Below, in pieces: positions 1 to 59,819 of a stretch of 59,819 bases of DNA (position 1 is its first letter; each line of letters starts with the position of its first letter). A model generated the notes under the pieces. That model worked only from the letters and a program-made list of their open reading frames with translations, had not been told where the DNA came from and did not search any database. The position numbers were made by a program, and so were the translations under genes. This DNA is from Acidithiobacillus marinus (lineage in GTDB: Bacteria; Pseudomonadota; Gammaproteobacteria; Acidithiobacillales; Acidithiobacillaceae). The DNA lies in NCBI RefSeq assembly GCF_002847505.1, contig NZ_MXAV01000027.1:1-59819 (forward strand), read 5' to 3'.

Positions 1-749
1 AGGGTCTGTTGTTGGGCGGCCAAAGTGGACTGGGCCTGGGCCAGGGCGGCTCGCGCCTGGTATAGGGAGCCCACCGTCGCCTGTCCCGCCTGATGCATGA
101 CTTCCGCCGCCTCCAGATTTTTCTGGTTCTCGGCGACGGTTTTTTCATCGGCCAGCAACAAGGACTGGTTACCCAGGACCTGGTAATAAGCCTGGGCCAC
201 GCCAAAGGCCACAGACTGGATTTGTTGATTCTGAGTAAAACCTGCCACCCATTCCTGGGCTTTAGCGGCAGCGGTTTTGGCGGAGCGCAGGCCAAAGTCC
301 CAGAGGGTGTAGCTCAGGGTCAGATTCGGATTGACGCTGTTGCGGGCCGGCACAGTAAAACCGGCGGTGGAGGCGGACTGACGGCGGGAGGCAGTGGTGT
401 TGAGGTTCACCGTTGGCAACCAGGCACTTTCGGCAATACCAACGCCAGCGGCTTGGGCACGTAGGGCATCCCAAGCTGCCGCAGTCTGGGGATTGTGGGC
501 GAGGGCATAAGCAGTGAGTTGGGACAGGCTCCAGACCTTGCCCTGCTCTGCTGGGTGGAGACTGTGCGCGTCGGGTACTGCAGGTAGTTTGCTCGGCCCA
601 GTCCAGGGCTGTCCGGGTTGCTGGTTGATCCCGCCATCGGTATCAAAAGGATCGGCCAACCAGCCCGTTACCCCGGCTGTTGCCTGATTCAGGCCGACAC
701 AGGTGAGCAGCAAGACGCAAACGGCTGCACTTGGCATTTTGGGGGGCAC
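1..749 (-). CDS. TolC-family outer-membrane efflux protein (partial)
   Basis: Outer-membrane channel of a tripartite efflux or type I secretion system. The reading frame runs leftward off the window edge, so only about the first 249 residues are present. A hydrophobic signal-type segment (AAVCVLLLTCVGL) is followed by SLSQLTAYALAHNP, which matches the start of the TolC/OEP repeat, and later by long Ala/Gln-rich helical stretches typical of the periplasmic barrel. I chose the GTG at 749 because a GAGGAG lies 7 bases upstream. The ATG at 779 has a Shine-Dalgarno too close to use. It is divergent from the CpxP/Spy-like protein and two-component pair, suggesting control by that system. Substrate unknown. 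Confidence 0.85.
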   Translation of the reverse strand, partial: MPPKMPSAAVCVLLLTCVGLNQATAGVTGWLADPFDTDGGINQQPGQPWTGPSKLPAVPDAHSLHPAEQGKVWSLSQLTAYALAHNPQTAAAWDALRAQAAGVGIAESAWLPTVNLNTTASRRQSASTAGFTVPARNSVNPNLTLSYTLWDFGLRSAKTAAAKAQEWVAGFTQNQQIQSVAFGVAQAYYQVLGNQSLLLADEKTVAENQKNLEAAEVMHQAGQATVGSLYQARAALAQAQSTLAAQQQT

Positions 750-964
750 GCTCAGGCTCCTCGTTCGTGGAGTCTGCATTCTCCTGAAAAAATCGGGTCG
801 AGGAAAGCAGGATTTCATCCGAAATTGTTGCAAAGTGTGAATGGATACGGCGCCTTATTCACAATTTTTGACAATTTGCCGCTGGCAACCGAGAGGGTAT
901 GCCTTTAACGTGTATTTCACGGAAAGGAACCGTCCTTTCCCCCTGAGAAACGAGGAGCAGTGTG

Positions 965-1513
965 ATGTCAAAACTGAAATATGTCGTATCCGGTCTGATG
1001 ATGACCGTCTTGGGTGTGGCCACAGTGTCAGCATTTGCCGAAGATGCTCTCCCGCAGCCCATGGCCGGACATGGTCCCATGGAAGGTGGCATGGTGCCTG
1101 GTGGGCATTCCGGACACTGGCAGCATGGATCCATGCGCAGAGCCTGGATGCAGAACATGCCGGTGCCCATGTTGATGCCCATTGTCTGGCGCCACGCCAT
1201 TGACCTGAAGTTGACCCCTGCCCAGGAAAGTGATCTGAAAAACTGGCGTACTACCCAACGCAAGGATTTTCCCACATGGCGCCAGGATGTGATGGCGCAC
1301 AACAAGGCACTGCGTGAGGCCTTGCTTCATGGGGAATCGGGTGCAGCGCTGACGCCCCTGAAAGCTGCGGTGGTCAAGGATCATGAAATGATGCTGGATC
1401 GGGGAATTCAACAGGTCCAGTACCTGCACAAAATCCTGACTCCGGTGCAGTGGCAGCAGGTGGTCAAAATGACGCAGGATATGGGGCATCGTCACGGATC
1501 CTGGAGAAAATAA
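965..1513 (+). CDS. CpxP/Spy-like periplasmic metal-binding protein (LTxxQ)
   Basis: Predicted periplasmic sensor or chaperone of the LTxxQ (Spy/CpxP/ZraP) superfamily, 182 residues. The N-terminus is a signal peptide ending near AFA-ED. Next comes a Met/His/Gly-rich segment (AGHGPMEGGMVPGGHSGHW) that looks metal-binding. The helical core has two LTPxQ motifs (KLTPAQ, ILTPVQ), the family signature. The ATG at 965 is preferred over the GTG at 962, since GAGGAG lies 7 bases upstream of the ATG. It is followed after one base by the response regulator and probably forms an operon with the kinase. The family usually modulates its neighbouring kinase or sequesters metal; the actual ligand here is unknown. 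Confidence 0.8.
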   Translation: MSKLKYVVSGLMMTVLGVATVSAFAEDALPQPMAGHGPMEGGMVPGGHSGHWQHGSMRRAWMQNMPVPMLMPIVWRHAIDLKLTPAQESDLKNWRTTQRKDFPTWRQDVMAHNKALREALLHGESGAALTPLKAAVVKDHEMMLDRGIQQVQYLHKILTPVQWQQVVKMTQDMGHRHGSWRK

Positions 1514-1514
1514 A

Positions 1515-2252
1515 ATGGCAGAGAGCGGCAAGATTCTGTTGGTAGATGATGATCCCCGGGTGCGGACCATGTTGGTCCGTTATCTGGAGGGGCAGGATTT
1601 TGCCGTTCATGCCGTGGGTTCGGGACAGCAGATGGATCGCTATCTGGAGCGGGAGTATTACGATCTGCTGCTGCTGGATGTGATGATGCCCGGTGAAGAT
1701 GGTTTCAGCATTTGTCGGCGTCTGCGCGAGCAGGAGCCCCATCTGCCTATCATCATGCTGACCGCCCGTGGCGACCTCAGTGATCGGGTGGCGGGTCTGG
1801 ATGTGGGCGCGGATGATTATTTGCCCAAGCCTTTTGAACCGCGTGAACTGACGGCCCGTATTCGTGCAGTACTGCGTCGTAGCCAAGAAATCAGGACGGT
1901 GGATCCGGTGCCCGGAGCCATAGAATTCGGTCCTTTTCGACTGGCCCTGGATACGCGCAGCCTGTGGCGGGGAGAGGAAAAAATCTCTCTGACCGACCGT
2001 GAATTTTCTATTTTGCATGCGCTTGCCAGCCATGCCTGGCAGCCCTTGTCCAGGGAGCGTCTGCTAGCCATGAGTCATGGCACTGATGAGGTGACTGCCG
2101 GTTCCCGGGGGGTGGATGTATTCATTTCCCGGCTGCGACGCATGGTAGAAGCTGATCCGGGAGATCCACGTTACATCCAAACGGTGTGGGGGCGCGGTTA
2201 TGTCCTGGTGCCCGATGGCGCCAAAGTTTCTGTGGTGGGAGATAAAACCTAG
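1515..2252 (+). CDS. OmpR/PhoB-type response regulator
   Basis: Cytoplasmic DNA-binding response regulator, 245 residues. The receiver domain (about 5-118) has the acidic pair Asp11/Asp12, phosphoacceptor Asp55 (LLLDVMMPG), Thr83 and Lys105 (LPKPF). A winged-helix effector domain (about 140-235) ends with the typical TVWGRGYVLVP. GGAG lies 8 bases before the ATG. It sits one base after the CpxP/Spy-like gene and about 50 bases before the sensor kinase, so the three likely form one operon controlling envelope or metal stress, perhaps including the divergent TolC gene. CpxR, OmpR or a copper-type regulator are all possible; the sequence alone does not separate them. Confidence 0.92.
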   Translation: MAESGKILLVDDDPRVRTMLVRYLEGQDFAVHAVGSGQQMDRYLEREYYDLLLLDVMMPGEDGFSICRRLREQEPHLPIIMLTARGDLSDRVAGLDVGADDYLPKPFEPRELTARIRAVLRRSQEIRTVDPVPGAIEFGPFRLALDTRSLWRGEEKISLTDREFSILHALASHAWQPLSRERLLAMSHGTDEVTAGSRGVDVFISRLRRMVEADPGDPRYIQTVWGRGYVLVPDGAKVSVVGDKT

Positions 2253-2304
2253 GGCAGCAGATTGTTTATGCAGTATTCATTTTGCCGTCCATGATGGAAA
2301 GTAG

Positions 2305-3576
2305 ATGAAAAAAAATCGGGTCGGGTGGCCGGACACTTTGTTCAACCGGATGTTTCTGATTATTGCCGGGCTGCTTTTTTTGAGTCAGCTGGCGGTATTC
2401 TGGTTTTTCAATATTTATCAGGCCAATCCCCAGGCGGAGCACATGGCCCAGAACTGGGCGCAGATTCTGACCCTGAGTGAAACCCTCAGTCCTGCGCAGC
2501 GCATCGCCATAGAACCGATTTTGTTCCGGCAAGGTTTGCAAGTACTGCCGGCCACGACAATACATGGGCGTCATCCATCCATGCCGCTTCTGGTCAATGC
2601 CTTGCAACAACTCCGGCGGATGGGTTGGCCGGATGCTCAATTGCGTTTTGATCGCCGCTCCGGGATTTTATGGCTACAAACCCGTCCTGGCGCCACTCTG
2701 GCCCTGGCTATGCCGATGCCGCGTCCGGCGGGCTTGCCTTTGCCCTGGTTCAAACTGGCTGCCATTTTGCTCTTGTCGTGGTTGGGTGCTTATCTGGTGG
2801 TGCGTCAGGTGACGCGGCCACTGACCCGGCTGATGCAGGGAGTGGATGACTTGCGCAGCGGTGATGCGCCGGCAGATCTGCCGGAAGCGGGGCCAGCCGA
2901 CTTACGCCGTCTGGCGGAAAAATTCAATCAAACTCTGAGAGATCTGCAACGCTTGTGGCGGGAGCGGGAAATGGTTCTGGTTGGAGTATCCCACGATTTG
3001 CGCACGCCCCTCACCCGGATGCGCTTGAGTGCCGAGTTTTTGCCCGCCGAAGAAGAGGCGCGGCAGGAAATCATCGACAATATTCAGGAAATGGACAAGG
3101 TCATCCATCAGTTCATGGGTTACGCGCGCAGCGGCGAGCGAGAGTTACTGGTGGATACGGATCTGGGCCGTTGGTTGCAACAACTGGTTTTGCGGCAGCA
3201 GGCCGAAGTGCGCTGGCATCCGGCCAGCACGCCCTTGCCGAATCTGCCCATTCAGGAGGTCGGTCTGGCGCGGGCCCTGCAAAACCTGATTGATAATGCC
3301 CAGGCCCATGGGGCAGGACCAGTGGATATTCAGGCGGAAAAAGTGGGCACACAGGTGCTGATCCGGGTGCGGGACCATGGTCCCGGCATTCCTGAGTCGG
3401 AACTGGCTCATGTTCGAGCCCCTTTTGCCCAGGCGGGGAAGGGAGGTGGCATTGGTCTGGGCCTGGCTATTGTCGAGCGAGTTATGGCCTACCATAACGG
3501 TCGCTTGAATTTGTACAATGCTCCGGAGGGGGGCTTGGTGGCCGAGCTGGTATTGCCCTTGCATCAGTCACACTGA
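2305..3576 (+). CDS. EnvZ/CpxA-like sensor histidine kinase
   Basis: Inner-membrane sensor kinase, 423 residues. Two membrane segments (about 15-37 and 149-166) flank a roughly 110-residue periplasmic sensor region. Then come a HAMP linker (RQVTRPLTRLMQGV), a HisKA box with phosphoacceptor His230 in VSHDLRTPLTRMR, and an HATPase domain with N box (LQNLIDNAQAHG), G1 box (VRDHGPGIP) and G2 box (GIGLGLAIV). The domain order and short sensor resemble EnvZ. It is the natural partner of the regulator upstream. The periplasmic segment has no recognisable metal-binding motif, so the signal is unknown. Confidence 0.93.
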   Translation: MKKNRVGWPDTLFNRMFLIIAGLLFLSQLAVFWFFNIYQANPQAEHMAQNWAQILTLSETLSPAQRIAIEPILFRQGLQVLPATTIHGRHPSMPLLVNALQQLRRMGWPDAQLRFDRRSGILWLQTRPGATLALAMPMPRPAGLPLPWFKLAAILLLSWLGAYLVVRQVTRPLTRLMQGVDDLRSGDAPADLPEAGPADLRRLAEKFNQTLRDLQRLWREREMVLVGVSHDLRTPLTRMRLSAEFLPAEEEARQEIIDNIQEMDKVIHQFMGYARSGERELLVDTDLGRWLQQLVLRQQAEVRWHPASTPLPNLPIQEVGLARALQNLIDNAQAHGAGPVDIQAEKVGTQVLIRVRDHGPGIPESELAHVRAPFAQAGKGGGIGLGLAIVERVMAYHNGRLNLYNAPEGGLVAELVLPLHQSH

Positions 3577-3594
3577 AGTCAAATGAGCGTCGGT

Positions 3595-3930
3595 TCAGGA
3601 CGCCGGTTTGGGCGCCGGGCACAACTTACGCAGATTGGCTTCGGCAGCAGGGCTGAGATCATGCCAGGCAATATTGCCACATCTTCCGCTGAGTGGACCC
3701 TCCAGGGAGCCTTCCTGGGAAATGGTTTTCCCCACCGGGAAATCGATGACGGACACGGTCGAAACGGTCGGGGCGGCCAGTTGCACTGCGGCCGCCGCTT
3801 CGGCTGCCTTGGGCGATTGGCGAGCTGACGAATGATGTTGCCAGAAGAAAAATGCCAGCACCGCTATCAACAGCAGGATAATGACCACGATCAGCCAGCG
3901 CCAGCTTTGGGATGATTGCTCTTGCTCCAT
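3595..3930 (-). CDS. Small membrane-anchored periplasmic protein, unknown
   Basis: Hypothetical protein of 111 residues. A short charged N-terminus is followed by one membrane helix (about 11-30, rich in Ile/Leu/Val). The remaining 80 residues should face the periplasm and contain two cysteines about 20 residues apart (SGRCGN and RKLC), possibly a disulfide. I do not recognise a family. It is convergent with the kinase gene to its left (18-base gap) and divergent from argH. No strong Shine-Dalgarno is visible, although a G-run lies upstream of the ATG. The clear topology and clean frame make it a likely real gene. Confidence 0.6.
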   Translation of the reverse strand: MEQEQSSQSWRWLIVVIILLLIAVLAFFFWQHHSSARQSPKAAEAAAAVQLAAPTVSTVSVIDFPVGKTISQEGSLEGPLSGRCGNIAWHDLSPAAEANLRKLCPAPKPAS

Positions 3931-4103
3931 TGCTTTGGTCCCCCCATGGTGTTTCGCTGCTTAACTGTAGCAAGGCGACGGGCAGATTGCGAAATCTGTC
4001 TGCTGCTGCGGTAAGGTTGGAGCGCCAAGGTCAAGGCTGAGGCATGGACTGGCGAAACAGGGGGCCTTTTCGCTATAGTCGCGGGCAGAAAGGAGGTGCG
4101 GGC

Positions 4104-5495
4104 ATGAGTGAAAAAATGTGGGGCGGGCGCTTTGCGGCCGCGACAGACAGTTTGGTGGAAGCATTTACGGCGTCCATTCAGGTGGACAGTCGTTTATGTG
4201 CGGAGGATATCCGGGGCTCACAAGCCCATGCCCGCATGTTGGGGAAAGTCGGGGTGCTCACAGCCAGTGAGGCGGAAGCCATTGTTGCCGGGCTGGACCA
4301 GGTCCGTCAGGAAATTGCCGAAAATCGCCTGCCCTTTGTGGACAGTCTGGAAGACATTCACATGCACGTGGAATCCCGGCTGACGGAAATCATCGGAGAT
4401 GTAGGTAAAAAACTGCATACTGGCCGTTCCCGCAATGACCAGGTGGCCACCGATCTGCGCTTGTATACCCGCAGCTGCCTGGATGATCTGCTGGTTTCCC
4501 TGCGCCATCTCCAGACCGTATTTGTGGACCTGGCCGAGCGCGAAGTGGAAACCATCCTGCCGGGTCTGACCCATATGCAGGTGGCCCAGCCCGTCAGTTT
4601 CGGGCATCACTGCATGGCCTATGTCGAAATGTTTCAGCGCGATGCCCAACGCCTGCAGGACGCCCGCAAGCGGGTCAACGTCCTGCCCCTGGGCGCCGCC
4701 GCCCTGGCGGGAACGACTTTTCCTATTGACCGCTGGGATGTGGCCCGACAACTCGGTTTTGAGGCGGTCGCGGAAAACAGCCTGGATGCGGTGTCTGATC
4801 GGGATTTTGTCATGGAGGTGCTGGCGGATCTGACCATGATTGCCGTGCATTTGTCGCGGCTGGCGGAAGAGCTGATTTTGTGGATGTCCGCGCCCTTCGG
4901 TTTCATCGATCTTCCCGACAGCTTTTGCACGGGCTCCAGTATCATGCCCCAGAAGAAAAATCCGGATGTGGCTGAAATCATTCGCGGTAAAAGTGGCCGT
5001 GTTGTGGGTGATCTGGTCGCCATGCTGGTACTCATGAAGGGCCAGCCCCTCACCTACAATCGCGATAATCAGGAAGACAAGGAAACCTTTTTTGACGCGC
5101 TGGATCAGGTGCGGACCAGTGTCGAAATCATGGGACGCATGTTGCCGGGCCTGAAAACTCGCCCGCAAGTCATGCGTGCCCAGGCCGAGCGGGGCTATGC
5201 CACGGCTACGGATCTGGCTGATTACCTGGTTCGCAAGGGCTTGCCCTTTCGGGATGCCCATGCGGTCGTCGGCAAGGCTGTGCGCTGCGCCCAGGAGCGC
5301 GATATCGGCCTGGAAGCTATGCCCCTCGACGATTTGCAGGCCCTGTCGCCGCTGATTGATCAGGACGTTTATCAGGTGCTGACGCTGGAAGGTTCTCTTG
5401 CCGCCCGCAATCATCTGGGTGGGACAGCACCTGAACAAGTCCGGGCAGCCATTGTCCGTGCCCGTGCCCGCCTGGCCCAGGAGTCATCGGCATGA
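4104..5495 (+). CDS. argH: Argininosuccinate lyase
   Basis: Cleaves argininosuccinate to arginine and fumarate, the last step of arginine synthesis, in the cytoplasm. 463 residues, close to the usual 457-465. It begins [10 protein letters not shown], a typical ArgH start, and carries the superfamily signature [11 protein letters not shown] near residue 280 with the catalytic loop serine, plus HTGRSRNDQ and [10 protein letters not shown]. The ATG at 4104 has AGGAGG 8 bases upstream; an in-frame ATG 60 bases earlier lacks family similarity and is rejected. Its TGA overlaps the lptM ATG, so the genes are translationally coupled. Confidence 0.97.
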
Positions 5496-5674
5496 AACGT
5501 CTGGTGACACTGGGCTTCATGTGTCTGTTGGTGACCGGCCTCGCAGGCTGTGGGCGGAAAACCGCGCTCAGTCTGCCACCACCTCCGGCGAAACATCCCG
5601 TTTCCACTGCGGCAGCTCCTACATCGCCGCCAGATAGTCCGCTCAGCGCGGCCACTGGGAGTGCACACTCATGA
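5492..5674 (+). CDS. lptM: LptM-like small lipoprotein
   Basis: 60-residue lipoprotein of the LptM (YifL) type, which helps mature the LptD/E lipopolysaccharide translocon. A signal peptide ([16 protein letters not shown]) leads to lipobox LAGC with Cys20 as lipidation site, followed directly by GRKTALSLP. This matches the conserved GCGxKxxLxLP core of the family. The rest is a short Pro/Ala/Ser-rich tail. It overlaps both argH and lysA by ATGA junctions, a common arrangement for this gene beside lysA/dapF. The role in LPS export is from family knowledge. Confidence 0.85.
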
Positions 5675-6906
5675 ATACCTTTCACTATCGTCAGGGGGAG
5701 TTGTATTGCGAGGATCTATCCCTCGCTGCCATTGCCCAGCATTATGCCACCCCCTGTTATGTGTATTCCGAAGCCGCCCTGCGCGAACGCTATCAGTCCT
5801 TCAGCAAGGCGCTGGGTGAAAGCACGTTGGTCTGTTACGCCGTCAAAGCCAATAGTAACCTGGCGGTGCTGCGCGTATTTGCAGAGCTGGGCGCAGGTTT
5901 TGATATAGTTTCGGGCGGGGAGATGGAACGGGTGCTGCGTGCCGGTGGATCTCCCGATAAAATCATTTTTTCCGGGGTGGGCAAGTCTTCTGCCGAAATT
6001 CGTGCAGCCCTGTCCGCCGGAATTGTCTGTCTGAACGTAGAGTCTGCGGCTGAGCTCTGGCGTATCGCCGATATTGCCGCCGATCTGGGCCTGCGCGCAC
6101 CTATTGCTCTGCGGGTGAATCCCGATGTGGATCCGGGTACCCATGCCTACATTGCCACCGGCCTCAAGGAAAGCAAGTTCGGTATTCCCATGGACGCGGC
6201 GCGTGCCCTCTATTTGGAGGCCGCGCAACACCCGGCGCTGGAACTGAAAGGGATTGCCTGCCATATTGGCTCCCAGTTGCTGAATCTCGCCCCCCTGGCT
6301 GAAGCGGTTTTACGGGTTCGTAGTCTTTACGAAGATCTGTCCGCCCAGGGAATAATCCTGGAGCATCTGGATCTCGGGGGTGGGGTGGGGATTCGCTATC
6401 ATGAAGAAAATCCGCCCAGTCCTGCAGATTATGCCGAGCTTCTGGAGCAGGCCCTCGGCGATTTGCCGGTCAAAAGAGCCGTAGAGCTGGGTCGGGCTCT
6501 GGTAGGAAATGCCGGTGTATTACTCACCAGGGTGGAGTACCTCAAGGATAATGGCAGCAAGCAGTTCTGTGTGGTCGATGCCGCCATGAATGATTTGCTG
6601 CGTCCGGCGCTGTATGGCGCCTGGCATGATATTTTGCCGCTTCGTCAGGGTACGGAACCGGAACAGGTCATGGATGTGGTGGGTCCGGTTTGTGAAAGTG
6701 GCGACTTTCTCGCCAAGAATCGTGTTATCTCTGCCGCAAGCGGAGATATGCTCGCAGTCATGGGGGCGGGCGCTTACGGATTCGCCATGAGCAGTAACTA
6801 CAATAGCCGGCCTCGCCCTCCGGAAGTGCTGGTCCACGGCCATCAGCACCGAGTCATCCGCCGCCGCGAAAACGGGGACGACCTGATGGGGCTGGAGCTT
6901 CTCTGA
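5671..6906 (+). CDS. lysA: Diaminopimelate decarboxylase
   Basis: PLP enzyme converting meso-diaminopimelate to lysine, 411 residues. It shows the fold-III decarboxylase features: VCYAVKANSN with the PLP lysine near residue 59, the glycine-rich LDLGGGVGIRY, the GRALVGNAG phosphate-binding region, GPVCESGD with the catalytic cysteine, and the C-terminal YGFAMSSNYNSRPRP. The start ATG overlaps the lptM stop, so argH, lptM and lysA should be one transcript. Confidence 0.97.
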   Translation: MNTFHYRQGELYCEDLSLAAIAQHYATPCYVYSEAALRERYQSFSKALGESTLVCYAVKANSNLAVLRVFAELGAGFDIVSGGEMERVLRAGGSPDKIIFSGVGKSSAEIRAALSAGIVCLNVESAAELWRIADIAADLGLRAPIALRVNPDVDPGTHAYIATGLKESKFGIPMDAARALYLEAAQHPALELKGIACHIGSQLLNLAPLAEAVLRVRSLYEDLSAQGIILEHLDLGGGVGIRYHEENPPSPADYAELLEQALGDLPVKRAVELGRALVGNAGVLLTRVEYLKDNGSKQFCVVDAAMNDLLRPALYGAWHDILPLRQGTEPEQVMDVVGPVCESGDFLAKNRVISAASGDMLAVMGAGAYGFAMSSNYNSRPRPPEVLVHGHQHRVIRRRENGDDLMGLELL

Positions 6907-7027
6907 GCACGTCCCGGCCTCACTTTTTCTGCTATCTTTAAAAGGTCAGTTTATTTGCGCGGGCATCGCCTTTGCACCGTTTATGGATGTTCCGGCCAAA
7001 AGCCCGCACGTCAGTGAGGAGGCAGAT

Positions 7028-7573
7028 ATGGCAGCAGAAATGAAAGTATTCAGTACCGGTATTGATCCAGAAGACTGGATTCCCCAGCGTTTTGCCCACC
7101 CCGGCGATGGGCTGACGCCCTCGATTTTCTGGCAACATCTTCCCACTCATACCCAAAGTCTGGTGTTGCTCATGGAGCACAGGGAAGCCGAAGCCGGGCA
7201 ACGGGTACACTGGTTGCTCTATGACATTTCCCCCGGCCTGGAAGGGTTGCATGAAGGCGGTCCCTTGCCTGACGGTATCCGCACCGGGCGTAACAGCTTC
7301 GGAACCCTGGGTTACCGGCCTCCGGAAGCAGCGGACAACCATCAGCTGCAACATTATGATTTCCTCCTGTTGGCGACAGATCTCAGCACGCTTGGCCTTG
7401 CTGAAGGGGCCGATTGGGATGCCATAAAAGCGAGGCTCCATACGCCCGGCAATGATGCTGATCAACTGGGGCCACCCCCAGCTGCAGACCGCCGCGCACG
7501 TGAATTCCATGGGCTAGGACATGTGCTGGATCATGCTGAATTTTCTGGACATTTTGCGCTGGATAATCCTTGA
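7028..7573 (+). CDS. YbhB/YbcL-type PEBP family protein
   Basis: Phosphatidylethanolamine-binding-protein-like protein, 181 residues. The order of motifs fits the bacterial YbhB family: a Ser/Trp-containing substrate pocket (TPSIFWQHLP), the MEHREAE stretch where the family has an Asp-x-Asp, HWLLYDISP, then GRNSFGTLGYRPP. A start at 7028 is preferred because GAGGAGG lies 5 bases upstream; an earlier in-frame ATG at 6983 has no such site. Function of the family is unclear in bacteria. It lies between lysA and tRNA-Lys. No signal peptide is visible, so it is probably cytoplasmic. Confidence 0.8.
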   Translation: MAAEMKVFSTGIDPEDWIPQRFAHPGDGLTPSIFWQHLPTHTQSLVLLMEHREAEAGQRVHWLLYDISPGLEGLHEGGPLPDGIRTGRNSFGTLGYRPPEAADNHQLQHYDFLLLATDLSTLGLAEGADWDAIKARLHTPGNDADQLGPPPAADRRAREFHGLGHVLDHAEFSGHFALDNP

Positions 7574-7664
7574 GCTGCTGTTCGAGTCCCCTTCTGCCCG
7601 AGGGGGCATTGTTGTGTGACTAGCAGGAGGCTTGGCTGCTTTGAGCTGGTAAAGCGGGTTTGAC

Positions 7665-7693
7665 TTGACCGATGTGCCTTCACCCCTGATAAT
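7665..7693 (+). promoter_or_regulatory. Sigma-70-type promoter for tRNA-Lys
   Basis: TTGACC at 7665-7670 and GATAAT at 7688-7693 are separated by exactly 17 bases, followed by a GC-rich stretch (ACGCGGCC) that fits a stringent-type discriminator. The tRNA begins about 40 bases downstream. Confidence 0.65.
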
Positions 7694-7734
7694 ACGCGGC
7701 CTTGACGCTGTTATAGTGTCACTTGCGTTGTTAT

Positions 7735-7810
7735 GGGAATGTAGCTCAGTCGGTAGAGCAGCGGCCTTTTAAGCCGTGGGTCGCGGGTTCGAATCCCGCC
7801 GTTCCCACCA
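7735..7810 (+). tRNA. tRNA-Lys(UUU)
   Basis: A 76-base cloverleaf with encoded CCA. The acceptor arm GGGAATG pairs with CGTTCCC, the T arm GCGGG-TTCGAAT-CCCGC is intact, and the anticodon loop CTTTTAA in a GCGGC/GCCGT stem gives anticodon TTT (lysine). Its 3' part, from 7765 onward, is the attachment site of the integrative element downstream, so insertion left a complete tRNA gene on the left. Confidence 0.97.
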
Positions 7811-7813
7811 TTA
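7765..7813 (+). repeat. attL, 49-bp copy inside tRNA-Lys
   Basis: Covers the anticodon-to-CCA part of tRNA-Lys plus three bases (TTA). It is identical to 14176-14224. The first differing bases are 7764 (G versus C) and 7814 (A versus T). Confidence 0.95.
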
Positions 7814-7858
7814 AAAACAAACGCTTACAAGCTATTCCCTTGGTTCAAAATGCTGTCA

Positions 7859-8010
7859 TGGGGCACTGGTGGGACACCTAGCCGCAACTCGTGGGCATCT
7901 TTGGGAATAAAAACCGCACCCCTTTAGCCTTCCCTCTGGCGTTATTGTGACAAGTCACTTTTCTGCGGATAAGTGCCCCATTTTGCCCCGCACTGCCCCA
8001 TCAGTGCCCC
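7859..8010. promoter_or_regulatory. Left integrase arm-site array (GGGGCA / TGCCCC)
   Basis: GGGGCA at 7860 and GGGACA at 7871 are 11 bp apart. On the opposite strand TGCCCC recurs at 7974, 7984, 7994 and 8005, spaced 10, 10 and 11 bp. A related array sits at the right end of the element. Helical phasing at both ends suggests arm-type binding sites for the element integrase or its accessory factor. This role is inferred. Confidence 0.6.
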
Positions 8011-8189
8011 GTATCCGCTTTCATGGTGGACTGATGATATATAAATCATTGTGTTGTCTTTCATACGCTCCGGCTATGTAAGCCATTGTTGCGCTTTTTT
8101 GCCGTGTTTGCCATAATAAAAAAACAGGCCGGGGGTGTTCTCAGCACCCGCCCAGCCCTACCACCGCAAGCTATGAAGGAGCCTGCAAA

Positions 8190-8228
8190 ATGGATAACGC
8201 GATTATATCAATCTGGCGGGGTGCATGA
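8190..8228 (+). CDS. 12-residue leader peptide upstream of integrase
   Basis: The short frame MDNAIISIWRGA has a strong AAGGAG Shine-Dalgarno (8176-8181) with 8-base spacing, and its TGA ends one base before the integrase ATG at 8230. The integrase itself has no good Shine-Dalgarno, so its translation may depend on this peptide being read. It is too short for family recognition. The function as a coupling or attenuation leader is inferred. Confidence 0.5.
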   Translation: MDNAIISIWRGA

Positions 8229-8229
8229 C

Positions 8230-9303
8230 ATGGCCGCCATAGAGAAGCGCACCGCCAGCGACGGCACCACGTCCTATAGGGTGAAGGTCAGACTACGGGG
8301 CCAGCCTGTCCAGTCCGCCACCTTCGCCAGTCTGACGAAGGCCAAACAATGGGCCACCCAGACCGAAGCCGCCATAAGGGAAGGTCGGCACTTCAAAACG
8401 TCTGAGGCCAAGCGTCACACTTTGGTGGAGGCCATCGAGCGATACGAACGGGAGAACCTGCAAGGTATGCGGGCCAAGGATGCCAGAAAACAGCATCTTG
8501 ATTACTGGAAGGCCGAACTAGGCACTCTATCCCTTGCGGACGTAACCCCTGCCGCCGTGAAGCAGAAACTAGCCCAGCTTGCCGACAATCCCAGCGAGCG
8601 CACCGGGAGGCCGCGTAGTGCTTCGACGCTGAACCATTACCGCCAAGCGCTGGCGTCTGTACTCACGGAAGCCGTAAAAGATTGGGAATGGCTGGAAGCA
8701 TCGCCTATGGTCAAGGTCGGCAAGAAAGCAGAGCCAAGGGGCCGCGTGCGCTACCTGTCAGACGATGAGCGCGAACGCCTGCTATTAGCCTGCAAAGAAT
8801 CCGCCAATGATGATTTATATCTTGCCGTGCTGCTGGCGCTGACCACTGGCGGCAGGCAAGCCGAGACAATGGGCGCGTCATGGTCACAGGTAGACTTGAG
8901 CCGGGCCACCTTGCAGCTTGAGGAAACGAAGAACGGCAGCCGCCGCGCTTTGCACTTGGTCGGTCCCGTGCTGGATATGCTCAAGGAGCGGGCCAAGGTG
9001 CGCCGGATAGATACGGGCTTGCTGTTCCCAAGCAAGGTGAATCCTAAGCAGCCTGTAGACCTTCGTACCCCTTGGGAAAACGCACTCAAGGCGGCAGGCA
9101 TCGAGGGCTTCCACTGGCACGACCTGCGCCATACGTTCGCCAGCATGGCCGCTATGAACGGGGCCAGCCTGCCCGAACTCGCCGCGTTACTCGGTCATAA
9201 GACCTTGGCAATGGTCCAGAGATACGCGCACTTGTCGCCTCAGCATACCGCTTCACTGGCGGAACGGGTCGCCGCCCAGATGGTGGGTGGGGGTGCGGCA
9301 TGA
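8230..9303 (+). CDS. Site-specific tyrosine recombinase (element integrase)
   Basis: 357-residue integrase catalysing integration and excision at tRNA-Lys. An arm-binding N-terminal part (AAIEKRTASDGTTSYRVKVR) and SAM-like core (about 60-165) precede the catalytic domain. Catalytic arginine lies in TTGGRQAETMGASW, then HDLRHTFAS supplies His and Arg, LLGHKT the second His, and MVQRYAHLS the nucleophilic Tyr, all intact. The ATG at 8230 follows the leader peptide by one base. Longer in-frame starts upstream overlap the leader and hairpin region and look less likely. The final codons overlap the next gene (ATGATG at 9300). Confidence 0.95.
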   Translation: MAAIEKRTASDGTTSYRVKVRLRGQPVQSATFASLTKAKQWATQTEAAIREGRHFKTSEAKRHTLVEAIERYERENLQGMRAKDARKQHLDYWKAELGTLSLADVTPAAVKQKLAQLADNPSERTGRPRSASTLNHYRQALASVLTEAVKDWEWLEASPMVKVGKKAEPRGRVRYLSDDERERLLLACKESANDDLYLAVLLALTTGGRQAETMGASWSQVDLSRATLQLEETKNGSRRALHLVGPVLDMLKERAKVRRIDTGLLFPSKVNPKQPVDLRTPWENALKAAGIEGFHWHDLRHTFASMAAMNGASLPELAALLGHKTLAMVQRYAHLSPQHTASLAERVAAQMVGGGAA

Positions 9304-10187
9304 TGCGCGAACTCACTCAAGAGCAAACGGAAGCCTTAGCCATTGCAGAGAAATGGGAAAAAAGGGTTTCCGAAGAAATCGCCGCCGCCACCATAGAACC
9401 ATACTGCCCTACTGAAGCCGAGCGGCAAGAATTCGCCCAAGCCTTCGAGCGTGCCCACGAAGCAGGGGAAATATCTGACAAGGATTTTGCCCGCGCCCGC
9501 ATTGAAGGAACGCTTGCACGGTGGCAATTGGAAGCATGGGAAGCGGCAGGCAAGCCCGAACCTGTGCCCGACAACATCACGGACGGCAGGCCGCCAATAG
9601 AAAGTGTTGGCGTGCCCGTTGTGGATAAAGCCCTACAGTATATCAACATGCCCGCGCATGTATTCCTGCGTAATGTTGCCTATCTGCTGAACGAGAGCGA
9701 CGACGCCCTAGAGATTGCCGAGCGCCGGGCCAAGGATTGCGATAAGGCCGCCCGACTACTCAAGGAAGCCGCCGCGTTGCTCAGGGAAGCCGATAACGAA
9801 CCGCTAGCCCGTAACGTGGAAGCATTGGCACCGTGGGCAGAGCGTGGCAAGTATGGGCGTGTGTATCCCGCCGGGCTGTCCGGGCGGCACATGCACGCAA
9901 GCCAGCACGGGGATGCTCTATCCGCTGCGTTTGCAGGGAAGCGAGGCACGCCCAGCCGTAAAGGGGCTATTGTTCGCGCCTTGGCGGGGTGTTTCACCGT
10001 TGACGGGCCTTTTGTTGAAGCAGGGGGATTTACCATCATCGCCAGAATAGCCAATCTCTGCGAGCTGGGCACTACGCCAAACTTTGTCCGCTCAGTGATG
10101 GAGCAGTCAAAGCGCACGGCAGAACCCAAGCCGGAGCCGCGACGGGATAGCAGCATAATCGGGCTATTGTCCAAACCTAAAATATAA
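9300..10187 (+). CDS. Element protein of unknown function (295 aa)
   Basis: No family recognised. The protein is rich in Glu, Ala and Arg. Its N-terminal 75 residues and a central segment (about 135-185, EIAERRAKDCDKAARLLKEA) should form long helices, possibly coiled coil, and the C-terminal part is more mixed (FTVDGPFVEAGGFTIIARI). No signal peptide or membrane helix. The ATG overlaps the integrase stop, so it is co-translated with the recombinase, and a hairpin (10216-10231) follows it. It could be a directionality or replication accessory protein, but nothing in the sequence proves that. Confidence 0.7.
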   Translation: MMRELTQEQTEALAIAEKWEKRVSEEIAAATIEPYCPTEAERQEFAQAFERAHEAGEISDKDFARARIEGTLARWQLEAWEAAGKPEPVPDNITDGRPPIESVGVPVVDKALQYINMPAHVFLRNVAYLLNESDDALEIAERRAKDCDKAARLLKEAAALLREADNEPLARNVEALAPWAERGKYGRVYPAGLSGRHMHASQHGDALSAAFAGKRGTPSRKGAIVRALAGCFTVDGPFVEAGGFTIIARIANLCELGTTPNFVRSVMEQSKRTAEPKPEPRRDSSIIGLLSKPKI

Positions 10188-10215
10188 TCGCCTTTTTTAC
10201 CCACTAAATATTTTA

Positions 10216-10231
10216 GCCCCTTTTTTGGGGC
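10216..10231 (+). terminator. Possible terminator or attenuator hairpin
   Basis: GCCCC and GGGGC enclose six T residues, and the right arm is followed by CATTTCC. A second short inverted repeat (GCCGC-AAATC-GCGGC) lies just before the next Shine-Dalgarno. The weak T tract makes partial attenuation between the integrase and replication modules more likely than full termination. Confidence 0.35.
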
Positions 10232-10306
10232 ATTTCCGTTTATAGGCTTCCGTTTTTTAGCCTTTGCCCATCGCCGCAAATCGCGGCAACTTTGGAGCAA
10301 AGACAA

Positions 10307-10525
10307 ATGCAAGATTTACCCGATTACAAATCAGTGAAGCAGTTTTCAGAATGTCACCCGGCTTTCCCTATTGGCGGACTCAGAAGCGCGATATTTTGGA
10401 AGGGCGACGAACTCGAAGCCGCCGGAGCCATCGCCCGGCTGGGGCGTAGAGTCTTGATTAATGAACCTGTATTCCTGCGCTTTGTGCAGGATGGCGGCCT
10501 GCGGAACATCCGGGGGGCAGCATGA
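10307..10525 (+). CDS. Small helix-turn-helix protein, excisionase/AlpA-like candidate
   Basis: 72-residue protein. The pattern KSVKQFSECHPAFPIGGLR, then a short linker and GAIARLGRRVLINEPVFLRFV, is that of small winged or MerR-type HTH proteins found beside integrases and primases in islands. GGAG lies 9 bases before the ATG at 10307; an earlier ATG at 10292 lacks a site. It is the best candidate for the recombination directionality factor of this element, or for a regulator of the replication operon that it heads. Its stop overlaps the next start (ATGA). Confidence 0.7.
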   Translation: MQDLPDYKSVKQFSECHPAFPIGGLRSAIFWKGDELEAAGAIARLGRRVLINEPVFLRFVQDGGLRNIRGAA

Positions 10526-10860
10526 GTGCCGGGCTTTGGTTTAGCGGTGATACCGCCATTGCGTGGACGTGCCGGGAGTTAATCAAGGGCCGCACCATAT
10601 CCCATGCCGATGAAATCGCCGAAGTTGGCGCGTGGAGACTGGGCGCGATAATCCACGTTTTACGGACACGTTATAAATGGCCGATTACCACCGAGCGCCG
10701 GGGTGTCGAGCGTATCGCGTACTATCGGCTAGGCCGGAGCGCCGAACCGCTGAAACTTCCGAAAAGCGCAAGGGAAGGCGACGCCGCAAACGCCGCCAAG
10801 GATACCGAAAGCAAGCAGGCAACCACCCAAGAGCAGGGGGGAAACCATGCAGAAGCATAG
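10522..10860 (+). CDS. Winged-helix-like DNA-binding protein
   Basis: 112 residues. The segment ISHADEIAEVGAWRLGAIIH and following LRTRYKWPITTERR-IAYYRL resembles the small helix-turn-helix domain used by phage and island proteins, where a recognition helix and wing end in a Tyr-rich strand. The C-terminal 40 residues are low complexity, rich in Lys/Glu/Ala/Gln, and probably disordered. Overlaps the preceding and following genes. Possibly a replication initiator accessory or repressor. Confidence 0.6.
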   Translation: MSAGLWFSGDTAIAWTCRELIKGRTISHADEIAEVGAWRLGAIIHVLRTRYKWPITTERRGVERIAYYRLGRSAEPLKLPKSAREGDAANAAKDTESKQATTQEQGGNHAEA

Positions 10861-10951
10861 CACATACAAGCAGATACGCCACAACCTAGCCCGCATGTTC
10901 TGGAGCCTGCGGAAGCTGCGCCGGGCTATGGGGGTGCAACATGGCAAATAA
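10847..10951 (+). CDS. 34-residue basic peptide in replication operon
   Basis: Frame MQKHSTYKQIRHNLARMFW... ends in GVQHGK, with a G6 Shine-Dalgarno 5 bases before the ATG. It overlaps the preceding gene by 14 bases and the following Toprim gene by 11, so it fills the only gap in the operon. The peptide is strongly basic and amphipathic (IRHNLARMFWSLRKLRRAM), consistent with nucleic-acid or membrane contact. It may simply couple translation of the Toprim protein. Confidence 0.45.
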   Translation: MQKHSTYKQIRHNLARMFWSLRKLRRAMGVQHGK

Positions 10952-11840
10952 CCCCATTGCAGCCTTTCGTGAAGCCTTGGCGTCTGCTGGTGTAATCCTT
11001 CACCCGTCCGAAACAATCCGCGCTGATGGTGTCTTGCATCGCGCCAGAAGTGCCGACGATAGGCCCGGTAAAGTGTCCTGCTGGTATCGTTTGCACCTTG
11101 ACGCGCCCATTGCTGGCGCTGGTGGCTCTTGGAAGTCCGGGGCTTCCGTGCGCTGGTGCAGTAAGAGAGAATCAGCACTCACCGCCAAGGAACGCGCCGA
11201 ACTCGCCGCCCGTATCCTGCGGGAACGTGCCGAAGCTCAGGCCGAACAAGAAGCCCGTTACCGTAACGCTTCCGAGCGTGCCGCCCGTATCTGGGCAGCT
11301 TCAGCGCCAGCCGACGCCATGCACCCATATTTGCAGCGCAAGGGCATACAGCCAGGTATTAGCCGCCAGTCTGGGCCTGCATTGGTTCTGCCTGTTCAGG
11401 GCTACGCCGGGAAACTTTGGGGCTTGCAATTCATCCAGCCGGACGGCGGCAAACGCTTTCTATCCGGCATGAAAAAATCAGGCTGTTTTATCCGCACCGC
11501 TGACATGCCCGCACCTGATACCCGGCTGATAATCTGCGAAGGCTGGGCGACGGGCCAAACCTTGGCGGCACTCAGCCCGGGGGCTTGTGTTATCAGTGCA
11601 CTGGATGCAGGCAATTTGCAGGCCGTGGCAACCGAAGCCCGCCGCCTGTTCCCTGCGCTGGATATGGTAATTGCTGCGGACTTGGGCGAAGTCGGTTTAT
11701 CCAAAGCCAAGGCCGCTGCTATTGCAGCCCGTGCCCGCTGGATATGGCCCAGACTGCCCGCTGATGCACCTGCATGGGTAAATGATTTTAACGATTGGCA
11801 CACATGGCGGAAATCTCAGCGGCAGGGGGTGGCGTCATGA
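10941..11840 (+). CDS. Toprim-domain protein, P4/TraC-type primase relative
   Basis: 299 residues. An N-terminal region (1-125) precedes the Toprim domain (about 190-290). LIICEGWATGQTLAAL holds the conserved Glu near residue 198, and MVIAADLGEVG stands where relatives have the metal-binding AADxD. The C-terminal FNDW matches the usual DFND end. The second acidic motif therefore reads D-L-G-E rather than the common D-N-D, which may alter metal binding. Paired with the helicase downstream, it likely makes primers for element replication. No zinc-binding CHC2 motif is visible. Confidence 0.8.
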   Translation: MANNPIAAFREALASAGVILHPSETIRADGVLHRARSADDRPGKVSCWYRLHLDAPIAGAGGSWKSGASVRWCSKRESALTAKERAELAARILRERAEAQAEQEARYRNASERAARIWAASAPADAMHPYLQRKGIQPGISRQSGPALVLPVQGYAGKLWGLQFIQPDGGKRFLSGMKKSGCFIRTADMPAPDTRLIICEGWATGQTLAALSPGACVISALDAGNLQAVATEARRLFPALDMVIAADLGEVGLSKAKAAAIAARARWIWPRLPADAPAWVNDFNDWHTWRKSQRQGVAS

Positions 11841-13285
11841 GCTGGGCCGACGATATACCGCCATTGGAAGCATACGACGAGTTCGAGCCATCACCGCCGC
11901 GCCTGTCCGTTGTGCAGGATACTGGGACTGCTGACGATGTTCTGCCGGAATCGGAACCCGCCGTAAACATCCCAACCGTGGACGTGGCCGGAGTCTGGGA
12001 CAACCCCAGCCCTGAGCCGGATTTTGTCTGGGATAAATATATCCCGCGTGGGCATGTTTGCCTGTTATCTGGGCATGGTGGAAGTGGCAAGAGTACCGCC
12101 GCGCTTCAACTATGTGTTGCAGTGGCAATGGGTTTGCCGTTGTTCGGTGTCCCGACGACGCAAGGCCCTGTTGTGTTCTTCTCAGGTGAAGATGCAGGGC
12201 CAATCCTGCGCCATCGTCTCGCTGGCATCTGTCACAACCTGAACGTCAACCCGCATCTTCTGGCGGAGCGTTTGACAGTACTGGATGCCACCAGCGAGCC
12301 TGTTTTATATCGAGAGCTTGCGGAGTTTGGGCGGCACACCTTGGAACCTGCGCCCGTGTTCCACCGACTGGCGGAAATACTCACCGAGCGCCAGCCCGCG
12401 TTGTGCGTGGTGGATAACGCAAGCGACGCATACGAGGCCAACGAAAACGACAGGGCGCAAGTGCGGGCTTTCGTTCGTGGGCTGGCATCGCTGGGCCGCC
12501 AAGGAAGCAACCCTGCAATCATGTTGCTTACCCATACACCCAAGGCCAGCGTAAGGGGTGGCGGAGAGTCATACAGCGGCAGCACGGCATGGCATAACTC
12601 AGCACGCGCCCGCCTGAGTCTGGCACCGGACAGGGACGACACCAGCCGCGTTGTGCTGAGTCTGGATAAAATGAACCTTGCACCCATGACTGCGGAACCG
12701 TTGCGCCTTGCCCGGACAATGGGCGGGGTGCTGGTGCTGGATGAGCCTACCCACGACGCGGCAGGCGAACCAACCGAGCCACCACAAACGGCGCTGCTGC
12801 GAGTGCTGGGCGACTTTAACCACCGTGGCGAGCATGTATCAGCCGAGCAGTCAGCGCACACCAACGCATGGAAGCTATGCCGCCCAGAGCCATCATTCCC
12901 TAAGCGGGCATTCCCTGTTGCCGGGCCGTTGTTTGCCACTCTCCGCCAAATGGAACGCGACGGGCTTATTGAGAAAGGCACCTACGTCAACGCCTACCGG
13001 AAAGACAGGCAGGAATGGTTACTCACCGCCAAAGGATGGGATGCAATCGGGGAATCTGCGCCAACCGCGCCAACCGCGCCAACGTATGGGGATGGCGCAC
13101 TTGACGCAGACAGCACCAGCGTTGCGCCAACCGCGCCAACGTATGGTGCAGGGGGTATGGGGGATTTTTTAGCGCAAGACGTTGGCGCAAATCTTCCCGA
13201 TTCACCCTTGGCGGAAAAATCAGTCTGTCCACGTTGCGACGGTGAAGGGTGCGGGTTCTGCCAGCCAGAAGGGGCTAGCCAATGA
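11837..13285 (+). CDS. RepA-like hexameric helicase / AAA_25 ATPase
   Basis: 482 residues. RecA-fold ATPase with Walker A GHGGSGKST (about 79-87), GEDAGPILRHR, and Walker B LCVVDN (about 188-194), then a TPKAS region and an arginine-rich stretch, as in the RSF1010 RepA family. A winged-helix-like part (about 330-400) follows, then an Ala/Pro/Thr repeat coded by the iterons at 13058-13141, and a CPRCDGEGCGFC zinc-type knuckle near 465-476. The ATG at 11837 overlaps the Toprim stop and has an AGGGGG 9 bases upstream. Expected role: unwinding DNA at the element origin. Confidence 0.88.
   Translation: MSWADDIPPLEAYDEFEPSPPRLSVVQDTGTADDVLPESEPAVNIPTVDVAGVWDNPSPEPDFVWDKYIPRGHVCLLSGHGGSGKSTAALQLCVAVAMGLPLFGVPTTQGPVVFFSGEDAGPILRHRLAGICHNLNVNPHLLAERLTVLDATSEPVLYRELAEFGRHTLEPAPVFHRLAEILTERQPALCVVDNASDAYEANENDRAQVRAFVRGLASLGRQGSNPAIMLLTHTPKASVRGGGESYSGSTAWHNSARARLSLAPDRDDTSRVVLSLDKMNLAPMTAEPLRLARTMGGVLVLDEPTHDAAGEPTEPPQTALLRVLGDFNHRGEHVSAEQSAHTNAWKLCRPEPSFPKRAFPVAGPLFATLRQMERDGLIEKGTYVNAYRKDRQEWLLTAKGWDAIGESAPTAPTAPTYGDGALDADSTSVAPTAPTYGAGGMGDFLAQDVGANLPDSPLAEKSVCPRCDGEGCGFCQPEGASQ
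13058..13188. repeat. GCGCCAAC iteron cluster in helicase gene
   Basis: Three tandem 9-bp units GCGCCAACC/G at 13058-13084, two more at 13124-13141, and an inverted copy GTTGGCGC at 13181-13188. They code for repeated Pro-Thr-Ala in the helicase. Replication origins of small plasmids often have such iterons, so this may be the element origin; it could also be simple coding-repeat expansion. Confidence 0.5.
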
Positions 13286-13599
13286 AAACCGAGAACGTTG
13301 TCATTTTGTGGGACTACTCGCCAGCTAAGGGCGTGCATAACGTCCTTTTGGCGGAGCGAGGCAACTACCCACAAAGATTTTCAGACGGGGCCGTATATTC
13401 CGACTGGCGGGAACGGGGCGGCTTGTCGGTAGTCTTTGGCATGAAGCGCCGGAAATCCGCCCCAGCCGTAACCCCTGCATATATGGCGGCATGGGCGAAA
13501 CTGTTTGCCCGCACCCCCGACGAACTGGAAGCCGAACGACAGGCCCGGAAGCCAGCACCAGCACCACAGCCACCGGGCAGCCGTGGAACAGTAAAATAG
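13282..13599 (+). CDS. Element protein of unknown function (105 aa)
   Basis: No family recognised. Starts MKTENVVILWDYSPAKGVHN, with a mixed alpha/beta-like first half. The second half is Ala/Glu/Arg-rich and ends in a Pro-rich tail (KPAPAPQPPG). Its ATG overlaps the helicase stop. Last gene of the rightward replication operon. No membrane segment or metal motif. Confidence 0.6.
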   Translation: MKTENVVILWDYSPAKGVHNVLLAERGNYPQRFSDGAVYSDWRERGGLSVVFGMKRRKSAPAVTPAYMAAWAKLFARTPDELEAERQARKPAPAPQPPGSRGTVK

Positions 13600-14175
13600 T
13601 GGAAATTGCTGGAACCGCCAAAGGCAACCCAAAGGCAACCGCCATCCTCACCACTGGCGGCACCTCCAAGGCCAAAGGCAAACGCTCAGCAAGGCTCTTT
13701 CCTTGCCCTGTGCTGCATTCTACGGCATAGGGTGCGGCCACCGTACCACTCACACGGAAAAACGCCTTAAACGCGCCCGTCATCGTGACCGCTGATAGTC
13801 AGCATTGGCAGACATTACAGCCCCATGATGGACGGATGGTGGACGTCTGTATGAATTTTGCTCACGTCCTGATGACGCAAAGTGGCAGGTGTGGTTGCAC
13901 CCTGCCACCACAAAAAAAGTGGCCGGGCAAGTAGCCAGTGGCCGCCACAAAAAAAAGAGGTCGCGCCCTAGTCGCACCCTGCAACCATAAAAAAGGCTGG
14001 TGCTGTTACTGCGTAACGACACACTGACTAACTGCCCCGTGGGGCACTCATGGGACACTCAGGGGCAAAAAACGGGAGTTATTCACAATCAACAGGAAAC
14101 AGCGCCAGCGTGTAAGGCTCTGTTTTTATAGTCGTATTTATTGCCCGTTTATTGCGGAGTGTGCAACGTCCCTGC
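13600..14175. other. Non-coding right end of the tRNA-Lys element
   Basis: No convincing gene. It holds AAAGGCAACC direct repeats near 13620-13640, an A-rich hairpin (GCCAC-CACAAAAAAA-GTGGC, about 13904-13923) that could terminate the replication operon, and the integrase arm sites near the attachment site. An antisense frame over the tRNA remnant is not a gene. Confidence 0.6.
14033..14067. promoter_or_regulatory. Right integrase arm-site array
   Basis: TGCCCC at 14033, then GGGGCA at 14041, GGGACA at 14052 and GGGGCA at 14062, spaced 11 and 10 bp. The block 14040-14062 matches 7859-7881 at 19 of 23 positions. This pairing at both ends supports binding sites for the integrase or a partner. 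Confidence 0.6.
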
Positions 14176-14224
14176 CCTTTTAAGCCGTGGGTCGCGGGTT
14201 CGAATCCCGCCGTTCCCACCATTA
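14176..14224 (+). repeat. attR, 49-bp tRNA-Lys remnant
   Basis: Perfect copy of 7765-7813, holding the tRNA 3' half without a 5' half, so it is not a functional tRNA. It marks the right boundary of the element, 34 bases before the end of the sulfotransferase gene. Confidence 0.95.
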
Positions 14225-14257
14225 TGAAAAGCATCATAAAACCATCAGCTAGGCTCT

Positions 14258-15190
14258 TCACCACGAAGACCGTAGTGACGGCATTTTTTCGCCCAGTAGA
14301 TTTTCCAGCTTATCCAGATCGGGAGCGTAAATGTCTTGCAGATATTGCCGCGCTGCTGGATCTATCTGGGGTTTTTTAGCGGCTTTGAGGATCAGGTTCT
14401 GATAAAGCCACCACTGCATTTTACGCGGTATGAAATGATAGCCAATCCAGCGGGCCAGGGGGCTGGAGGCACAACGACGGGACCAGTTCCCTCTGGGGGC
14501 TTTGAAGCCGTTGTGAACCTCATCGACGTCTATTTCACGAAAGGGCTGCGGGTCTATCCGCAGGTGCGCGGCCACCCGCTCTAGAGTCTGTTCGGGCGCA
14601 TTGACCAGATCCTCAAATTGCAGAACCAGAACCTGGTCACGGCCAAAAGTGTGGAGATAACGCTGTACCTGATCGTGGTAAAGACCAAGATCTACGTACA
14701 TATGCGAAACGCCCCAACCCTTTTGGGGCTGGGCAAAATCATCTTGCAGTAACTCCACCGAGAAGGGTTGGTCCACAAGACCTTCACGGAAATCCATCAG
14801 ATAGTGGGAATGAGCGCGGCTGACGGGATCGCGCAAGAGCATGATGATGCGCGCATTCGGGGCGACGGCGTGGATGCGTTCCGCGGCCTGGGGATACCAG
14901 ATATTGGAGGTGCTGGCATCGCCGATAGCCGCAAAACTCGCCGCATTCTCGTAAAGCTGGAGGTAGGCTTTCGTATCGTTCAGGTGTTCAATTAAGTGTT
15001 TGCGTTCAGGTTTGGGTTGAATCTGGGCAAAATAATGCGGTTCCTTGAAGGCAGGTAAGAATACCTCGGGATGTTTCTGAAGGTGGCGATATAATGAGGT
15101 TGTACCGCCTTTCACTGTTCCGGTAATGAAGAAATTGGGCCAAAGAGGAGTATTGAGTAGCTCCGCATGCTGAGGGACTGAACTGGACAA
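14258..15190 (-). CDS. Sulfotransferase-family protein
   Basis: 310-residue cytosolic-type sulfotransferase moving sulfate from PAPS to an unknown acceptor. The 5'-phosphosulfate loop TGTVKGGTTSLYRHL (about 23-37) and the 3'-phosphate motif LLRDPVSRAHSHY (about 118-130) are both clear. The start is TTG at 15190, with AAGGAG 5 bases upstream and no better ATG nearby. Chromosomal gene just outside the tRNA-Lys element. Candidate acceptors in such organisms include polysaccharides and lipids, which the sequence does not settle. Confidence 0.85.
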   Translation of the reverse strand: MSSSVPQHAELLNTPLWPNFFITGTVKGGTTSLYRHLQKHPEVFLPAFKEPHYFAQIQPKPERKHLIEHLNDTKAYLQLYENAASFAAIGDASTSNIWYPQAAERIHAVAPNARIIMLLRDPVSRAHSHYLMDFREGLVDQPFSVELLQDDFAQPQKGWGVSHMYVDLGLYHDQVQRYLHTFGRDQVLVLQFEDLVNAPEQTLERVAAHLRIDPQPFREIDVDEVHNGFKAPRGNWSRRCASSPLARWIGYHFIPRKMQWWLYQNLILKAAKKPQIDPAARQYLQDIYAPDLDKLENLLGEKMPSLRSSW

Positions 15191-15318
15191 ATCAACTCCT
15201 TATCTGAAGATTGAACACAACTTCTCCCGCCAGGGAATTCGGGACTGCTGAGAGTATAGCAGATTGAGGCTCAAACTCAGGTAAGGTATGGAGCAGAATG
15301 CGTGTCCAGGCTGATGCT

Positions 15319-15528
15319 TCAGGATAAATTTCGGGTCATGATCCGTAAGTAAGCCTTTTGCGCACCGGTGCTCAAATCTTCTACCTCATGCAAACGTGCT
15401 CTAATCCAGGCATCAGCTTTTTCGGCATTGCCTTTACAGGTGATCAGGCAGCGCCAGTCTTTTTCGCTGATGCCATAATGCTGCAAAATGGTACTTTCAG
15501 ACGCTGCAGATTTCGTGATTGGCTGCAT
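15319..15528 (-). CDS. Small hypothetical protein (69 aa)
   Basis: No family recognised. From the ATG at 15528 the protein reads MQPITKSAASESTILQHYGI and continues into a helical stretch with two cysteines (DWRCLITCKG) and a basic end. The frame can be extended to a TTG at 15576, but that start lacks a Shine-Dalgarno. Stands alone between the sulfotransferase and a LysR regulator. Moderate coding character only. Confidence 0.45.
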   Translation of the reverse strand: MQPITKSAASESTILQHYGISEKDWRCLITCKGNAEKADAWIRARLHEVEDLSTGAQKAYLRIMTRNLS

Positions 15529-15671
15529 AACAAATTGACCCCGCTGTGTTTTTGAAAATAAAGATGCGACTTTCAAAGAGCTTAAAGGATTGGGTAGTCA
15601 AACCCTAACGATAATTATTAACGGGGATATCGATTCCGTGGAGAAGCAGCAGTTCGCCAATGCCCTTTGAT

Positions 15672-16556
15672 TTATATTTCTTGTATGATTTCCAGAAACT
15701 TTTCCAGCATTTTCGAACGACGATCAGGCTGTGGTGCGGCCATGAAATTCAGGCAGACCATCTGGTGGCTTTCCAGTGTGGCAGTAGCAACCTGCCAGTC
15801 TGAACGCTGTTCCAGCACTCTCTGGCTCATGAAGCCTATGCCAAGATCCGCATTAATCATGGTGCCTACCGATTCGATATCAGCGACTTCAATAAAATGC
15901 CGGGGGACGATGCCACGCCGAACAAATTCCTTTTCGATGGCAGCGCGAACTGCTGAACCCGGTTCGCGCCAGATAATGGGGTAACTTTCCACTTCTTCAA
16001 AGGAAACGTCCTTGCGGCCGGCAAGAGGATGATGTAAAGGGGTGACAACGACTATTTCATTATCCTGCCAGGGAATGTTTTCAAAATAATCGGGTAGCTC
16101 AGGGAGTTCGCTGTCTCCTTCATAAAAAAATACATCCACTTCTCCTGCGGCGGCATCTTTCCAGTAACGTTCACCACTTTTGATGTAAAGATTGATGCCG
16201 GGATACTGTTGCCTGAAACGTGTCAGATAAGGCGGTAAATAGTAATTTGCGATGAGACTGGTGGAAACAATGTTGAGCTCTCCTTCTATCAGGCGTTGTC
16301 GACGAGCGATAACGCTGTCAATATCACGCATGACCCGGCGCAAGCGTTCAATATCGGGAATCAGTGCAGCCCCCGCCTGAGTCAGTTTAACGCCGTTGAC
16401 TTCACGCACATACAACGGTTCGCCGACATACTCGGTCAGTTTTCTCAGGCGTTCCGAAATGGCTGATTGTCCACGATGTAAATACTCGGCTGCGGCACTA
16501 ATGCTGCCAAGCTCGGCGACCGCCAAGAGAGAGAGAAGTTGTTCGTCATCTGCCAT
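15672..16556 (-). CDS. LysR-family transcriptional regulator
   Basis: 294 residues. N-terminal winged HTH with ELGSISAAAEYLHRGQSAIS as helix-turn-helix, followed by the effector-binding domain (about 90-294, ELNIVSTSLIANYYLPPYL). GGAG lies 9 bases before the ATG. It is divergent from the sigma-like gene at 16666, and the 109-base spacer should hold its operator, so that gene is the most likely target. Effector unknown. Confidence 0.9.
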   Translation of the reverse strand: MADDEQLLSLLAVAELGSISAAAEYLHRGQSAISERLRKLTEYVGEPLYVREVNGVKLTQAGAALIPDIERLRRVMRDIDSVIARRQRLIEGELNIVSTSLIANYYLPPYLTRFRQQYPGINLYIKSGERYWKDAAAGEVDVFFYEGDSELPELPDYFENIPWQDNEIVVVTPLHHPLAGRKDVSFEEVESYPIIWREPGSAVRAAIEKEFVRRGIVPRHFIEVADIESVGTMINADLGIGFMSQRVLEQRSDWQVATATLESHQMVCLNFMAAPQPDRRSKMLEKFLEIIQEI

Positions 16557-16665
16557 TATCGATTTCTCCGATCAAGATACCAGTAAAATACATTTGCCAT
16601 GATGGTATGACTGTTCGTATGTTTGTAAGTTGCATAACACTCTATGAATATAGGAAAAAATTCCC

Positions 16666-17106
16666 ATGGCCTCAAAAATCTCCACATCAGCAGATCCGCT
16701 TCCATCGAGCGCGGATCAATATCCCCCTCAAAATAGCGTCAGTCCGATAGATTCTGGTAAAGACGCTGATCCTGCTATCACGTATTTACAGGCTATTGGC
16801 TATCAGGAAGTCCTCACCCGGGCAGAAGAACAAACACTGCTGGAAGCTCTACAGCAGCAGAATCCCGAGGCCTGGCATACACTACTGGAAGCACATTTGC
16901 GTCTGGTATTGCGTATTGTCCGTAGCTATCAGGATAATACGGCCTTATCTTTGAGTGCTCTCCTGGAAACAGGTAATCTGGCACTCATTGCTGCAGCACG
17001 GCAATTTCAGTCCGGAAGTGATGAGCGTTTTTCCATTTATGCCACCAGGATGATTCGTGAGTCCATTGAAGCGGAGCTTTTACTGCACAATGCTGCGCTG
17101 GCATAG
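16666..17106 (+). CDS. Sigma-70-like protein limited to regions 1.2 and 2
   Basis: 146 residues. After a 40-residue Ser/Pro-rich lead, DPAITYLQAIGYQEVLTRAEE matches region 1.2 of RpoS-type sigma factors, and LRLVLRIVRSYQD...LLETGNLALIAAARQF...FSIYATRMIRESIEAELL matches regions 2.1-2.4. The frame stops right after region 2, with no region 3 or 4, so it cannot read a -35 element. Several core-binding and melting residues differ from the consensus (ATRMIRESIE for ATWWIRQAIE). It could be a core-binding modulator or a decayed paralogue. Divergent from a LysR gene and upstream of alkB. Confidence 0.8.
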   Translation: MASKISTSADPLPSSADQYPPQNSVSPIDSGKDADPAITYLQAIGYQEVLTRAEEQTLLEALQQQNPEAWHTLLEAHLRLVLRIVRSYQDNTALSLSALLETGNLALIAAARQFQSGSDERFSIYATRMIRESIEAELLLHNAALA

Positions 17107-17157
17107 TTGGCCGGATAACAAAATGTCAGCAGGCAGAAAGGATGAACAACGGATCCG

Positions 17158-17811
17158 ATGACGGCTGATCTTTTTGAAAACTTCCCTCGCTCGGCACCTG
17201 CTCTGGAATCCCTTGGAGAAGGGGCCATGATTTTGCGGGGCTGGGCCCTGGCTGACGCAGAGGCGCTCATCCATGGCGTAGAACAGGGCTTGCTGCAGTC
17301 AGGACTGCGACAGATGCTGACCCCGGGGGGCAGAAAAATGTCGGTAGCCATGAGTAATTGCGGCGCATGGGGTTGGGTATCGGACAAACAGGGTTATCGC
17401 TATGTATCGAAAGATCCGGAAACCGGACAACCCTGGCCGGAAATCCCGACGCTACTTTTCCGAATGGCGCAAACAGCAGCAGCAAAAGCCGGTTTTGCGT
17501 CTTTTATTCCCGATGCCTGTCTGGTGAATGTATATGTTCCCGGTGCACGCATGTCTTTGCATCAGGATAAGGATGAGCAAGATATGGGCGCGCCCATTGT
17601 GTCAGTTTCACTGGGCTTGCCTGCCACTTTTTTGTTTGGCGGGGCGGAGCGCCGGGATCAGGTGCAACGGATCACTATAGAGCATGGTGACGTACTGGTT
17701 TGGGGTGGTCCGGCCCGGCTCCGTTACCATGGGATTGCTCCCGTGAAAACAGGAGAACATCCCCTTGTGGGGGCGCGGCGTTTGAATCTGACCCTGCGTA
17801 AGGCGCGCTGA
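17158..17811 (+). CDS. alkB: AlkB-type DNA repair dioxygenase
   Basis: Fe(II)/2-oxoglutarate dioxygenase removing methyl groups from N1-methyladenine and N3-methylcytosine in DNA. 217 residues, as in E. coli. The iron ligands are visible as LHQDKDE (His-x-Asp) and RLRYHGIAP (distal His), and 2-oxoglutarate binding as RRLNLTLRKAR. WGWVSDKQGYRY near the N-terminus matches the substrate-recognition lid. It follows the sigma-like gene after 51 bases, possibly co-transcribed. Confidence 0.95.
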   Translation: MTADLFENFPRSAPALESLGEGAMILRGWALADAEALIHGVEQGLLQSGLRQMLTPGGRKMSVAMSNCGAWGWVSDKQGYRYVSKDPETGQPWPEIPTLLFRMAQTAAAKAGFASFIPDACLVNVYVPGARMSLHQDKDEQDMGAPIVSVSLGLPATFLFGGAERRDQVQRITIEHGDVLVWGGPARLRYHGIAPVKTGEHPLVGARRLNLTLRKAR

Positions 17812-17952
17812 TAACGTGTCACAACCACAGTTCATCCGGTTTTTATCCCGCCCATAATTGTTTTGTTCCTGGCGCCAGCTTAAAATCACCTCTTATGTCA
17901 GGAGGAACAATCAGCCATGTTGCCGACTGGTTGAAGAAAAACAGGAGTCATC

Positions 17953-18168
17953 ATGAGCGTGGAAAATTCCGACGGAAAAGAATTGAGAAAGATAGCGCTG
18001 GCTATCGGTACGGCGCGGACCCGTTGGGGACGAAATCTGAAAATTGTGACCTTTTTTGTCACCTTTGTCTTGACCCTGCTCATTCCCATGGGGGTTATTG
18101 TCATCTACTATTTATGGAAGCACGGCGCAGAGATTATCCGGGAAAGAGAGTCAGTGTCAGCACCATGA
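17953..18168 (+). CDS. Small single-helix membrane protein
   Basis: 71 residues with one membrane segment (about 31-53: VTFFVTFVLTLLIPMGVIVIYY). A basic N-terminus (LRKIALAIGTARTRWGRNLK) implies the N-terminus is inside. AGGAG is well placed upstream of the ATG. No family recognised. Confidence 0.55.
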   Translation: MSVENSDGKELRKIALAIGTARTRWGRNLKIVTFFVTFVLTLLIPMGVIVIYYLWKHGAEIIRERESVSAP

Positions 18169-18179
18169 GCCACGCTCGA

Positions 18180-18731
18180 TTAAGGCAGCAGCACTGGTGA
18201 GGAGTACATGGATGCGGGAGCCGGTGGGGGTAGCAGTACCGTCGGTGGTCGCGTGACCGGAGGGCGGCCAGGGCGGGGCGGAGGGTGTCGCCAGGATGGC
18301 GGGGGCCGATGTCCATACGGAGGAAAAGGCCTTGGTCCGATATAAGCCGGTATATAGACATCATGCTGCCGGGGTTCTGGTGCTGGGCGCAGGCTGTTCT
18401 GGTAGTTGTTGAGTGCAGTTAGAAGGTTGAGACGCTCAATGGCGGTCAAAGCTTTCTCTGCTGCTGCAGGAGGAGAGCTGGGTGTTTTATGCGGGGGCGC
18501 CGACGGGTGCACGGAGGGTGGTGCTGGAGGCGCAGAAGGAAGCGATTGCAGCTTTTTGGCATTGGCCGGAGGCTGATCCCCGAAACTGACGGTCCCGTCA
18601 GGGGACACCCAGCGATAAATACGCTCAGCCTGAGCAGGTAGTACGAAAGTGCTGGCCGACACCATTACGGCAGCGGCCAGAACGGCCGCAGCCCAGCGAC
18701 GGCTGGCAGGCTTCAAGAGCGGCCGATCCAT
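18180..18731 (-). CDS. DUF4124 envelope protein with Pro-rich tail
   Basis: 183 residues from the ATG at 18731. A signal peptide (AAAVLAAAVMVSASTFVLPAQA) is followed by the DUF4124 motif IYRWVSPDGTVSFGDQPP, which in other proteins is a small periplasmic domain of unknown role. The remainder is very rich in Pro, Ser and Arg (PPYGHRPPPSWRHPPPRPGR) and should be an extended, perhaps wall-spanning tail. Convergent with the small membrane gene on its left, 11 bases apart. Confidence 0.7.
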   Translation of the reverse strand: MDRPLLKPASRRWAAAVLAAAVMVSASTFVLPAQAERIYRWVSPDGTVSFGDQPPANAKKLQSLPSAPPAPPSVHPSAPPHKTPSSPPAAAEKALTAIERLNLLTALNNYQNSLRPAPEPRQHDVYIPAYIGPRPFPPYGHRPPPSWRHPPPRPGRPPVTRPPTVLLPPPAPASMYSSPVLLP

Positions 18732-18930
18732 GGTCGCGCGTTCTGTAAAAACCGGTCTTCTATGCCGGATATTTCTCGGGGCTGCCAGCCCCTCCGGCAC
18801 AGGTCCGCAGCGGATTCAGTCATCAACATGCATGCCACCGATCGTCCATATTCCAAAACTCAGACCAACTGAGATATAGCATAGTTCAGCAGCGAGGCAA
18901 GTTTTGGGGAAAATGTGTCGTGGAGTTCCT

Positions 18931-19617
18931 TTATTCCGGCTTGCCCCAGTCATTCTGGGGCAGGTTGGCGTATTTGCCGGTATAGGTCTGTTTGATCATC
19001 TGGAAGGAGACGGGCACCGGATTCTGGCCCTGGTATTTGACGACCCAGAAATAATCGAAGGTATGTTTGGGCCAGGTTTTGGGAACTCCGCTCAGCTGGT
19101 TCAGATGCAGGAGCTGACGAAAAGTCACCTGCTGCCCCGGGTGTTTTTCCTCCAGTTTCTGACTGGCGATGCGCTTGTGTTCCCACATGACGATAACCAC
19201 TTTGCCGTCATATTGCGGGTCGTGAAGCAGTGCCTGGGCCGCCTCCTGGGTCCGCAGGGTCTCGTGCGCCTTCTTTTCCTTTTCGGTCTGGAAATACTCC
19301 GGCACCGCGGTGAAAGCGGTCTCCGGCAAGCCCCAGCTCAGGGCGGTAGGGGTCATGGTCTCCACGGTGTGCAGGGTGACGGTCATCAAGGCAGCGGGCT
19401 TCACGCCCTTGGGCAGAATGCTGTGGCTGGCGTCCTTACCCAGATAGACCTGGGCTAGCGCATGCGCCCGCTCTTCGCCAATCGTGGACAATTTGAAGGA
19501 GTCCACTTTCTCACCATGCCGTACGAGAATGATCTCGGCAGGTACGGCCTGGGCTAGCAAAGGGGTGACACAGCCTCCCAGGATCAGGAATAAGCCGAGA
19601 TTGCGGCGAAGGGACAT
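18931..19617 (-). CDS. Secreted histidine phosphatase-superfamily protein
   Basis: 228 residues. A signal peptide (LGLFLILGGCVTPLLAQA) leads into EIILVRHGEK, the RHG catalytic motif of the histidine phosphatase superfamily, with VIVMWEHKRI supplying a later conserved Glu-His. The family removes phosphate from esters. It is the last gene of the leftward ABC operon (18 bases after the permease), behind a Pho box, so phosphate release from an imported or periplasmic ester is likely. AAGGAG precedes the ATG. Substrate unknown. Confidence 0.8.
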   Translation of the reverse strand: MSLRRNLGLFLILGGCVTPLLAQAVPAEIILVRHGEKVDSFKLSTIGEERAHALAQVYLGKDASHSILPKGVKPAALMTVTLHTVETMTPTALSWGLPETAFTAVPEYFQTEKEKKAHETLRTQEAAQALLHDPQYDGKVVIVMWEHKRIASQKLEEKHPGQQVTFRQLLHLNQLSGVPKTWPKHTFDYFWVVKYQGQNPVPVSFQMIKQTYTGKYANLPQNDWGKPE

Positions 19618-19635
19618 GAACTTTCTCCTTTTGGT

Positions 19636-21252
19636 TTATCGACGGATGAGAGCCTTGCGGGCCAAACCCAGAATCAGGGCCGAACTGAAAATACCGATGA
19701 CCGAAAGGGCCATGCCATTACCAATGACCCCCTGGCGAAAATTGCCATAGATATAGGTAGAAATCACCTGCATCCCTGCCGGTTGCAACATCAGCGAGGC
19801 CACCAGTTCGCGCATGGACAGGGCAAAAACCACTGTTGCCCCACCGACCAGCATGGGCCAGACCAGCGGCACCTGGATCCCCAGGGCAGTGCGCAGAGGC
19901 GAAGCGCCATGCACTCTGCCTGCCTGTTCCAGACGTGGTGGAATCTGGGCCAGACCCGTGCGGGCGTAGCGCAAGGCAAAGGGAAAAGTGACTGTGGCAT
20001 AAGCCACCGCCAGGATGATGGGGTGACCGAAAACCGGTAACTGGTTCCAGGGGGCATTCCAGAAGAGGATCATTCCCACCGCCAGCACCACTCCCGGCAC
20101 TGCCATGGGCAAAGTCCCCAGTAAATCGACCAGCGCGCCAATGCGTCCGCCCCGGCGCACCAGATTGGCGGCCAGTAGCGCCGAGGCCATACCAAAAACG
20201 GCCACCAGGGCAGAAATTTTGAGGCTGGTAAGCAAGGCAGCAAAGCCTGACGAGCTGTTGCTGAAAATATGATGGTAGTGCTCCCAGGTGAAATTGGACG
20301 CCTGCAAGCCTGCTGTCATGGCTTTCTCCAGGGAGATGGCGAGGACCGCCAACACCGGCATGATGGTGCCCACAAGGACGAAAACGGCGATGGGCAAAAT
20401 ACTCCACCAAACGGAGCGGGCTGGCGCACGGCGCTGGATTTGTCCCTCGTTGTTGCGAACCAGCGGGCGGTAGAGAAACCAGACCAATACCCCCATGGCA
20501 CAAAGCACCAGACCGATGGCCGAGGCCATGGGCAGGTTCACGGGCCAGACATTGGTGGCGCCCTCGATGCTGGTACTCAGAACCTGCACCCCGGCATAAC
20601 CGGCCAGCAGCGCCGGCACGCCGAACTCGGCAGAGGTGTCCATGAAAACCAGGAGCCCGGCCGCAGCGAGCGCCGTCAACAGCGTCGGCAGAATACCCAG
20701 GCGGAAGGCCGCCAAGGCCGAAGCTCCATGCACCCGCGCCGCCTGCAACAGGCGTGGGTTACCATTATCCAAAGCAGCACGTAATAAAATATAAACCAAG
20801 GGCGTCAGATGGAGGGCCATCATCATTCCCATGCCTGCCAGAGAAAACAGAAATCCCTCCAGGCTGCTGCCCAAAAATCCAATGACCTGCTCGATCATTC
20901 CTACGGGTCCGACCAGGAGGCTCCAGGCCTCGGCTGTCAGGTACGGAGGAATAAGGAAAGGAATCAGAATCAACGCCTCCCAGAAGGGTGTCCAACGGGG
21001 TGGCACGTAGTACATCAACATGGCCAGAGCAAAACCCATGGGCAAGGCGAAAAGCACGGCAAAACCCGCCATGCCCAAGGTTCCAGACAAGGAATCCAGG
21101 AAATGCTGGTCCACCCCCAGTTGCAGCAGGGCGACCCCATGCTGGTGGCCGGCTCCGGGCTGCAAGGCCTCGTAGACAATGGCCCCGAGGGGTGCCAGAA
21201 CCAGCACCCCCAGAATCAGGTAGACCAATAGGTGATTGACGACCCGCGTCAC
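19636..21252 (-). CDS. ABC transporter permease, fused two-domain (FbpB-like)
   Basis: 538-residue inner-membrane protein with about 12 helices and two copies of the binding-protein-dependent permease domain (about 60-260 and 340-535). Both contain the EAA-type loop for ATPase contact (ARVHGASALAAFRLGILPTL and GRVHGASPLRTALGIQVPLV). Such fused permeases occur in Fe(III) and phosphonate-type importers. It starts with GTG at 21252, overlapping the stop of the binding-protein gene (GTGA). Forms one system with its two upstream neighbours. Confidence 0.9.
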   Translation of the reverse strand: MTRVVNHLLVYLILGVLVLAPLGAIVYEALQPGAGHQHGVALLQLGVDQHFLDSLSGTLGMAGFAVLFALPMGFALAMLMYYVPPRWTPFWEALILIPFLIPPYLTAEAWSLLVGPVGMIEQVIGFLGSSLEGFLFSLAGMGMMMALHLTPLVYILLRAALDNGNPRLLQAARVHGASALAAFRLGILPTLLTALAAAGLLVFMDTSAEFGVPALLAGYAGVQVLSTSIEGATNVWPVNLPMASAIGLVLCAMGVLVWFLYRPLVRNNEGQIQRRAPARSVWWSILPIAVFVLVGTIMPVLAVLAISLEKAMTAGLQASNFTWEHYHHIFSNSSSGFAALLTSLKISALVAVFGMASALLAANLVRRGGRIGALVDLLGTLPMAVPGVVLAVGMILFWNAPWNQLPVFGHPIILAVAYATVTFPFALRYARTGLAQIPPRLEQAGRVHGASPLRTALGIQVPLVWPMLVGGATVVFALSMRELVASLMLQPAGMQVISTYIYGNFRQGVIGNGMALSVIGIFSSALILGLARKALIRR

Positions 21253-22226
21253 TGGCCCAGGATTTCCTTCTTGAAACGGGCCAGAATGGCAGGCTGCTTG
21301 GCCGCCATCTGACTCCAGTTGACAGACATGACCTTGAAGCTGCCCATCTTGTTCATGATGGGTTTGGCCGGTACCCCCTGGCGGGCTGGATACAGATTGT
21401 TTTTAGCTACCAGCTTCTGCCCCGCAGGGGACATAGCAAAGTTCACGAACTGCTCGGCCAGCTTCTTGTCAGGAGCCGACTTGAGGATCAGGATGGGGCG
21501 CGGGATCATGATGGTGCCTTCCTTGGGGAATACCTGGACAATGGAGTTCCCCTGGGCCTTGGCAGCCACGGCCGCATGGCCCACGCACTCGAACATGCCG
21601 CTGCGTTCTCCCGACATCACCGGCAGGAGGGCGGCATGGTTGGTGCCCGGCCAGACAGTACCGTTGGCCTTGAGTTCTGACAGGAATTTCCAGGCCTTGT
21701 TGCCATATTGGTCCACGAAGGCGGTCAGAAAGCTGGAAGCCGTACCCGAGAGCAGCGGATTGGGAGCGGTGATCCGGTCCTTCCATTGCGGTTGGGTCAG
21801 GTCAAACCAGCTGTCGGGCAGCTTGGCACCTTTGGGCAGAGCCTTGGTATTGAAGACCATGGACACCGTATCCAGGCCGTAGGGTAGAAAAGGAGCCGAC
21901 ACCTGGGCGGGCTTCACCAGTGCCTTCTCGATGTCGGCCGGATGATAAGGATAGACCATTCCCTGCTGGGCTAGGTCCAGACCTGCCGACCAACCGGCCA
22001 CCATGACCACGTCGGCATGGGGATGATTGGCCTCGGCGGCCAGACGGGCCATGACCTTGCCGGTGCTGGAGGTCCAGACTTCCACATGGTCACCGGTCTT
22101 TTTCTCGAAATCGGCGGCCAGAGTCCTGGCCAGGGTGGCCGGCGCGGCACTGTACAGGGTGAGGGTGGCGGCATGGGCGGCACTGGCCAGTCCCAGACCC
22201 AGCAAGGCAAGCATCAAACGTTTCAT
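21249..22226 (-). CDS. ABC transporter periplasmic binding protein (FbpA-like family)
   Basis: 325 residues. A signal peptide (MKRLMLALLGLGLASAAHA) precedes a class II binding-protein fold: TLTLYSAAPATLARTLAADF at the start, ADVVMVAGWSAGLDLAQQG, and NKALPKGAKLPDSW in the second lobe. The ATG at 22226 has AGGAG 5 bases upstream. Iron-binding FbpA proteins have paired tyrosines near the C-terminus, which I do not see here. This and the Pho box favour an organophosphorus ligand over Fe(III). Confidence 0.85.
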   Translation of the reverse strand: MKRLMLALLGLGLASAAHAATLTLYSAAPATLARTLAADFEKKTGDHVEVWTSSTGKVMARLAAEANHPHADVVMVAGWSAGLDLAQQGMVYPYHPADIEKALVKPAQVSAPFLPYGLDTVSMVFNTKALPKGAKLPDSWFDLTQPQWKDRITAPNPLLSGTASSFLTAFVDQYGNKAWKFLSELKANGTVWPGTNHAALLPVMSGERSGMFECVGHAAVAAKAQGNSIVQVFPKEGTIMIPRPILILKSAPDKKLAEQFVNFAMSPAGQKLVAKNNLYPARQGVPAKPIMNKMGSFKVMSVNWSQMAAKQPAILARFKKEILGQ

Positions 22227-22240
22227 ACGAACTCCTGTCA

Positions 22241-23323
22241 TTAGTGATTTGCGGAAGACTGCAAGGGAATACACCAGCCCTGCCCCCGGCGCAGTTGCCA
22301 GCGACGGGGGCCCAGATCCCCTTGGCGGGAATAGGCTAGAAATTCCTGGCCATCACTGGCCTGGAGGGTCAACAGATACTGTCCGTCATGCCAGTGGGCG
22401 TGACGCACCTGGGCCTCAGGTGCAGCAGTGGGTGCCTCGTCCAGCTCCAGGTCACTGGGTCGCAGCAGCAGGGTCGCCTGGCTGGCACTCTGCAGTTCGG
22501 AAGCGGCTGGCACAGTCCAGCGCTGTCCTTCCCACTGTAGAACCGCCTCTTTGTCGCGTGATTCCAGAACCGGCACTTGAATGGCACGCACCGAGCCTCC
22601 CAAACGTGCCACCACCAGACTGGCTGGCTGTTGATAGAGGCGCTCCGGGGTATCCCATTGTTCCAGGTGCCCCCCATTGAGTACGCCCACCCGGCGACCC
22701 AGATAAAAGGCCTCTCCCGGATCATGGGTCACATGCAGGGCAGTGATACCTTCCTCGGCAAACAGTCCGTGCAGAAACTCCCGCAGGTTCTCTCGCACCC
22801 CGTGATCGAGGGCCGAAAGGGGCTCGTCCAGCAAGACAATACGGGGCTTGGCAATGATGGCTCGGGCAATGGCCACCCGTTGCTGTTGCCCGCCCGAAAG
22901 CTCATGGGGCCGACGACGGGCCGCAGCAGTTGGAATCGCCATGCGCTCCAGCAGGGCCATGGCCCGGGATTTTTCCACCGCCAGCCGCCGCGCCCGGAGC
23001 GGATAAAGTACATTATCGAGAATACTCATATGCGGCCAGAGTGCGGCATCCTGAAATACCATGCCGATCTCACGCCGTTCGGGCGGCAAAAAGGTTTTAT
23101 CCTTGCTCACTACCTGGCCATGGATACTGACCTTGCCCTGCTGTGGACGAATCAAACCGGCGATAGTGGCCAGCAAGGTACTTTTGCCCGAACCCGACTC
23201 GCCGAGGAGGCAGGCATAGGTGCCTGTCTCCTGACACAGATTTACATCGGCCAACACCGCCCTTCCACCCAGTTCCACCCGTAAAGACTGAATCTGCAGC
23301 CCCTCAGATAGCTCAGAAGGCAT
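22241..23323 (-). CDS. ABC transporter ATP-binding protein (FbpC/PotA-like)
   Basis: 360 residues. Walker A LLGESGSGKSTLL (about 40), Q loop VFQDAALWPH, signature LSGGQQQRVAIA, Walker B IVLLDEPLSALD and switch His in HVTHD are all intact. A C-terminal TOBE-like part (about 255-355) follows. The start overlaps the end of the small peptide gene by 11 bases with no clear Shine-Dalgarno, so coupling is likely. It powers uptake through the fused permease. Confidence 0.93.
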   Translation of the reverse strand: MPSELSEGLQIQSLRVELGGRAVLADVNLCQETGTYACLLGESGSGKSTLLATIAGLIRPQQGKVSIHGQVVSKDKTFLPPERREIGMVFQDAALWPHMSILDNVLYPLRARRLAVEKSRAMALLERMAIPTAAARRRPHELSGGQQQRVAIARAIIAKPRIVLLDEPLSALDHGVRENLREFLHGLFAEEGITALHVTHDPGEAFYLGRRVGVLNGGHLEQWDTPERLYQQPASLVVARLGGSVRAIQVPVLESRDKEAVLQWEGQRWTVPAASELQSASQATLLLRPSDLELDEAPTAAPEAQVRHAHWHDGQYLLTLQASDGQEFLAYSRQGDLGPRRWQLRRGQGWCIPLQSSANH

Positions 23324-23480
23324 ACTGGATTTTCATGAGGTTATAGATGTAGGAGCATACTACGCTGTTGATTTCGTTCTTGTTGACCAAACGAGTCGGG
23401 AAGCCCCGTTGGGCGAGAATCGGAAGTAACATACCCATAGCACTGATCAGTAGTGCTTGAAGCAGTATGTTTCGAGGCAT
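23313..23480 (-). CDS. 55-residue secreted or membrane peptide heading ABC operon
   Basis: Reads MPRNILLQALLISAMGMLLP, a signal-like hydrophobic segment, then a short hydrophilic part with one Cys (NSVVCSYIYNLMKI). GGAG sits 9 bases upstream of the ATG. It is the first frame after the Pho-box promoter and overlaps the ATPase gene. No family recognised; it may be an exported peptide or a coupling leader. Confidence 0.5.
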   Translation of the reverse strand: MPRNILLQALLISAMGMLLPILAQRGFPTRLVNKNEINSVVCSYIYNLMKIQYAF

Positions 23481-23526
23481 CACTATTATCTCCAACTATA
23501 TTTTGGAGAGTAGTGTACGCCTCGAA

Positions 23527-23545
23527 TATGACAGTTTTATGACAG
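23527..23545 (-). promoter_or_regulatory. Pho box upstream of ABC/phosphatase operon
   Basis: On the minus strand CTGTCATAAAACTGTCATA, two TGTCA repeats 11 bp apart, a near-perfect match to the PhoB consensus. A TACACT -10 element lies about 11 bases downstream, with the box in the -35 position, 47 bases before the first gene. Confidence 0.85.
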
Positions 23546-23568
23546 TCTGCGCGCAGTGCAGGTTTTTA

Positions 23569-24822
23569 TCACAATCCGGGGATGCTGGTCAGACCACCAT
23601 AAACGCCCAGCCCCGCCGAGAGGATGACCACAAACAGCACCAGCCAGAGATAGGAGCCACGCAGCCGATGCTCGGCGGGCAGGGCTTTGACCGCCAGCGC
23701 AACCAGAAAACCCAGGACCAGAGGCAGCAGCAGGGCATTCATGACTTCCACGCCGATATCGAGGCTGACCAGATCGGGGATGCTGATGACGGCTACCGCT
23801 CCAGCGATGATGATGGCCGTGTAAATGCCGTAGAACCAGGGTGCATCTTTGGGATGATGTTCGAGAGAATGGCGAAATCCGGTGACTTCGCCCCAGCCCC
23901 AGGCCCCTGCCAGGGAGGCGACAATGGCGGCAACCATGCCGGCACCGAGAATACCCATGGAAAACACCAGGCGTCCCCAGGTGTCGCCGAGGTAAGGGGT
24001 GATGGCCTCGGACAGTTGATGAACGGTATTCAGGGGCGCGTTGGGATTCAGTCTGCCGATGGTGGCTGCGGTGGCAATCAGCACGGCGGCCATAATGGCC
24101 TGGGTAAGCACTGCTCCAATGGCTGTATCCCAGCGGGCATGGCGATAGTTTTCGGGATGAAGCCCTTTGTCGGCCACGGCCGACTGCTGATAAAACACCA
24201 TCCAGGGCATGATGACAGCGCCGATATTGGCTGCAACGAGCATCATGTAATCCTTGTCGGTAATGGGGGCGTGGGTCAGGCCGTGGAGGATGTCCTGGAT
24301 GTTGGGGTGAGCAACCCAGGCAATCCCGAAGAAGACGAGTTCAAACAGTCCCATGATCAGGGCGATACGTTCGACGCGGCGGTAGGAGCCCGTCCAGACA
24401 ATGGTCAGCAAGGTGGCCGCAGCGAGAAGCACTCCGACAACACGCGGCAATCCATACAGATGGCTGACCCCTGCCACGCCGGAAAACTCGGTCAGCAGGG
24501 CACCGGTAGTGGCAATGCTGAGTCCGGCCACGGACAGGTAAGCCCAGCCGGTACCAAAGGTTTCGCGAATGAGTTCGCCGTGTCCCTTGCCGGTGAAAAT
24601 GCCCAGCCGGACCGTCAATTCCTGGACCAGGTAAAGAATCGGCATGAGGATGAACTGCAGTAACAACAGTTTGAATCCCCACTGGGCGCCACTCTGGGCA
24701 GCGGTGATGATGCTGCCGACATCCGTATCGGCGAGCATGACGACGAGGCCGGGACCCAGTACAATCAAAAAAACCGACCAGCGTGAGTGCTTTTGTGGGA
24801 CAGTGGGATTGCTTGCAGTCAT
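23569..24822 (-). CDS. Nramp-like divalent metal transporter
   Basis: 417 residues with about 11 membrane helices. The family scaffold is clear: TM1 begins VFLIVLGPGLVVMLADTDVG, and ANIGAVIMPWMVFYQQS is TM6. The metal-site motifs differ from classical MntH: the TM1 Asp-Pro-Gly-Asn is Asp-Thr-Asp-Val-Gly-Ser, and the TM6 Met-Pro-His is Met-Pro-Trp. Substrate may therefore differ from Mn/Fe. It follows the kinase gene of the leftward two-component operon after 62 bases. No Shine-Dalgarno is seen before the ATG. Confidence 0.85.
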   Translation of the reverse strand: MTASNPTVPQKHSRWSVFLIVLGPGLVVMLADTDVGSIITAAQSGAQWGFKLLLLQFILMPILYLVQELTVRLGIFTGKGHGELIRETFGTGWAYLSVAGLSIATTGALLTEFSGVAGVSHLYGLPRVVGVLLAAATLLTIVWTGSYRRVERIALIMGLFELVFFGIAWVAHPNIQDILHGLTHAPITDKDYMMLVAANIGAVIMPWMVFYQQSAVADKGLHPENYRHARWDTAIGAVLTQAIMAAVLIATAATIGRLNPNAPLNTVHQLSEAITPYLGDTWGRLVFSMGILGAGMVAAIVASLAGAWGWGEVTGFRHSLEHHPKDAPWFYGIYTAIIIAGAVAVISIPDLVSLDIGVEVMNALLLPLVLGFLVALAVKALPAEHRLRGSYLWLVLFVVILSAGLGVYGGLTSIPGL

Positions 24823-24835
24823 TATTAAGAATAAT
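24821..24835 (-). promoter_or_regulatory. AT palindrome over the Nramp-like start codon
   Basis: ATTATTCTTAATAAT is a perfect 6-3-6 inverted repeat whose end overlaps the ATG at 24822. Its AT-rich dyad form resembles Fur- or MntR-type operators and could block both transcription and initiation. Inferred only. Confidence 0.35.
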
Positions 24836-24884
24836 CCGTATTTACGTTTTGGTTTGCGAATGATTCCTGTTTAGTCAATTTTTG

Positions 24885-26171
24885 TCAAGCTGTTTTGCCC
24901 GTATCCGTCGGGAAAAGCAGCTGGACGCTGAGTCCGCCATCTACTGCGTTTTCAAAGCCCAGGCTGCCATGATGCAGGTCCATGATACGCTTGCAAATGC
25001 GCACGCCAATGCCGGCGCCATGGCCAGACTGGCGGGGCAGTATTCCGAGGTTCATGGCCAGCAGATGGGCGGGGGAAACGCCCGGACCGTAATCCCGTAG
25101 GCGTATTTCAATGTGCTGCGCTTGCGGCGTGACCTGGATCAGCATGCGGCCGCCGCCGTAACGGTGAGCATTGTCAAAAATATTGCGAAAAACTCTCTCC
25201 AGGGCCAGGGGGCGGCATTGTAAAAAACAGGGACTTCCGGCAGGAATATCTTCGCTGCAACTGATCTGGAGCGCATAACGCTCCCGGGCGATGGCCTGCA
25301 TTTCTTCCAGCCAGTCGCGGACAGCAATGGTCATGATTTTCTCCTGGTCGTTACTGCGCACGAGGGTCAGAAACTTGTCGATGGTTTCGTCCATTTCGTT
25401 TACATCGACACACATGGCTGATTTTTGCTCCAGAAAATCGACGTCCGGTAGATGCAGGGCCAAGAGCAGGCGGGAAAGTGGGGTCCGCAGTTCGTGAGAA
25501 ATGCCGGTGAGTAACAGGGTGCGTTCTTCATGGAGATGGTGCAGATCGTTGGCCATACTGGTGATGGCCCGGGTCAGATGTTGCACTTCCAGTGGTCCAC
25601 CAATGGGTTCCAGCGTATCAGGCGTGTCGCCCAAACCGATGCGTGGTGCTTCGGCGGCCAGTCGGGCGAGGGGGCGATTGATCTGGCGAACAATCAGCCA
25701 GGCCCCCAACAAGGTTACCAGGGCAATAACGCTTAGGCGCATGAACATGAACCCCTGTCCACCAAAATCCATGGGAGAGACAGGCATTCCCAGCCAGGGC
25801 TGGGACGGCCCGCCGCGTATCCACATCCAGGTGCTGTTACCCTCCTCGGCACCGACCCGGAGTCTGGCCCCGGGGGCCATCTGCTGCAGATAGCCCGCAC
25901 TTTTATGTAGAAAATACCGATCAGGGGCTTTTCCGGGCGCGGCACTGGCCGGTCGCCACTGTAGATTACCGGTGGGCGCATATTGGGCACCGCTGCTGAT
26001 GAGGGCGTGGTCGGTCTGCAGCAGAAACTCGGCAAAACGCTGGGCGGCAGGATTCAGAACGTACTGATGAAACAGGACGTAAACAGCTGCCTGGGTGCCC
26101 AGTAACAGTAGGCCGAGGAGCAGAAGCGTCCGCCCCAGGGTGCTGCGCGGCCAGAATCTGCGGATGTTCAG
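24885..26171 (-). CDS. Sensor histidine kinase with apparent CTG start
   Basis: Complete kinase of about 428 residues only if read from CTG at 26171, which overlaps the regulator stop as CTGA. No ATG, GTG or TTG lies in frame until 25880, which would delete the first helix (LLLLGLLLLGTQAAVYVLF) and most of the sensor. The rest has a second helix, HAMP-type linker, HisKA box GISHELRTPLSRLLL (His near 226), N box IFDNAHRYGG, G1 LRDYGPGVSP and G2 GAGIGVRICKRIMD. The CTG start is strange, and a point change from ATGA is possible. Partner is the regulator; the Nramp-like gene follows. Confidence 0.88.
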   Translation of the reverse strand: MNIRRFWPRSTLGRTLLLLGLLLLGTQAAVYVLFHQYVLNPAAQRFAEFLLQTDHALISSGAQYAPTGNLQWRPASAAPGKAPDRYFLHKSAGYLQQMAPGARLRVGAEEGNSTWMWIRGGPSQPWLGMPVSPMDFGGQGFMFMRLSVIALVTLLGAWLIVRQINRPLARLAAEAPRIGLGDTPDTLEPIGGPLEVQHLTRAITSMANDLHHLHEERTLLLTGISHELRTPLSRLLLALHLPDVDFLEQKSAMCVDVNEMDETIDKFLTLVRSNDQEKIMTIAVRDWLEEMQAIARERYALQISCSEDIPAGSPCFLQCRPLALERVFRNIFDNAHRYGGGRMLIQVTPQAQHIEIRLRDYGPGVSPAHLLAMNLGILPRQSGHGAGIGVRICKRIMDLHHGSLGFENAVDGGLSVQLLFPTDTGKTA

Positions 26172-26872
26172 GGCTCGGCCACGAACAGATAGCCATGTCC
26201 CCAGACCGTACGAATATAGCGGGGACGGCCTGGCCCTTTATCCAGCAGGCGTCGCAGTCGGGAAATCTGCATGTCGATGCTACGATCGTCAGCCTCCAGC
26301 TGCCGGCCCCGGGTCAGCCACATCAGCTTTTCCCGGGTGAGGGGCTGGCCTTCATGCTGGATCAGGGTGGCCAGCGTGGAAAATTCGGCACTGGTCAGCG
26401 GGATCAGCTTGTCCCCATGACGAATTTCCTGACGGCTCATGTCTACTTGAAAAGCGCCCTTCTGGAAGCTCGCCGTCGTTGTCCTTGGCGCAGGGCCGCG
26501 AACCCGCCGCAAAATCGCCTGGATGCGGGCAACCAGTTCGCGGGGATGAAAAGGTTTGGCCAGATAATCGTCGGCCCCCATTTCCAGACCCAGAATACGA
26601 TCGACTTCATCCCCGCGTGCAGTCAGCATGAGAATGGGAACGTCGTGCTGCTGGCGCAGGCGCCGGCAGATCTGTAAACCGTCCTCGTGGGGAAGGCCGA
26701 GGTCAAGAATGACCAGATCCACGGGGTTTTCTTCGAGAGCAGCTTCAATTTGGCGACCGTCACTCATGCCTTGCACTATGAATCCATAGCCTTTCAGGTG
26801 AGATTCCACCAGGCTGCGCAGGCGCAGGTCGTCGTCGATGATCAGAATACGGGATTTGTTTTTCATGATCAC
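26168..26872 (-). CDS. OmpR-family response regulator (second pair)
   Basis: 234 residues from GTG at 26872, which has GGAGG 7 bases upstream. Later ATGs (26866) have no spacing fit. Receiver domain: acidic triad after ILIIDDD, phosphoacceptor Asp in LVILDLGLPHED, Thr in LTARGD, Lys in LAKPFHP. The winged-helix output ends VWGHGYLFVAEP. Operon with the kinase and probably the Nramp-like transporter, so metal or redox control is plausible. Confidence 0.92.
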   Translation of the reverse strand: MIMKNKSRILIIDDDLRLRSLVESHLKGYGFIVQGMSDGRQIEAALEENPVDLVILDLGLPHEDGLQICRRLRQQHDVPILMLTARGDEVDRILGLEMGADDYLAKPFHPRELVARIQAILRRVRGPAPRTTTASFQKGAFQVDMSRQEIRHGDKLIPLTSAEFSTLATLIQHEGQPLTREKLMWLTRGRQLEADDRSIDMQISRLRRLLDKGPGRPRYIRTVWGHGYLFVAEP

Positions 26873-27107
26873 GATTATACCTCCACGCTGGACTTTGACA
26901 AAGTATAAATGTAACTCAATCGGTAATCCTGGAGTCAAGCTTCACTTAACAATTTTTTGAAAATATGAATATGTTCTGCAGCATTGAAACATTAAGGGTC
27001 GCGATGATATGCAAACTTTGATAACTGCCTACGTAACTTCTGTTTCTAGGCTGGCTGCTGCTATAGGAAGTAGTGAGAGGCTACGACAATCTACGGCAGC
27101 AAAAAAG

Positions 27108-27383
27108 TCATTGTTTATCGGGTGGGTTCAAAGAGGCCTTGATGATTTGTAAAAACTTCTGGCAGCGGTTGATCTCCGCATCCATAATAGTGATCTGGTC
27201 GTCGATTTCAGCACGCGTACGATGATCAATGGATTCCAGAACGTCCGTACATTGCTGCTCGACAATATCCAGCCGTGACTCCAACACATTGAGCACGTCC
27301 ATGAGCGTTGGACGTGTCTTGTCAGCAGCTCCCGTGCTTTGCCGAGGATGCTGTAAATTTTTGCTCAAAGATTTTCTTTTCAA
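27108..27383 (-). CDS. Coiled-coil protein B of paralogous pair after cydAB
   Basis: 91 residues, start TTG at 27383 overlapping the upstream stop (TTGA). After a basic lead the rest is helical (LMDVLNVLESRLDIVEQQCT) with heptad-like hydrophobics. It aligns along its length with the preceding gene (shared ESR, RA-I-DQ and E-I-R-C/Y-F-K positions), so the two arose by duplication. No known family. Position at the end of the cytochrome bd operon suggests an oxidase-related role. Confidence 0.6.
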   Translation of the reverse strand: MKRKSLSKNLQHPRQSTGAADKTRPTLMDVLNVLESRLDIVEQQCTDVLESIDHRTRAEIDDQITIMDAEINRCQKFLQIIKASLNPPDKQ

Positions 27384-27631
27384 GATAAATGGACCAGACC
27401 CATATCCTGTCTGCGGGATACCAGGTTTTTGACGGAAGAGAAATAGTTTTTATAACGCATGATTTCGACGGATAGTTCAAAGCATTGATCGGAAATATCC
27501 GCTCTGTTTTCCGAGGGAATGGTTCTACGCACTTCATTCAATCGTTCGGCAAGTTGCTCATAACGGGATTCGATGTTCTCAATAATATCTATGGCGGTCA
27601 TTAAAGATTGTTTATCATCATTGACGGACAT
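27380..27631 (-). CDS. Coiled-coil protein A of paralogous pair after cydAB
   Basis: 83 residues, all-helical (AIDIIENIESRYEQLAERLN, then RADISDQCFELSVEIMRYK). GAGG lies upstream of the ATG. Same length and pattern as the downstream gene, with which it overlaps. It lies 66 bases after cydB, so co-transcription is likely. Soluble, no membrane segment. I do not recognise the family. Confidence 0.65.
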   Translation of the reverse strand: MSVNDDKQSLMTAIDIIENIESRYEQLAERLNEVRRTIPSENRADISDQCFELSVEIMRYKNYFSSVKNLVSRRQDMGLVHLS

Positions 27632-27697
27632 TTTTTCACCTCACTCAATCAACAGGAGGCGATGTCCCTTTGGGAACATCGCCGCTGCACGCATTGA

Positions 27698-28801
27698 TTA
27701 ATGCGCTCCGTAAGCCATTTTTTTGCTGAAGCGACCACGGAATACCCAGATCTGATACCAGTTGTACATGATCATGATGGGGAAGAAGCCCGTCATGAAC
27801 AGGGTAAACACGGCAATGGAATCTGCCGGGTTGGCCGCCTGCGCAATGGTCCAGGTATTGGGTACGATATAGGGGAAAATGGTCGCCCACATGGCCGTCC
27901 AGAGCAGGGCTACGACGCCGATACCCCACATCATGGCACTGAAGTCCCTGCGCGCTGCGTGATTAGTGGACGATTTGAAGGCAAAAAAGAGCACAATCAC
28001 AAACCAGATCAACCATACCCACCAATCAGAGCCGGTCCATTTGTCAGATGCCCAAGGGAAAATGGCATAGGACCAGATGAGCGTGATCACGATAGCCGCG
28101 AGGGCCAGCAAAGAGACGACATTGGTCCAGGAGCGTGCGCGTTCATGAATGGGATCCCCGGGAATGAAGCGTGCGCATAAATACAAGCCACCGGCGAGGC
28201 TGGCAGCAATGACAGCGCCTACTCCTGTCCAGATAGAAAAAGGAGTGAGAAAGGCAAAAACTCCCCCAGAAAAATGCATGATCGGTGTGGTGTAATCGTG
28301 GACGTTGATTCCGTGTGCTGCCAGCGCAGACTGCATGGCGAGCCCCGATTTCATGGGGAACCCCTGCAAAACGGCACCCAGGGCAACACCGGCAAAAAAA
28401 GTGGGAAACAAACTCCCTACGGCAAAAGCCCAGCCCCAAAAACTTTTGCTTTTTTTGGCATGGACATGAAATTCAAAGGCTACAGCCCGGGAAATGATGC
28501 CCCAAAGTGCAAATGCCAAAGGAATCATCAGGTAATTGAAAGCCGAACCATACACTAGCGGGAAAGCGCCGAAGAGTACGCCGCCAGCCACCACTAGCCA
28601 GCTCTCGTTGCCATCCCACATGCCGGCCATGGAAGCCATGATGGCACCCCGTTCTTCTTCGTCGCGGGAAAACAAAGCGAAAATGCCAGCGCCCAGATCT
28701 GTACCATCGGTGGCTATATAAAGAAAAAAAGCAAGAGAAAGCAGCAGCCACCACCAGGTCGATAAGGTGCCGGTGATGCGTCCTATTGAGAGAAGATCCA
28801 T
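27698..28801 (-). CDS. cydB: Cytochrome bd-type quinol oxidase subunit II
   Basis: 367-residue membrane subunit with about 8-9 helices. ATDGTDLGAG near residue 30 and WDGNESWLVVAGGVLFGAFP are conserved CydB features. It pairs with CydA to oxidise quinol and reduce oxygen to water. It starts 72 bases after cydA. No cydX-like gene is seen; the coiled-coil genes occupy that position. Confidence 0.96.
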   Translation of the reverse strand: MDLLSIGRITGTLSTWWWLLLSLAFFLYIATDGTDLGAGIFALFSRDEEERGAIMASMAGMWDGNESWLVVAGGVLFGAFPLVYGSAFNYLMIPLAFALWGIISRAVAFEFHVHAKKSKSFWGWAFAVGSLFPTFFAGVALGAVLQGFPMKSGLAMQSALAAHGINVHDYTTPIMHFSGGVFAFLTPFSIWTGVGAVIAASLAGGLYLCARFIPGDPIHERARSWTNVVSLLALAAIVITLIWSYAIFPWASDKWTGSDWWVWLIWFVIVLFFAFKSSTNHAARRDFSAMMWGIGVVALLWTAMWATIFPYIVPNTWTIAQAANPADSIAVFTLFMTGFFPIMIMYNWYQIWVFRGRFSKKMAYGAH

Positions 28802-28873
28802 AAAATATCTCCAGTAGCTGTGGGTGGGGAGTCGCGCACCCCACCATGATTATTAAAGACGGTTAAAGCCTGA

Positions 28874-30340
28874 TCAGCGATCGGAACGCAACATGGGTTT
28901 GCTGGCGAAAGTAGGAGTGACATGACCGCCACCTGCTTTAATGTCGGCGTCATCCGTATGATCATGCTCAAACAGCGTACTGGAGTCGGGAATTCCGTCG
29001 ACTCCCTTCTTGATGACCCGGGTGAAGAAATACCAGGAACCTGCCCAGACGGTCAGTTCGAAAATGATATAACCGATCCACCAGAAGATTTCTGCAGCAA
29101 CAGGCATATGGCTGGCCCCTTGATAGGTCCGCATCAAGCCATTGACGACCCAGGGCTGACGTCCCACTTCACGGGTCCACCAACCGCACCAGATGGCGAG
29201 ATAAGGCAGGAAAGCAGAAAACACCAGAGCACGGAGAAACCAAGGACGCTTCCGCAGTTCGCTGGCATTGAGCTTCCCACGCAGACGTAGCCAGTTACCC
29301 CAGATAGCGATAAAAAAGAGGAAAAAACCAATAGCGACCATCACCCGGAAAGAATAGAAAGGCACCCAGACATCAGGACGATCATTGGCCGGGAAACTAT
29401 CCATTCCTGGCACCTTGCCATTGAGGGTATGGGTTTCCAGTATACTCAGTACATAGGGGATGGTAATGGCGAACACATTACCGTCATTCTTGGCATTGGG
29501 AATAGCGATGAGATGCCAGCCGGTATTGACCTTTCCGTCAGGCAGGTAAGTGTGATAATGCCCTTCCATCGCCGCCAGCGAGGTGGGTTGAGTCTGCGCC
29601 ACTACCCGACCGATGCTGTCACCAATGTAAATTTGAACGGGCGTGACAATAATCAAAGCCAATAGCGTGGGCTTGAGAAGCTTGGTAAATAAATCCGCAT
29701 TGCGATTTTTCAGGATGAAAAAACCGCTGAGTCCTACGAGTGCAAACAGTGCCAGCTCGACACAGGCGACCCACATGTGCGGGAAACCCCACTGGAAATT
29801 GTTGTTGAAAATGGCATGCCACCAGTTTTTGACCTGGAACAATCCATCTTTAAGGAAAATCCCGTCAGGCGTTTGCATCCAGGAGTTGGCGACCAGAATC
29901 CACATGGCTGAAAGGCTGGAGGCGAGAGCCACATTAAAAGTAGCAAACAGATGCATGCCTTTACCGATTTTACCCCAGCCGAAGACCATCAGCCCGATGA
30001 AGCCGGCTTCGTACATGAAAGCGGTAATGGTTTCAAAACCGAGGATGTTGCCAAAGAAAGGGCCCACGGCCTGAGAGAAAGGGCCATAGAGAATACCGAA
30101 GGCCATTTCCATGGTGACGCCGGTGGCTACCCCGGCACCAAAGTTGATAAGAAATATTTTTTCAACAAAACGGTTGATTTTGTACCAGCGTTCATCACCG
30201 GTGCGCAACCAGACAACTTCCATAATGAACAGCAACCAGGACATGCCGATCGTCATAGGTGTCCAGAGAATGTGCATGGAAGTGATCCAGGCAAAATCCA
30301 GTCGACTTAAGAGGATCGGCAGAGAGTTTTCAATAACCAT
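28874..30340 (-). CDS. cydA: Cytochrome bd-type quinol oxidase subunit I
   Basis: 488 residues from ATG at 30340, which has GGAAG-type Shine-Dalgarno. The N-terminal SRLDFAWITSMHILW holds the axial His of the b595/d pair, and GRQPWVVNGLMRT the quinol-site motif GRQPW. The Q loop is short, as in the cyanide-insensitive (CIO) branch. The C-terminus has a His-rich tail (HDHTDDADIKAGGGHV). An earlier in-frame start would add about 43 unrelated residues and is rejected. First gene of the leftward oxidase operon. Confidence 0.96.
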   Translation of the reverse strand: MVIENSLPILLSRLDFAWITSMHILWTPMTIGMSWLLFIMEVVWLRTGDERWYKINRFVEKIFLINFGAGVATGVTMEMAFGILYGPFSQAVGPFFGNILGFETITAFMYEAGFIGLMVFGWGKIGKGMHLFATFNVALASSLSAMWILVANSWMQTPDGIFLKDGLFQVKNWWHAIFNNNFQWGFPHMWVACVELALFALVGLSGFFILKNRNADLFTKLLKPTLLALIIVTPVQIYIGDSIGRVVAQTQPTSLAAMEGHYHTYLPDGKVNTGWHLIAIPNAKNDGNVFAITIPYVLSILETHTLNGKVPGMDSFPANDRPDVWVPFYSFRVMVAIGFFLFFIAIWGNWLRLRGKLNASELRKRPWFLRALVFSAFLPYLAIWCGWWTREVGRQPWVVNGLMRTYQGASHMPVAAEIFWWIGYIIFELTVWAGSWYFFTRVIKKGVDGIPDSSTLFEHDHTDDADIKAGGGHVTPTFASKPMLRSDR

Positions 30341-30695
30341 AACTTCCACCCCTATATAAATTTTGTGAATGAGAAAGTTTTTGCTGCACCATAAACCTGC
30401 AAAGTATATGCCAACATTACAATATTCTGTAAATATATGATTTGTGGTGAAGCGGGCGTGCAAGAACATTGTTTTTGGTGGATATGCACCAGCTGAAGCT
30501 GGTTTAAATCAACCAATGGGGAAAATAAATAAAAACAAAAAACTATTATTATTTTTTTATACAATGCATTAAGTTTATCATGAGTTACTGATATTGGCTG
30601 GCTATGGCACCCTCAGCCGGATTGCGGATGAACGAGATGGTGCATGTGCTATATTGTGTTTTTTGAGTGACACAGACTGTGGATGCGCTTGCGAG
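30341..30695. promoter_or_regulatory. AT-rich cydA/DUF455 divergent control region
   Basis: No gene. Very AT-rich between 30341 and 30590. It contains a perfect inverted repeat ACCAGC-TGAA-GCTGGT at 30488-30503, a possible operator or RNA hairpin. No clear FNR-type site was found. Weak in-frame TTG starts for the DUF455 gene exist at 30594 and 30663. Confidence 0.4.
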
Positions 30696-31556
30696 ATGAA
30701 TATCAGTGTTGAACAGCAGCATGGAGGCTTTGCTGCAGAGGCCTTGAGTGCCCTGCTGGCCCGGCAGCCCACAGAAAAAGTGGTGCAGGTGCGGGCGTTA
30801 CGCTGTACTGATGCTGTCAGAATCTCCCTGCTACCCTGTCCCGGAATTCCCGGGCGTCCGGATCGTCCCGAGCTGGTGGCCCCTAAAAAGTTGCCCCGGC
30901 GCCGGGCCTTGAGTACTCCAGCGGGGCGTTTCGCCCTGCTCCACGCTTTGGCGCATATTGAATTCAATGCCATCAATCTGGCGCTGGACGCCATTTGCCG
31001 TTTTGTCGATTTACCCGTGGATTACTACCGGGACTGGTTGCAGGTGGCCCAGGAAGAGGCCGAACATTTTGTCCTGTTGCGCGAGTTGCTCCAGGCGCTG
31101 GGTGGTGATTATGGCGATCTGCCCGCCCATGACGGGCTTTGGGAAATGGCCATGGAGACAGCGACGGATCCACTGGAACGTATGGCCCTGGTCCCGCGCG
31201 TCCTCGAAGCACGCGGTCTGGATGTGACCCCTGCTATCCGCGAAAGGCTCAGAGAGGCTGGTGATCTGGTTGCAGTGGCCGTGCTGGAACGCATCGAAAG
31301 GGATGAACGCGGGCATGTGGCCATCGGTACGCACTGGTTTCACTATTTGTGTGCGCAGCGCGGGCTGGATGCCGATCACACTTTCCGGAAGCTGCTTGAG
31401 GAGCGCTATCGGGGTCGCATTCAGGGACCTCTGGCCCTGGACGCCCGTCGTGCAGGCGGTTTTTCCGAAACGGAGTTGCGATGGTTACAAGCATGTATTG
31501 ACCAGAACCCAGCACCGCCAGGAAATCAACATGTGGAGAAAACCCGGCATGTCTGA
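30696..31556 (+). CDS. DUF455 ferritin-like protein
   Basis: 286 residues from the ATG at 30696. The family is a four-helix ferritin-like fold with probable di-metal site: [31 protein letters not shown] and [12 protein letters not shown] supply the Glu and ExxH residues. The role is unknown in bacteria; it often neighbours tsaD-type genes. The end overlaps tsaD by 8 bases. The start is uncertain because the Shine-Dalgarno is weak. Confidence 0.8.
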
Positions 31557-32568
31557 AGCACAAATCACGCGTGTTCTGGGTATTGAAAGTTCCTGTGATG
31601 AAACCGGACTGGCGCTTTATGACATCCAAAAAGGCCTGCTGGGTGAAGTGCTGTTCAGTCAGATTGCTCTGCACGCCCCCTACGGCGGAGTAGTGCCCGA
31701 ACTGGCTTCCCGGGATCATGTGCGGCGCTTGCCCCTGCTGCTGGAAGAATTGATGGCACAAAGCGGCGGGCAGCGTCCCGATGCGGTGGCGGTCACCGCC
31801 GGACCCGGTTTGATCGGCGCTTTGCTGGTGGGGGTCAATTTTGCCCGGGCACTGGCTTACGCCTGGGATATTCCGGTGATTCCCGTGCATCATCTCGAAG
31901 GCCATCTGCTGGCGCCGCTGCTCAATGGTGTAGCGCCCTTTCCGGCCGTGGCCTTACTGGTCTCCGGAGGGCATACCATGCTCATCGAGGTGCGGGGGCT
32001 GGGGGACTATGTTTTGCTGGGCGAAACCCTGGATGATGCCGCCGGAGAAGCCTTCGACAAGGCTGCGAAAATGCTGGGACTCGGTTATCCCGGCGGGCCA
32101 GCCCTGGCGGCCCTGGCAGAGGGCGGTGATCCCGAGGCTTTTCGTTTGCCCCGCCCATTGCTGGACCGACCCGGCATGGACTTCAGTTTTAGCGGTCTGA
32201 AAACGGCTTTTCGTCTGGTTTCCTTGAAAGTGCCGGAAGAGGATTCAGTGCAGAGAAGCCATCTGGCCGCCAGTTTTCAGCAGGCAGTAGTCGACACCCT
32301 GTTCCGGAAATGCCAGCGAGCCTTGCAGGCAACCGGTCTCAAGCGCTTGATCGTAGCCGGTGGGGTGGGCGCCAACCGGGCCTTGCGTGACGCGCTGCAA
32401 AGCCTGACTGCCGATGGTGTCGAGTTATGCATCGCGGATCTGGCGCACTGTACAGATAATGCGGCCATGATTGCCCTGGCTGGAGCCCTGCACCCGGAAA
32501 TGGCCCAGCCGGCCAGCGCTGAATTTCCGGTGCGGGCGCGTTGGTCTCTGGTAAAGGAGGAAACGTGA
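31549..32568 (+). CDS. tsaD: tRNA N6-threonylcarbamoyladenosine synthase subunit
   Basis: Transfers the threonylcarbamoyl group to A37 of ANN-decoding tRNAs with TsaB and TsaE. 339 residues (E. coli 337). [18 protein letters not shown] opens the ASKHA ATPase fold; [12 protein letters not shown] gives the metal-binding histidines; [11 protein letters not shown] and [12 protein letters not shown] are conserved. The ATG at 31549 gives the best family fit; 31531 is possible. Overlaps the DUF455 gene and is followed by a coupled TPR gene. Confidence 0.96.
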
Positions 32569-33095
32569 ACCACGAACCTTTCTCTTTGGACACCGCCATC
32601 GAAGAACGGGCGGTAGTGGATGCGGATTTCCAGACGGGTCTGGACTGGCAGCAGACCGGCCATCCGGAAGAAGCCGCCGAAGCCTTCAAGCGCGCTCTGG
32701 ATGCCGACCCTGACTCGGCCTTGATCTGGACCTTTTACGCCTGGGCGCTGGCCGCCTCGGGAGATAGTCACGGAGCGATTGCGGCTTGTCGCCGTGCCAT
32801 CGCCTGTGATGCCGAATGGGGCCAGGCCTGGAATGACCTTGGTGAATATCTCATGGATACCGGGCGGGAGAGCGAAGCTCTGTTTGTGATCCGCCGGGCG
32901 CTCAAATCCCGGCATTTTGATGCCCCGCACCTGGCCCAGATGAATCTGGCCCGTTATTACCTGCATCAGGGCAGCATGCGCCGGGCTCTCGCCGCCGCCC
33001 GGCAAGCCGAGTTACTCGCTCCCGGTTTTCGGCCTGCCGAAAAGCTGGCCCGCTGGATAGACGAGCGCATGCGGGAATGGAATATCCACGATTAA
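32565..33095 (+). CDS. TPR-repeat protein
   Basis: 176 residues, start GTG at 32565 with AGGAGG 4 bases upstream, overlapping the tsaD stop (GTGA). At least three tetratricopeptide repeats are visible ([60 protein letters not shown]), a helical scaffold for protein contact. No signal peptide. Partner unknown. Confidence 0.8.
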
Positions 33096-33114
33096 GGCCG
33101 CAGTGATTAGTGGC

Positions 33115-33711
33115 TCAGTTTTTCTTGAAGGGGGTTTCGCGACCATCCAGCAGACGCTGGATATTGCTGCGATGCCGCCAGAGAATCAGCAGTACCAGCA
33201 AGACCACGAGGGCGCGCAAGCTGCTCTGGTCCGACAGGGCAAAGGCAATGGGTACAGCGCTGCTGGCGGCGAGGAGTGCGGCCAGAGAGGATACCCGGGT
33301 TATGGCAAAAATCAGGATCCACACCCCCAGTACGGCGAGTCCCATGAACGGCAGCAGCGCCAACAGGATTCCCAGCGCCGTAGCTACACCCTTGCCGCCG
33401 CGAAAGCCAAAATAAACGGGATAAAGGTGGCCCAGAAAAGTGGCCAGGGCGACAGCGGCGAGTATCCAGTCATCCACTCCCAGGCTGCGGGTGATGACTA
33501 TGGGGATGACGCCCTTGATCAGATCACCAAAAAGCGTCAAGGCCGCCGCCTTTTTTCCGCCCATTCGCAAAATGTTGGTCGCGCCCGGATTTCCTGAACC
33601 GGATTGGCGTGGGTCACCCAGACCCATGGCCCGCCCCACCAGGATGGCGGTGGCTATGGAGCCGATCAGGTAGGCACCCAATATGCAAATAATATCGAGA
33701 ATGACAGACAT
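33115..33711 (-). CDS. plsY: Acyl-phosphate glycerol-3-phosphate acyltransferase
   Basis: 198-residue inner-membrane enzyme making lysophosphatidic acid from acyl-phosphate. Motifs: SGNPGATNILR, GDLIKGVIPI and FRGGKGVATALG, spread over about five helices. Convergent with the TPR gene and divergent from folB, a common proteobacterial arrangement. Confidence 0.96.
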   Translation of the reverse strand: MSVILDIICILGAYLIGSIATAILVGRAMGLGDPRQSGSGNPGATNILRMGGKKAAALTLFGDLIKGVIPIVITRSLGVDDWILAAVALATFLGHLYPVYFGFRGGKGVATALGILLALLPFMGLAVLGVWILIFAITRVSSLAALLAASSAVPIAFALSDQSSLRALVVLLVLLILWRHRSNIQRLLDGRETPFKKN

Positions 33712-33783
33712 GCAGTGCGTTGGCCGGGAAAAGCGTTATTATAGGACGAGACGCGACGCCTTGTCGCACTTTTCGGGATAATT

Positions 33784-34140
33784 ATGGATATTCTTTTTGT
33801 GCGGGAACTGAAAGTCGATACCCGCATCGGGATTTATGACTGGGAACGTCAGGTTAAGCAAACCGTATTGATTGATCTGGAAATTGCGGCCGATGCCCAG
33901 AGCGCTGCGCAAAGTGACAAGGTGGAATACACCATCAATTATCAGACAGTTTGCCAGCGTCTGGTCAGTCACATCAGCGCCTCTGAGGTGGAGCTGGTGG
34001 AAACCCTCGCCGAGCAGATTGCCGACATCATTCGCGGTGAATTTGCAGCCCGTTGGGTACAGGTGACGGTCCACAAACCCGCAGCAGTCAGAGGAACCCG
34101 GGACGTGGGTGTTCGTATTGAAAGGGGTTCGACCAGCTAA
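33784..34140 (+). CDS. folB: Dihydroneopterin aldolase
   Basis: 118 residues; converts dihydroneopterin to hydroxymethyl-dihydropterin in folate synthesis. ELKVDTRIGIYDWERQVKQ matches the substrate-binding strand, with ETLAEQIADII and VHKPAAV later in the tunnelling fold. The ATG is 72 bases from divergent plsY. Together with the pteridine reductase at 35863, the region has a pterin theme. Confidence 0.95.
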   Translation: MDILFVRELKVDTRIGIYDWERQVKQTVLIDLEIAADAQSAAQSDKVEYTINYQTVCQRLVSHISASEVELVETLAEQIADIIRGEFAARWVQVTVHKPAAVRGTRDVGVRIERGSTS

Positions 34141-34148
34141 ACCTGATA

Positions 34149-35483
34149 TTAATTCAGGCCGAAGCAGTCTCCGTACAAGTCATGATCATCGGCCCGGGTG
34201 ATGGGTACTACCAGGCGGTCACCCACTTTGAGGCCGCTGGCATTTTTCAGATGCACCACACCGTCTATTTCCGGCGCATCGCTGTAGGAGCGGGCCAGAG
34301 CCCGGCCGCCGGGTTCCATAGCATCTATAAGCACTTCGCGGCGTTGTCCCACATGGCGCTGCAGGCGGGCACGGCTGATGCTCTCCTGGACGCGCATGAA
34401 TTCGGCGCGACGTTCTTCCCGGACCGCTTCGGGAATGGCTCCCGGCAGGGAGTTGGCGGGCGCTCCCTCCACCGGCGAGTAGGCAAAACAGCCGACCCGG
34501 TCGAGCTCAGCGGCGCGCAGAAAATCCAGCAGTTCAGCAAATTCCGCTTCACTTTCACCCGGAAAGCCGACAATGAACGTGCTGCGGATAGTGAGATCCG
34601 GCACTTCCTGCCGCCAGCGCAAAATCCGCTCCAGGGTTTTCTCGGCGGCAGCCGGGCGGCGCATGGCCTTGAGAATCCGGGGGCTGCCATGCTGCAGGGG
34701 CACATCCAGATAAGGCAGGATTTTTCCTTCCGCCATGAGGGGCAAGAGGGCGTCAATGTGCGGATAGGGATACACATAATGTAAGCGTACCCAGACGCCC
34801 AGCTCCCCCAGCGCTGCGCAAAGTTCGGTGATGCGCGTCTTGAGGGGTCGGCCATCGTGAAAGGCTGTCCGATATTGACGATCCACGCCATAGGCTCCGG
34901 TATCCTGGGAAATCACCAACAGTTCCTGCACTCCGCTGGACACCAGCGCTTCCGCCTCCCGCAAAATATCGCCGGGTTCGCGACTGACCAGTTTGCCACG
35001 CATACTGGGAATGATGCAGAAACTGCAGGACTGATTGCAGCCTTCGGAGATTTTCAGGTAGGCGTAATGGGCCGGTGTCAGACGCAAGCCTTGGGCGGGA
35101 ACCAGATCCGTATAAGGGTCATGGAGCGGCGGCAAGGCCTCATGAATTGCCGCCATGACTGCCCCGGACTGCTGGGGACCGGTAACCGCCAGCACCTTGG
35201 GGTGGGCCTGGCGGATGAAATCGCCGTGATCCTTGGCGCCCAGGCAGCCGGTCACCACCACCTGGCCGTTTTCATTCAGTGCCTCGCCGATGGCTTCCAG
35301 GGATTCGGTGACGGCCGCATCGATGAAACCACAGGTGTTGACCACGACCACATCGGCCCCGGCGTAATCCCCCACCAGCATATAGCCCTCGGCCCGGAGC
35401 TGGGTGAGAATGCGCTCGCTGTCCACGGTGGCCTTGGGACAGCCGAGGCTGACAAAGCCGACTTTGGGAGGGCGGCTATTCAA
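34149..35483 (-). CDS. rimO: Ribosomal protein S12 methylthiotransferase
   Basis: Radical-SAM enzyme adding a methylthio group to Asp of ribosomal S12. 444 residues: N-terminal MTTase domain with [16 protein letters not shown] and NTCGFID, radical [11 protein letters not shown] near residue 150, and C-terminal TRAM domain. The start is TTG at 35483, overlapping the stop of the NifU-type gene (TTGA), so translation is probably coupled. Convergent with folB, 8 bases apart. Confidence 0.96.
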
Positions 35484-35863
35484 AAGGTATTGCTCACGCT
35501 GACGACTCCGGGGACGGCACCGACAATGCGCTCCACTACCTGTTTGAGGTCAATGACCGCATTGGGGCAGCCTGCGCAGGCCCCCTTCATGCGCACCCGG
35601 ACATCCCGCTCGATGATTTCCACCAGTTCAATGTCCCCGCCGTCGCGCATGAGAATGCGCCGTACGGTTTGCACCGCCTCACCGACGGCTTCGGGGTCGG
35701 GCAGGGGGTCGTCCGGTCCATAGCGTTTCTGGCGGTCCAGTCCCCGGGCGGCCATGGCCTGGGCGTGGGCAATTTTGGCGGCCGCCAACGGGTCCTGCTC
35801 TTCCAGGGCATCCAGTTCTTCTTCGCTGTAAAAGCGGATAGGGGTTTTCGTGCTCATGGACAT
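35480..35863 (-). CDS. NifU C-terminal domain iron-sulfur scaffold (Nfu-type)
   Basis: 127 residues. A variable acidic N-terminus is followed by the NifU domain (about 55-125) with the cluster ligand motif GACAGCPNA. Nfu proteins pass 4Fe-4S clusters to client enzymes; the overlapping rimO gene, which needs two clusters, is the obvious client. Start ATG at 35863 shares its A with the preceding stop (TGATG); a second ATG at 35857 is possible. Confidence 0.88.
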
Positions 35864-36603
35864 CAATATAACATGCGCCCGCCATCGACGACGAGGTTGT
35901 GACCGGTGGTGTAGTGCGCATCAAAGAGCAGGTAGGCGACGGCTGCGGCAATGTCCTGAGGATCGCCTACCCGTTTGAGGGCGTTGCGATCCAGCAGGGC
36001 CTGCTTGTCGCCATCGGGAGGATCCTGGTTTTCTGCCCAGAGCACCACGCCCGGAGAGACGCTGTTGACGCGAATCTCTGGACCCAGTTCCTTGGCCAGT
36101 GAGCGGGTGAGTGCCAATAGCCCCGCCTTGCTGACGCTGTATGGGAGGTAGGAGCGCAGCGGAATCTCTCCATGAATATCACCAATATTGACCACCGCGC
36201 CCTGATTGCGGCGTAAATGGGGCGCTGCCGCCTGGGTGAGGAATAAGGGGGCACGCAGGTGGATGGCTTCCATGCGCTGCCAGTCTTCCAAGGTGATTTG
36301 CGCAAAGGGCGCCGCCTGATAAATCGAAGCGTTGTTGACCAAGCCATCCAGCCGTCCGAAATGGGCAAGACCTGCGGCAATCAGCTCGGCGGGGAAGCTG
36401 GCAGCGGCCAGATCACCCTCAACCAGCAGGCATTCACGGCCATATTGCTCCCGGACTGCGGCGGCCAGGGCTTCGGCCTCCGTTCGGGATCGCCTATAAT
36501 GCAGGATCAGATGGCAGCCCCTGGCCGCCAGATCTCGGGCGATAGCGGCACCAACCCTGCGGGCAGCGCCAGTGATCAAAACCACTTTTTCAGATGCTTT
36601 CAA
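35863..36603 (-). CDS. Pteridine reductase / FolM-like short-chain dehydrogenase
   Basis: 246 residues, Rossmann SDR. The cofactor loop ITGAARRVGAAIARDL has the Arg-Arg of pteridine reductases, VNNAS follows, and the catalytic YSVSKAG supplies Tyr and Lys. The start is TTG at 36603; a later GTG would remove part of the Rossmann strand. It precedes the NifU-type and rimO genes in a tight leftward operon. A role in dihydropterin reduction fits folB nearby but other SDR activities are possible. Confidence 0.85.
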   Translation of the reverse strand: MKASEKVVLITGAARRVGAAIARDLAARGCHLILHYRRSRTEAEALAAAVREQYGRECLLVEGDLAAASFPAELIAAGLAHFGRLDGLVNNASIYQAAPFAQITLEDWQRMEAIHLRAPLFLTQAAAPHLRRNQGAVVNIGDIHGEIPLRSYLPYSVSKAGLLALTRSLAKELGPEIRVNSVSPGVVLWAENQDPPDGDKQALLDRNALKRVGDPQDIAAAVAYLLFDAHYTTGHNLVVDGGRMLY

Positions 36604-36612
36604 GAGGATTCC

Positions 36613-37746
36613 ATGCGCATAGAGCGTCCCGATTTTTTAACCTATTCCCGAGGGGGGCGCAAGGTCGAGCTGCCAGTTCCAGACGACGCAGCGCAAGCGC
36701 ATTCTGCACGCTTGCTGGAGCGGATTCGTGCGGCTATTGCGGAGGCTGGTGGGGTCATTGCTTTCCGCCACTACATGGATATGGCCTTGTATACCCCCGG
36801 TCTGGGCTATTACATGGCGGGACAAAATCGTCTGGGTGCGGATGGAGATTTTGTCACCGCTCCGGAGATGGGCGCTGTGCTGGCCAGAGTGCTGGTGCGG
36901 GTCCTGGCCGAAGTCCTGGCGACGGTGGCCAACAGTGACGGAATTCTCGAATTCGGCGCGGGTCGGGGCACTTTGGCGCAGCAGATCCATCAATGTCTGC
37001 CGGAACAGCCCTATGCCATACTGGAGCTGAGTCCGGATCTACAGGAGCAGCAACGCAGCGCTCTGCCCAATCTGCGCCATCTGCAGCAGCTTCCCAACCG
37101 CTGGCGCGGGGTGATGCTGGCCAATGAAGTGCTTGACGCCATGCCCGTGCAGGTCGTGGAGCGCGATGCCGGGGGGCTGTTGCGCGAGCGCGGCGTATGC
37201 TGGGACGGAGAAAAACTGGACTGGGACTGGATGCCGGGTAACTATGCGCTGGATGATCGCCTCAAGCCGCTGCTGGAGCAATGCCCCGCAAACTACCGAA
37301 CCGAAATGCATCCCCTGGCCATCGCCTGGCTGCGGGAAGTAGCCACCTGTCTCCAGGCGGGCGCGTTGATCTTGATTGATTATGGTCAGGAAGCGGGAGA
37401 GTATTATCATCCGCAACGCCAGTCGGGCAGTTTGCGAGCCTACTATCGACAACACTGGCTGGATGATCCGTTCTATTGGCCCGGCCTCTGTGATCTGACC
37501 GCCCATGTCAATTTCAGCGCCTTGCTGGAAGCCGCGCCGGAACTGGGGCTGGAAGTGCAATTTTACGGCAATCTGGCGCGCTTTCTGGTGGAGCATGGCC
37601 TGGCTGAAGCTTATGCCGGGCTGGCCGCCGGACTGGATGCCCCAGGCCTTTTGGCCCTCAATAACGAAATCAAGCGCCTGACTCTGCCCCAGGAGATGGG
37701 GGAAAGCTTCAAGGTACTCATTCTGTGCAAGAGAGAAACTGCATGA
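36613..37746 (+). CDS. MidA/NDUFAF7-family SAM-dependent methyltransferase
   Basis: 377 residues of the DUF185 family, whose eukaryotic member methylates an arginine of complex I. Visible features: FRHYMDMALYTPGLGYYM, the SAM loop ILEFGAGRGTLAQQI, ANEVLDAMPVQVVE and LILIDYGQEAGEYYHP. AGAGGA lies upstream of the ATG, 9 bases from the divergent SDR start. Coupled to the next gene by ATGA. Confidence 0.93.
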   Translation: MRIERPDFLTYSRGGRKVELPVPDDAAQAHSARLLERIRAAIAEAGGVIAFRHYMDMALYTPGLGYYMAGQNRLGADGDFVTAPEMGAVLARVLVRVLAEVLATVANSDGILEFGAGRGTLAQQIHQCLPEQPYAILELSPDLQEQQRSALPNLRHLQQLPNRWRGVMLANEVLDAMPVQVVERDAGGLLRERGVCWDGEKLDWDWMPGNYALDDRLKPLLEQCPANYRTEMHPLAIAWLREVATCLQAGALILIDYGQEAGEYYHPQRQSGSLRAYYRQHWLDDPFYWPGLCDLTAHVNFSALLEAAPELGLEVQFYGNLARFLVEHGLAEAYAGLAAGLDAPGLLALNNEIKRLTLPQEMGESFKVLILCKRETA

Positions 37747-38099
37747 CCATACACATTTACGGCATTCGCAACTGTGACACCATGAAAAAAGCCTTTGCCT
37801 GGCTGGATGCTCAGGGAGTGTCTTACGATTTTCATGATTACAAAAAATCAGGCGTGGACCGCGCCGATTTGCAGCGCTGGGCCGCCCTGTGGGGCTGGGA
37901 GGCGCTGATCAACCGCAAGGGGACGACCTGGCGGCGTTTGCCGGAGAATGATCGGGACTGTCCGGACGCGGAAAGTGCTTTCGCGCTGATGACGGCTCAC
38001 CCCAGCATGATCCGTCGCCCCATTCTCATCCGCGCGGAGCAGGGTCTGCTGGGCTTTGACGCCGAGCGCTGGCAGGCGTTTTTTCAGGACCGTTCCTGA
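37743..38099 (+). CDS. ArsC/Spx-family protein (YffB-like)
   Basis: 118 residues with a thioredoxin-like fold. IHIYGIRNCDTMKKAFAWL places a single Cys11 in the ArsC position, and SMIRRPILI is the conserved basic end. YffB-type proteins bind glutathione and are not proven arsenate reductases. The ATG overlaps the stop of the methyltransferase. Convergent with hemN after 80 bases. Confidence 0.88.
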   Translation: MTIHIYGIRNCDTMKKAFAWLDAQGVSYDFHDYKKSGVDRADLQRWAALWGWEALINRKGTTWRRLPENDRDCPDAESAFALMTAHPSMIRRPILIRAEQGLLGFDAERWQAFFQDRS

Positions 38100-38178
38100 T
38101 CTTTGGATAAAGGCCACAACGCATTCCTGTAGCCATGAGATCATACCAATTTGCGAATGATGCGCTTTCTGCGAGCAG

Positions 38179-39570
38179 TTATATCACCCGGGAGTAGTGA
38201 ACCGCCTTGTGCGGGAGGTAGGCATCAAAAATCATGCAGACGTGACGAATCAGCAGGCGACCCTGGGCTGTTACCCACAGACTATCTGAATCCATCTGAA
38301 TCAGCCCGTCCTTTTCCAGTCTTTCCAGTGCGGGCAGGCAGTCACGAAAATGTATGTGGAAATCCATACCATACTGCTGTTGTAATCGATTAAAATCCAG
38401 GCGGAAATCGCAGGTCAGGCGGTTGATGACATGGCGCCGCAAAAGATCTTCAGCGCTGAGTTGAATGCCTCTTTCCACCGGCAGGTGCCCCTGGTCCAGA
38501 CGCGCTCCCCAGGCATCCAGCTCCTTGATATTCTGACTGTAAGTCGAGCCGATCATGGCGATGGCGCTCATCCCGAAGGCCAGCAGATCACTCCCCGCGT
38601 GGGTGGAATAGCCCTGAAAATTGCGATACAGACTACCCTCCCGTTGCGCCAGGGTCAGCTCGTCCTCGGGCAGGGCGAAATGATCCATGCCGATGTACAC
38701 GTACCCCGCCTCCTGCAGCGTCGCAATGCTTTCCGCCAGAATGCGCAGCTTGTTTTCGGGAGCAGGAATATCCCCATCGAGAATCCGTTTTTGCGCAGGA
38801 AAACGTTCGGGGAGATGGGCGTAATTGAACACCGACAGACGATCGGGACGCAGGGCGATGACCGCTTCCAGGGTGGCGGCAAAACGCTCTGGCGTTTGCA
38901 GGGGCAGGCCATAAATCAGATCCAGACTCACCGAACGAAAACCCAGGGAACGGGCTTCGGCAATGACGGCAGCCGTCAGCTCCAAACTTTGTTCCCGATG
39001 CACGGCTTTTTGCACGGCCGCATCCAGATCCTGCACCCCGATGCTGATCCGGTTGAATCCAAAGTCTCTTAATAAGGAAAGCGTGCCGGGTTCCAGAGCG
39101 CGAGGGTCGATTTCGATGCCATATTCCCCGTTATCATCGGGCAGGAGTTGAAAATGACGGTGAATACTTTCCAGCAAGGTACGCAAGTCCGGTTGGCGCA
39201 AAAAAGTCGGGGTTCCCCCGCCAAAATGCAGTTGCTCAACGGGTCTGCTGGCGTCCAAATGGGCCAGGTACAAAGCCATTTCTTGATCGAGGCGCGCCAC
39301 ATAGGGGCTGCCCCATTCGTGATGGCGGGTGACGACCTTGGTGCAGGCACAATAAAAGCAGAGGTTTTCGCAAAAGGGAATGTGAAAATACAGGGACAGG
39401 GGTCGGGCTTGCGCATTGGAGCCCTGCAATGCCTGAATGAGCTGCCTTTCGCCAAAATCGCTGTGAAAATGCGGTGCCGTAGGATAGGAAGTGTAGCGCG
39501 GCCCCGCCTGGTCATAGCGACGGATGAGATCGGCATCAAAAATGACTTTTTGTTCAAAAGCAGATGACAT
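38179..39570 (-). CDS. hemN: Oxygen-independent coproporphyrinogen III oxidase
   Basis: Radical-SAM enzyme of heme synthesis, 463 residues. AGPRYTSYPTAPHF opens the protein, and CENLCFYCAC holds the CxxxCxxC cluster ligands, with the adjacent fourth Cys of true HemN. LHFGGGTPTFL, DPRALEPGT and ISIGVQDLD follow. The HemN-type C-terminal domain is present, distinguishing it from HemW. Adjacent to divergently unrelated metR on the same strand. Confidence 0.96.
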   Translation of the reverse strand: MSSAFEQKVIFDADLIRRYDQAGPRYTSYPTAPHFHSDFGERQLIQALQGSNAQARPLSLYFHIPFCENLCFYCACTKVVTRHHEWGSPYVARLDQEMALYLAHLDASRPVEQLHFGGGTPTFLRQPDLRTLLESIHRHFQLLPDDNGEYGIEIDPRALEPGTLSLLRDFGFNRISIGVQDLDAAVQKAVHREQSLELTAAVIAEARSLGFRSVSLDLIYGLPLQTPERFAATLEAVIALRPDRLSVFNYAHLPERFPAQKRILDGDIPAPENKLRILAESIATLQEAGYVYIGMDHFALPEDELTLAQREGSLYRNFQGYSTHAGSDLLAFGMSAIAMIGSTYSQNIKELDAWGARLDQGHLPVERGIQLSAEDLLRRHVINRLTCDFRLDFNRLQQQYGMDFHIHFRDCLPALERLEKDGLIQMDSDSLWVTAQGRLLIRHVCMIFDAYLPHKAVHYSRVI

Positions 39571-39606
39571 GGCGAAAGCCCCTATCTGGCAAACAGCACC
39601 TGCAGA

Positions 39607-40539
39607 TCATACCCCCTGAATATCTTTTACTCCAGGGAGATTGGCCGCCACGCTGGCCCGCACTTCGGCCAGAAAGGCCTGCATGTGTGGCTGTTCGGCC
39701 TGTTCTGCCGTGGTCGCGGCCTGCAGGGTCTGCCAAAGTCCCTGCGGGCCGAGGGGCAGGGCACGGACGTAGCCTTTATCTCCGTAATTGCCAACCGCCC
39801 AGGCGGGCAGGGCGGCAATCCCTTGTCCCGAGGCCACCAGTTGCAAAATGATGACGGTCAGTTCGGCATGGCGCCGTCGCCAGGGCTGAATCCCGGCAGG
39901 CTGCAGAAACTCCCGGAACAGGTCCAGACGGCGATCCTCCACGGGATAGGTAATCAGGGTTTCTTCGAGGAAGTCCTCAGGTTCCAGAAATGCCCGACCG
40001 GCCAGGGGATGACGCGGATTGACCAGTGCCAGCACTTCATAGGCGAAGAGGGGATGGAGAACGATATCCGCCGCCATGGCGTCAGGCGTGCTGAGTACAG
40101 TCAGATCAGCCTGATGGCTTTGCAGCAGAGGGAGGGGATCCTGCTGGAATCCCGACACCAGATCCATCTCCACGTCCGCCCAGTTTTCCCGAAACCGATC
40201 CATGGCCGGGGTCAGCCAGTCAAAACAGGTGTGGCATTCCACCGCAATGCGCAGGCGGCCACTGTTACCCAGGGCCCGGCGCTGGAGTTCTTCCTGGAGT
40301 TGGCGCACCCGGGGCAGCACTTCCCGCGCGGCCGCCAGCAATTCTTCACCCGCCGGACTCAGCCGTAACTGACTGCCCCTTTCGCGATCCAGCAGATGCA
40401 CACCGAATTCTGCTTCCAAGCCACGTAATTGATGGGACAGAGCAGACTGAGTCAGATGCAGTCGCTGTGCAGCCGCAGCCAGGCTTCCGAATTGGGCGAC
40501 CGCTTCAATGGTGCGCATGTGGCGGATTTCAATGGGCAT
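39607..40539 (-). CDS. metR: LysR-family regulator MetR
   Basis: 310 residues. Its HTH region MRTIEAVAQFGSLAAAAQRL then TQSALSHQLRGLEAEFG, the effector-domain start RLRIAVECHTCFDWLTPAMD, and the end HPLAGRAFLEPEDFLEETLI closely follow E. coli MetR, which activates methionine genes with homocysteine. It is divergent from the Pho-controlled porin; no met gene lies nearby, so the target is elsewhere. Confidence 0.88.
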   Translation of the reverse strand: MPIEIRHMRTIEAVAQFGSLAAAAQRLHLTQSALSHQLRGLEAEFGVHLLDRERGSQLRLSPAGEELLAAAREVLPRVRQLQEELQRRALGNSGRLRIAVECHTCFDWLTPAMDRFRENWADVEMDLVSGFQQDPLPLLQSHQADLTVLSTPDAMAADIVLHPLFAYEVLALVNPRHPLAGRAFLEPEDFLEETLITYPVEDRRLDLFREFLQPAGIQPWRRRHAELTVIILQLVASGQGIAALPAWAVGNYGDKGYVRALPLGPQGLWQTLQAATTAEQAEQPHMQAFLAEVRASVAANLPGVKDIQGV

Positions 40540-40641
40540 GATGATCTACGATCCGAAAAAAATTTAGCAGTCTTCATTGTCCCACGATCCCTGCTTTCTG
40601 CAAGATAAGCTATGACTCAATCCTGTATATATTTTTAGAGA

Positions 40642-40681
40642 TTGTCACAAAAAGTTCATCTTAGTGTCATCATAGTGTCAC
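40642..40681 (+). promoter_or_regulatory. Four-repeat Pho box of OprP-like porin
   Basis: Repeats TTGTCAC, AGTTCAT, GTGTCAT and GTGTCAC have cores starting at 40643, 40654, 40665 and 40676, exactly 11 bp apart. The downstream pair is closest to consensus. The porin start lies about 145 bases further on. Confidence 0.85.
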
Positions 40682-40823
40682 ATAACGCGCGTATGCTCTT
40701 GGCTATTATTAAATAAAAGACAGTGCCAAGAGCGTGGCCAATCCCCCTATCCCCCTGAGTTTCCAGGTGGATATATCTTTGTTTTGCGCTCTTGTCAGTG
40801 TTCAACTGAGAGGGAGTGTAGAA

Positions 40824-42110
40824 ATGAAGAAAAAAGTGTGGTTTATACCGGTGTTGGCAGCTTTGGCCCTAAGTCCATTGGCGCATGCTGATGATAAGTC
40901 GCTGCTGAGTTCCAGTCTGGCCAAGGAAAAAAATGATGATTTCAACCTGAATCTGGGCGGGCGTATTCAGGCGGATTATGCGACTTATTTCAATAATCCC
41001 ATTGAAGGTTCCGCAGGGGCCAAATTCCGGCGGGCGCGGATTTTTACCAGTGGCAATATTGCCCGGGAATGGGGTTTCAAATTCCAGTATGAATTTACGG
41101 ATTCAGGCGCAGCCGGTTTCAAGGATGGTTACTTCACCTATTTAGGGCTCCCCAACTCGGTGATTACGCTGGGTCAATCCAAAACCTTCTTCAGTATGGA
41201 TCAGCTCAACAGTTCCAATGATAACGTCATGATGGAGCGTCCTTTGCTGGAAGCTCTGGATGCTTATGGCGACCGGCGTATGGGTCTGAAGTTCACCACC
41301 CATGGAGATAACTGGATGCTGGGTCTGGGCGGATTCATGAATGCCCTGGATGAAAAGCAGGTGACCAGCTACAGCGGCATTGTCCGCAGTGGCAGCAATA
41401 AAACGACGGCTCTGGCTACCAAAACCAGCAAAACCAATCAGAGCGGCATTTATACCATCAGTGGTCGTGCCACCTATGTTCCGGTGCACAGTGAGGGCAG
41501 TGATCTGTATTTTGGTGCCAACCTGAATTACACCGGCTTTGGCGAACAGAACAAGGCGGCTTTGTATTCCACCCGTCCGGAAACTAGTGTGGCGGGCACC
41601 AAACTGTTGGAAACCTACGTCAGCAATCCCAGTTCCCAGTTTCAGTATACGCTGGAAACAGCGGCGGTGGCAGGACCTTTCTCCATTGAAGGAGCCTATG
41701 TCGGAGCCCATGTTTCCCGGCGCAACGGGTTGCCCACGGCGAGCTTCAACGGCTACTACGTGCAGGCCAGTTATATCCTCACGGGACAATCCCGTAATTT
41801 CAAACCCAAGATTGGTGAATTTCATTATCTCAAGGACATCGGACCCGGTGGGGCCTGGGAACTGGCCCTGCGTTATGATCGCCTGAACATGAATGATGCC
41901 AAGGCCGGAATTTATGGCGGGCGTGGCGATAATATTACCGCCGGGATCAACTGGTATGCCAATGAGCATGTCCGGCTGATGTTGGATTATTCCCATGCCC
42001 ACATTGGCGATATCCCGACCACGACCCCGGTGGGCGCGAGCTATGTGAACAACGCCATCTACAACACGGATTTGAATATTCTCCAGTTCCGTGGGCAGTT
42101 TTTGTTCTGA
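40824..42110 (+). CDS. OprP/OprO-type porin
   Basis: 428-residue outer-membrane beta-barrel. Signal peptide (MKKKVWFIPVLAALALSPLAHA), then NLNLGGRIQADYATYF and FRRARIFTSGNIAREWGFKF, typical of the phosphate/pyrophosphate porin family, and a terminal Phe (RGQFLF). ATG 40824 has GAGAGGGAG upstream; the frame is open from 40734 but lacks a signal peptide there. A Pho box precedes it, so phosphate-starvation uptake is likely. Next gene after 50 bases is the phytase-like enzyme. Confidence 0.87.
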   Translation: MKKKVWFIPVLAALALSPLAHADDKSLLSSSLAKEKNDDFNLNLGGRIQADYATYFNNPIEGSAGAKFRRARIFTSGNIAREWGFKFQYEFTDSGAAGFKDGYFTYLGLPNSVITLGQSKTFFSMDQLNSSNDNVMMERPLLEALDAYGDRRMGLKFTTHGDNWMLGLGGFMNALDEKQVTSYSGIVRSGSNKTTALATKTSKTNQSGIYTISGRATYVPVHSEGSDLYFGANLNYTGFGEQNKAALYSTRPETSVAGTKLLETYVSNPSSQFQYTLETAAVAGPFSIEGAYVGAHVSRRNGLPTASFNGYYVQASYILTGQSRNFKPKIGEFHYLKDIGPGGAWELALRYDRLNMNDAKAGIYGGRGDNITAGINWYANEHVRLMLDYSHAHIGDIPTTTPVGASYVNNAIYNTDLNILQFRGQFLF

Positions 42111-42160
42111 TCTGATGGATACGGACCGGGCGAATGAGTGCCCGGTCTCGGGAGGATTTC

Positions 42161-43462
42161 ATGAAAAAAACGTGGATTTTTAACGCATTGAGTGTGTGGG
42201 TGCTGATGGCGGGACTACCAGCTGGCGCTGCGGAGTTGAATGTGGCCGCCTTGCAGGTTCCCTTGGCTGATGTATCTGTGGCAGGGCATCCCCTGCATTT
42301 GAGCGTTGGGATGGGTAGCGGGCTGGCCCATGCCCGGGGAACACCTGCACCGGTTTTTTATAGTGTGACCGACCGGGGACCGAATATAGCCTGTAACAAA
42401 TCCGCGAAAATATTTGGATCGCAGCTTTGTCAGGGGAAGTCGGTCATATTCCCGGTGCCGACCTTTACGCCGAGGATTTACAAATTGGCGCTCGCAGGAG
42501 AAGAGGTCAAGGTGCTCCAGTCCTGGCCTTTGCATGCCGTCAATCAAACGGCCCTGACGGGACTTCCGCCTGCGTTGACCCACGCCGAAAAAGCACTGAA
42601 TGCCGATCTGCAAGCACTGGCAAGCAGCCCGGACGGCGTGGATAGTGAATGTATTGCCGTATTGGACAAAGGCGGATTCTGGATTGGCGAAGAATATGGC
42701 CCCAGTCTGTTGCGGGTGAATGCCGAAGGAGCGGTATTGGAACGTCTGGTCCCCAAGGGTTCGGAGCAGGCTTACGCAGGAAGTGCCGTGCCCATTCGCG
42801 CGGTACTTCCTCCGTTGCTGGTCAAGCGCACACTGAATCGGGGTTTTGAAGGTATTGCCCTGGCACCGGATCAACGCACGCTGTTTGTGACTTTGCAGAG
42901 TCCGTTTTCCAACCCGGATGCAGAAACTTTCAAACATTCCCGTAACGTGCGTATTCTGAAAATCGCCCTGAATGCCCAGGGGGACTTTGAAAAAATGGCG
43001 GGTGCCTATGTATTTCAAGTGCCCCAGGTAGCGCAATTGGCTCCCGATAAAAAGCAGAAAGATGTCAAGGTGTCTGCCCTCAGTGCCGTCAACAATCATG
43101 CTGTGCTGGCCATGGTGCGCGCCGGTAAAGGGCTTCAGGTGTATTTACTGAACTTCGCCCATGCCAGTAGCCTTTTGGGGACAGCATGGGCCAAGGCGGA
43201 AACCACTCCCAGCCTGGAGGCCCAGCATGATCTCGAGAAAGTGGGGATTAAGCCCGCCAGGGCGACACTGATTTACGATGCGGCTGTGGGGAAAGGGAAA
43301 CTTCCGGAAAAAGTCGAAGGCATGTCTTTAGTCGAAGGTCGGACATTGGTGTTTATTACCGATAATGATTTCGGGATTCGCGGTGAACAGACCGAGATGG
43401 TCCGTGTTCCACTGGATGCCGAGGCTGAGGCGCGGCTGCGGCTGTCTTCCGCCCCGGCTTGA
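42161..43462 (+). CDS. Secreted phytase-like esterase family protein
   Basis: 433 residues with signal peptide (LSVWVLMAGLPAGAAE). The esterase-like-activity-of-phytase domain spans most of the protein: VTDRGPNIAC, WIGEEYGPSLLRVNAEG, NRGFEGIALAPDQRTLFV and ITDNDFG are typical acidic beta-propeller motifs. GGAGGA precedes the ATG. Behind the Pho-controlled porin, it probably cleaves phosphate esters outside the inner membrane. Confidence 0.85.
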   Translation: MKKTWIFNALSVWVLMAGLPAGAAELNVAALQVPLADVSVAGHPLHLSVGMGSGLAHARGTPAPVFYSVTDRGPNIACNKSAKIFGSQLCQGKSVIFPVPTFTPRIYKLALAGEEVKVLQSWPLHAVNQTALTGLPPALTHAEKALNADLQALASSPDGVDSECIAVLDKGGFWIGEEYGPSLLRVNAEGAVLERLVPKGSEQAYAGSAVPIRAVLPPLLVKRTLNRGFEGIALAPDQRTLFVTLQSPFSNPDAETFKHSRNVRILKIALNAQGDFEKMAGAYVFQVPQVAQLAPDKKQKDVKVSALSAVNNHAVLAMVRAGKGLQVYLLNFAHASSLLGTAWAKAETTPSLEAQHDLEKVGIKPARATLIYDAAVGKGKLPEKVEGMSLVEGRTLVFITDNDFGIRGEQTEMVRVPLDAEAEARLRLSSAPA

Positions 43463-43572
43463 AGACGTTTTGTCCTCTTCTGATTGAGAGGCGGCGCCTG
43501 CCGCCGCCCAGCTTTGCAGGCTTTTTCCGCAGTATGATTTGTGGAATACTCGATATATCTAAAAAGGAATAA

Positions 43573-43611
43573 CGTCACAAAAGGTTCATAAAACTGTCAT
43601 CATGTTGTCAT
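43573..43611 (+). promoter_or_regulatory. Four-repeat Pho box of OprD-family porin
   Basis: Repeats CGTCAC, GTTCAT, CTGTCAT and TTGTCAT have cores at 43573, 43584, 43595 and 43606, again exactly 11 bp apart, with the same repeat order as at 40642. The downstream half CTGTCATCATGTTGTCAT is close to consensus. The porin ATG follows 57 bases later. Confidence 0.88.
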
Positions 43612-43667
43612 ATTCCTTCGTTAATATGCACACAGTGTTGCAAAGAACCCTAAATCGAGGAGGTCAC

Positions 43668-45011
43668 ATGTTGAAGAAAACCCGCGTTGCCGTTGCACTG
43701 TTTGCTGCCCTGAGTGGCTTTGCTGCGGTCGCCCATGCCGATACCAGCTCGACCGGAAATACCCTGGCTGATTTTTTCATGCACAGCAAGGTAGATGGAC
43801 AGATTCGTTCTTACTATTTTGATCGTTTTTTCGGGAAGAACACCACTAATCTGCACGCATTTTCCCTAGGTGGCTACATCAATGTGCACACGCCTTCTGC
43901 AGCGGGGTTCAGTGCTGATGTGGGTTTTTACACGGCCAACAGTCTGGGGGCCAATCGGAATAATCCCGATACGACGTTGATGGGTAAGGCCGATTCCATC
44001 AATGCTTTGGGTCAGGCATATCTGCAATATGCTATCCCGGATGTGGTGATGATTCGTGCCGGTAATCAGGAGGTCAACACGCCTTTCGTCAATGGTTCTG
44101 ACTCCCGCATGATCCCGGCCACATTTCAGGGTGTCTTTGCACAAGTAACCCCTTACTGCGGCTGGAATATCTACGGAATGCGCATGTTCCGTTGGAAAAG
44201 CCGTACTTCCGGTGATTATTATCGCGACAACTTGTACTACAAAACTGGTTTTGACGGTGATCCAATTTATGGTGGCGCTGCCAAGTTGCCCGAGAATGAG
44301 CAGGCTTCCAATGGTATTCTGGCGTTCGGTACGAGTTACAAACGCTACGGTATCAATGCCCAGGCCTGGTATTACAATTTCTACGATTTCACCGATATGT
44401 TCTACGGGGATGCCAGCTATACCCTGAAAACTGGTATGGGGCTGAATCCTTTCCTCGGTGGGCAGGTGGTGCGTGAATGGGGAGCCAATAGTCGTCTGAA
44501 TGGCAGTAACATAGGTGTTGGTGAGATCGACAACTTCAAGGGGAACGGCGTGAACAGCACTGCCTGGGGTGTGAAGGGTGGTGTTGAATATAATCTGGAT
44601 AATGCGATTCTCGGGAAAGGTGCATTGACCGTTGCATACAACGAAATCGAATATCATCCGGGGGCCATTGGTGGCGGTGCTATTGTTTCGCCCTATACCG
44701 TCGGTTATGCCACGGATCCCCTCTACACTACGTCCATGATTCGTGGTCTGGTGGAAATGGGTCCCGGTCATGGCTGGAAAGTGGGCCTAAGCCAGCACTT
44801 TCTCGATAACAGTTTCTTGTTCCAGACATCTTATGCCCAATATCAATTGCAGGCGGCGGGTTATGCCAACGATATTTACGGCGACCTGACATATTTCCCT
44901 AAGGGTTTCCTCAAGGGGCTGTCTATTCGTGACCGTGTAGGTGTGGCGCATGGCGATCTTTCGACCGGCTACTTCATCTATAACCGCGTGATGTTGACCT
45001 ACGCATTCTAA
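43668..45011 (+). CDS. OprD-family outer-membrane porin
   Basis: 447 residues. Signal peptide (TRVAVALFAALSGFAAVAHA), then DFFMHSKVDGQIRSYYFDRF, LGGYINVHTPSAAGFSADVG and GNQEVNTPFVNGSDSRMIP, a pattern shared by the OprD substrate-specific family. Ends in aromatic Phe (MLTYAF). GGAGG lies 5 bases before the ATG 43668. Regulated by the Pho box; the cargo may be a small anion or organophosphate. Confidence 0.85.
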   Translation: MLKKTRVAVALFAALSGFAAVAHADTSSTGNTLADFFMHSKVDGQIRSYYFDRFFGKNTTNLHAFSLGGYINVHTPSAAGFSADVGFYTANSLGANRNNPDTTLMGKADSINALGQAYLQYAIPDVVMIRAGNQEVNTPFVNGSDSRMIPATFQGVFAQVTPYCGWNIYGMRMFRWKSRTSGDYYRDNLYYKTGFDGDPIYGGAAKLPENEQASNGILAFGTSYKRYGINAQAWYYNFYDFTDMFYGDASYTLKTGMGLNPFLGGQVVREWGANSRLNGSNIGVGEIDNFKGNGVNSTAWGVKGGVEYNLDNAILGKGALTVAYNEIEYHPGAIGGGAIVSPYTVGYATDPLYTTSMIRGLVEMGPGHGWKVGLSQHFLDNSFLFQTSYAQYQLQAAGYANDIYGDLTYFPKGFLKGLSIRDRVGVAHGDLSTGYFIYNRVMLTYAF

Positions 45012-45046
45012 GCAGGCGCATGCTACCAAATTCAGGGAGAACAACG

Positions 45047-45589
45047 ATGATTGCCAAGAAACATGTATTGCTCGCAGTAATGCTTATGGCGGCGGCCGGT
45101 TGTGCCGAAGCCCCCTTTCAGGGCTGCCCGGCGCATAAAGCCCCGGTAGCGGCACCTGCGCCGGCTCCGGCTCCCATGCCTGTTGCTCCGGCACCCATTG
45201 CGCCGGTACAACGGACCGTCCTCCAGAGCAAACCCATTACCATCACCGGCATCAACTTCAAGCTCAACTCCTCCAAGCTGATGAGCCATGACATCAAGGT
45301 GCTGGACGAAGTAGCGGATTTTGCCGAGAAGCATGACAGTGCCGTCCTGGATGTGAATGGTTACTGCAGTAAGGTGGGCAGCTATGCCTATAACCAGCGC
45401 TTGTCCGAACAGCGTGCCGAAAGTGTGGCCCGTTATCTGGAAAATCACGGTGTGTCCCGCTCACGGATGGTCTTGAAGGGTCACTCCTATAATGACCCGG
45501 TCGCCAGCAACGCGACTCCCCAGGGCCGTTTTGCCAATCAGCGGGTGGAAATCAATTCGACCATTCAGGTGGAAAAAACCGTCAACTAA
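45047..45589 (+). CDS. OmpA-family lipoprotein
   Basis: 180 residues. Lipobox MAAAGC gives lipidated Cys19, followed by a Pro/Ala spacer (APVAAPAPAPAPMPVAPAPI) and an OmpA-C peptidoglycan-binding domain (about 65-175: INFKLNSSKL, NQRLSEQRAESVARYL, QRVEIN). Anchors outer membrane to cell wall. GGAGA precedes the ATG. Follows the OprD porin after 35 bases, ending at a strong terminator. Confidence 0.92.
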   Translation: MIAKKHVLLAVMLMAAAGCAEAPFQGCPAHKAPVAAPAPAPAPMPVAPAPIAPVQRTVLQSKPITITGINFKLNSSKLMSHDIKVLDEVADFAEKHDSAVLDVNGYCSKVGSYAYNQRLSEQRAESVARYLENHGVSRSRMVLKGHSYNDPVASNATPQGRFANQRVEINSTIQVEKTVN

Positions 45590-45675
45590 CCCCCCAACCA
45601 TCTGAACGCTACAGGTCCTCTGTAATGTAAAACTTTACCTCTGCAATGCTTCATGGCATTGCTCCTCCTCTCCTC

Positions 45676-45699
45676 GCCCCGCTTTGCGGGGCTTTTTTT
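45676..45699 (+). terminator. Rho-independent terminator after OmpA lipoprotein
   Basis: GCCCCGC-TTT-GCGGGGC hairpin (45676-45692) followed by seven T residues. It ends the rightward Pho-linked cluster between convergent genes. Confidence 0.9.
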
Positions 45700-45718
45700 G
45701 GCGGATTTTCTGGCCAAA

Positions 45719-46822
45719 CTATGGAGGAGAGAGTTGCTGGAGTATCTGTTCGGGCAAAAGATCTTCCATACAGCGATGATGTTTGAGGGGGCAATCTCTT
45801 TTACCGCAGGGGCTGCAGGACAGCCCGAGGCGCAAGGCCACAGCCCCGCTGGATAATGGCGGGGTCATGTCCAGGGGGGTTGGCCCATAGAGGGCAATGA
45901 CCTGGGTGCCGACGGCACCGGCAACATGCATCAGTCCCGAATCATTACTCACGGTGAATCTGGCCAGAGATAGCAGGTCGATGGCTTCCGCCAGAGAGGT
46001 TTTGCCGCCCAGATCAATCACTTCAGGTACGGCGGTGGCGATGGCCTGGGTGATTTCGGTATCCTTGGGGCTACCAAAAAGCCAGACTGACCATCCTGCG
46101 CGGATCAATTGTTGCGCCAGACGAATCCAGTGCCGGACGGGCCAGCGTTTGGCCGGGCCATATTCGGCACCGGGCGCCAGGGCCACCAGATTGGGACCGG
46201 GGCGGAGTATGCCCAGGCGCTGCAGCGTTGTGCCTAGCGCGTGTTGATCCACCAGCAGCCGTGGTGCGGGTAACCGGGTGGGTTGGGGCAAGCGGCGAGG
46301 CAGACCCAGGGCCACAAAACGATCGACGGTCCGTGGCAGCTGTTTTTTATGCAGTTGGCGGCGATCATTGAGAAGAATTTTCCGGGCCTGGCCGCCAAAG
46401 CCGGTGCGTACCGGAATCTGCGCCCAATAGGGAACCAGTGCCGATTTCAGGCTGTTGGGTAAACAGATGGACCAATCGTATTCTTCTTTCTGGAGTGTTT
46501 CGGCGATGCTGCGACGGGCTTTCCAGCCCAGTTTGCCGTGAGGAACATCCAGGGGGAGACAATGCCGTACTTCGGCCATACGTGAGGCAACCGGCAGGCT
46601 GGCTGGTGGGGCGAGGACATCAATCTGCAATTTGGGCCAGCGGCGGCGCATGACCTGCAATAAAACCTGGGCCATGACCATGTCTCCCACCCAGGCAGGG
46701 CCGACCAGCAGCAGGCGGGCGGGATCATAAGTTCGGGCCAGACGGGTGTTGTGCGCGGCGAAAGCGTCCTCTTCGGCGTAGGGCGGCTCGCTCTCGGCGG
46801 CCAGGGTCAGCTCCTCGCTCAT
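45719..46822 (-). CDS. waaF: LPS heptosyltransferase II
   Basis: 367 residues, family GT9. LLLVGPAWVGDMVMAQVLLQ opens the first Rossmann domain; LVALAPGAEYGPAKRWP and VSNDSGLMHVAGAVGTQVIA in the second bind ADP-heptose; CSPCGKRDCPLKHHRCM is the usual Cys-rich end. Adds the second heptose to the LPS inner core. The start at 46822 lies two bases after the RMND1 gene stop. The heptose-pathway fusion gene is three genes upstream. Confidence 0.93.
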   Translation of the reverse strand: MSEELTLAAESEPPYAEEDAFAAHNTRLARTYDPARLLLVGPAWVGDMVMAQVLLQVMRRRWPKLQIDVLAPPASLPVASRMAEVRHCLPLDVPHGKLGWKARRSIAETLQKEEYDWSICLPNSLKSALVPYWAQIPVRTGFGGQARKILLNDRRQLHKKQLPRTVDRFVALGLPRRLPQPTRLPAPRLLVDQHALGTTLQRLGILRPGPNLVALAPGAEYGPAKRWPVRHWIRLAQQLIRAGWSVWLFGSPKDTEITQAIATAVPEVIDLGGKTSLAEAIDLLSLARFTVSNDSGLMHVAGAVGTQVIALYGPTPLDMTPPLSSGAVALRLGLSCSPCGKRDCPLKHHRCMEDLLPEQILQQLSPP

Positions 46823-46824
46823 GC

Positions 46825-47589
46825 TTATTTGCCCAGCAGCATGATCAGGGCTTCCACCGTAATCAGAATAATGATGATCCATTCGAGAATGGTTTCCCGA
46901 TGATGGCGGCTGGCCACAATCATGATCTCCAGACCTTCATGAATGGCATCGAGTTTTTCATCCAGTGCTCGAAAGCGGCTGGTGAGTTCCAGATCGGCGG
47001 AGAGCTCCTTGGACAAGATTTCCAGACCCGGCGTTTCCCAGACAATATCGGGATTATCCAGCACGGCAAGGCGCGACAGGATTTCCGTGCGGGTGGCCGA
47101 GGTGGAGGCGAGAAAGCGTAAATGGCCGCCACGCCGCCCGGGCAGACGGCCCGTACGGGTGACTTCCGAGAGCAGATTCAGGGTGGTTTCCAGCAGGGTT
47201 TCGACGGCTTCTTCGTGAAGTTCCAGCGCCAGACTCTGGGCCAGGCGCAGGGCCACCAGGAGGATGCGCTCTTCATCCAGATATTTCAGGGTCACCCCGT
47301 CACGTCCGACGGCATCCCGTTCACCGGTCCTGATAGTTAATTCTTCGACATTCGGGTTGCTGATGGCGGTAAATTCCGCTTGCACGCTGGCGATGATTCG
47401 GGCTTGCAAAGCGGGTCCCGCCCCGAAAAAGCACAGCACCCCGGAGCGGAATATGGCGACCCAGGCATCGCCATCACGGAGCAGACGATGGGCCGGATTG
47501 TCATCCACCAGGTCCATATCAAAGGTTTCAGACCAGTTTTTCAGGGCAATATGACGCACGGGTTGAATCGCGTGAAGAATGCTACTCAT
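46825..47589 (-). CDS. RMND1/Sif2-Sif3 (DUF155) family membrane protein
   Basis: 254 residues. DUF155 core (about 40-215: AIFRSGVLCFFG, LTIRTGERDAVGRDGV, LEILSKELSADLELTSRF, LDEKLDAIHEGLEIMI) and one C-terminal membrane helix (WIIIILITVEALIMLL). Eukaryotic members aid mitochondrial translation; bacterial role unknown. GGAAGGA precedes the ATG. Embedded in the LPS/wall operon. Confidence 0.87.
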   Translation of the reverse strand: MSSILHAIQPVRHIALKNWSETFDMDLVDDNPAHRLLRDGDAWVAIFRSGVLCFFGAGPALQARIIASVQAEFTAISNPNVEELTIRTGERDAVGRDGVTLKYLDEERILLVALRLAQSLALELHEEAVETLLETTLNLLSEVTRTGRLPGRRGGHLRFLASTSATRTEILSRLAVLDNPDIVWETPGLEILSKELSADLELTSRFRALDEKLDAIHEGLEIMIVASRHHRETILEWIIIILITVEALIMLLGK

Positions 47590-47594
47590 GCCAT

Positions 47595-48980
47595 TTATCC
47601 TTCCGGGAGCAGTTTGCCCGGATTGAGGATGTTCTCCGGGTCGAAGAGTTTTTTGATGGCGCGTTGTATGGCGAGATTTTCCGGGCTGAGCTCCAGGGGC
47701 AGAAAATCCCGCTTGCTGGTGCCAATGCCGTGTTCACCAGAGAGCGTACCCCCCAGCCGGAGTACGCTCTGAAACAGCTTTTGCAGCCCTTGTTGCGCTT
47801 GGCGCATTTCTTCACGCTGGTCGGGATGCACCAGGAAATTGACATGCAGATTGCCGTTTCCCGCATGTCCAAAGCTGACAATGTGCAGGGAGTGCTCCTC
47901 AGCAATGTCTTCGATGGCTTCCAGCAACTCACGCAGTCGACTGACGGGAACTACCACGTCTTCATTGATTTTCAGGGGGGCCATGGCCTTGGTGGCCGGA
48001 GACAGGGATTTGCGGGCGGCCCAGAGTGCCGCTGTTGCTACTGGATCCGTCGCTTCCAGGGTTTCCAGATGGCCATCACCGGCCAGGGCTTGCTGCATGG
48101 CTTGCAGTTGGGTGGGAATGGTTTCGCTTTCGCCATCGACTTCGACCATCAACAGTGCTTGACTGGCGGCTGGCAGGTCAGTTGCCGCGCCCATGCTGCG
48201 GACGGCTGCCAGGGCGTGGGGATCCATCAATTCCAGGGCACTGGGCGTGTGGCGCTGGGCCATGACCCGCTGGACAGCCGCGCAGGCGCTGGCGGTACTT
48301 TCATAGGCGGCGCGCAGAGTGGCCTTGGCGCCAGGCAGGGGTAGCAGGCGCAGGGTCACTTCGGTAATCAGTGCCAGGGTGCCTTCACTTCCCACCAGCA
48401 AGCGGGTCAGGTCATAGCCGACCACACCTTTGCTGGTGCGGACGCCGCAGCAGAGGGTTTCGCCGCAACCAGTGACGGCGCGCAGTCCCAGAACATAATC
48501 TCGGGTAACGCCATATTTGACCGCATGGGGTCCCCCGGCGTTCATGGCGAGATTGCCGCCAATCCGGCAGTAGGGGCTGCTACCGGGATCGGGCGGATAA
48601 TAAAGTCCGTCCTGAGCAACATGGGCATTGATTTCTGCGGTGATGAAGCCTGCTTCTATGGTGATGGTCCGGTCCACGGGACTGTAGTCGCAGACTTTCT
48701 GCATACATTCAAAGCTGATAACCGCGCTGCCGGGTACGGGTTGGGCGCCCCCGACATTGCCCGATCCGGCCCCTCGGGGAACCAGAGGAAGATGATGACG
48801 ACGAGCGATGTTGACGATGGCCTGTACTTCCTCATGACTGCGAGGAAAGAGGACCAGCGCCGGCATGCAGCTTCCCGGTGTATCATCGCGGCTATAAATC
48901 GAGAGGGTTTCCCGATCATCCCGGACTCTTTCGCTATCGAGGGCGGCGCGCAGTGCTGGAAGAATGACGCTGATACTCAT
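47595..48980 (-). CDS. FAD-linked oxidase, GlcD / D-lactate dehydrogenase type
   Basis: 461 residues. FAD-binding PCMH domain with VPRGAGSGNVGGAQPVPG and MNAGGPHAVKYGVTRDYVLG, then an FAD-linked oxidase C domain with SFGHAGNGNLHVNFLVHP and SGEHGIGTSKRDFLPLE. Oxidises a 2-hydroxy acid (glycolate, D-lactate or D-2-hydroxyglutarate). No glcE/glcF follow, so it acts alone or with separate partners. The start overlaps the upstream gene (ATGA). Confidence 0.9.
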   Translation of the reverse strand: MSISVILPALRAALDSERVRDDRETLSIYSRDDTPGSCMPALVLFPRSHEEVQAIVNIARRHHLPLVPRGAGSGNVGGAQPVPGSAVISFECMQKVCDYSPVDRTITIEAGFITAEINAHVAQDGLYYPPDPGSSPYCRIGGNLAMNAGGPHAVKYGVTRDYVLGLRAVTGCGETLCCGVRTSKGVVGYDLTRLLVGSEGTLALITEVTLRLLPLPGAKATLRAAYESTASACAAVQRVMAQRHTPSALELMDPHALAAVRSMGAATDLPAASQALLMVEVDGESETIPTQLQAMQQALAGDGHLETLEATDPVATAALWAARKSLSPATKAMAPLKINEDVVVPVSRLRELLEAIEDIAEEHSLHIVSFGHAGNGNLHVNFLVHPDQREEMRQAQQGLQKLFQSVLRLGGTLSGEHGIGTSKRDFLPLELSPENLAIQRAIKKLFDPENILNPGKLLPEG

Positions 48981-50065
48981 GGTCGCGAATTCCTGATTTT
49001 TTCCAGTAAAGTGCTGGTGCTGCGCTGGTGGCGAAAAGGAATGCTGAGCACCCGTCCGCCCCGGGCTTGCACGACACTGGCGCCGACGATGTGCTCCACC
49101 GGCCAGTCGCCTCCTTTGACCAGCACATCCGGTTGCAGTTTTTGAATGAGCGGCAAGGGCGTGTCTTCATCAAATACAGTGACAAAATCGACAGATTGCA
49201 GAGCGGCAAGCACGGCCATGCGATCGTCTTGCGGGTTGATGGGCCGATCTGCGCCTTTGCCCAGGCGACGCACGGAAGCGTCACTGTTGACCGCAAGCAC
49301 CAGGCAGGCGCCCTCAGACCGGGCTTCAGCGAGATACTGGACGTGACCACGATGCAGGACATCGAAAACCCCGTTGGTGAAAACTAGTGGGCGACGATAG
49401 CTGCAGGCCTGCTGGAGGGTATCCCAATCGCGCAGGATCTTGCTGGAAAAAGAGGGCGTGGTCTGATCGGTTAGCGGGAAGTCCTCGGCAAAGGCTGTAT
49501 CGACCTCCGCACAAAGGGCGTGGATGAGCACCAGATGGACTTCCTGGATGCGGGCGGTACTGTTGTCGGGAACCCGCAGCTCAATATCTGCCGAACCCAG
49601 AAGGCCAGCCATCTGTCCACCATCCTTGCCGGTCATGGCCAGAATCCACATGCCCCGGGCCTGGGCAGAACGGATGGCCTCCACAACATTTTCAGAGTTG
49701 CCGGAAGTGCTGAAGGCTACCAGGCAGTCGCCGGGTTTGCCCAAGGCTTCCACCTGACGGGCGAATACCCGGGCATAGGAGGCGTCATTGGCAATGGCGG
49801 TCAGGACGCTGCTGTCGGTGCTCAAAGCAATGGCAGGCAGTGCCATCCGGTTGCTTTCAAAGCGGTTGACCAGTTCCGAGGCGAGATGCTGGGCGTCCCC
49901 CGAGGAACCGCCGTTCCCGCAGCTTAACACCTGACCGCCAGCCCGCAAGGTCGCCACCAGACGGGTGCTGGCCGAGGCGAAGGGGGCAGCAAGCATCTCT
50001 GCTGAGCGTTCCTTGCTGTGGATGCTGGCACGCAAGGCGGCATCCAGGGCGTTATTCCTGATCAT
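48977..50065 (-). CDS. GmhA (SIS) - HldE adenylyltransferase fusion
   Basis: 362 residues joining two heptose-pathway enzymes. Residues 1-195 are a GmhA/DiaA SIS domain (SCGNGGSSGDAQHLASELVN, FSTSGNSENVVEA, EVHLVLIHALC); residues about 215-362 are the HldE C-terminal cytidylyltransferase-like domain (FTNGVFDVLHRGHVQYLAEA, DVLVKGGDW). The first step isomerises sedoheptulose-7-phosphate; the third-type step transfers AMP to heptose-1-phosphate. In most bacteria these are separate genes. It takes the diaA position after yraN and lpoA. Confidence 0.92.
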   Translation of the reverse strand: MIRNNALDAALRASIHSKERSAEMLAAPFASASTRLVATLRAGGQVLSCGNGGSSGDAQHLASELVNRFESNRMALPAIALSTDSSVLTAIANDASYARVFARQVEALGKPGDCLVAFSTSGNSENVVEAIRSAQARGMWILAMTGKDGGQMAGLLGSADIELRVPDNSTARIQEVHLVLIHALCAEVDTAFAEDFPLTDQTTPSFSSKILRDWDTLQQACSYRRPLVFTNGVFDVLHRGHVQYLAEARSEGACLVLAVNSDASVRRLGKGADRPINPQDDRMAVLAALQSVDFVTVFDEDTPLPLIQKLQPDVLVKGGDWPVEHIVGASVVQARGGRVLSIPFRHQRSTSTLLEKIRNSRP

Positions 50066-50427
50066 GGGCTGGGTACTCTGAAAGCATCACGAATCCACTC
50101 TGGCGCTGCGTCGCCGTCAATGGCAATGACATCAAAGCGGCAAGGACGCAGACCCTGCCGGGGATTACGCAGTAAAAAAACTTCGGCTGCACGAATCAGG
50201 CGTTGCTGCTTACGCTGATTCACGCTGTCAGCAGCGCTGCCTTGCCGGTTGTGAGTCCGCTGGCGGACTTCCACAAAAACCAATGTCTCTTGGTCCAGGA
50301 CGATCAGGTCGATTTCCCCGGAGCGACAACGAAAATTACGCCCCACCAATTTCAATCCGGCTTGTAGCAACAGGGTCAAGGCGCGATCTTCTCCTTGTTG
50401 ACCGAATTGCTGGCGCGGGGAAGGCAT
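50062..50427 (-). CDS. yraN: YraN/UPF0102 nuclease-fold protein
   Basis: 121 residues. GEDRALTLLLQAGLKLVGRN, CRSGEIDLI and VFVEVRQR make a restriction-endonuclease-like core with Glu/Asp/Glu-x-Arg in place. Function unknown; the place next to lpoA and rsmI is widely conserved. Overlaps the fusion gene. Confidence 0.93.
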   Translation of the reverse strand: MPSPRQQFGQQGEDRALTLLLQAGLKLVGRNFRCRSGEIDLIVLDQETLVFVEVRQRTHNRQGSAADSVNQRKQQRLIRAAEVFLLRNPRQGLRPCRFDVIAIDGDAAPEWIRDAFRVPSP

Positions 50428-50431
50428 AAAC

Positions 50432-52273
50432 TCAGGGACCTGTTTTAGGAATCCCCGATAAGGGAACTATGGCACCATTTTCTATTTTCATCCAATCCAT
50501 TTCCCGCCCGATGTGTCCTTCTTGGCCAAAATGCAGGGTGCCCGTGACTCCTGCAATGGGTTGATGGAAATTTTTGGCAAGAATGCTTTCGGCAAGTGCG
50601 TAGGCATCCAGTCCAAAAGCCGCCATCCGCCACTGCGTGGCGCTGGCATTGGGCAGGGTGGTATGGAGGAGCGTGGCGGCCCGGGGACGGGTAATGTTGG
50701 GCTGAATAATCCAGGGCATATCTACCGAAGCGATGCCGGAGAGGCTGCTGGCATCGGCAGGGAGCGATGCCCCATGTAACAATGCTGGACTGAAAATTGG
50801 AATGCTACTGTTGATGGCACGGATGGCGGTGACTGCCGCTTCGGCATTGTCTGCATTGGTCACCAGAAACACAAAGGCGTGGGAGGCGCTGCTCCCGCTC
50901 AATAGTTGCTGGGCCTGTCCGGTAAGAGAATGACCCGGTAAATAGGTCGCGACACCGGCCACGTTCCCTCCCAGTTTTTTCCAGGTCTGGATAAAATCGG
51001 CCTGGATGCTCGCGCCACTGGAATCCTGGGGATAAAGCACGTAAACCTGCCGATAGCTTGCCGCGTAGCTCTGCTGAGCGATTTGCCGGGCAGCCACATC
51101 CCGACTGAGGCTGAAAATATATAATCCCGGCTGCTGTACCCCGGCATCGCTTCCCAGGGCAATCACCGGAGGGTCAGAGGGTTTGCGGACCCCGGCAACG
51201 GCATTGATGTCTTGTGGCAACCAGGGACCAACAAATATCTGGCAGCCTTCCTTCACCCCGCGTTCAAAAAGTACCGCCGTAAAACTGGGATTGCCGGTGC
51301 TTTGTAGAATTTTGACGGCGGGACCAGCCTGGAGTTGTGCCGCCGTTTCCATGCCGGCACTGATGGCCTCGGATAATCCTGAATAGGGTCCAGAGGAGGG
51401 CAGGAGTGCACAGATTTCACCGCCTGACTTTGCGCTGGTATCGGCAACGTTCAGTTCGTCGTGGCTGGAGAAATTGATGGGCGGGTGCCCGGGATGGGTG
51501 GCCAGCCAGGCATCAATAGCTGCTTTGCGATGTTCTGGATCGGGATTATGGCGGGTGATCAGGGCGATGGCCAACCATTCCTGGACCAGTGGATTGCCAC
51601 TGCGACCCTGCCAGTTCTGAATACGTGCCGAAGAGACGGAGTCGAGCAGGGCGTGAATGCGCTGGTGGTTTTTAGAAATAGCAGGGCCGCTGAGCAGGCT
51701 GTCCCGTTCTATCAAAAAATTCAGGGCGGTTAGTTCATGGCTTTCTTGGGTGTACAATGTGGCCAGAGTGCCCATGGCCTTTGCCCGAACACTCTGAGGC
51801 GTGCTGGCAATGGTCAGGAGTTCTTCCAGGTTGCCTTTGGCCCGGGGCGTTTGTCCCTGATCCATCAATCCCTGGGCACGCACCCACAGGGCTTCACCGC
51901 GGAGAGTATTATCCCCCTTTTGCAGACGCAGTACCTCATCGGCCAGAAGCACTGCAACCTGGGGCCTGTTTCCCTGTAGAGAAGCCTGTGCCGCCTTGAG
52001 GAGATAGCGCAACTGCTTTTGACCCTGAACAGCCGCTGCTGCCTGTATATAGTCCTTGGCTGCAGCCAGATCGTGCCCCTCTGCGAGCAGGTTGTCTGCC
52101 TGCCGGGCACTGGCGGCTTCCGGAGAGTTGACTGGCGTGGTCGCGATTTTCGGCGCCGTACTGCCCACGGGTGCCATGGTGTGTGGCATACTTGCGCAAG
52201 CGCTCAATGCGCCGGCGAGTGCGAGGGTCGCGGTCAGACGCGATAAACGGAACAGGCGGTCAGACAGTTTCAT
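50432..52273 (-). CDS. lpoA: Penicillin-binding protein activator LpoA
   Basis: 613-residue outer-membrane lipoprotein. Lipobox ALSAC gives the lipid-bearing Cys near residue 26. Then a TPR-like helical part (about 55-270) and a periplasmic-binding-protein-like C-terminal domain (CALLPSSGPYSGLSEAISAG, PPVIALGSDAG). Activates PBP1A during peptidoglycan synthesis. The true start is ATG 52273; the open frame upstream lies over rsmI and is rejected. Divergent from rsmI. Confidence 0.92.
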   Translation of the reverse strand: MKLSDRLFRLSRLTATLALAGALSACASMPHTMAPVGSTAPKIATTPVNSPEAASARQADNLLAEGHDLAAAKDYIQAAAAVQGQKQLRYLLKAAQASLQGNRPQVAVLLADEVLRLQKGDNTLRGEALWVRAQGLMDQGQTPRAKGNLEELLTIASTPQSVRAKAMGTLATLYTQESHELTALNFLIERDSLLSGPAISKNHQRIHALLDSVSSARIQNWQGRSGNPLVQEWLAIALITRHNPDPEHRKAAIDAWLATHPGHPPINFSSHDELNVADTSAKSGGEICALLPSSGPYSGLSEAISAGMETAAQLQAGPAVKILQSTGNPSFTAVLFERGVKEGCQIFVGPWLPQDINAVAGVRKPSDPPVIALGSDAGVQQPGLYIFSLSRDVAARQIAQQSYAASYRQVYVLYPQDSSGASIQADFIQTWKKLGGNVAGVATYLPGHSLTGQAQQLLSGSSASHAFVFLVTNADNAEAAVTAIRAINSSIPIFSPALLHGASLPADASSLSGIASVDMPWIIQPNITRPRAATLLHTTLPNASATQWRMAAFGLDAYALAESILAKNFHQPIAGVTGTLHFGQEGHIGREMDWMKIENGAIVPLSGIPKTGP

Positions 52274-52307
52274 GTGCAGAGTGTATGGAGAATGGGGCAG
52301 TGGTTCA

Positions 52308-53165
52308 ATGACTGAAATACGTTCGGGGCGTTTGACGATTATTGCAACGCCTATCGGCAATCTGGACGATCTTTCACCTCGGGCTGGGCAGGCGATTGCC
52401 GAGGCTGCTCTGGTTCTGGTGGAAGACCGCCGCCACGCCCAGCGTTTATTCCAGCATCTCGGTGTGCAGCCCAAAACCTTGGCTCTGCACGAGCACAACG
52501 AGCGGGCTTTGGCGCCGCAAATGGCCCAACGTATCGCCGAGGGGGAGAGCCTGGCCTTGCTCTCGGATGCCGGGATGCCGCTGATTTCCGATCCGGGGTT
52601 TCCCCTGCTGGCCTTGCTGCGCGAACAGCAATTGCCGGTGACCGTCATTCCCGGCCCCAATGCCGCCGTGGCGGCACTGTCCTTGTCGGGATTGCCCAGT
52701 GATCGCTTCAGTTTTGAAGGGTTCTTACCCGCCAAGGCGGGCGCGCGTCGGGCGCGCCTGAGCATCCTGAGCCATGAACCCCGGACCCTGATTTTTTACG
52801 AAGCCCCCCATCGCATTGTTGCGACCCTCACGGACATGGCAGAACTGTGTGGCGCCGAGCGGCCTGCAGCGCTTTGTCGGGAGTTGACCAAAATCTATGA
52901 GGAATGTCTGCGGGATTCCCTGGGCGGGATTGTGGAGCATTTGTCCCGGCATCCCGATAAGATACGCGGCGAAATGACCCTGGTACTGGGCGGAGCGCCG
53001 GAACGGGACCCTGAAGAGATGGAAGCCGATCGCTGGTTGACCCCGCTCCTGGAAGAATTACCCCTGACCCAAGCGGTGCGTATTGCCGAAGCGCAGAGCG
53101 GCTTGGCTCATCGCGTTGTATATCGTCGTGCCCTGGCCTTGACTTCCGGACGCGACCCCGCTTAA
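52308..53165 (+). CDS. rsmI: 16S rRNA C1402 ribose 2'-O-methyltransferase
   Basis: 285 residues, tetrapyrrole-methylase fold. GRLTIIATPIGNLDDLSPRA starts the fold, VEDRRHAQRL follows, then LLSDAGMPLISDPGF, PGPNAAVAALSLSGLPSDRF and TLIFYEAPHR, the standard RsmI series. The gene is divergent from lpoA and 13 bases before tRNA-Phe. Confidence 0.97.
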   Translation: MTEIRSGRLTIIATPIGNLDDLSPRAGQAIAEAALVLVEDRRHAQRLFQHLGVQPKTLALHEHNERALAPQMAQRIAEGESLALLSDAGMPLISDPGFPLLALLREQQLPVTVIPGPNAAVAALSLSGLPSDRFSFEGFLPAKAGARRARLSILSHEPRTLIFYEAPHRIVATLTDMAELCGAERPAALCRELTKIYEECLRDSLGGIVEHLSRHPDKIRGEMTLVLGGAPERDPEEMEADRWLTPLLEELPLTQAVRIAEAQSGLAHRVVYRRALALTSGRDPA

Positions 53166-53178
53166 ATACGCGCTCCTG

Positions 53179-53254
<76 letters not shown>

Positions 53255-53351
53255 TATAAATCAGCAAGTTGATGGATGGCTGTTGACAATCCTCTGCTAC
53301 TCAGGTACAGATTCAGTACAGTGCTGAATTTGGACAGGGGAGTATTGTCTT

Positions 53352-54485
53352 ATGGCTACCATCGTCAAGAACCCGTCAGGAACCTGGAAAGCAGTCATTC
53401 GCAAGCAGGGCTGGCCCACCACCGCCAAAATCTTTCGCACCCGACGGGATGCCGAAGACTGGGCGCGGCAGTCCGAAGATGAAATGGTCCGTGGCGTGTA
53501 TATTCGCCGGTCCACCAGCCAGAAACTCACGGTAGACATCGCCCTCGACCGCTACCTGCGGGAAATTACCCCGACCAAGAAAGCCAGCAGCCAAAAACGC
53601 GACCATACCAGCGCCAAGGCGGTGCGTCCGCACTTGGGGCCATATGCCCTGGTGGCCTTATCTCCGGAGATTATTGGTCAGTATCGGGATGAACGCCTGG
53701 CCGAAGGGCGGGCGAATGATACCGTGCGTTTGGAACTCTCTTTGATTTCCCATCTGTTTACCGTGGCCATCCGCGAATGGGGCGTCGGCTTGCCCGGCAA
53801 TCCCGCCCTCGCCGTCCGCAAGCCCAAAGGCCGTACCCGAGACCGCCGCTTGCACGGAGACGATGAAGCCGCTCGCCTGCTGCAGACGGTGCGTGCCCAT
53901 AGTAATCCCATTCTGGCCTGGGCCACCGAACTGGCCATCGAAACGGCCGCTCGCGTGGAAGAAATCCTGACACTTGAGCTCCGGGACGTCCATCTAGACC
54001 GGCGCATCATGGTGCTTCGGGATACCAAAAATAAGGACACCCGTGGTGTGCCCCTGACGGCCCGTGCCACGGAAATTTTGCAGGAGGCCATTGCCACCTA
54101 TCCCCGGCAGGACTCCCCCCTGATATTCCCCGGTAATCCCGGTCGGGATGGGGTGCGACGTCCCTACCGCATGGGTAAGGTCTGGAGAAACGCCTTGCAG
54201 CGCGCGAATATTCAAGGCTTGCGTTTTCACGACCTGCGCCATGAGGCGACCAGCCGATTCGTCGAAAAAGGGCTTTCAGACACCAAAGTGCGCACTATCA
54301 CCGGCCACAAATCGCCCCAGATGCTCGCCCGCTATGCCCATTTGCGGGCAGAAGATCTGGTCGCGGAGCTGGACGACAGGCAGGGACATCCCACGATGTC
54401 CCCACCCATTCGGCACAAAGCACCCCCTGAAAAAACAGGACAGTCGGCGAAAATTGTGCCTTTCCGTCCCCAACGGGCAAAATAG
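53352..54485 (+). CDS. Tyrosine recombinase (tRNA-Phe island integrase)
   Basis: 377 residues. N-terminal arm-binding-like strand (SGTWKAVIRKQGWPTTAKIF), SAM-like core (about 60-165), catalytic domain with Arg in ETAARVEEILTLEL, Lys region LRDTKNKDTRGVPL, HDLRHEATSRF, ITGHKS and Tyr in MLARYAHL, all intact. GGGGAG lies 10 bases upstream of the ATG. Adjacent tRNA-Phe is the probable target. Not similar at a glance to the tRNA-Lys element integrase. Confidence 0.94.
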   Translation: MATIVKNPSGTWKAVIRKQGWPTTAKIFRTRRDAEDWARQSEDEMVRGVYIRRSTSQKLTVDIALDRYLREITPTKKASSQKRDHTSAKAVRPHLGPYALVALSPEIIGQYRDERLAEGRANDTVRLELSLISHLFTVAIREWGVGLPGNPALAVRKPKGRTRDRRLHGDDEAARLLQTVRAHSNPILAWATELAIETAARVEEILTLELRDVHLDRRIMVLRDTKNKDTRGVPLTARATEILQEAIATYPRQDSPLIFPGNPGRDGVRRPYRMGKVWRNALQRANIQGLRFHDLRHEATSRFVEKGLSDTKVRTITGHKSPQMLARYAHLRAEDLVAELDDRQGHPTMSPPIRHKAPPEKTGQSAKIVPFRPQRAK

Positions 54486-54555
54486 AGCCAGTGAGACGGG
54501 CTCCAACGGTTTTGGGGGAGGATATAGATCATCAAAGGGTCAACAAAACCTGTTA

Positions 54556-54873
54556 TCACAGCAAGGGTCGGGGCCGCTGCGCTCTGGAAATCTGCTGTTT
54601 AGCTGCCAGCAAGGATGGATGGTTTATCCCCACCCAGTTCCAGAGGTTCGCTAGAAAAAGTAAGGAAAGAGCAAAGAAGGCGGCGGCGATTATTGAGGAG
54701 ATGGCCCATGATAGGGACCACAGATCGTTCTCCGGTTGTTGGCGATGCTTCCACCAGGCATAGAGGGCGACCGCCAGGGCAAGCAGGGAAATGGCCAGCA
54801 GCAGGAAGCCGATCAGGAGATGCTGCAGGGCATCCATATATGCAATTTGCGTGAGTTGGTGTGAGATTGGCAT
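54556..54873 (-). CDS. Small two-helix membrane protein
   Basis: 105 residues from ATG 54873, which has AGGA 8 bases upstream. Two membrane segments (LLIGFLLLAISLLALAVALY and SIIAAAFFALSLLFLANLW) flank a short charged loop (KHRQQPEND). Basic C-terminus. No family recognised. Convergent with the integrase. Confidence 0.55.
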   Translation of the reverse strand: MPISHQLTQIAYMDALQHLLIGFLLLAISLLALAVALYAWWKHRQQPENDLWSLSWAISSIIAAAFFALSLLFLANLWNWVGINHPSLLAAKQQISRAQRPRPLL

Positions 54874-54973
54874 GAGCAGGATCCTCAAAGAGCATTGATG
54901 AAGTGGGGGAACGGGTGAAAGTGCAGGCCGGGCTATTCAGAGATTCAGAGGAGCGCCCGCCTGCACATGCGCT

Positions 54974-55633
54974 TTACGAATCCGCGAGTAGAAATCGTGG
55001 GACCAGACCCGGGCGGCGCTTCAATGCCTGCATCCGTTCCTGTCGTTCGGCCGGATCCTCAGCCTCCCACAAGAACTGGTACTGGCCGAGTGTCGCGATG
55101 GGGAACTCGTTTACCAGGAACTTGATGATGGGCTTTTCCATGAACTGGAACAGCGCCTGCGTCAATTCCATTTGGGGGTCAGCCCCTAGTGGCCCCAAGG
55201 GACGTGCCAACTGAGCGACCAAAATGATGGCCCGAGACTCGTCCCACATTTCGAGGGAGCCTGGCATGTGCTTCCAAGCCAATTGTTCGAGAAAGAGGGG
55301 ATGCACCTGACAAAAATCCAGCAAGGTGGCCTGCCAGAGTTGCTGATGGGGAATGTCCCAGAGCCGTTTTTGCCCTTCCACCTGGTTTTGGAGGGTGGCG
55401 CTATTCAATCGGTAGTAGAGAAATTCCTTTTTTTGGTTGACCGCAACCAGCAGCATGTCCTGGTCAGGGCGCGGGACGAACCCAAAGAATGGCCATGTCC
55501 CCGAGGAAACGCAATAAGCACATCCGTTTTCTGCGAGGGACCATTGCTGGAAGTGTTGCTTCCGAAAGCCTGCAAGGTCTTTCTGCTGGATATAATTGGT
55601 CAAGCGGTCTTCATAACAATGAATAGATGGCAT
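54974..55633 (-). CDS. Hypothetical protein (219 aa) with Trp/Gln-rich segments
   Basis: No family recognised. ATG 55633 has AAGGA 8 bases upstream; the open frame continues to 55747 but the extra part looks non-coding. Soluble, with several short aromatic and Leu-rich segments (HQQLWQATLLDFCQVHPLFL) and a basic end. Contains two Cys near the N-terminus (NGCAYCVSS). A weak Pho-like site lies at 55912-55929. Confidence 0.55.
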   Translation of the reverse strand: MPSIHCYEDRLTNYIQQKDLAGFRKQHFQQWSLAENGCAYCVSSGTWPFFGFVPRPDQDMLLVAVNQKKEFLYYRLNSATLQNQVEGQKRLWDIPHQQLWQATLLDFCQVHPLFLEQLAWKHMPGSLEMWDESRAIILVAQLARPLGPLGADPQMELTQALFQFMEKPIIKFLVNEFPIATLGQYQFLWEAEDPAERQERMQALKRRPGLVPRFLLADS

Positions 55634-55731
55634 CGAGATGTTCCTTATGTGACGTGCGATAGTGCACATAACCAGATTACCACACGCAATTATGGGGTTA
55701 TTTTTTCTGGCGAATGCCATCGCTTGGGTCA

Positions 55732-55851
55732 TCAGATGGAACAGCATTTCTGCAGCAGGGCCAGAGTGTGTTCATCCAGGAGGATGGACAGTGACGTCAA
55801 GGAAATATTAGCCAGATTATCCGTCTTCAGGGTGGTAAGCACGGAACGCAT
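55732..55851 (-). CDS. Possible short gene (39 aa)
   Basis: Frame MRSVLTTLKTDNLANISLTS followed by a Leu-rich end with two adjacent Cys (LLQKCCSI). It lies between a Pho-like site and the 219-residue gene. No clear Shine-Dalgarno. Might be chance; length is small. Confidence 0.25.
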   Translation of the reverse strand: MRSVLTTLKTDNLANISLTSLSILLDEHTLALLQKCCSI

Positions 55852-55911
55852 CGTGATATTGGAGCGGGACAAAATTGATCCCGACGGATAAAACACAAAA
55901 ATAGCCACTTT

Positions 55912-55929
55912 ATGACAGCAAAATGACCA
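55912..55929 (-). promoter_or_regulatory. Weak Pho-like direct repeat
   Basis: On the minus strand GGTCA and TGTCA cores are 11 bp apart (TGGTCATTTTGCTGTCATA). Only one half fits the consensus well. It faces the leftward hypothetical genes. Confidence 0.3.
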
Positions 55930-55981
55930 CATTCACGCTTTACTATGAGCGATAGGATGATTTCACACGGAGTTATTGGTC

Positions 55982-56242
55982 ATGCGCTCAGAAACGGTTT
56001 CTCAGGCAACACCCCAGCTCTTAACCGCTGAGGAAGCGGCCGCTGCTCTCAGAAAAACTCCCCAGGGTTTTCGGGAAGCCATGTGCCGGGGGCGCGCTCC
56101 TTGGTCGGTCTGGCTTCGCGAGCGCCGCGTCAAGTTAGGACGGCGCTATCTGTATCGCACTATGGACATTGCCAAGGTGCAGGAATGTGGTGACCAGGTG
56201 GCCTTGGTGGACAGCCCCAAGGTTATCCACCTCCACCGCTGA
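55982..56242 (+). CDS. Small helix-turn-helix DNA-binding protein
   Basis: 86 residues. PQLLTAEEAAAALRKTPQGF is a helix-turn-helix of the excisionase/AlpA kind, then REAMCRGRAPWSVWLRERRV and LGRRYLYRTMDI as wing. ATG 55982 is favoured; GGAG lies 11 bases away. Related palindromic sequences occur on both sides (55866-55882 and 56538-56562) and may be its operator. A possible directionality factor for the tRNA-Phe island. Confidence 0.65.
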   Translation: MRSETVSQATPQLLTAEEAAAALRKTPQGFREAMCRGRAPWSVWLRERRVKLGRRYLYRTMDIAKVQECGDQVALVDSPKVIHLHR

Positions 56243-56261
56243 GGATACGAATGCGCACCCA

Positions 56262-56465
56262 ATGATGCCCCAAAACATGAACGACACGGTTCAATTTCCT
56301 ACCTGGACTTCGGGTCGGGGGCCATTCAAAAGGAGCCCGCAGCTAGTGCAAATGGAGCCAACGGACCTTGAGGGTTGTCGTAACCGGCGTGGCGAAGCGC
56401 CAGAGCGCGACATTGCGCTGGATTGGAAGATCTTGTGGGAGAGACAACGACAGAAATTTGGATAA
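56262..56465 (+). CDS. Hypothetical protein (67 aa)
   Basis: MMPQNMNDTVQFPTWTSGRG then a charged C-terminal part (GEAPERDIALDWKILWERQR). Starts 19 bases after the HTH gene; a tiny four-codon frame with GAGGAT just upstream overlaps the ATG (TGATG) and might couple translation. No family recognised. Confidence 0.4.
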   Translation: MMPQNMNDTVQFPTWTSGRGPFKRSPQLVQMEPTDLEGCRNRRGEAPERDIALDWKILWERQRQKFG

Positions 56466-56537
56466 AAAAGCGCCTTCGAGTGTTGATGGTCGACATGCGA
56501 CGTATTGTGGGGCGATTTCCATCTATATCCGAGGGCA

Positions 56538-56562
56538 GCGTGGGATCAATTTGATCCCACGC
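56538..56562. promoter_or_regulatory. Perfect 25-bp palindrome
   Basis: Arms of 12 bases around a central T (half-site GCGTGGGATCAA). No T tract follows, so an operator is more likely than a terminator. The half-site TTGATCCC recurs at 55875-55882 beside a degenerate partner, on the other side of the HTH gene. Confidence 0.5.
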
Positions 56563-56681
56563 CCAGGCGTCACCTTCTGCAAGGCGTTGTTAACTTGAGA
56601 AGCCCAAGGGTTTGGGCATGTCATCAAAATGTCATCTAAATTCCGTGCCGTCATCTCATTTTTCGGACCAGCAGGGTATTA

Positions 56682-56864
56682 TCAGATGGAGCGAAGCCTT
56701 TCTGCCTCTTTCTTGGGCGGGTTTTCTACAGCGTTTTGCTGAGCCGCGACGGCTAGGAAATCTGCGGCTAATGCGTCTACGGCTCGCTTGGCCAGTTCAG
56801 GCGGGACTTGCGCCTCACGCAACGCCATATACAAGGCCAGAGGAGCCTTCAAGGAATAAATCAT
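56682..56864 (-). CDS. Small helical protein (60 aa)
   Basis: From ATG 56864: MIYSLKAPLALYMALREAQV, then AKRAVDALAADFLAVAAQQN and a basic end. AAAGGTG lies 6 bases upstream; GTG 56873 is an alternative. The amphipathic helical pattern suggests a small regulatory or antitoxin-like protein, but no partner is adjacent. A TGTCA direct repeat (56619-56634) lies just past its end. Confidence 0.5.
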   Translation of the reverse strand: MIYSLKAPLALYMALREAQVPPELAKRAVDALAADFLAVAAQQNAVENPPKKEAERLRSI

Positions 56865-56873
56865 TTTTTTCAC

Positions 56874-57518
56874 CTTTAGGATAACCAGAGAGAATGTTTC
56901 ACCACAGCTTCCATTTTACCATGGCATTTAGTCATAAATTTTCAGGCGTGCATGACGGCGTTGCTCTGCCATGCATCGGGGAATATTTTAAATAAACGCA
57001 AAAATACCCGCTTAATGAAACACAAAGGCGCGACAAGCGGTTGTAGTCTGATGCCATGACAAAGCCATGGACCTTTGGTGCTGGCTGAATGATTTCCTGC
57101 CCGGATGGGCTGCGCACGGGCGCATAATCCCGAAATTTTCAGTTCCACGAAAGTGGACTACATCAGGGGCTCGCCCCTTTAGGAAACGGCTGAATCTTAG
57201 GCCTATATATTTACGAACCGGCTGCAGTTTGGCCATTGTTTGCGTGCTTTTGCACCCAGAGGAAGCATCATCCCGTTACAGGGACGAAAAGGAAGGATGG
57301 CATTAGCAGTCATAAAATAGGGTAAATCTTCAAGCGCGTTGTGGTCGTCGGCTCGGCTGCTTTCAAGGCGTCCTTGGACAGAACGCAGCGGCCTCTTTTT
57401 CAATCCTGGTCGGCATTTCCCCGACCCCGGTTTTCCCGGTTTTGGACCGGATCAACTACATCGGTATCCCCGGAAGAAAGAGAGGGGATCGGATTTTTCA
57501 CAGAAAGGAATTTTAATC
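56874..57518. other. No convincing gene
   Basis: About 645 bases. Several short frames on both strands lack Shine-Dalgarno sites and family similarity. Probably eroded island DNA. Confidence 0.5.
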
Positions 57519-57656
57519 ATGAACTTATTACACATTATTCCGCAGAACAATGCGGATTCTGGGGTGGAACGCGCCACTGCCAGACTCAGAAATTGGCCTT
57601 TTAAAGAGCAGAACTTAGTAGCTATCGAGATGAAGTTCGCGAACTACTCTCCATGA
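57519..57656 (+). CDS. Possible 45-residue gene
   Basis: MNLLHIIPQNNADSGVERAT..., with AAGGAA 8 bases before the ATG. The Shine-Dalgarno is the main support. Basic central part, no known family. It precedes a hairpin and the chimeric integrase ORF. Confidence 0.35.
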   Translation: MNLLHIIPQNNADSGVERATARLRNWPFKEQNLVAIEMKFANYSP

Positions 57657-57717
57657 GGCCCCCACTACCATATCCCGTTTCCGCTCTATGTGCGCATCGG
57701 GTCTGCGGTGCTGTCAG

Positions 57718-57754
57718 CCGTTCTGGGTATCTTCCTTGAGGGTATCCAGAACGG
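57718..57754. promoter_or_regulatory. Inverted repeat before chimeric integrase
   Basis: CCGTTCTGG (57718-57726) and CCAGAACGG (57746-57754) are perfect 9-bp arms with a 19-base loop, 24 bases before the ATG. It could fold in the 5' leader or be a recombination or operator site. Confidence 0.4.
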
Positions 57755-57778
57755 TTATCGAACCGTGAGGAGGGACTT

Positions 57779-58429
57779 ATGCATTATGTCTTCAAAAATT
57801 ATGGCTACGCCTTTTCGGTCGAACGGGCGGTAGACAAGATTATTCAAGCGCAGGCGCGGGGGTATGGGACGCTCCGCGCGAAACGGGTGCGGCTCCAACA
57901 TTTTGTAGACTTCTTACAAGTGCAAGGCATAACGAATCTGGAGAAGGTGAAATTTTCCCACCTCCAACTATTTGCCCAGCATGTCCAGCAGTTGATGCAG
58001 GAGAAGGACTGGTCCCCCGCCTATGCCCAGAACATCCTCAGTGACGCCAATGGGTTACTGGGATTCGTCCGCAAACAGCGGGCATTCCGGGTGTCTCCAT
58101 CTGCCTATACCGGGAAACGCCCCTGGACCCGTACCACCCCGCCCACCGGGATGGCACTCGCAGGGGTCCGTGATTGCGTCGAGGCGATGCGTAAACAGGG
58201 GCTACCGCGCGGCGCACTGATTGTCTTGATGGCCCGGATGTTTGGGATGCGCTTGCGAGAAACGGTGCTGGCGGATATTCCCCGCTTGTACCGTGAAGGC
58301 GTCAGACACGGTGCCATAGCGATAAGGCTGTATAAGAGGATGGGGTTTGAGATTGAAGGGAGGAAAAGACACTCGTTGTTGGTCAATGGGTCGTATGTGG
58401 ATGAGTATTGCATGTCGAAGCTGTTGTGA
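57779..58429 (+). CDS. Chimeric ORF: truncated integrase fused to acetyltransferase tail
   Basis: 216 residues. Positions 1 to about 178 match the N-terminal SAM-like and early catalytic part of an island integrase (AKRVRLQHFVDFLQVQGITN, LIVLMARMFGMRLRETVLAD) with the first catalytic Arg. From about residue 180 the sequence switches to the end of a GNAT acetyltransferase (AIRLYKRMGFEIEGRKRHSL, then YVDEYCMSKLL). The remaining His, Arg and Tyr are missing, so it cannot recombine DNA. GAGGAGGG precedes the ATG. The junction near 58310-58325 looks like a deletion or recombination join. Confidence 0.75.
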   Translation: MHYVFKNYGYAFSVERAVDKIIQAQARGYGTLRAKRVRLQHFVDFLQVQGITNLEKVKFSHLQLFAQHVQQLMQEKDWSPAYAQNILSDANGLLGFVRKQRAFRVSPSAYTGKRPWTRTTPPTGMALAGVRDCVEAMRKQGLPRGALIVLMARMFGMRLRETVLADIPRLYREGVRHGAIAIRLYKRMGFEIEGRKRHSLLVNGSYVDEYCMSKLL

Positions 58430-58602
58430 ACTCAAGCGCAAGTTTCGCTATGGCCTACCTGGTCCATGATGAATCATGCGCTCATCCAGTTAAGAATCAC
58501 GCCGAACCAGATAGTCGAGTGGACCTGCTAAATGATGAGATTTTGTGTCGCTCCGCCACTGAAGATGATAAATTCTTCTTATTTTAGTCATACAAACTCT
58601 CT

Positions 58603-58968
58603 ATGCGCAGCTATATTGAGTGGGCGTGGGGATGGAATGAAACAGCCCAACACAATGGCTTTTGGAGAAATTTACCTATAGAAAACTTCAAAATCATTTG
58701 CGTCTCTGGGCAACCTGCCGGGGCATTTTATGTCGAAGAAAATGAGCAGCGCCATTGGCTTCGTATGATTTTTTTGAGACCTGAATTTCAGGGCGGTGGT
58801 GTAGGCTCCGCATTACTTGGCCTAGAAGTAGAGCGGGCAAGATGTGCTGGAAAGTTTTTGGAGTTGAGGATCATAAAGATCAACCCCGCAAAACGCCTTT
58901 ATGATCGCTTAGGATTCAAAGTGGTGGAAGAAGACGATGTTACCTACTCCATGAAAATGGTACCTTGA
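58603..58968 (+). pseudogene. GNAT acetyltransferase, probably N-terminally truncated
   Basis: 121 residues. The acetyl-CoA loop is present: MIFLRPEFQGGGVGSALLGL is a typical Q/RxxGxG region, and NPAKRLYDRLGFKVVEEDDV ends the fold. Comparison with relatives suggests about 20-40 N-terminal residues are missing: similarity to YIEWAWGWNE continues upstream as SYKLS until a TAG. No Shine-Dalgarno. It might still be expressed, but it is shorter than the family norm of about 150. Confidence 0.6.
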
Positions 58969-59297
58969 TTAAGGCATGGATGTTACTTGGCGTTGAAACA
59001 TCTATGACCGACAGTATTAGAAACCTGGTTCCTTATATGGATGCCTCCGATTGTGCAAGCCGACTTTTGCGATTTTTGGCGATGTGAGTTTAACGTGCTG
59101 CTTTATATCCGGCCTTTGATTCAGGACAATCAGTCTGCTGGCCCTGAGAAATCCGCTGGAAATGGCTTCAACTCGTCAACGTCCTTTAAGGACAAGGAAC
59201 CACTAGGCTCTTCCTTCCCCGGTCTAACCTGTCATGCCATCAATCGTTTATCCGCCTGCGCAACTCCTTTTGCTGAACGTCAACAATTCTGTAACAG
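58969..59297. other. No convincing gene
   Basis: About 330 bases; a rightward frame from 59041 has poor codon character and no family similarity. Likely eroded intergenic DNA. Confidence 0.5.
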
Positions 59298-59819
59298 TTA
59301 TGATATGGTCGATGCATTCCTGCCGTAATTGTCTGGTGTTGCAGCATGGGCGTCCCAAGGCCCGTGCATCATGCCGGTGCCTTGGGACGCCCTAGGTATT
59401 GCTGCACTGTGAGCCGGAATGGCGCTGGATGATGATTCGGGAAGATTCTCCGTGGTATCCCAGCCCCAGACAGTTTCGGCAAACCAAGCGCAATGACTGG
59501 CAATCGGTGTTGTACCGTGTTGTAGACGCGTTGATCCAACTTTGTAGGCTTTTTTAGGTTGCTCTTCAGTAACTTTGGGGCGAGAAACAATTTCTGCATC
59601 GGTATGAACGAGTTGGTTGCGCAACCATGCCGGATTCTGGCGGCAATCAAGGACCGCGTAGATGTGGATAATGCTATCTTCTAAGCGGTAATAAACAGCG
59701 AAGGGAAAACGCTTGGCCAGTAAGCGATGAAAATTGCCGAAATGAAGCGCGTGGATACCTGCATAGATGACCAGAGAGTCGATATCGGACGTCAGGCTAT
59801 TGAGAAAATAGGGTTCCTC
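59298..59819 (-). CDS. RelE/ParE-type toxin with C-terminal extension (partial)
   Basis: Reads leftward from the right edge; the N-terminus is outside. LVIYAGIHALHFGNFHRLLA, KRFPFAVYYRLEDSIIHIYA and VLDCRQNPAWLRNQL are the final strands of a ParE/RelE toxin. The family normally ends about there, but this frame continues for about 100 more residues (ETVWGWDTTENLPESSSSAI and beyond) with low-complexity character, suggesting loss of the stop. An antitoxin gene, if present, should lie beyond the edge. Confidence 0.7.
   Translation of the reverse strand, partial: EEPYFLNSLTSDIDSLVIYAGIHALHFGNFHRLLAKRFPFAVYYRLEDSIIHIYAVLDCRQNPAWLRNQLVHTDAEIVSRPKVTEEQPKKAYKVGSTRLQHGTTPIASHCAWFAETVWGWDTTENLPESSSSAIPAHSAAIPRASQGTGMMHGPWDAHAATPDNYGRNASTIS

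What the first reader, a model, noticed from the sequence alone, without database searches (positions are those of the whole stretch)
7765..14224. Minimal 6.4-kb integrative element with its own replication module in tRNA-Lys
Perfect 49-bp direct repeats bound one rightward set of genes: integrase, HTH, winged-helix, Toprim, RepA-like helicase and unknowns, without capsid, conjugation or relaxase genes. A primase-helicase pair next to an integrase suggests excision and autonomous replication, as in phage satellites or integrated cryptic plasmids. I do not recognise this exact gene set.
Basis: partly seen in the sequence, partly recalled or inferred. Interest (0 to 1): 0.8.

Follow-up and report, generated by a model that had tools for sequence, protein, structure and literature searches.

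The report
Minimal phage-satellite-like island in Acidithiobacillus
A 6.4-kb DNA island sits cleanly inside a tRNA gene of an acid-loving sulfur bacterium and belongs to a family of similar-sized islands in its relatives; it looks like a stripped-down parasite that would travel in the particles of a virus not yet identified.

Summary
Perfect 49-bp repeats bound a 6.4-kb island in tRNA-Lys(TTT) of an Acidithiobacillus genome; one congener shows the empty site, another a relative in the same tRNA with the same repeat. Ten elements with both ends found (repeat spacing 6.4-8.5 kb, six tRNA types) lie in the family; in 12 of 12 examined, int ends in an ATGA overlap with the next gene. The window element encodes int, that partner gene, a winged-helix excisionase-like protein, a Toprim primase and an RSF1010-RepA-like helicase, all under purifying selection, with integrase-arm-like doublets at both ends; ten ORFs scanned gave no structural, lysis or relaxase family. 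Five of the ten carry terminase-small-subunit-like genes; the window's does not. The best-covered phage-record match of the primase is AH14b, a reported satellite. The layout closely resembles Vibrio PICMIs, but insertion site and primase family fail PICMI membership, and length fails PICI. Most likely a minimal phage satellite of a new variant. Excision, replication, packaging and helper are unshown; two terminase-family searches of 17 congeners found one convincing phage contig, in another genome.

The parts
7735..7810 (+). tRNA-Lys(TTT), the integration site, left intact
   Evidence: ARAGORN, Rfam
7765..7813 (+). attL repeat
   Evidence: perfect 49-bp direct repeat; empty site in G009
7860..7877 (+). 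left arm-like doublet GGGRCAC-N4-GGGRCAC
   Evidence: one of only two in the whole window; starts 95 bp from attL start, 95-97 in 7 elements
8230..9303 (+). tyrosine integrase (open frame from 8086)
   Evidence: Pfam 2.3e-29; dN/dS 0.14 against E1; start by alignment and ATG
9300..10187 (+). 295-aa protein overlapping int by ATGA; like PICMI iolg in position only
   Evidence: homologues in 8 of 12 elements, window included; overlap
10307..10525 (+). 72-aa winged-helix protein, excisionase/AlpA-like (open frame from 10292)
   Evidence: homologues in 11 of 12 elements, window included; model aligns best with excisionases, Z about 6; no Pfam AlpA match
10522..10860 (+). 112-aa protein of unknown function, overlaps the previous gene by ATGA
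   Evidence: phrog_4973, unknown function, 5.8e-4; dN/dS 0.11; overlap
10941..11840 (+). Toprim primase
   Evidence: Toprim_3, phrog_2249 DNA primase 8e-52
11837..13285 (+). AAA_25 RepA-like helicase (open frame from 11795)
   Evidence: Pfam, RSF1010 RepA 1g8y, ATGA overlap with primase
13282..13599 (+). 105-aa chimeric ORF: E2-like start joined to a 52-aa conserved small gene (ATG near 13441)
13629..13864 (.). conserved block without a convincing gene, candidate cis site (packaging or origin)
   Evidence: 82% identical to a block in E13, which shares no other DNA with the window element at E<=1e-3
14041..14058 (+). right arm-like doublet
   Evidence: starts 135 bp before attR; 133-135 in 8 elements
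14176..14224 (+). attR repeat
   Evidence: empty site

Best explanation
A minimal phage satellite of Acidithiobacillus. Proposed cycle: infection or induction of an unidentified helper phage switches on the excisionase/AlpA-like protein; this protein, Int and the int-overlapping protein excise the island across the 49-bp repeats using the arm doublets at both ends; the circle is copied by its own Toprim primase and RepA-like helicase; the DNA is packaged in helper particles and integrates into tRNA-Lys of a new host, rebuilding the tRNA. Some relatives would redirect packaging with their own small terminase subunit; the window copy has none that I could find and would rely on the helper's whole terminase, perhaps through the block 13629-13864. 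Shown: boundaries, empty site, conserved open genes under purifying selection, family and layout. Inferred: excision, replication, regulation, helper, packaging, and the role of the conserved block.
For: Empty site and same-site relative. Ten elements of similar size in six tRNA types. ATGA int overlap in 12 of 12. Arm-like doublets at both ends of 7 of 10 elements at fixed distances. dN/dS 0.11-0.32. GRP-type protein is the gene before TerL in 12 of 12 viral contigs and in both phages examined of seven records, and occurs in E1, E3, E6, E7, E12, where tblastn with two TerLs finds no TerL. The primase's best-covered phage record is AH14b, reported as packaged in AH14a capsids (PMC4936722, abstract and passages). 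Layout as PICMI115 (PMC10803314, passages).
Against: The window copy has no terS-like gene by the two profiles used. No library names the GRP family a terminase. No helper was found: PF03237 gives no match over its cut-off in 17 congeners and phrog_2 one convincing match, in G012. Integrase relatives were not found in IMG/VR, nor an exact pattern of the conserved block. The partner gene and the AlpA-like protein do not match AH14b's. In G018 the GRP gene is followed by a baseplate-hub-like ORF, so there it may belong to a prophage remnant. Excision was not observed.
Confidence: 0.68

Rival explanations
1. An integrative mobilizable element: it excises, replicates and travels through the conjugation machinery of a resident ICE by an oriT on its own DNA, without a relaxase of its own. 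The block 13629-13864 would then be the oriT.
For: ICEs are known in Acidithiobacillus (PMC3826726, PMC10322971, passages); primase relatives occur on many conjugative plasmids (2544 of 2900 matching plasmid records predicted conjugative).
Against: No relaxase family in the ten ORFs scanned; terS-like genes in 5 of 10 complete elements have no place in this reading.
Confidence: 0.13
2. An integrated cryptic plasmid: a primase-helicase replicon that acquired an integrase and persists by alternating between circle and chromosome, without dedicated transfer.
For: RepA-like helicase related to that of plasmid RSF1010; own primase.
Against: Uniform size, constant int/partner/AlpA-like core with swapped helicases, terS-like genes in relatives; single chromosomal copy in the assembly.
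Confidence: 0.1
3. A decayed, no longer mobile member of a satellite family.
For: It is the shortest of the ten; no terS-like gene, and its last ORF is chimeric.
Against: Identical att repeats, both arm-like doublets present, main genes open with dN/dS 0.11-0.32; four other complete elements also lack a terS-like gene.
Confidence: 0.09

Closest known systems
PICMI (Phage-Inducible Chromosomal Minimalist Islands, Vibrionaceae; PMC10803314, passages seen)
   Same: About 6 kb; int overlapped by ATGA by a lineage-specific gene (iolg, needed for excision); small regulator, unknown gene, primase; no terS.
   Different: PICMIs lie beside fis and are modelled with a DUF3987/DUF5906 primase; here tRNA-Lys, Toprim_3 primase plus separate RepA-like helicase. 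Sequences were not compared.
Satellite AH14b of Pseudomonas phage AH14a (PMC4936722; KU708005)
   Same: Order integrase, unknown gene, AlpA-family gene, then later a short Toprim primase and a helicase; primase 36% identical over 89% of the query.
   Different: 16.8 kb; the partner gene and AlpA do not match; Int only weakly (7e-5).
PICIs of Gram-negative bacteria (PMC6092414, passages seen)
   Same: Integrase, replication module, regulator; some members carry terS; no structural or lytic genes.
   Different: Typically 12-15 kb; here 6.4 kb.
RSF1010 RepA helicase (1g8y)
   Same: The helicase matches it over 80 residues.
   Different: Only this protein is shared as far as tested; the rest of the RSF1010 gene set is recalled and was not compared.

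Membership tests
PICI (criteria of PMC6092414) | integrase, replication module and master regulator in conserved order | tested here: inconclusive
   int, primase and helicase found; regulator only by fold and position
PICI (criteria of PMC6092414) | no phage structural or lytic genes | tested here: met
   none in ten window ORFs scanned
PICI (criteria of PMC6092414) | size typically 12-15 kb | tested here: not met
   repeat spacing 6411 bp
PICI (criteria of PMC6092414) | att site never occupied by prophages | tested here: inconclusive
   G016 has an island of about 32 kb in the same tRNA; its ORFs were listed but not scanned for phage families
PICMI (model of PMC10803314) | integrase, AlpA (PF05930/PF12728) and primase genes | tested here: inconclusive
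   int and primase present; no Pfam AlpA match, excisionase-like fold
PICMI (model of PMC10803314) | primase of DUF3987/DUF5906 type | tested here: not met
   Toprim_3 and AAA_25 found instead
PICMI (model of PMC10803314) | insertion beside fis | tested here: not met
   tRNA-Lys
PICMI (model of PMC10803314) | int overlapped by iolg (in 21 of 35 subfamilies there) | tested here: met
   ATGA overlap here and in 12 of 12 elements; homology to iolg not tested
phage satellite (general) | excision and packaging that depend on a helper phage | not testable with these tools
   needs induction or phage challenge; indirect evidence only
integrative mobilizable element | own relaxase | tested here: not met
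   no relaxase in ten ORFs scanned
integrative mobilizable element | oriT usable by an ICE | not tested
   no oriT comparison was made

The most novel reading that the evidence does not exclude
Acidithiobacillaceae harbour a large, apparently undescribed family of minimalist phage satellites with swappable replication and terminase modules around a constant core of integrase, overlapping partner gene and excisionase-like regulator. They record an unseen, probably virulent, phage lineage of extreme acidophiles, and members such as the window's lack terS and are recognised by the helper through a short cis site.
Probability: 0.45. Interest if true: 0.65.

Novelty: new variant of a known kind. 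Interest (0 to 1): 0.52.

Why it matters
Known satellite families come mainly from enterobacteria, vibrios and Gram-positive cocci (partly recalled, partly from the passages). A family with so constant a layout in acidophilic sulfur oxidizers would extend the kind to a new group, give a handle for finding their phages, and offer a second lineage in which an int-overlapping partner gene, essential for excision in PICMI115, can be studied.

Tried and rejected
(a) Ordinary prophage remnant: no structural family in ten window ORFs and similar size across relatives. (b) Relationship with AH14b beyond the primase: partner gene and AlpA do not match (profile comparison probability 0.1), Int only weakly; the second gene of vB_Pae_U10 does not match either. 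(c) Unusual folding of the conserved block: z-score -0.91, not unusual. (d) That block in viral contigs: one exact pattern, 0 hits. (e) Integrase relatives in IMG/VR: none; primase: one at 25% identity. (f) Partner gene: no significant Foldseek match; in 398 genomes drawn from the phylum, only the own genome matched strongly and three weakly inside frames of 939-1041 aa. (g) AlpA-like model by Foldseek alone: no match at E<=0.001. (h) Promoter and terminator scans do not exceed shuffles. (i) Defence models: no hit for ten small proteins, four of them from the window. (j) Primase profile against solved structures: none at 0.01. (k) GC does not mark the element. (l) Literature (open library only): Acidithiobacillus + phage satellite, 0 papers; + bacteriophage + PICI, 1 unrelated; + genomic islands + AlpA + primase + integrase, 0; acidithiobacill + satellite + helper phage, 3 papers, 2 listed, not read; broader listings, of which PMC3826726 and PMC10322971 were seen in passages only; the integrated elements in the parts of their tables that I saw are 13.7 kb or longer. 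A terminase + satellites + tRNA + primase search gave 0.

Full report
What is there. The window holds a 6.4-kb island between two identical 49-bp repeats, the left one being the 3' part of an intact tRNA-Lys(TTT). The genus follows from relatives: a helicase 87% identical lies on a contig of Acidithiobacillus sulfurivorans RW2; genome G015, listed as same genus, has a contig of the same length, 39,571 bp, so I take G015 to be that strain. The island is found once in its own genome, with ordinary GC.

Boundaries. The window's flanks joined without the island align to G009 as a single block (query 1-2290, 85%): an empty site. In G015 the same tRNA carries a related element, E1, with repeat spacing 7153; 46 bp are repeated exactly within that locus, and its right copy matches the window's full 49 bp. 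G016 has a different island of about 32 kb in the same tRNA.

Genes. int (Pfam 2.3e-29); a 295-aa gene starting inside int's stop (ATGA); a 72-aa winged-helix protein; a 112-aa gene overlapping it by ATGA; a Toprim_3 primase; an AAA_25 helicase related to RSF1010 RepA (1g8y, 2.4e-5), probably starting in an ATGA overlap with the primase; a 105-aa ORF overlapping the helicase by ATGA. Against E1, dN/dS is 0.14 (int), 0.24 (295-aa), 0.12 (72-aa), 0.11 (112-aa), 0.32 (primase); the helicase against E2 gives 0.16. A slice chosen for the helicase against E4 was out of frame and gave no value. The genes look maintained.

The family. Primase relatives occur in 16 of 29 genomes of the family, own included (the weakest are 28-40% identical). 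I laid out 12 element loci. Ten, E0 (window) to E9, have both ends: repeat spacings 6411, 7153, 7018, 7328, 7352, 7322, 8150, 7117, 8461 and 7452 bp, in tRNA Lys-TTT (4), Gly-CCC (2), Arg-CCT, Gln-CTG, Leu-TAA and Asn-GTT; in E4 and E8 only 18 bp are exactly repeated, and in E6 the tRNA lies at the end away from int. E10 and E11 are cut by contig ends. Other primase-bearing loci fetched (for example in G010, G021, G022, G026) were not given boundaries. In 12 of 12, int ends in ATGA overlapping a start codon. The next gene is homologous to the window's in 8 of the 12, window included, and the excisionase-like gene in 11 of 12 (not E6). The helicase is swapped: in some elements it matches the window's along its length, in others only over the first 140 or so residues and continues as another AAA_25 protein, in others not at all. 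E12 (G016) and E13 (G002) are further loci without defined ends.

Arm-like sites. The doublet GGGRCAC-N4-GGGRCAC occurs exactly twice in the 59.8-kb window, at 7860 and 14041; 0 of 1000 mononucleotide shuffles of the element had two. In 7 of 10 complete elements one starts 95-97 bp from the attL start and one 133-135 bp before attR, whatever the tRNA; E2 has only the right one at this strictness, E6 and E9 none (a looser count of nine elements is). That these are integrase arm sites is inference.

Regulator. The 72-aa protein has no Pfam match at or near a cut-off. Its model (pLDDT 82.5) aligns best with a putative excisionase (2kvv, Z 6.2, 60 residues, 2.7 A) and Tn916 Xis (Z 5.8, 56 residues, 3.0 A); near-tied rows include terminase-motor domains, BldC, an entry on E. 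coli islands that redirect helper packaging, and a phage Xis. Foldseek alone gave nothing at E<=0.001. Such Z values can reflect a common fold only, so 'excisionase/AlpA-like' is a lead.

Why a satellite. First, E1, E3, E6, E7 and E12 carry a GRP-type small protein; E1, E6 and E7 were shown to match phrog_11043, function unknown. In IMG/VR 12 contigs encode relatives, and in 12 of 12 a large terminase lies directly or within about 0.2 kb downstream (ten by PHROGs; L144 and L148 by tblastn). In the two phages examined, of seven records hit, the next gene is TerL. In the element loci, tblastn with those two TerLs found none. This is positional evidence. Against it, in G018 the GRP gene is followed by a baseplate-hub-like ORF and in G017 a weakly head-morphogenesis-like ORF lies nearby, so those two loci may be prophage remnants. 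Second, E5, E6, E13 and a locus in G022 have HGGxSTG-type proteins (domain confirmed for E5 and E6); E6's matches a TerS PHROG at 6.9e-9, E5's only at 0.016, the other two only unlabelled families. A contig-end locus in G014 has a clear TerS (phrog_51, 5.9e-23), but whether it is one of these elements is uncertain. In all, 5 of 10 complete elements (E1, E3, E5, E6, E7) have a TerS-like gene; E0, E2, E4, E8 and E9 do not by these profiles. Third, ranked by coverage and identity the best phage record for the primase is AH14b (36% over 89%; vB_Pae_U10 has a lower E-value over 57%). [quoted passage not shown] But matches to this primase are also common on plasmids: 2900 records, so the primase alone decides nothing. 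Fourth, the layout parallels PICMI115: 6.1 kb, int overlapping iolg by ATGA, alpA, a primase, no terS; int, iolg and alpA are needed there for excision (PMC10803314, passages).

The window copy. Its 105-aa ORF joins an E2-like start to a 52-aa small gene that in E1 and E12 follows the GRP gene directly. The small gene has dN/dS of 0.31-0.59 in three comparisons, weaker constraint than the others. So, relative to E1 and E12, the GRP gene is missing here or was never present. Then comes a block, 13629-13864, 82% identical to one in E13; at E<=1e-3 it is the only DNA that the window element and E13 share, and E13 has neither the window's primase nor its helicase by tblastn. A site read by the element's own replication proteins therefore seems less likely than one read by a helper; E1 and E12 share parts of the block. 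Its function is unproven.

The missing helper. phrog_2 (large terminase) matches 16 of 17 congeners, but it also rings in 11 of 14 control genomes, and only the G012 match looks convincing (1.8e-18; the rest 36 bits or less, including the own genome at 30.5). That G012 contig encodes TerS, a portal or head-tail protein and a major head protein; against the 14 element sequences its only DNA match is 32 bp with E6 (E=0.003). PF03237 gives no match over its cut-off in 17. Other terminase families were not searched. A virulent helper, as for PICMI, would fit but is unproven.

Verdict. By published criteria it is neither a PICI (too small) nor a PICMI (other site, other primase). In all likelihood it works like these. 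I file it as a new variant of a known kind, with excision, replication and packaging still to be shown.

Noticed in passing
L071 4414-4465 to L072 18362-18515 (G016): The same tRNA-Lys holds an unrelated island of about 32 kb with its own integrase (35% identical to the window's over 343 residues).
   Followed up: partly
L166 (G012:C205): Phage or prophage fragment with TerS, TerL, portal-like and major head proteins; the only convincing large-terminase match by phrog_2 among 17 congeners.
   Followed up: partly
L133 (G002:C24) and L081 (G003): A second lineage of small elements with another integrase and helicase; the two share about 1.5 kb at 91% identity, and L133 shares the conserved block with the window.
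   Followed up: partly
L129 894-1985 (G018); L130 11503-12534 (G017): Beside GRP-type genes lie a baseplate-hub-like ORF and a weakly head-morphogenesis-like ORF.
   Followed up: no
L087 9995-11833 (E8, G021): The helicase frame of E8 seems interrupted by transposase-like sequence (label by eye, from no call), which may explain its larger size.
   Followed up: no
L077 1575-1955 (E5): PDDEXK/RusA-like nuclease gene (Pfam PDDEXK_15, phrog_244) near the 3' end; similar-looking ORFs in E3 and E8 were not scanned.
   Followed up: partly
window 53179-53254: A second tRNA gene, Phe(GAA), lies in the window; its surroundings were not examined for another element.
   Followed up: no
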